NCBI GenBank assembly: GCA_024280065.1
Contig: JAJRQX010000147.1
Span: 1 to 14,710, forward strand
Source: Aquificota bacterium
GTDB taxonomy: Bacteria > Aquificota > Aquificia > Aquificales > Aquificaceae
Reading direction: 5' to 3'
DNA length: 14,710 nt
The notes under the pieces were generated by a model. That model was given only the letters and a program-made list of their open reading frames with translations. It searched no databases and was not told where the DNA came from. This document shows positions 1 through 14,710 of the stretch, piece after piece. Position 1 is the stretch's first letter; each line of letters begins with the position of its first letter. Both the position numbers and the translations under genes were made by a program.

Positions 1-77
1 GGGAGAACAACACCTGCCAGAACGCCGAGCACTATGGCGAGAAGTGTTAAGTTCTCAAGGGACAGGATTTTCCTCAT
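1..77 (-). CDS. N-terminus of a probable membrane transporter (partial; possibly dicarboxylate/amino-acid:cation symporter)
   Basis: Only about 25 codons lie in the window; the gene runs off its left edge. Read on the minus strand from the ATG at 77, the protein starts MRKILSLENLTLLAIVLGVL and continues as a hydrophobic Gly/Val/Leu segment, so it begins with a short basic stretch followed by a membrane helix. This resembles the start of SLC1/DctA-type symporters, but a 25-residue match cannot fix the family. An in-frame ATG at 92 is also possible. I prefer 77 because the likely -10 element (96-101) is only 3 nt from 92 but about 18 nt from 77. The gene is divergent from the phosphatidyltransferase at 115. 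Codon use matches the rest of the window. Confidence 0.45.
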   Translation of the reverse strand, partial: MRKILSLENLTLLAIVLGVLAGVVL

Positions 78-95
78 GCCCGCAGATTTCATAGC

Positions 96-103
96 ATTAT
101 ACT
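96..103. promoter_or_regulatory. Overlapping divergent -10 elements (transporter / phosphatidyltransferase)
   Basis: The 37 bp between the divergent ATGs (77 and 115) contain ATTATACT at 96-103. On the plus strand TATACT (98-103) is a -10-like hexamer ending 11 nt before the ATG at 115, so transcription would start about 4 nt before that codon. On the minus strand the same bases read TATAAT (101-96), a perfect -10 hexamer. No good -35 is visible for either direction. No Shine-Dalgarno sequence precedes 115. Promoter assignment is inference from sequence only. Confidence 0.45.
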
Positions 104-114
104 ATTTCTTAAGA

Positions 115-708
115 ATGAGTTTCATAAGCAGGGAGTTCAAACCCATCTTTGAAAGGTCCATATCCCCCCTTGTTGCCTTTCTTTCGGAGAGGGGTGTCCA
201 TCCCAACCTGATAACCCTGAGCGGGCTCTTCCTAATCCTTGCAGGATCGGTAACCCTATACTACAAGCTCCTGATAGTCTCATTCCTGCTCCTGGGGACG
301 GGGGCTTTACTTGATGCTGTAGACGGAGCTGTGGCGAGAAGAATGGGGATGCACTCCGAGTTCGGAGCTTTCCTTGACTCCACCGTGGACAGGGTCTCCG
401 ACTCCCTACCCTTCGTATCCTTAGGGTTCATGTATGCTTCCGAGGGTGAACCCTACGGAACGTTCCTCTCGTTCCTGGCCCTGGTAGGGTCATTCAGCGT
501 CAGCTATACGCGGGCCAGGGCTGAGGCACTCGGTGTTTACGGGATAGGCGGGGTCTTTGAGAGGACCGAAAGGTGGTTAACACTCCTTATAGGTATCGTC
601 CTTGACCTGATACCCCTGGCCCTGCTGATAGTAGCGGTAGGGAGTGTCGGGACTACACTTCAGAGAATATACGAGGTCAGAAAACACCTCTCAAGGAGGT
701 TCGCATGA
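115..708 (+). CDS. CDP-alcohol phosphatidyltransferase (PgsA / phosphatidylinositol-phosphate synthase type)
   Basis: A 197-residue integral membrane enzyme that moves a phosphatidyl group from a CDP-lipid to an alcohol during phospholipid synthesis. The full family signature is visible: D67-x2-D70-G71-x2-A74-R75-x8-G84-x3-D88-x3-D92, the metal-binding and catalytic aspartates. Several hydrophobic helices flank it. The segment YTRARAEALG followed by an FERTER motif resembles archaeal and mycobacterial inositol-phosphate-using members more than classical PgsA, so the alcohol could be inositol phosphate rather than glycerol phosphate; this is inference. The start at 115 is chosen over an in-frame ATG at 34 because the longer frame overlaps the divergent transporter start and crosses the probable promoter, and because MSFISREFKP is where family members usually begin. 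The stop overlaps the next ATG by 4 nt (ATGA). Confidence 0.85.
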   Translation: MSFISREFKPIFERSISPLVAFLSERGVHPNLITLSGLFLILAGSVTLYYKLLIVSFLLLGTGALLDAVDGAVARRMGMHSEFGAFLDSTVDRVSDSLPFVSLGFMYASEGEPYGTFLSFLALVGSFSVSYTRARAEALGVYGIGGVFERTERWLTLLIGIVLDLIPLALLIVAVGSVGTTLQRIYEVRKHLSRRFA

Positions 709-1010
709 ACATATACGAGATGGTAAAACAGCTTAAGGGTCTCCAGCAGGGTTTTGAGGAGGTGAAGGAGACCTTAAGGTCAAGGAAGGAGGTAATTGAA
801 AGGGATGGTGTTCTGATAGTTTTCAACGGCCTCGGAGAGATCCTTGACATAGACCTTAAGGACGAGAGTCTGAAGGAGGACTGGGGAAGGCTGAAGACAT
901 CCCTGATGGACCTTATCAACGAGGCCCAGAGCAGGGCGAAGGACATAGCTAAGGAAGAGCTCAGCAGGAAGTTCGGGGGTATCCTGGGAGGTCTGGGTTT
1001 TGGGGTTTGA
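705..1010 (+). CDS. ebfC: YbaB/EbfC family nucleoid-associated protein
   Basis: A 101-residue protein matching the length and layout of the YbaB/EbfC family: a charged N-terminal helix (MVKQLKGLQQGFEEVKETL), a short central beta region (VLIVFNGLGEILDIDL), a second long helix, and a Gly-rich tail ending GGILGGLGFGV. Family members are dimeric, bind DNA with little sequence specificity, and sit just upstream of recR in very many bacteria, as here. A strong Shine-Dalgarno AAGGAGGT at 693-700 precedes the ATG. The start overlaps the phosphatidyltransferase stop by 4 nt and the 3' end overlaps recR by 11 nt, so the three genes are almost certainly co-transcribed and translationally coupled. Confidence 0.9.
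   Translation: MNIYEMVKQLKGLQQGFEEVKETLRSRKEVIERDGVLIVFNGLGEILDIDLKDESLKEDWGRLKTSLMDLINEAQSRAKDIAKEELSRKFGGILGGLGFGV
986..991 (+). promoter_or_regulatory. Ribosome binding site for recR (TTG start)
   Basis: GGGAGG lies inside the 3' end of ebfC, 8 nt before the TTG at 1000. It supports this TTG as the recR start, since no ATG or GTG in frame gives the normal N-terminus. Confidence 0.7.
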
Positions 1011-1608
1011 AGAGGTCTTCCCGAGGACCCTGAAGGAGGCCCTTGACAGCATCACCAAGATACCCACATACGGTGAGAGGGGAGCGGTTAGGTTCGTCTA
1101 CAACCTGCTGAAGCTGGCCCCTGAGGAGAGGGAGAAGGTCATAGAGAGCCTGAGGGAGGCCTCAAGGAGGCTGAGACCCTGTAAGGAGTGCTTCCTCCTA
1201 ACAGAGGGGGACATCTGTTCCGTCTGCTCTGACCCCAGGAGGATGAAACAGTTCATATGTGTCGTTGAGGAGTCCCAGGACGCCTACACCATAGAGAGGC
1301 TGGAACGCTACAGAGGGGTTTACCACGTCCTCCAGGGGAGGATAGCACCCTTGGAGGGTGTTTCGCCTGAGGACCTCACCGTGGACAGGCTCCTTGAGAG
1401 GATAGGTAAGTACAGAGCGAAGGAGGTCATAGTGGCTACGAACCCGAACGCGGAAGGAGAGGCTACGGCCAACTACCTCATACGTCTTATAAAAGACAGG
1501 TTCCCTAAGGTAAAGGTTTCCAGAATCTCATACGGCCTTCAGTTCGGGGCCCTGATAGAACTTGCGGATGAGGTCTCCCTGGAGAAGTCCTTTGAGAACC
1601 GGAAGTAA
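1000..1608 (+). CDS. recR: Recombination protein RecR
   Basis: A 202-residue recombination-mediator protein that acts with RecO/RecF to load RecA on gapped DNA. Visible in order: an N-terminal helix-hairpin-helix-like segment (about 10-40), a four-cysteine zinc finger C61-x2-C64 ... C73-x2-C76, a Toprim domain with the acidic segment around E90 and the strand VIVATNPNAEGEATA (about 144-156), and the C-terminal ADEVSLEKSFENRK (about 189-202). The segment SYGLQFGALIELADE differs from the usual GLPVGGDLEYADE, lacking one Gly and the Asp. It starts with TTG, overlaps ebfC by 11 nt, and its last 70 bp overlap the convergent ChaN-like gene. The overlapped part includes conserved RecR sequence, so the overlap is not a run-on of RecR. 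Confidence 0.95.
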   Translation: MGFEEVFPRTLKEALDSITKIPTYGERGAVRFVYNLLKLAPEEREKVIESLREASRRLRPCKECFLLTEGDICSVCSDPRRMKQFICVVEESQDAYTIERLERYRGVYHVLQGRIAPLEGVSPEDLTVDRLLERIGKYRAKEVIVATNPNAEGEATANYLIRLIKDRFPKVKVSRISYGLQFGALIELADEVSLEKSFENRK

Positions 1609-2345
1609 ACCTCCTTTCCGTCCATGTAAAGGACCGCCTGGGGGACCTCACCCAGGATATGGTTCACCCTCTCCGGTATGCCGAAACCCCTCCAGACGTG
1701 CCCCGAACCCACTATTACCACCACCTTTCTGTCTGGGTTCCCGGCGACCAGCTTGGCCACCCTCCAGGCCATCCCGCTGTCCCAGGCGTTCTGAACATCA
1801 AGGAACCTCCTCTCATCAACACCCTCGTGCCTTCCCATGGCCTCCTTGAGGAACTCCCTGTACTCCTCTGACACAGGAACTATCTTCGGCGGCAGGTAAC
1901 CGCTCCTCACGTTCTCAAGACCTTTTTCTCTGACGTCCCTGAGGACGTAGCTCGGTATGTTCAGGGCGAATATCCTTATACCCCTCTCCCTGGCGAACCT
2001 CCATATTGGGGCGTAAAGTTCCGGGTCAAAGCCCCACCTCCTCCTGTATTCGGTGAGCCTGAGCATCTCCTCCTCGTCTATCAGCCCATCTATGTAATCG
2101 TCAAGGTGCTCCTGGAACTGCTGCTGAAACATCTCCATAGCTATAACGAATCTGTGTCCTCTGTCCGCAAGATACCTTATGACCTTGAGCTGGAGCTCGT
2201 GGGCCTCCCTTGAGTCGTGGACCTCACCCAGGTATATGACCCTCGCCCTCTCCATCTCAGGGAGTATCTCCTCAAGGGTAGTCTCCCTGAAGAAGATGAA
2301 CCCTGATCCGAATGTCAGCCCTATCACAAGCAGGACAAAAGCCAT
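1539..2345 (-). CDS. ChaN-like haem-binding-fold protein (Cofac_haem_bdg family), membrane or periplasm-targeted
   Basis: A 268-residue protein of the ChaN/DUF399 family, whose characterised members bind haem at the cell surface or in the periplasm; the fold is related to EreA/Tiki proteins. Conserved elements seen: YLGEVHDS (38-45), AMEMFQQQ (69-76), a WGFDPELYAPIWRFA segment (about 104-118), an NAWDSGMA segment (about 186-193) and VGSGHVWRGFGIPER (212-226). Residues 1-19 form a short hydrophobic signal or anchor without a lipobox Cys, unlike E. coli ChaN lipoprotein. The ATG at 2345 sits 6 nt from a TATATT element with no Shine-Dalgarno, suggesting a leaderless message. Its last 23 codons, a poorly conserved tail, lie antisense to the end of recR. 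Whether it binds haem here is not shown. Confidence 0.8.
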   Translation of the reverse strand: MAFVLLVIGLTFGSGFIFFRETTLEEILPEMERARVIYLGEVHDSREAHELQLKVIRYLADRGHRFVIAMEMFQQQFQEHLDDYIDGLIDEEEMLRLTEYRRRWGFDPELYAPIWRFARERGIRIFALNIPSYVLRDVREKGLENVRSGYLPPKIVPVSEEYREFLKEAMGRHEGVDERRFLDVQNAWDSGMAWRVAKLVAGNPDRKVVVIVGSGHVWRGFGIPERVNHILGEVPQAVLYMDGKEVYFRFSKDFSRETSSASSIRAPN

Positions 2346-2350
2346 GACTT

Positions 2351-2359
2351 TAATATATC
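2351..2359. promoter_or_regulatory. Overlapping divergent -10 elements (chaN-like / bioD)
   Basis: Only 23 bp separate the two start codons (2345 minus, 2369 plus). They hold TAATATATC. Forward hexamers TAATAT (2351-2356) or TATATC (2354-2359) would start transcription about 3-6 nt before the bioD ATG. The reverse hexamer TATATT (2357-2352) ends 6 nt before the ATG at 2345, so transcription would begin at or beside that A. Neither gene has a Shine-Dalgarno. No clear -35 box. Inference from sequence. Confidence 0.45.
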
Positions 2360-2368
2360 CTGATACCC

Positions 2369-3022
2369 ATGAGAGCTGTTCTGATAACAGGAACGGACAC
2401 GGGTGTGGGGAAGACCTACGTCACCTATAACATCGCCCGCTTCCTCAAGGGTAAGGGTATCAGGGTCGGGTGCTTCAAGCCTGTGGAGACCCACGTTAGA
2501 GGAACACCCCAGGACGGAAGCCTCCTCGCAGAGGCCACAGGACAGCCCGTGGATGAGGTTGTCCCTGTGAGATTCTCCCTTCCCCTATCCCCTTACGCCG
2601 CCCAGATGGAAGAGGGAAGAGAGGTGGACCTTGAGGAGCTGAGGGACAGGTTCTTAGAACTGAGGTCTAAGTATGAGGTCCTCCTCGTTGAGGGGGCGGG
2701 AGGCATAGCCGTCCCCATCAGAAAGGGATACACCTATGGAGACCTTGCCCTTGACTGGGAGCTTGATGTTCTGATAGTGGGCAGGGCGGGACTCGGAACC
2801 TTAAACCACACCTACCTCACTTGGTTCTACGCTGTGAGTAAGGGCCTGAATGTAATCGGCATAGTCCTCAACGGCTTCACAGGTGAGGATGTCTCCGAGA
2901 GGACTAACCCGAGGATAGTGGAGGAGATGACGGGCATAAGGCCCGTTTGCCTGCCCAAAACGGAAGGGTACCGTGCGGAAGAGAAGGACATTTTACCTCT
3001 TCTTGACCTTATCCGGCCTTAG
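2369..3022 (+). CDS. bioD: Dethiobiotin synthetase
   Basis: A 217-residue enzyme closing the ureido ring of dethiobiotin from 7,8-diaminononanoate, CO2 and ATP, the penultimate step of biotin synthesis. Motifs: P-loop GTDTGVGKT at 8-16 (K15), KPVETH at 37-42 (Lys of the substrate site), PLSPYAAQ (72-79), VEGAGGIAVPI (107-117) with the acidic residue of the second nucleotide-binding loop, and GRAGLGTLNHTY. Length is normal. No other bio gene is adjacent; a bioC-like gene lies at the right edge of the window. The ATG has no Shine-Dalgarno and follows a -10-like TAATAT, suggesting a leaderless message. The last 30 bp overlap the end of the convergent transpeptidase gene. Confidence 0.93.
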   Translation: MRAVLITGTDTGVGKTYVTYNIARFLKGKGIRVGCFKPVETHVRGTPQDGSLLAEATGQPVDEVVPVRFSLPLSPYAAQMEEGREVDLEELRDRFLELRSKYEVLLVEGAGGIAVPIRKGYTYGDLALDWELDVLIVGRAGLGTLNHTYLTWFYAVSKGLNVIGIVLNGFTGEDVSERTNPRIVEEMTGIRPVCLPKTEGYRAEEKDILPLLDLIRP

Positions 3023-4726
3023 ACCGTAGTAGAAGGCCACGTTCTCCGCCAGCTTTCTGAAGTACGGGGCGCTCACCTCACCCCCGTATAACCTCCTCCC
3101 CTTGGGTTCGTCCACTACTATTACGCCCACGAACCTGGGGTCCGTTGCTGGGAAGACACCGACGAAGTAGGTAACCACCTTCTCCTTTGAGTATCTCCCC
3201 TCCTCGGGAACAAACTTCTGGGATGTTCCCGTCTTTCCGGCTATGGTGAAGTATCTGGACCTCGCTTTCCTTCCCGTTCCCCTCTCCACAACCTCAACCA
3301 GAGCCTTCCTCAGCCACCTTACGGTCCTCTCCGAGAGGATGCCCTTCCTGATAACCTTCCTCTCAGCCCTGTAAACGGTTTTTCCGGAAGGTGAGACTAT
3401 CTCCTTAACTATGTGGGGCTGGATCATGTAGCCGGTGACCAGACCTCCGAAAGCAACCGCTATGTTCAGAGTGTTCATGGCTATGCCCTGGCCTATTGAG
3501 GAGTAGAGTATGTTGGCCGGGTAGCTCAGGTCGGGTATCAGAGGGTTCGCTTCGCCTGGGAATATACCGAACCTCCTCTTCATGTGGAAGACCTCAAGCA
3601 TCTCATCCACATCCTTCCTGCTGAGTAGTGAGGCCACCTTTATGGTCCCCACGTTGGAAGAGTGGACGAGGACATCCTTGAGCTTTATCCTACCGAGCCT
3701 TCTCGGGTCCTTAACGAACCTGTCGTAGACCCTGATCCTGCCCTTCCCTGTGTCTATCACCGCTTCAGGCTTAACGTAGCCCTTCTCCAGGGCCCAGGCT
3801 ACGAAGAAGGGCTTCATTATAGAACCGGGCTCAAAGACGTCCGTTACAGCAAAGTTCCTTCGCCTCTCAGCACTGTACCTGTAAAACCTGTTCGGGTCAA
3901 AGTAAGGGTATGTGGCTAGACCAAGTATGTGGCCGTTCCTGAGGTCCATGACGAGTATGGACACCTTGTTGGGTTTCCACCTCCTCACTATCTCGTCCCT
4001 TATCCTCTCTATCAGGTGTTGGACGCCCAGGTCTATGGTCAGGGTGACGTCGTTCTCTTCACCTATCAGACCTTTTAAAGGCTGGAGGTATATCTGCCCG
4101 ATCCCGCCGTTCATGTATATGATCACCTCCGAAAACCCACCTCCGAGGTATCTGTTCAGGGCGAACTCCATACCCTCAAGTCCGACACCGTCCACCCCGA
4201 CGAACCCTATCAGGTTTGAGGCCAAGGTCCCGTTAGGATAGACCCTCGTGTAGTCCTCCTGTATCCCGACGAAGGGAGCGTTCCCCGTTCTCAGTATGAG
4301 ATCTCTTATCCTGCCTTTGAGGTCCCTGCTCACCCCCGAGACTACCTTTACAGGCCTGCCCTCTCCCTTCTTCAGACGCTCCTCTATAACCTTCCTCGGG
4401 ACACCGGTTATTGAGGATAGTTCTCTTACGAACTCCTCCCTGTTCTTCAGGTGTCTCGTGTTTGGGTGGACGTAAACGGTCAGGGTGGGGACGCTGAGGG
4501 CGATCTCCCTACCGTTTGTGTCCCTGATGGACCCCCTGTAGAGGGGAACCCTCGCGGTTACGACCCTGTCAAACCTCCTCTCTATCTCCCTCGTTATCTC
4601 GCTCCTTTTTGTTATCTGAAGGTCAAGGACCCTCAGGAGGGTCACCAGAATAGCAAGGAAGAACCCCCCCAATATCAGGGAGGTCTTCCTGTTAAACTTT
4701 CTCCTCGCTGTCCAGCCTGTCTCCAA
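2993..4726 (-). CDS. Class B penicillin-binding protein (FtsI/PBP2-type peptidoglycan D,D-transpeptidase)
   Basis: A 577-residue single-span membrane protein that cross-links peptidoglycan outside the cytoplasmic membrane. N-terminal basic stretch, one membrane helix (about 16-33), a PBP-dimerisation domain (about 55-200; PLYRGSIRDTNGREIA is the usual entry), then the transpeptidase domain with all three active-site motifs: SIMK at 302-305 (nucleophile S302), SSN at 356-358, and KTG at 498-500. Length and the EPGSIMKPF context favour the FtsI/SpoVD group of septal enzymes, but no other dcw cluster gene is nearby, so the cell-division role is inferred. The start is a TTG one base after the radical SAM stop; I see no better in-frame start, and the ribosome site is weak, so coupling is likely. 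The 3' end overlaps bioD by 30 bp. Confidence 0.9.
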   Translation of the reverse strand: METGWTARRKFNRKTSLILGGFFLAILVTLLRVLDLQITKRSEITREIERRFDRVVTARVPLYRGSIRDTNGREIALSVPTLTVYVHPNTRHLKNREEFVRELSSITGVPRKVIEERLKKGEGRPVKVVSGVSRDLKGRIRDLILRTGNAPFVGIQEDYTRVYPNGTLASNLIGFVGVDGVGLEGMEFALNRYLGGGFSEVIIYMNGGIGQIYLQPLKGLIGEENDVTLTIDLGVQHLIERIRDEIVRRWKPNKVSILVMDLRNGHILGLATYPYFDPNRFYRYSAERRRNFAVTDVFEPGSIMKPFFVAWALEKGYVKPEAVIDTGKGRIRVYDRFVKDPRRLGRIKLKDVLVHSSNVGTIKVASLLSRKDVDEMLEVFHMKRRFGIFPGEANPLIPDLSYPANILYSSIGQGIAMNTLNIAVAFGGLVTGYMIQPHIVKEIVSPSGKTVYRAERKVIRKGILSERTVRWLRKALVEVVERGTGRKARSRYFTIAGKTGTSQKFVPEEGRYSKEKVVTYFVGVFPATDPRFVGVIVVDEPKGRRLYGGEVSAPYFRKLAENVAFYYGLRPDKVKKR

Positions 4727-4727
4727 C

Positions 4728-5843
4728 CTACTGGTATCTGAAGACGCTCGGGTTCAGAACATCCGGGTATGCGGTCTCCATATCGTAGTCAAAGATCTGC
4801 TTTCTTATCTTCTTGAGGTCGTTTCTGCTGGGTTTGAAGGGATAGCTCTTTATGTCGGAAACGGAGCTGTCCCCGAAGGGCCTGTTGCAGGCCACCTCCG
4901 TGGTCTTGCCCCTGCACCCTGCGGTCATAAAGGGCCTTCCGCTCCAAAAGACCTCCTCAAAGACCTCCTTCGGGACACCCCAGTCTATTATCTGTCCCCT
5001 CTCGTTAAACTTCATGTCCTCATATCTGGCTATTCCGTTGTCTATCAAGTATCTTGCCATCTGGACCCTTCTATACTGAGGAGCGGGACAGGGCTTCTCC
5101 TTTTCCATCAGGGATCCCTCCTCAGGCCAGAAGGAAAAGAGATGGGTCCTCGCTCCCAGGTCCCTTACCTTCTGGATCGTCTCAACCATCTCCTGCTCCG
5201 TCTCTCCGAGGCCAACTATCAGGTGACAGCCCACATAACCGTCACCCATAACGTCCGCACACCACTCAAGGACCTTCCAGTAGGTTTCCCACCTGTGAGG
5301 GCTGTTCATGGGTCTTCCTCTCAGCTTTTCAAACAGTTCGGGTGTTGCGGCGTCTAAGGCGACGGTCAGCGTATCAGCACCGAGTTTTTTGTAATCCTCT
5401 ATGTCCTCGTAGGTCTGTCCTGTGGCGTTCATGAGTATAGATATAAAGAGCTGGTCTCCCAACTCTTCCTTTACCCTTTTCAGGACGTATTTAGTGTCCC
5501 TTATAGCCCTAGGGTGGGTTATCTGGGATATGCAGAGCCTCTCCGCGTGTCCCACCCTCTTGGTTCTTTCTATGATATCCTCAAGTTTGAAGGTTGGCCA
5601 CTCAACCCTTATGAAGTTCTTTTTGGAATACTCCATGTCCCTCGCCTTCTGGAGACCACAGTAAGCACAGGTGGCATGACACCCGGAAGGGTATGTGAGG
5701 AGCGTGTTTATACAGCTCAGCTTTGTGTTCCTGTAAAACTGCCCCGGGATGAAACCCAAGGTTATAGCTGCAGCCCAGCTTATCTGGAGGTATTCGGGAC
5801 TCTCCCTCTGCTGGGTGAGATTGTCTAACATGATCTTATTCAT
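4728..5843 (-). CDS. Biotin-synthase-related radical SAM protein of unassigned function
   Basis: A 371-residue radical SAM enzyme. The 4Fe-4S motif is C-x3-C-x2-C in SGCHATCAYCGLQ (about residues 54-66), the form used by BioB/HydE/PylB-like enzymes, preceded by another Cys (SCINT). A TIM-barrel follows, with ISQITHPRA, ATGQTYED, TVALDAATPE and HLIVGLGETEQE at the positions of the usual SAM-binding and barrel strands. The C-terminal part has GCRGKTTEVACNRPFGD, two further cysteines that could hold an auxiliary cluster or substrate. I think of the biotin-synthase-related family that includes archaeal-type LipS lipoyl synthase subunits, but this is a weak guess; it is not canonical BioB or LipA. 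It is first in a two-gene operon with the transpeptidase. The start at 5843 is set by GGGAGGT 7 nt upstream. Confidence 0.8.
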   Translation of the reverse strand: MNKIMLDNLTQQRESPEYLQISWAAAITLGFIPGQFYRNTKLSCINTLLTYPSGCHATCAYCGLQKARDMEYSKKNFIRVEWPTFKLEDIIERTKRVGHAERLCISQITHPRAIRDTKYVLKRVKEELGDQLFISILMNATGQTYEDIEDYKKLGADTLTVALDAATPELFEKLRGRPMNSPHRWETYWKVLEWCADVMGDGYVGCHLIVGLGETEQEMVETIQKVRDLGARTHLFSFWPEEGSLMEKEKPCPAPQYRRVQMARYLIDNGIARYEDMKFNERGQIIDWGVPKEVFEEVFWSGRPFMTAGCRGKTTEVACNRPFGDSSVSDIKSYPFKPSRNDLKKIRKQIFDYDMETAYPDVLNPSVFRYQ

Positions 5844-5850
5844 TCTCTTT

Positions 5851-5857
5851 ACCTCCC
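5851..5857 (-). promoter_or_regulatory. Ribosome binding site for the radical SAM gene
   Basis: GGGAGGT on the minus strand lies 7 nt before the ATG at 5843 and selects it over the second in-frame ATG at 5831. It makes this gene the only one at a divergent promoter here with a conventional leader. Confidence 0.75.
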
Positions 5858-5871
5858 TTGCTTTAACCTTT

Positions 5872-5884
5872 TACATAGATTATA
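5872..5884. promoter_or_regulatory. Divergent promoter region (radical SAM / ogt)
   Basis: The minus strand reads a perfect TATAAT at 5884-5879, placing a start near 5872 and giving the radical SAM gene a leader of about 28 nt with a Shine-Dalgarno. On the plus strand TACATA (5872-5877) would start transcription at about 5884-5885, on the GTG of the methyltransferase. The -35 regions are poor in both directions. Confidence 0.4.
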
Positions 5885-6382
5885 GTGGAGATCTGCAGAA
5901 TAAGGATAACGGAGAACATAATCCTTGAGGCGGTGGTTTCCGGGAGGAGGATACTCAGGACGGACCTGAAGAGAGGGACCTTTGAGGAGTCCTGTCCGGG
6001 GTGGTTCAAGGATCTGTTCAGAGACTACCTTGAGAAAAGGGGAGACCCGGAGGTGGACCTGAGCATGACCTCCCTGAACGAGCTACCTGATAAGATCCAG
6101 AGGGTTTACATTGTTCTAAGGGAAATAGCTCCATTCGGCAGTGTGGTCACTTACTCAGACTTAGCCAAGGCGACAGGAACCCATCCCAGGTTCGTGGGCT
6201 ACGCCATGAGGATGAACCCCCTACCTCTGATCGTCCCCTGCCACAGGGTGGTCGGGAAGAGGGGTCTCGGAGGCTTCTCCTCAGGTGTTGATATAAAGGA
6301 GGCCCTGCTCAGGTTTGAGGGTTGTCTTCCAGCTCTTCAGCGAGGTCGGAGAACCTCTTCAGGACGCTTTCGTAGACCCTGA
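5885..6382 (+). CDS. ogt: Methylated-DNA--protein-cysteine S-methyltransferase
   Basis: A 165-residue suicide repair protein that moves the alkyl group from O6-alkylguanine to its own cysteine. The active site is VPCHRVVG with nucleophile C119, preceded by the DNA-binding helix SDLAKATGTHPRFVGYAMRMN (about 91-111), whose RFVG segment is the arginine-finger region, and followed by GLGGFSSG. The N-terminal 65 residues form the short alpha/beta domain typical of Ogt/MGMT. The start is GTG at 5885 with no Shine-Dalgarno, next to a probable promoter, so possibly leaderless. The family usually ends near LLRFEG (here 141-146); residues 147-165 are an Arg/Gly/Ser-rich tail encoded antisense to the ModE-like gene, with which it overlaps by 74 bp. 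Confidence 0.92.
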   Translation: MEICRIRITENIILEAVVSGRRILRTDLKRGTFEESCPGWFKDLFRDYLEKRGDPEVDLSMTSLNELPDKIQRVYIVLREIAPFGSVVTYSDLAKATGTHPRFVGYAMRMNPLPLIVPCHRVVGKRGLGGFSSGVDIKEALLRFEGCLPALQRGRRTSSGRFRRP

Positions 6383-6626
6383 CCAGTTCCTTTCCCGCCT
6401 CGGTGAGCTTAGCTCCCTTCCCCCTTCGCCTCTCAAGGACCTTGTAGCCGAGCCTTTCCTCCATAGTCTTTATCTGGCTTATCGCCCTCTTGTAGGTGAG
6501 GCCCAGGTTCCTCGCGGCCTCCTGTATTGACCCTGTCCTCTCTACCTCCTTGAGGAGCCTGTATTTCCCCTCGCTTATTATTGGCTCTCCTTCCTTCTCT
6601 AACCAGACCTTGAACCTTACCCTCAA
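6309..6626 (-). CDS. ModE-type winged helix-turn-helix regulator lacking an effector domain
   Basis: A 105-residue protein consisting only of the LysR/ModE-type N-terminal DNA-binding domain: KYRLLKEVERTGSIQEAARN, recognition helix LTYKRAISQIKTMEERLG, and the wing KVLERRRGKGAKLTEAGKEL, ending in a short helix probably used for dimerisation. E. coli ModE carries two C-terminal molybdate-binding modules; none is present, so an effector cannot be read from the sequence. Such HTH-only ModE homologues are known. It starts with TTG inside the yggS stop (TTGA, 4-nt overlap) behind a GAGAGGAAG purine stretch. No molybdate transport gene is in the window. Its 3' end overlaps ogt by 74 bp. Confidence 0.85.
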   Translation of the reverse strand: MRVRFKVWLEKEGEPIISEGKYRLLKEVERTGSIQEAARNLGLTYKRAISQIKTMEERLGYKVLERRRGKGAKLTEAGKELVRVYESVLKRFSDLAEELEDNPQT

Positions 6627-7309
6627 TACTTCCTCTCCCCGAAGAGGAGGGTTCCTATCCTGACTATGGTGGCTCCCTCCTCAACCGCCACTTCAAAGTC
6701 ATGAGACATCCCCATGGAGAGGTGAGGGAGTTCTATACCGAGATCCCTTTCAAGATCGTCCCTCAGTTTGCGTAATTCTGCAAAGTAGGGTCTCACCTCC
6801 TCGGGATCCTCCTTGTATGGCGGTATAGCCATGAGCCCCGTTATCTTTATGTTCGGCTTTGAGAGAGTATACTCAGCCAGCTTCTTCAGGTTCTCTGGCT
6901 CAACTCCTCCCTTTGTCTCCTCACCCCCTAAGTTCACCTCTATCAGGACCTCCTGAACCTTCCCCGCTTTCTGGGCCCTCTTCTGGATCTCGTCCGCGAG
7001 TGACTCCCTGTCAAGGGAGTGTATCAGGGAGACCTTTCCGATAAGATACTTGACCTTGTTCGTCTGGAGCCTTCCTATGAAGTGCCAGTCTATGGAGAGG
7101 TCCCTAAGAGCCTCATACTTCTTCAGGAACTCCTGGGCCCTGTTCTCTCCGTAAACCTTAAGGCCGCAGCTGTAAAACTTCCTTATCACCTCCTCGGGAA
7201 TCGTCTTAGTAGCTCCCAGGAGGGTCACTTCTTTCGGATCCCTTCCGGACCTATGGCAGGCCCTCTCTATCCTGCTAAGGACTTCCTGAAGACGCTCACA
7301 CTCCCCCAT
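6623..7309 (-). CDS. YggS/PLPBP family pyridoxal-phosphate homeostasis protein
   Basis: A single-domain (alpha/beta)8-barrel protein of about 228 residues that binds pyridoxal 5'-phosphate and keeps vitamin B6 and amino-acid pools balanced; no enzymatic activity is established for the family. Conserved segments: LLGATKT with the PLP lysine (K35 from the ATG), VYGENRAQEFLKKYEAL, DWHFIGRLQTNKVKYL, LIEVNLGGEETKGGV, GLMAIPP, and SMGMSHDFEVAVEEG then VRIGTLLFGER, the phosphate-binding end. SMGMSHDFE has His where Asp or Asn is usual. A GTG at 7312 immediately precedes the ATG at 7309; I prefer the ATG because the short leader has no Shine-Dalgarno. The gene is co-transcribed with the HTH gene and divergent from mazG. 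Confidence 0.92.
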   Translation of the reverse strand: MGECERLQEVLSRIERACHRSGRDPKEVTLLGATKTIPEEVIRKFYSCGLKVYGENRAQEFLKKYEALRDLSIDWHFIGRLQTNKVKYLIGKVSLIHSLDRESLADEIQKRAQKAGKVQEVLIEVNLGGEETKGGVEPENLKKLAEYTLSKPNIKITGLMAIPPYKEDPEEVRPYFAELRKLRDDLERDLGIELPHLSMGMSHDFEVAVEEGATIVRIGTLLFGERKY

Positions 7310-7321
7310 CACTAAAAATCT

Positions 7322-7328
7322 TAAAATA
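7322..7328. promoter_or_regulatory. Overlapping divergent -10 elements (yggS / mazG)
   Basis: The gap between yggS and mazG is 24-27 bp and holds TAAAATA. Forward TAAAAT (7322-7327) would start transcription about 3 nt before the mazG ATG at 7337. Reverse TATTTT (7328-7323) would start it within about 4-7 nt of the yggS GTG/ATG. No Shine-Dalgarno in either direction. Confidence 0.45.
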
Positions 7329-7336
7329 TCACCATC

Positions 7337-8101
7337 ATGAAGAGATATACCTTTGATGATTTAGTGAAGATAATGGAAGAACTGAGGAAGAAATGCCCCT
7401 GGGACAGGGAGCAGACCCACGAGAGCCTTAAAAAGTATCTCATAGAGGAGTCCTACGAGGTCCTTGACGCTATAGACTCAAAGGACGACAGAAAGCTACT
7501 TGAAGAGCTCGGAGACCTCCTCCTTCAGCCCGTGTTCCACGCCCAGATAGCTAAGGAGAGAGGGGCTTTCACCCTGGACGATGTGGTGGACCACCTCGTC
7601 AGGAAGCTTATAGAAAGACATCCTCACGTCTTCGGTGATGCGAAGGCTGAAGATGTCCTGAGGAACTGGGAAAGGAAAAAGATGGAGAAGAGGGACAGCG
7701 TCCTTGAGGGGATACCCAAACACCTCCCCGCCCTTATGAGGTCCCAGAAGCTCCAGGATAAGGCCTCCCAGGTCGGCTTTGACTTCACCCACATAGACCA
7801 GGTCTTTGAGAAGATAGAGGAGGAGATAAGGGAGCTTAAGGAGTCAATAGAAAAAGGTGAGAAGGAGAACCTCACCCACGAGATAGGGGACATACTCACC
7901 GCTGTGGTTGAGCTGGCAAGGTTCTTGAACGTGGACGCGGAAGAGGCCCTCCAAAAGGCAAACGACAGGTTCGTAAGTAGGTTTCAGTATATGGAAAGGA
8001 AGGCAAAGGAGATGGGTAAAAGGCTTGAAGACATGAGCCTTGAGGAGATGGACGATCTCTGGAGAGAAGCTAAAAGGGTCCTTGAAGGTCAGGAGGGGTA
8101 G
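7337..8101 (+). CDS. mazG: Nucleoside triphosphate pyrophosphohydrolase MazG
   Basis: A 254-residue cytoplasmic enzyme that cleaves NTPs or dNTPs to the monophosphate and pyrophosphate, used in nucleotide-pool sanitation and stress responses. It has the two tandem MazG domains of full-length bacterial MazG. The first carries the entry motif CPWDREQTH (20-28), the metal-binding E38-x2-E41 and the ELGD motif E57-x2-D60. The second, around residues 155-215, has the acidic helix [12 protein letters not shown] and [18 protein letters not shown]. The ATG lacks a Shine-Dalgarno and follows a -10-like TAAAAT, suggesting a leaderless message. Its last 13 bp overlap the end of convergent queH. Confidence 0.94.
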
Positions 8102-9330
8102 TCCAGGACCTCCTCCAGGCACCTCCCCGTTAACTCCTCAAAGAACCTCTGACCAGGTCTACCGAGGGAGTGGGCACCGAGGAGAACTAAGGAGACTCTG
8201 CCCTCCCTTATGTTCTCAGCTTTACTTTTGATAAGGGATATTACGTAGTCCCCTCTGAACCCCCTACCGTCCTGCAGTGTGTCCGCAGGTATGCCTATGA
8301 TCCTGTCCGCCTCCTCCCCACCTATGAGTAGAACCCTTGACCTCTCCTGAAGGAACTCTGTTCTTAAGGACACCTCAACCCTGCTTCTGAGCAACCTTTC
8401 CCTCCACTCCGCGGGAACTAAAAAGGTGGGACTCACAACACCTGTGATCTCGGAAACAGGCCTGTCCGCGAGCCTATCCACGAGGATCAGCCTCACGAAC
8501 TGCTTGTTGAGGTAGAGGGTGTTCCCGGAGACTCTCTCAACGTCCGCCCTCACCCTTCCCCTGACTGACTGGGAGAAGGGGACGACTATTGATGGGACCG
8601 CCTCCTTGTTCACCCAAACACCCCCTTCAAGCACCTTCCAGCTTAAGAAGGGGAATTCAAACTCCCTTACAGGAAGACCTATGCCCTCCGCGAAGGTCCT
8701 TATCTCTTTAACGAACAGGGCTTCCTCCTTGGATCCGGGCCTCCTGCCTCCGAAGGAGACGAGGTCCCAGAAGACCTCACCCTCCTTCTGCTTGAAGAGT
8801 CCGTAGATGCAACCGCAGTAATCCTGCTGGTATATTTCAAGGTTCCTGCTTAATCTGAACATCTCCTGGGTCCCTCCACCCTTCCTGTAGTCCAAAGCGA
8901 GGAACTTTATACCGTACTCCTTAGCAACCCTCTCCCCGCTGTCTTTGAGCTGGGGTATGCTCTTCTTGGGACTCATGAGAAGGGTTGTGGTCATAACATC
9001 GCAACCGAGTTCCTTGGCGAGCCTTGCGGATCTCTCAAGTCTGAAGTCAAAGCAGACCGAGCACCTCCTCCCCCTCTCGGGTTCATCCTCAAGGCCCTTC
9101 ACCGCCTCAAGCCAGTCCTCAAGGTTATACTCACCCTCTATGAGCTCTATACCCAGCTGTTTGCAGGTTCTCTTCGTCTCCTGAAGGCGTAGCCTATACT
9201 CCTCGTAAGGGTGTATGTTGGGGTCGTAGAAGAAACCAACTATCTCATCATCCGGGAAGTCCTCTCTCAGCCTTTTCAGGAAGTAAACCGCGTCCGGGGC
9301 ACAGCATATGTGGACCAGTATCCGACCCAT
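8089..9330 (-). CDS. queH: QueH-type epoxyqueuosine reductase fused to an uncharacterised C-terminal domain
   Basis: Residues 1 to about 185 match QueH (formerly DUF208), the non-B12 enzyme that reduces epoxyqueuosine to queuosine in tRNA. Visible: adjacent cysteines C9-C10 in [27 protein letters not shown] (33-48), [14 protein letters not shown] with C90-x2-C93, [10 protein letters not shown], and YCGCIYG with C172 and C174; these Cys supply the iron-sulfur site and redox pair. The protein is 413 residues, roughly twice the length of a minimal QueH. Residues 185-413 form a further segment with alternating strands and helices ([55 protein letters not shown]) that I do not recognise. The ATG lies 10 nt after the hspR stop, with AAGGAG 13 nt upstream, so it is probably the last gene of the long minus-strand run. 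Confidence 0.85.
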
Positions 9331-9340
9331 GGAGATAAGT

Positions 9341-9736
9341 TTACTCCTTGGACTTCTGGGCCTGTATGATGTCCTCCACCTTCATCACCTTTCTCTTGGA
9401 AACGTTAACTATAGCCTTTTTGAGCTCTTCGCTCTGAACGTTTGAGAGCTGGGTCTGTATGAACTCAAGAAGCTGGTCTATCTGTTTCTGGAGCTCCTCT
9501 ATCTGCTCCTTCATGTTCAGGATTATATCAACGCCAGCTAAGTTCACCCCCATCTCCCTCGTCAGGAACAGTATGAACTCAAGCCTCTCAAGGTCCTCGT
9601 CCGAGTAAAGCCGTGTGTTCCCCTCAGTTCTTGATGGCTTCAAGAGTCCCTCACGTTCATAAAGGCGGAGGGTCTGTGGGTGTATGTCGTACATCTTGGC
9701 CACAACACCTATGGTATAGAGACCCCTCCTTTTCAT
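9341..9736 (-). CDS. hspR: Heat-shock repressor HspR (MerR family)
   Basis: A 131-residue MerR-type DNA-binding protein. The winged helix spans about 7-60 and holds the HspR hallmark HPQTLRLYEREGLLKPSRT and NTRLYSDEDLERL, then FLTREMGVNLAGVDIILNM and a coiled coil at about 72-100 for dimerisation. HspR proteins repress dnaK/dnaJ/clpB operons by binding HAIR inverted repeats, usually with a chaperone as co-repressor. Here the gene directly follows dnaJ and a HAIR-like site lies before dnaJ, so autoregulation is predicted. The ATG at 9736 has GAGAGG 8 nt upstream; an in-frame GTG at 9745, overlapping the dnaJ stop as GTGA, would add three residues but has its ribosome site too close. Confidence 0.9.
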   Translation of the reverse strand: MKRRGLYTIGVVAKMYDIHPQTLRLYEREGLLKPSRTEGNTRLYSDEDLERLEFILFLTREMGVNLAGVDIILNMKEQIEELQKQIDQLLEFIQTQLSNVQSEELKKAIVNVSKRKVMKVEDIIQAQKSKE

Positions 9737-9741
9737 GGCTC

Positions 9742-10881
9742 TCACCTCTCAACTATCCTTTCTGGCTCTGGGAGAAGGTCCTTAAGTTCCTTTAACAGCT
9801 TCTCTAACTTTCTCCCGTCCCCCACAACCTTGTCCAGAACACCTATCCTCGGAACGTCTATGTTTACCCTTACAAGGAGGTCACCTCTGCCCGAACCCTT
9901 CAACCTCGGCATACCCTCACCCTTTACCCTTACTACCTCACCGTGTTTAGTCCCCGGGGGTATCTTTACCCTAACCTTGTTTCCGGACAACGTCGGTACC
10001 TCTATCTCAGTTCCGAGGACAGCCTCTGGGAAGGTCAGGTTCACATCAACGTAAAGGTCATCCCCTTCCCTCTGGAACACCCTGTGGGGTCTCACCTTCA
10101 CCTGTATGTAGAGGTTGCCCGGAGGCCCTCCAAACCTTCCCACATGACCCTTACCTTCAACCACAAGCCTTGACCCTGTGTCCACACCTGGTGGTATCCT
10201 CACCTTTATCTCCTCGCTCCTCTGGACAGTTCCCCCTCCTCCGCAAACCCTGCACCTCTCCCTGATCACACCATCTCCCCTGCATGTGGGACAGGTCTGG
10301 GATATCGTGATTATGAACTGTCTCTGGACCACCTGCCCCCTTCCTCCGCATGTCGGACAGGTCCTCACGCCCACACTCCTGTCGTATCCTGTACCTCCGC
10401 AGGCTTCACACTCCACCTCCCTGTACACGGTGACCTCGGTGGTGACACCTCTAAATGCCTCTTCAAGGGAGACCTCAACGGTCCTGTGTATGTCCTCCCC
10501 CCTTAGAGGTCTCCTCCTCTCACGCCTGCTCCTGGTTGCCCTTTCAAATATGGTGTCAAAGTCAAATCCAAAGCCGCCTTCAAAGAAGTCCCTAAGTATC
10601 TCCTCAAGATCAGATACGTGGGTTGTATGGGTAGCCTGCTGCTGTTGGGTACTCTCAAAGGCTGCGTGTCCGTACATGTCGTACATCTTCCTCTTTTCAG
10701 GGTCCGAGAGTACCTGGTAAGCCTCGTTTATCTCCTTGAACTTCTCCTTGGCCTCCGGGCTTTTGTTTATGTCAGGATGATACTTTCTTGCAAGCCTCCT
10801 GTAAGCCCTCTTTATCTCTTCCTGGGAAGCGTTCCTAGGAACCCCCAATATTTCGTAGTAATCCTTTTTGGTGGAGGGCAT
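9742..10881 (-). CDS. dnaJ: Chaperone DnaJ (Hsp40, class A)
   Basis: A 379-residue co-chaperone that delivers clients to DnaK and stimulates its ATPase. The J domain (6-73) has HPD at 35-37. The four zinc-binding CxxCxGxG repeats are at C158/C161, C175/C178, C197/C200 and C210/C213, followed by two C-terminal beta domains (LPG-like [18 protein letters not shown]) and a short tail. The linker between J domain and zinc region (about 75-130) is Gln/Thr- and acid-rich with only one short Gly/Phe stretch ([10 protein letters not shown]), so the usual G/F region is reduced. A strong Shine-Dalgarno AAGGAGG sits 7 nt upstream. No dnaK or grpE is adjacent. It has its own promoter with an HspR-type operator and is followed at once by hspR. 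Confidence 0.96.
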
Positions 10882-10888
10882 TTACAAA

Positions 10889-10895
10889 CCTCCTT
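10889..10895 (-). promoter_or_regulatory. Ribosome binding site for dnaJ
   Basis: AAGGAGG, 7 nt before the ATG, is the best Shine-Dalgarno match in the window and confirms the dnaJ start. Confidence 0.8.
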
Positions 10896-10917
10896 ACAAC
10901 TTTTGTTCCAGACTATT

Positions 10918-10946
10918 AATATAAAATTTGAGTATATTACTGTCAA
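10918..10946 (-). promoter_or_regulatory. sigma-A-type promoter of dnaJ-hspR
   Basis: On the minus strand TTGACA (10946-10941) and TATATT (10923-10918) are separated by exactly 17 nt, a near-consensus vegetative promoter. Transcription should start near 10911, giving a leader of about 30 nt that includes the dnaJ Shine-Dalgarno. The -35 box contains the TGA stop codon of truB (10945-10943), so the promoter begins inside the upstream gene. It is the only promoter in the window with both boxes well matched, and it lies in the largest intergenic gap (10882-10942). Confidence 0.75.
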
Positions 10947-10947
10947 G
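10927..10947 (-). promoter_or_regulatory. HAIR-like operator for HspR
   Basis: The minus strand reads CTTGACA-N7-ACTCAAA. The HspR-associated inverted repeat described in actinobacteria is CTTGAGT-N7-ACTCAAG: the left arm matches 5 of 7, the right arm 6 of 7, and the spacer length is exact. The site covers the -35 box and most of the spacer of the dnaJ promoter, where a bound repressor would exclude RNA polymerase. The operator consensus is established knowledge; its use here is inference. Confidence 0.65.
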
Positions 10948-11806
10948 TTTTTGGAACTATGAGCCTTTCAGGTTTCAGGACGCCTCCCCTCAGAAACCCT
11001 ACACCCACAAACATCCCGTCTATGTATATCCTAATATAACCTTCTGACTCTCTATCCTCCACCAGGACCTGGTTCCCGTTCATGACCCTTCTTCCCTGAA
11101 AGGTGTTGAGGTTGATAGAGGGAAGGAAGCCGAGCCCTTCCTCAACAGGCATGAGGTATGACTCAGGTCTATCCGACCTTAGAAACTCCTCAAGGTCTAC
11201 AGCCCTGTCAAGTGTAAGGGGACCCACCGCCATCCTGACGAGGTCCTTCACAGCCGCACCACAGGAGAGCCTCTGTCCTATGTCGTGTATTAAGGTCCTC
11301 ACGTAAGTTCCTGAGGAGACATCTGTGAACACGGTGAACTCTGGGATTCTGCACTCTTCAAGCTCAAGCCTGTAGACCTTAACCCTGACGGGCTTAAGAT
11401 CAGGCTTTACACCTTTCCTCGCCAGTTCGTAAGCCCTCCTTCCCCTTATCTTCTTGGCGGAGAAGGGGGGAGGGATCTGCTCTATCTCACCCCTGAACTC
11501 TCCGAGGACGCTCTCTATTTCCTGACAGCTCACCTTAACCTCCCTCTCCTCAACCACGTTGCCATCCATATCGTAGGTGTCCGTTATAACACCGAGGAGA
11601 CCAACCACCCTATAGGCCTTCGGAAGCTCCTGAAATATCCAGGTGAACCTGGTAGCTCTGCCGGTCAGGAGTATCAGGAGTCCGGTCGCGATCGGGTCAA
11701 GGGTTCCGGTGTGGCCTACCTTGGTTTTTAGTCTTCTCCTCACCTCCTCAACCACCCCGGTGGAGGTCCAGCCCTTGGGCTTGTTTATAAGGAGGACACC
11801 GTCCAT
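10943..11806 (-). CDS. truB: tRNA pseudouridine-55 synthase TruB
   Basis: A 287-residue enzyme that isomerises U55 in the T-loop of tRNAs to pseudouridine. N-terminal LLINKPKGWTS is the family signature; the catalytic aspartate is D37 in GHTGTLDPIATGLL. Further conserved parts are PPFSAKKIRGRRAYELAR, the VSSGTYVRTLIHDIG motif and a C-terminal PUA-like RNA-binding region (about 230-287). The ATG shares one base with the sigma factor stop (TGATG), so the two are translationally coupled; the ribosome site is weak. The stop codon lies in the -35 box of the dnaJ promoter. Confidence 0.95.
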   Translation of the reverse strand: MDGVLLINKPKGWTSTGVVEEVRRRLKTKVGHTGTLDPIATGLLILLTGRATRFTWIFQELPKAYRVVGLLGVITDTYDMDGNVVEEREVKVSCQEIESVLGEFRGEIEQIPPPFSAKKIRGRRAYELARKGVKPDLKPVRVKVYRLELEECRIPEFTVFTDVSSGTYVRTLIHDIGQRLSCGAAVKDLVRMAVGPLTLDRAVDLEEFLRSDRPESYLMPVEEGLGFLPSINLNTFQGRRVMNGNQVLVEDRESEGYIRIYIDGMFVGVGFLRGGVLKPERLIVPKT

Positions 11807-12735
11807 CAGCTCAGGAAGTCCTTGAGGTGTCTTTTCATAGCCAAGTTCCTGAGCTTTCTCAGTGCCCTCGTCTCAAGCTGTCTGACCCTCTCCCTTGAGA
11901 CCTTAAGGATCTCCCCTATCTCCCTCAGGGTCTTGGGTTCGTTACCTCTGAGGCCGAACCTGAGCTCTATAACCTTCCTCTCCTTCTCGGGTAGCTTGTC
12001 AAGAAGGTTGTAGATCTCCTTCTCAAGTACCTCCCTTATGACGCTCTCCTCTACCTCCGCGGTTCCGTGCTTACTCAGGAAGTCAACGAAGAAGGTGTCC
12101 TCGTTTTCCCCGACCGGTGCGTCCAAAGATAGGGGTATTCTGCAGACCTGGAGGTACCTCTCCACCTCCTCGGGGGATATCCTGTAGCCCTCTTTTTCAA
12201 ACTTCTTCTCTACCTCCTCCTCGGAGGGCGGTCTTCCGAGCTCCTTCTCAAGCTCCTTGGCTATCATCTCCTTGGAGAGATGTTCCGCCACCTCCTCAGG
12301 CGTGGGCTCCCTCTCAAGCTCCTTGGCGAGCTCCGAGTATACGGTCCCTATCTTGCTTATAAGGTGGGATTGCTTCAGAGGTATCCTTACAGCTCCTGTC
12401 TGCTGGGAGAGGGCCTGCATTATGGCCTGCCTTATCCACCAGACCGCGTAGGATATGAACTTGACACCCCTGTCCGGGTCAAACCTCTTGGCAGCCTCCA
12501 AGAGGCCGAGGTTCCCCGCCGCTATCAGCTCCGAGAACGGGAGGCCGTAACCTATGTATTGCTTAGCTATGCTGACGACAAACCTGAGATTAGATTCCAC
12601 CAGCTTCTTCAGGGCCTCCTCGTCTCCTTCCTTCGCCCTCCTCGCCAGCTCCTTCTCCTCCTCGGGTGTGAGGAGGGGTATGTTTGATATCCTCTTAAGA
12701 TACTGGTTTATGAGCTCCTGCTCAGTGTCAGGCAT
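11806..12735 (-). CDS. RNA polymerase sigma-70 family factor (group 2-like) with an expanded region 3
   Basis: A 309-residue sigma factor without region 1.1. Region 1.2 (8-45), region 2 (46-120: NLRFVVSIAKQYIGYG and FISYAVWWIRQAIMQAL, the -10-recognition part), region 3 (121-235) and region 4 (about 240-305: LPEKERKVIELRFGLRG and the HTH REIGEILKVSRERVRQLE) are all present. Region 3 is long: the usual LxxELxREPTPEEVAxxL element (135-153) is followed by a second similar one (158-179, ELEKELGRPPSEEEVEKKF) before ISPEEVERYL. It is probably an alternative or RpoS-like factor rather than the main vegetative one, because region 1.1 is missing; the assignment is uncertain. ATG 12735 has GAGAGG 5 nt upstream; a GTG at 12741 is less likely. 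Confidence 0.88.
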   Translation of the reverse strand: MPDTEQELINQYLKRISNIPLLTPEEEKELARRAKEGDEEALKKLVESNLRFVVSIAKQYIGYGLPFSELIAAGNLGLLEAAKRFDPDRGVKFISYAVWWIRQAIMQALSQQTGAVRIPLKQSHLISKIGTVYSELAKELEREPTPEEVAEHLSKEMIAKELEKELGRPPSEEEVEKKFEKEGYRISPEEVERYLQVCRIPLSLDAPVGENEDTFFVDFLSKHGTAEVEESVIREVLEKEIYNLLDKLPEKERKVIELRFGLRGNEPKTLREIGEILKVSRERVRQLETRALRKLRNLAMKRHLKDFLS

Positions 12736-12740
12736 GGCCA

Positions 12741-12746
12741 CCTCTC
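12741..12746 (-). promoter_or_regulatory. Ribosome binding site for the sigma factor gene
   Basis: GAGAGG overlaps the htrA stop and stands 5 nt before the ATG at 12735. It abuts the alternative GTG at 12741 and so cannot serve it. Confidence 0.6.
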
Positions 12747-14142
12747 ACTCTAAGTTGAGAACTAGGTAGAGGTTACTCTCCCCTCTCCTCACTAAGAGCA
12801 GAACCTTTGTCTTACCCATCTCCTTCAGGTTCTCTATCAGCCTCTTGAACTCCTGAACCGTCCTCACCTTCCTGTAGTTTACTCTCATTATAACATCTCC
12901 GGGCCTGAGACCGCTCCTGTGGGCGAGGCTTCCGGGCTCAACGCCCACCACCAATACACCCTCCACACCTATCCTCGCTCTCTCTTGGGGTGTGAGGTCC
13001 CTTAAGGAAAGGCCGAGGTCCTCGCCTTCATAGTCCCTCTGTCTGGTAACTCCCCTCTCGGGGAGCTCACCTATCTTTACCTTAATCTCCCTTTTCTTAC
13101 CTTCCCTGATTACGGTCAAGGTTACAACCGTCCCGGGCTTCGTCCTCATGATCGCTATCTGGAGGTCCCTCACCGAATCCATCTTCTTACCGTTCAGGGC
13201 TATTATTATGTCCCCGACCTTCAGTCCCGCCCTTTCGGCAGGGCTGTCCTTTATAACCTGGGCTATTATGATCCCCTCCCTGACGCCTATCGCCTCCCCT
13301 ATATCGGGTGTTATCTCCTGGATCACAACCCCGAGCCAGCCCCTTATGACCCTCCCGTGCTGGAGTATCTGGTCCATGACCCACTTGGCGAGGTTTATGG
13401 GTATGGCGAATCCGAGCCCCTGCCCCGAGGCAACTATGGCCGTGTTTATCCCTATGACCTCACCCTTTATGTTTATTAGCGGTCCCCCGGAGTTACCCGG
13501 GTTTATGGGGGCGTCCGTCTGGATGTAGCTCTCATACTGGGTTATCCCTATGCTCCTCTTCAGGGCGGAGACGACGCCTACAGTCACGGTTCTCTCAAGA
13601 CCGTAGGGGTTCCCTATGGCTATGACTATCTGGCCAACCCTAACCTTATCCGAGTCTCCAAGCTTGGCGACCCTCTTCTCTATGTCCTTGATCCCTTTAG
13701 CCTCCACCTCAAGGACCGCAATGTCGGTCTTCGGATCCGTTCCCACTATCCTGGCCTTCCTCTCGGTGTGCTTGTCAAACCTCACAGTTATGCTTCTCGC
13801 GTCTTCAACCACATGGTTGTTGGTCAGTATGTAAACCTTACCTTTCTCATACTTAACTATGACACCCGAGCCTAAGGACCTTCTCTCCTGTCTGAAGGGT
13901 TCAAAGGGAAGTCTGAAGGGGAGGTCAAAGTCCTCAAAGGGATTGAACTCAACCGTCTGAACCGCGAATATGGTCACCACGGAAGGAGAAACTCTATCAA
14001 CTATCTCGGTAAGCTCCTTCTCAAAGGCTTCTAATATGCTACCCTTCGGCTCATCGGAATTGTTCTTAGCGGGTGTGGTATCAACCCTGCAGGCAAGGAG
14101 GAGTATGATCGCAGACGTCAGAAAGAGGGTAAGGGTTCTCAT
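12745..14142 (-). CDS. HtrA/Deg-family serine protease with two PDZ domains, probable lipoprotein
   Basis: A 465-residue envelope protease/chaperone that degrades misfolded proteins. Catalytic triad: H110 in LTNNHVVEDA, D140 in KTDIAVLEV, S218 in NPGNSGGPL. Two PDZ domains follow (about 269-358 and 375-455), as in DegP/DegQ. The N-terminus is a basic residue plus a hydrophobic stretch ending LLLAC, a lipobox-like motif with C18, so the protein is probably lipid-anchored rather than free in the periplasm; Leu at -2 is a little unusual. The start at 14142 is chosen because GGGAGG lies 6 nt upstream; an ATG at 14160, overlapping the upstream stop, would add six residues in front of the signal peptide. 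It is followed within 9 nt by the sigma factor gene. Confidence 0.92.
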   Translation of the reverse strand: MRTLTLFLTSAIILLLACRVDTTPAKNNSDEPKGSILEAFEKELTEIVDRVSPSVVTIFAVQTVEFNPFEDFDLPFRLPFEPFRQERRSLGSGVIVKYEKGKVYILTNNHVVEDARSITVRFDKHTERKARIVGTDPKTDIAVLEVEAKGIKDIEKRVAKLGDSDKVRVGQIVIAIGNPYGLERTVTVGVVSALKRSIGITQYESYIQTDAPINPGNSGGPLINIKGEVIGINTAIVASGQGLGFAIPINLAKWVMDQILQHGRVIRGWLGVVIQEITPDIGEAIGVREGIIIAQVIKDSPAERAGLKVGDIIIALNGKKMDSVRDLQIAIMRTKPGTVVTLTVIREGKKREIKVKIGELPERGVTRQRDYEGEDLGLSLRDLTPQERARIGVEGVLVVGVEPGSLAHRSGLRPGDVIMRVNYRKVRTVQEFKRLIENLKEMGKTKVLLLVRRGESNLYLVLNLE

Positions 14143-14148
14143 GACCAA

Positions 14149-14154
14149 CCTCCC
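14149..14154 (-). promoter_or_regulatory. Ribosome binding site for htrA
   Basis: GGGAGG, 6 nt before the ATG at 14142. It falls after the upstream in-frame ATG at 14160 and thus decides between the two. Confidence 0.75.
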
Positions 14155-14156
14155 GA

Positions 14157-14710
14157 TCATACCCGCCTCGCATACAAGAATAACACACGGAACTTAGGTT
14201 CTCCAAGACCGCGGAGAAGGTCATCTATCCTGTCCCTGCTCAGGACCTTTCTTCTCTTTGGGTTCAGGGAGGATCCGGTGAAGTGGAAGAACCTAACGAG
14301 ATCCCACCCCGAGAATGGTATTCTGACTTCCTTTATCTCAAACTCCTTTGGGAAAGGTATGTATCTTAAAACCTCATCCACCTTGGGGAAGGGAAAGTCA
14401 AGACCCTCAAGGCTTCCCTCAACGGGGAGAGCCATACCTACACCCACCCTTGCTACCCTCAGAAGCTCGGGGATACTCTTTGAGAGGTCGGTCCAGTGAA
14501 GGGAGAAGTTGCTGAGGACCCAATCAAAGCTCTCCTCCTTAAAGGGCAGGGCCTCCGCGTCCCCCATGACGACAGCTCCGAACCTCCTCCTGTAGACCTC
14601 AGCCATACCGTAGGAGAGGTCAAGCCCTACCACCGGGCAGTTTCTGAGGAAAGAGGAGACGAAGCCCGTCCCGCAACCTACGTCCAGAACAGAACCCTCG
14701 GGCCTCACCA
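14157..14710 (-). CDS. SAM-dependent methyltransferase, BioC-like (malonyl-ACP O-methyltransferase), 5' end outside the window
   Basis: At least 183 residues of a class I methyltransferase. Motif I is SVLDVGCGTGFVSSFL, followed by VVGLDLS (motif II acidic residue), MGDAEALPFKEESFDWVLSN (motifs III-IV) and SLHWTDLSKSIPELLRV. The C-terminal half, with FSGWDLVRFFHFTGSSLNP, resembles BioC, which methylates malonyl-ACP to start pimelate synthesis for biotin, and the SNFSLHW stretch is typical. A GTG at 14708 is not the likely start, since BioC proteins have about 30 more residues before motif I; the true start is beyond the right edge. The stop lies just before the htrA start. A bioD gene at the other end of the window shows that the organism makes biotin. 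Other small methyltransferases remain possible. Confidence 0.65.
   Translation of the reverse strand, partial: VRPEGSVLDVGCGTGFVSSFLRNCPVVGLDLSYGMAEVYRRRFGAVVMGDAEALPFKEESFDWVLSNFSLHWTDLSKSIPELLRVARVGVGMALPVEGSLEGLDFPFPKVDEVLRYIPFPKEFEIKEVRIPFSGWDLVRFFHFTGSSLNPKRRKVLSRDRIDDLLRGLGEPKFRVLFLYARRV

Follow-up and report, generated by a model that had tools for sequence, protein, structure and literature searches.

What is the function of the inverted repeat lying in front of the dnaJ-hspR genes of this Aquificota bacterium: is it an operator for the repressor that the operon itself encodes, simply a strong promoter, a site for some other regulator, or a fortuitous match? The conservation, the spacing and the gene associations of the site, together with the identity of HspR, all of them read from sequence, suggest that the element is very probably an operator through which HspR autoregulates the dnaJ-hspR operon, and that HspR would run a regulon including other chaperone genes.

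A HAIR-type element within the dnaJ-hspR promoter

In the window (the whole stretch of 14,710 nucleotides analysed here), the initial annotation had described a 21-bp element with 11 of 14 arm positions of the HAIR consensus and the exact 7-nt spacer, had placed it over the -35 box and spacer of a promoter, and had stated that dnaK was not adjacent to dnaJ-hspR. These statements held when the minus strand was re-read and the gene content of the window was confirmed (Table 1). The agreement at 11/14 arm positions is with CTTGAGT-N7-ACTCAAG, the Streptomyces or actinobacterial consensus quoted in excerpts of PMC6102357 and PMC7464140, and the promoter, TTGACA-N17-TATATT, matched 11/12 consensus positions. 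The left arm differs from the canonical CTTGAGT only in its final two bases (GT to CA) and, since this change creates exactly TTGACA, the operator sequence appears to be a compromise between repressor and sigma factor. The operator centre is located about 5 bases upstream of the midpoint of the 17-bp promoter spacer. Judging from the -10 box, transcription of dnaJ would start near position 10911; the ATG is at 10881, separated from the operator by 45 nt, and the stop codon of truB (10945-10943) falls within the CTTGA of the first arm.

Table 1. Position of the predicted operator, promoter elements and genes in the window.
Feature	Position	Strand	Remarks
HAIR-type operator CTTGACA-N7-ACTCAAA	10927..10947	minus	Read from sequence; predicted
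Left operator arm CTTGACA	10947-10941	minus
Operator spacer GTAATAT	10940-10934	minus
Right operator arm ACTCAAA	10933-10927	minus
-35 box TTGACA	10941..10946	minus	Within left operator arm
-10 box TATATT	10918..10923	minus	17-nt spacer from -35
Shine-Dalgarno AGGAGG of dnaJ	10889..10894	minus
dnaJ, zinc-finger type	9742..10881	minus	First operon gene; TIGR02349 420.6 bits, cut-off 377.2
hspR, MerR-family repressor	9341..9745	minus	Overlaps dnaJ end by 4 nt
QueH-domain gene	8089..9330	minus	PF02677 222 bits; 10 nt downstream of hspR
truB	10943..11806	minus	Upstream of dnaJ; stop inside operator
sigma-70 family gene	11806-12741	minus	Two genes upstream of dnaJ, same strand

The dnaJ product carries the Pfam domains DnaJ, DnaJ_CXXCXGXG and DnaJ_C, and the product of the second gene passed the NCBIfam HspR equivalog NF047375 (111.4 bits against a cut-off of 105) and also bears the MerR_1 helix-turn-helix of Pfam. 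The QueH-domain gene is possibly cotranscribed with both; the Pfam match of its product spans only residues 4-177 of 413, and its C-terminal half gave no Pfam or NCBIfam match. On the other side, we found no minus-strand terminator-like site in 10700-11100, the truB-dnaJ junction, so that read-through may feed the operon, and transcription coming from truB could bypass the autoregulatory loop. In the stretch 11806-14160, the sigma-70 family gene sits between truB and a DegP/HtrA-type protease gene of the same strand, and its product scored below every listed RpoD, RpoS and RpoH cut-off.

Conservation of the site upstream of chaperone genes

Taken by itself, the bare consensus match at 11/14 is weak, barely above chance: a second one was found within a gene of the same window (14382-14402), and mononucleotide-shuffled versions of the 109-nt upstream region attained 11/14 at P = 0.0035. 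It is the comparison with relatives that places the site far beyond chance. A sample of dnaJ loci was picked by HspR similarity and not by the motif (the 30 best loci plus 20 from other genera, without L018 and L032, where the dnaJ start is missing). TTGACA-N7-RCTMA was present upstream of dnaJ in 40/42 sampled loci of families f1 and f2, being missing from the other two, against a rate of 1.25e-4 per upstream region in mononucleotide shuffles. The loci bearing it were 13/13 in the genus of the window (g1, own locus included), 5/5 in g2, 3/4 in g10, 2/2 in g11, 10/11 in the rest of f1 and 7/7 in f2. Among the dnaJ operators of g1 the columns TTGACA and CTCA were invariant (2.0 bits), with 0.3-1.4 bits in the spacer and 0.6-1.6 bits at the outermost arm positions. 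The dnaJ promoter of one genome (G050) had two hybrid sites, whereas the other promoters that were read had mostly one. Family f3 keeps dnaJ-hspR without the strict site (0/4 distinct genomes; 6 rows, two genomes appearing twice), and some of its loci showed by eye TTGACA or TTTACA-N7-TATCAA, that is, a TATCAA right arm at equal spacing.

Loose HAIR patterns were too unspecific in the own genome (180 matches per strand with up to one mismatch, control 49; 777 with up to three, control 477) and were therefore replaced by CTTGACA-N7-RCTMAA; of the near matches with up to three mismatches, the one at the clpB-like gene described below was taken further. In the window, with 3 mismatches allowed, 13 matches were obtained against 8.9 expected, and only the dnaJ site had zero mismatches. 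In the 64 genomes of the family, CTTGACA-N7-RCTCAA occurred at 53 places and CTTGACA-N7-RCTAAA at 96, against 2 and 0 matches, respectively, of the reversed-pattern controls. With each of these 149 places assigned by the reading frame that follows it or by adjacency to hspR, 118 preceded dnaK (46), clpB (41), dnaJ-hspR (28) or hsp20 (3), these names resting in relatives mostly on N-terminal sequence motifs, with model checks for L005, L174, L266 and the dnaK loci found by the DnaK model. The remaining places belonged to a transposon family (11), a DUF5335 gene (1) and others (19, G056:C8 of the RCTAAA places among them). Six of the 53 RCTCAA places were called dnaJ by the coordinates of the HspR search, and five of the 96 RCTAAA places were called dnaJ either by sequence (L178, L186 and L037) or by coordinates (two); L142 and L166, which break off at a contig edge, were called clpB and dnaJ by promoter sequence alone. 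Sites of the same gene in related genomes are not independent, but the occurrence at four different operons is.

Outside the family, the exact pattern was about fourfold enriched in f2 (42 matches, control 10; places not sorted by gene), near background in f4/f5 (12, control 8), and gave 0 matches in the 7 genomes of f3 (control 2). Hybrid sites also precede dnaJ in two Aminicenantota loci (L095 and L113), and others occur in L092 and in the Acidobacteriota loci L077 and L078.

According to the initial annotation, similar sites were to be looked for near other chaperone genes of the genome, and they were found: one before a clpB-like gene and an upstream version at groES, as well as, in relatives, the hybrid site before dnaK, clpB, hsp20 and dnaJ-hspR. 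The own genome had exactly two exact matches: the dnaJ-hspR site and a second one, in agreement with the HAIR consensus at 12/14 positions, that lies 36 nt ahead of a Clp_N-domain reading frame cut short by the contig end. A relative of this gene (L174) reached 381.5 bits with the ClpB model (cut-off 1232) on an incomplete stretch. The ClpB-like proteins L174:1562-3019 and L005:1558-2178 have a short Clp_N match and, ahead of the first AAA domain, a long stretch free of Pfam Clp domains that may be an unusual N-terminal insert. The clpB promoters of relatives had by eye an AT-rich -10 box, TATTAT, at N17. In G006, a DUF5335 gene (L160:1553-1897) has a clpB-type site in front of it and could be one more gene of the regulon.

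No dnaK was found in the own genome, which is 79% complete. Among loci of the genus found by the DnaK model, TTGACA-N7-ACTAA was present in 13/13 with a readable start, and 11 dnaK promoters of relatives had by eye a -10 box, TAAAAT, at N17. The 91-row upstream comparison from which the dnaK and groES counts were taken includes one place twice (L254 = L271).

The groES genes presented a different arrangement. Their core promoter, TTGACA...TATAAT, lacks the right arm, and TWAGY-N7-RCTHA begins 35 or 36 nt ahead of this TTGACA in 12/14 loci of the genus, own locus included, being missing from the other two (shuffle rate 0.003). The half-sites were 7 nt apart in 12 loci and 4 in one, with no other spacing, and a third half-site, RCTAA, was located 7 nt farther upstream in 11/14 loci (L337-L350), with no other spacing between 3 and 12. 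Because this motif was defined after reading those very loci, the counts describe rather than test, and what is informative about groES is that the half-sites keep to a spacing of 7 almost exclusively. The left arm of groES, away from the -35 box, reads TTAGY, the mirror of RCTMA, supporting the idea that the TTGACA of dnaJ, dnaK and clpB is a left half-site bent to serve the sigma factor. Many groES loci showed by eye a further upstream block, AAAAGAAA..CTTATA.

These data bear on the proposal that the motif is just a strong promoter of heat-shock genes, used by a housekeeping or heat-shock sigma factor, with a right arm that no repressor reads. TTGACA-N17-TATATT is indeed a good sigma-70 promoter, and the second gene upstream of dnaJ belongs to the sigma-70 family. 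Sigma-70, however, is not known to require a fixed sequence in the promoter spacer, and RCTMAA sits in that spacer at exactly N7: a search of ten genomes that allowed any spacing from 3 to 12 gave 30 matches, 26 of them with a spacing of 7 (four of these 26 not being chaperone sites), and 7 control matches over all spacings. Moreover, groES has a TTGACA without the right arm and yet the same half-sites upstream, 7 nt apart, both arms fit HAIR, and the operon itself encodes HspR. We thus consider this explanation improbable.

A family of insertion sequences in genomes of g1 and g11, with the terminal repeat CTAAAGTTTTGCA, has CTTGACA-N7-RCTCAAG just within its left end (copies L144, L147, L157, L158, L162, L164, L168, L173 and L175; altered copies L150 and L165). 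The site begins 54-69 nt before the transposase start in the 7 copies whose start was found by script, and the L162 copy encodes a DDE_Tnp_1 transposase. When the 136 genomes were searched without the motif, by the terminal repeat and a downstream CCTCC, 10 matches were obtained, 8 resembling the element and 2 in unrelated sequence; every one of the 8 retains CTTGACA-N7-RCTCAAG, and its spacer occurs in 7 versions. These 8 belong to the 11 copies already found by the CTTGACA-N7-RCTCAA pattern and the copies may share one ancestor, so that the result is a lead and not a proof. By eye, the -10 box is poor (GTAAAA or TAAAAA), which speaks against a strong promoter there. Tentatively, the insertion sequence might have captured an HspR operator, in which case the heat-shock repressor of the host would govern transposase expression and perhaps transposition.

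The regulator and the predicted circuit

An HspR match at E <= 0.001 was obtained in 126/136 Aquificota genomes, four of them having weak MerR-family matches only (G016, G018, G019 and G041), and strong matches were present in 94/105 genomes of f1 and f2. For G016, a dnaJ-type promoter at a contig end (L166) led us to drop the idea that the system is missing. HrcA (PF01628) was found in 0/112 genomes of f1-f3 and in 23/24 of f4/f5. In a tree of 59 HspR rows, the Aquificales HspR (26 rows, 89/97) grouped with those of Acidobacteriota and Aminicenantota, apart from the HspR of f4/f5 (100/100); the rows of those two phyla had been taken in as best matches to the query (best 80 of 541), and the tree, built without actinobacterial or campylobacterial HspR, has no bearing on an origin outside the sampled groups. 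In f4/f5, dnaJ was not adjacent to hspR in the stretches fetched (L196-L209), and hspR has a promoter-like block of its own, which differs from the f1 operator and contains a TTGACA that in many cases follows TTTTAAG.

In genome G000, a second, weak MerR-family match (G000:C98:799-1011, 34% identity) shares a contig with groES, at a distance of about 1.7 kb. Comparable MerR and groES neighbours were observed in G009, G020 and G022, the transporter-like frame of G009 pointing away from groES. Genome G026, 99% complete, gave no HspR match although it has the operator at dnaK and clpB; its sole DnaJ match was 44% identical, and a gap in this MAG would be the likely reason for the missing HspR. 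The weak match near groES and the sites of G026 could be taken to mean that the operator is real but read by another regulator, for example a different MerR-family protein. Against this, HspR is strongly matched in most f1 and f2 genomes, and the abundance of the pattern relative to its control falls from f1 (149 to 2) through f2 to f4/f5, where HspR forms a separate lineage; we consider another regulator improbable as well. Finally, a match arising by chance where a -35 box meets the stop codon of truB, as the overlap of CTTGA with that stop and the one recurrence of an 11/14 match in the window might suggest, is refuted by the comparative data: nearly all sampled f1 and f2 dnaJ loci carry the site, so do clpB, dnaK and hsp20, and pattern places far outnumber control matches.

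Returning to HspR as the reader of the site, we infer binding, repression and heat induction from the sequence data as follows. An HspR dimer would bind CTTGACA-N7-ACTCAAA, covering the -35 box together with the adjoining 14 nt of the promoter spacer (17 nt in all), and would keep RNA polymerase with the housekeeping sigma factor off the promoter. With a left arm that doubles as the -35 box and a centre about 5 bases upstream of the spacer midpoint, the simplest reading would be that HspR blocks sigma region 4 directly; the promoters on which MerR-type activators work have longer spacers. Heat or unfolded protein would lower HspR activity and derepress the operon, and fresh HspR and chaperones would then close the loop. 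In the own genome the clpB-like gene would be governed by the same operator, as would dnaK, clpB and hsp20 of relatives; control of groES may run through the symmetrical form of the site, some 28 bp upstream of its -35 box.

Concerning the cofactor, the operator in front of dnaK in every readable locus of the genus would make a DnaK feedback possible and is compatible with a DnaK co-repressor, without being proof of it. With dnaJ in the hspR operon and dnaK in the regulon of relatives, either feedback is possible, through titration of DnaK, DnaJ or both. Our guess leans to DnaK, at somewhat less than an even chance; DnaJ seems rather unlikely, and an HspR needing neither of them a little more so.

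HspR circuits in other bacteria

Aquificota is a largely thermophilic phylum, and the data predict for Aquificales a heat-shock circuit in which HspR, without HrcA, would act over dnaJ-hspR, dnaK, clpB, hsp20 and probably groES. The dozens of natural operator-promoter variants lend themselves to studying how one set of bases can serve both a repressor and a -35 box, and the question of DnaK or DnaJ as cofactor becomes addressable where hspR is coupled to dnaJ and not to dnaK. No paper describing HspR in Aquificales or Aquificota was found among the open-licence PMC papers listed, and those linking HspR with Aquifex were, by their titles, on other subjects. HspR, HAIR and autoregulation are already known; the present locus is a well-supported case with an instructive fusion of operator and promoter.

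The following comparison is based on excerpts of the cited papers. The arrangement resembles the cbpA-hspR-rarA operon of Helicobacter pylori, where a DnaJ-like gene and hspR are in one operon without dnaK (PMC6102357, PMC6032397). There, HspR overlaps the -35 and -10 boxes of its own operon promoter, and at groES it is positioned upstream of the core promoter (PMC6032397, PMC6102357). Both systems share a HAIR-like inverted repeat, a site over the own promoter and a site upstream of the core at groES. However, H. pylori also has HrcA, which was not found here in f1-f3, and its HspR binds over a region of some 70-80 bp, with CbpA and not DnaK as modulator (PMC6102357, PMC6032397), the DnaJ-like CbpA hindering HspR binding (PMC6032397). 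Unlike in H. pylori, the DnaJ described here is of the zinc-finger type and a full TTGACA stands in the left arm.

In Campylobacter jejuni, as here, the left arm is better conserved than the right one, and HAIR-like sites occur at the cbp, clp, gro and hrc promoters; there, HspR works with HrcA at gro and hrc, and promoters have several HAIR-like sites (PMC7464140).

The likeness to Streptomyces includes the HAIR sequence CTTGAGT-N7-ACTCAAG (PMC6102357, PMC7464140), dnaK and clpB as targets, and autoregulation. According to the excerpts, DnaK is the co-repressor of HspR in Streptomyces (PMC6032397, PMC2687793), helping it to bind in S. coelicolor (PMC6032397), HspR controls the dnaK operon, and three HAIR copies are reported, whereas here hspR accompanies dnaJ, the promoters that were read have mostly one hybrid site (two at dnaJ of G050, three half-sites at groES) and, unlike in Streptomyces, the dnaK of the relatives is a separate unit.
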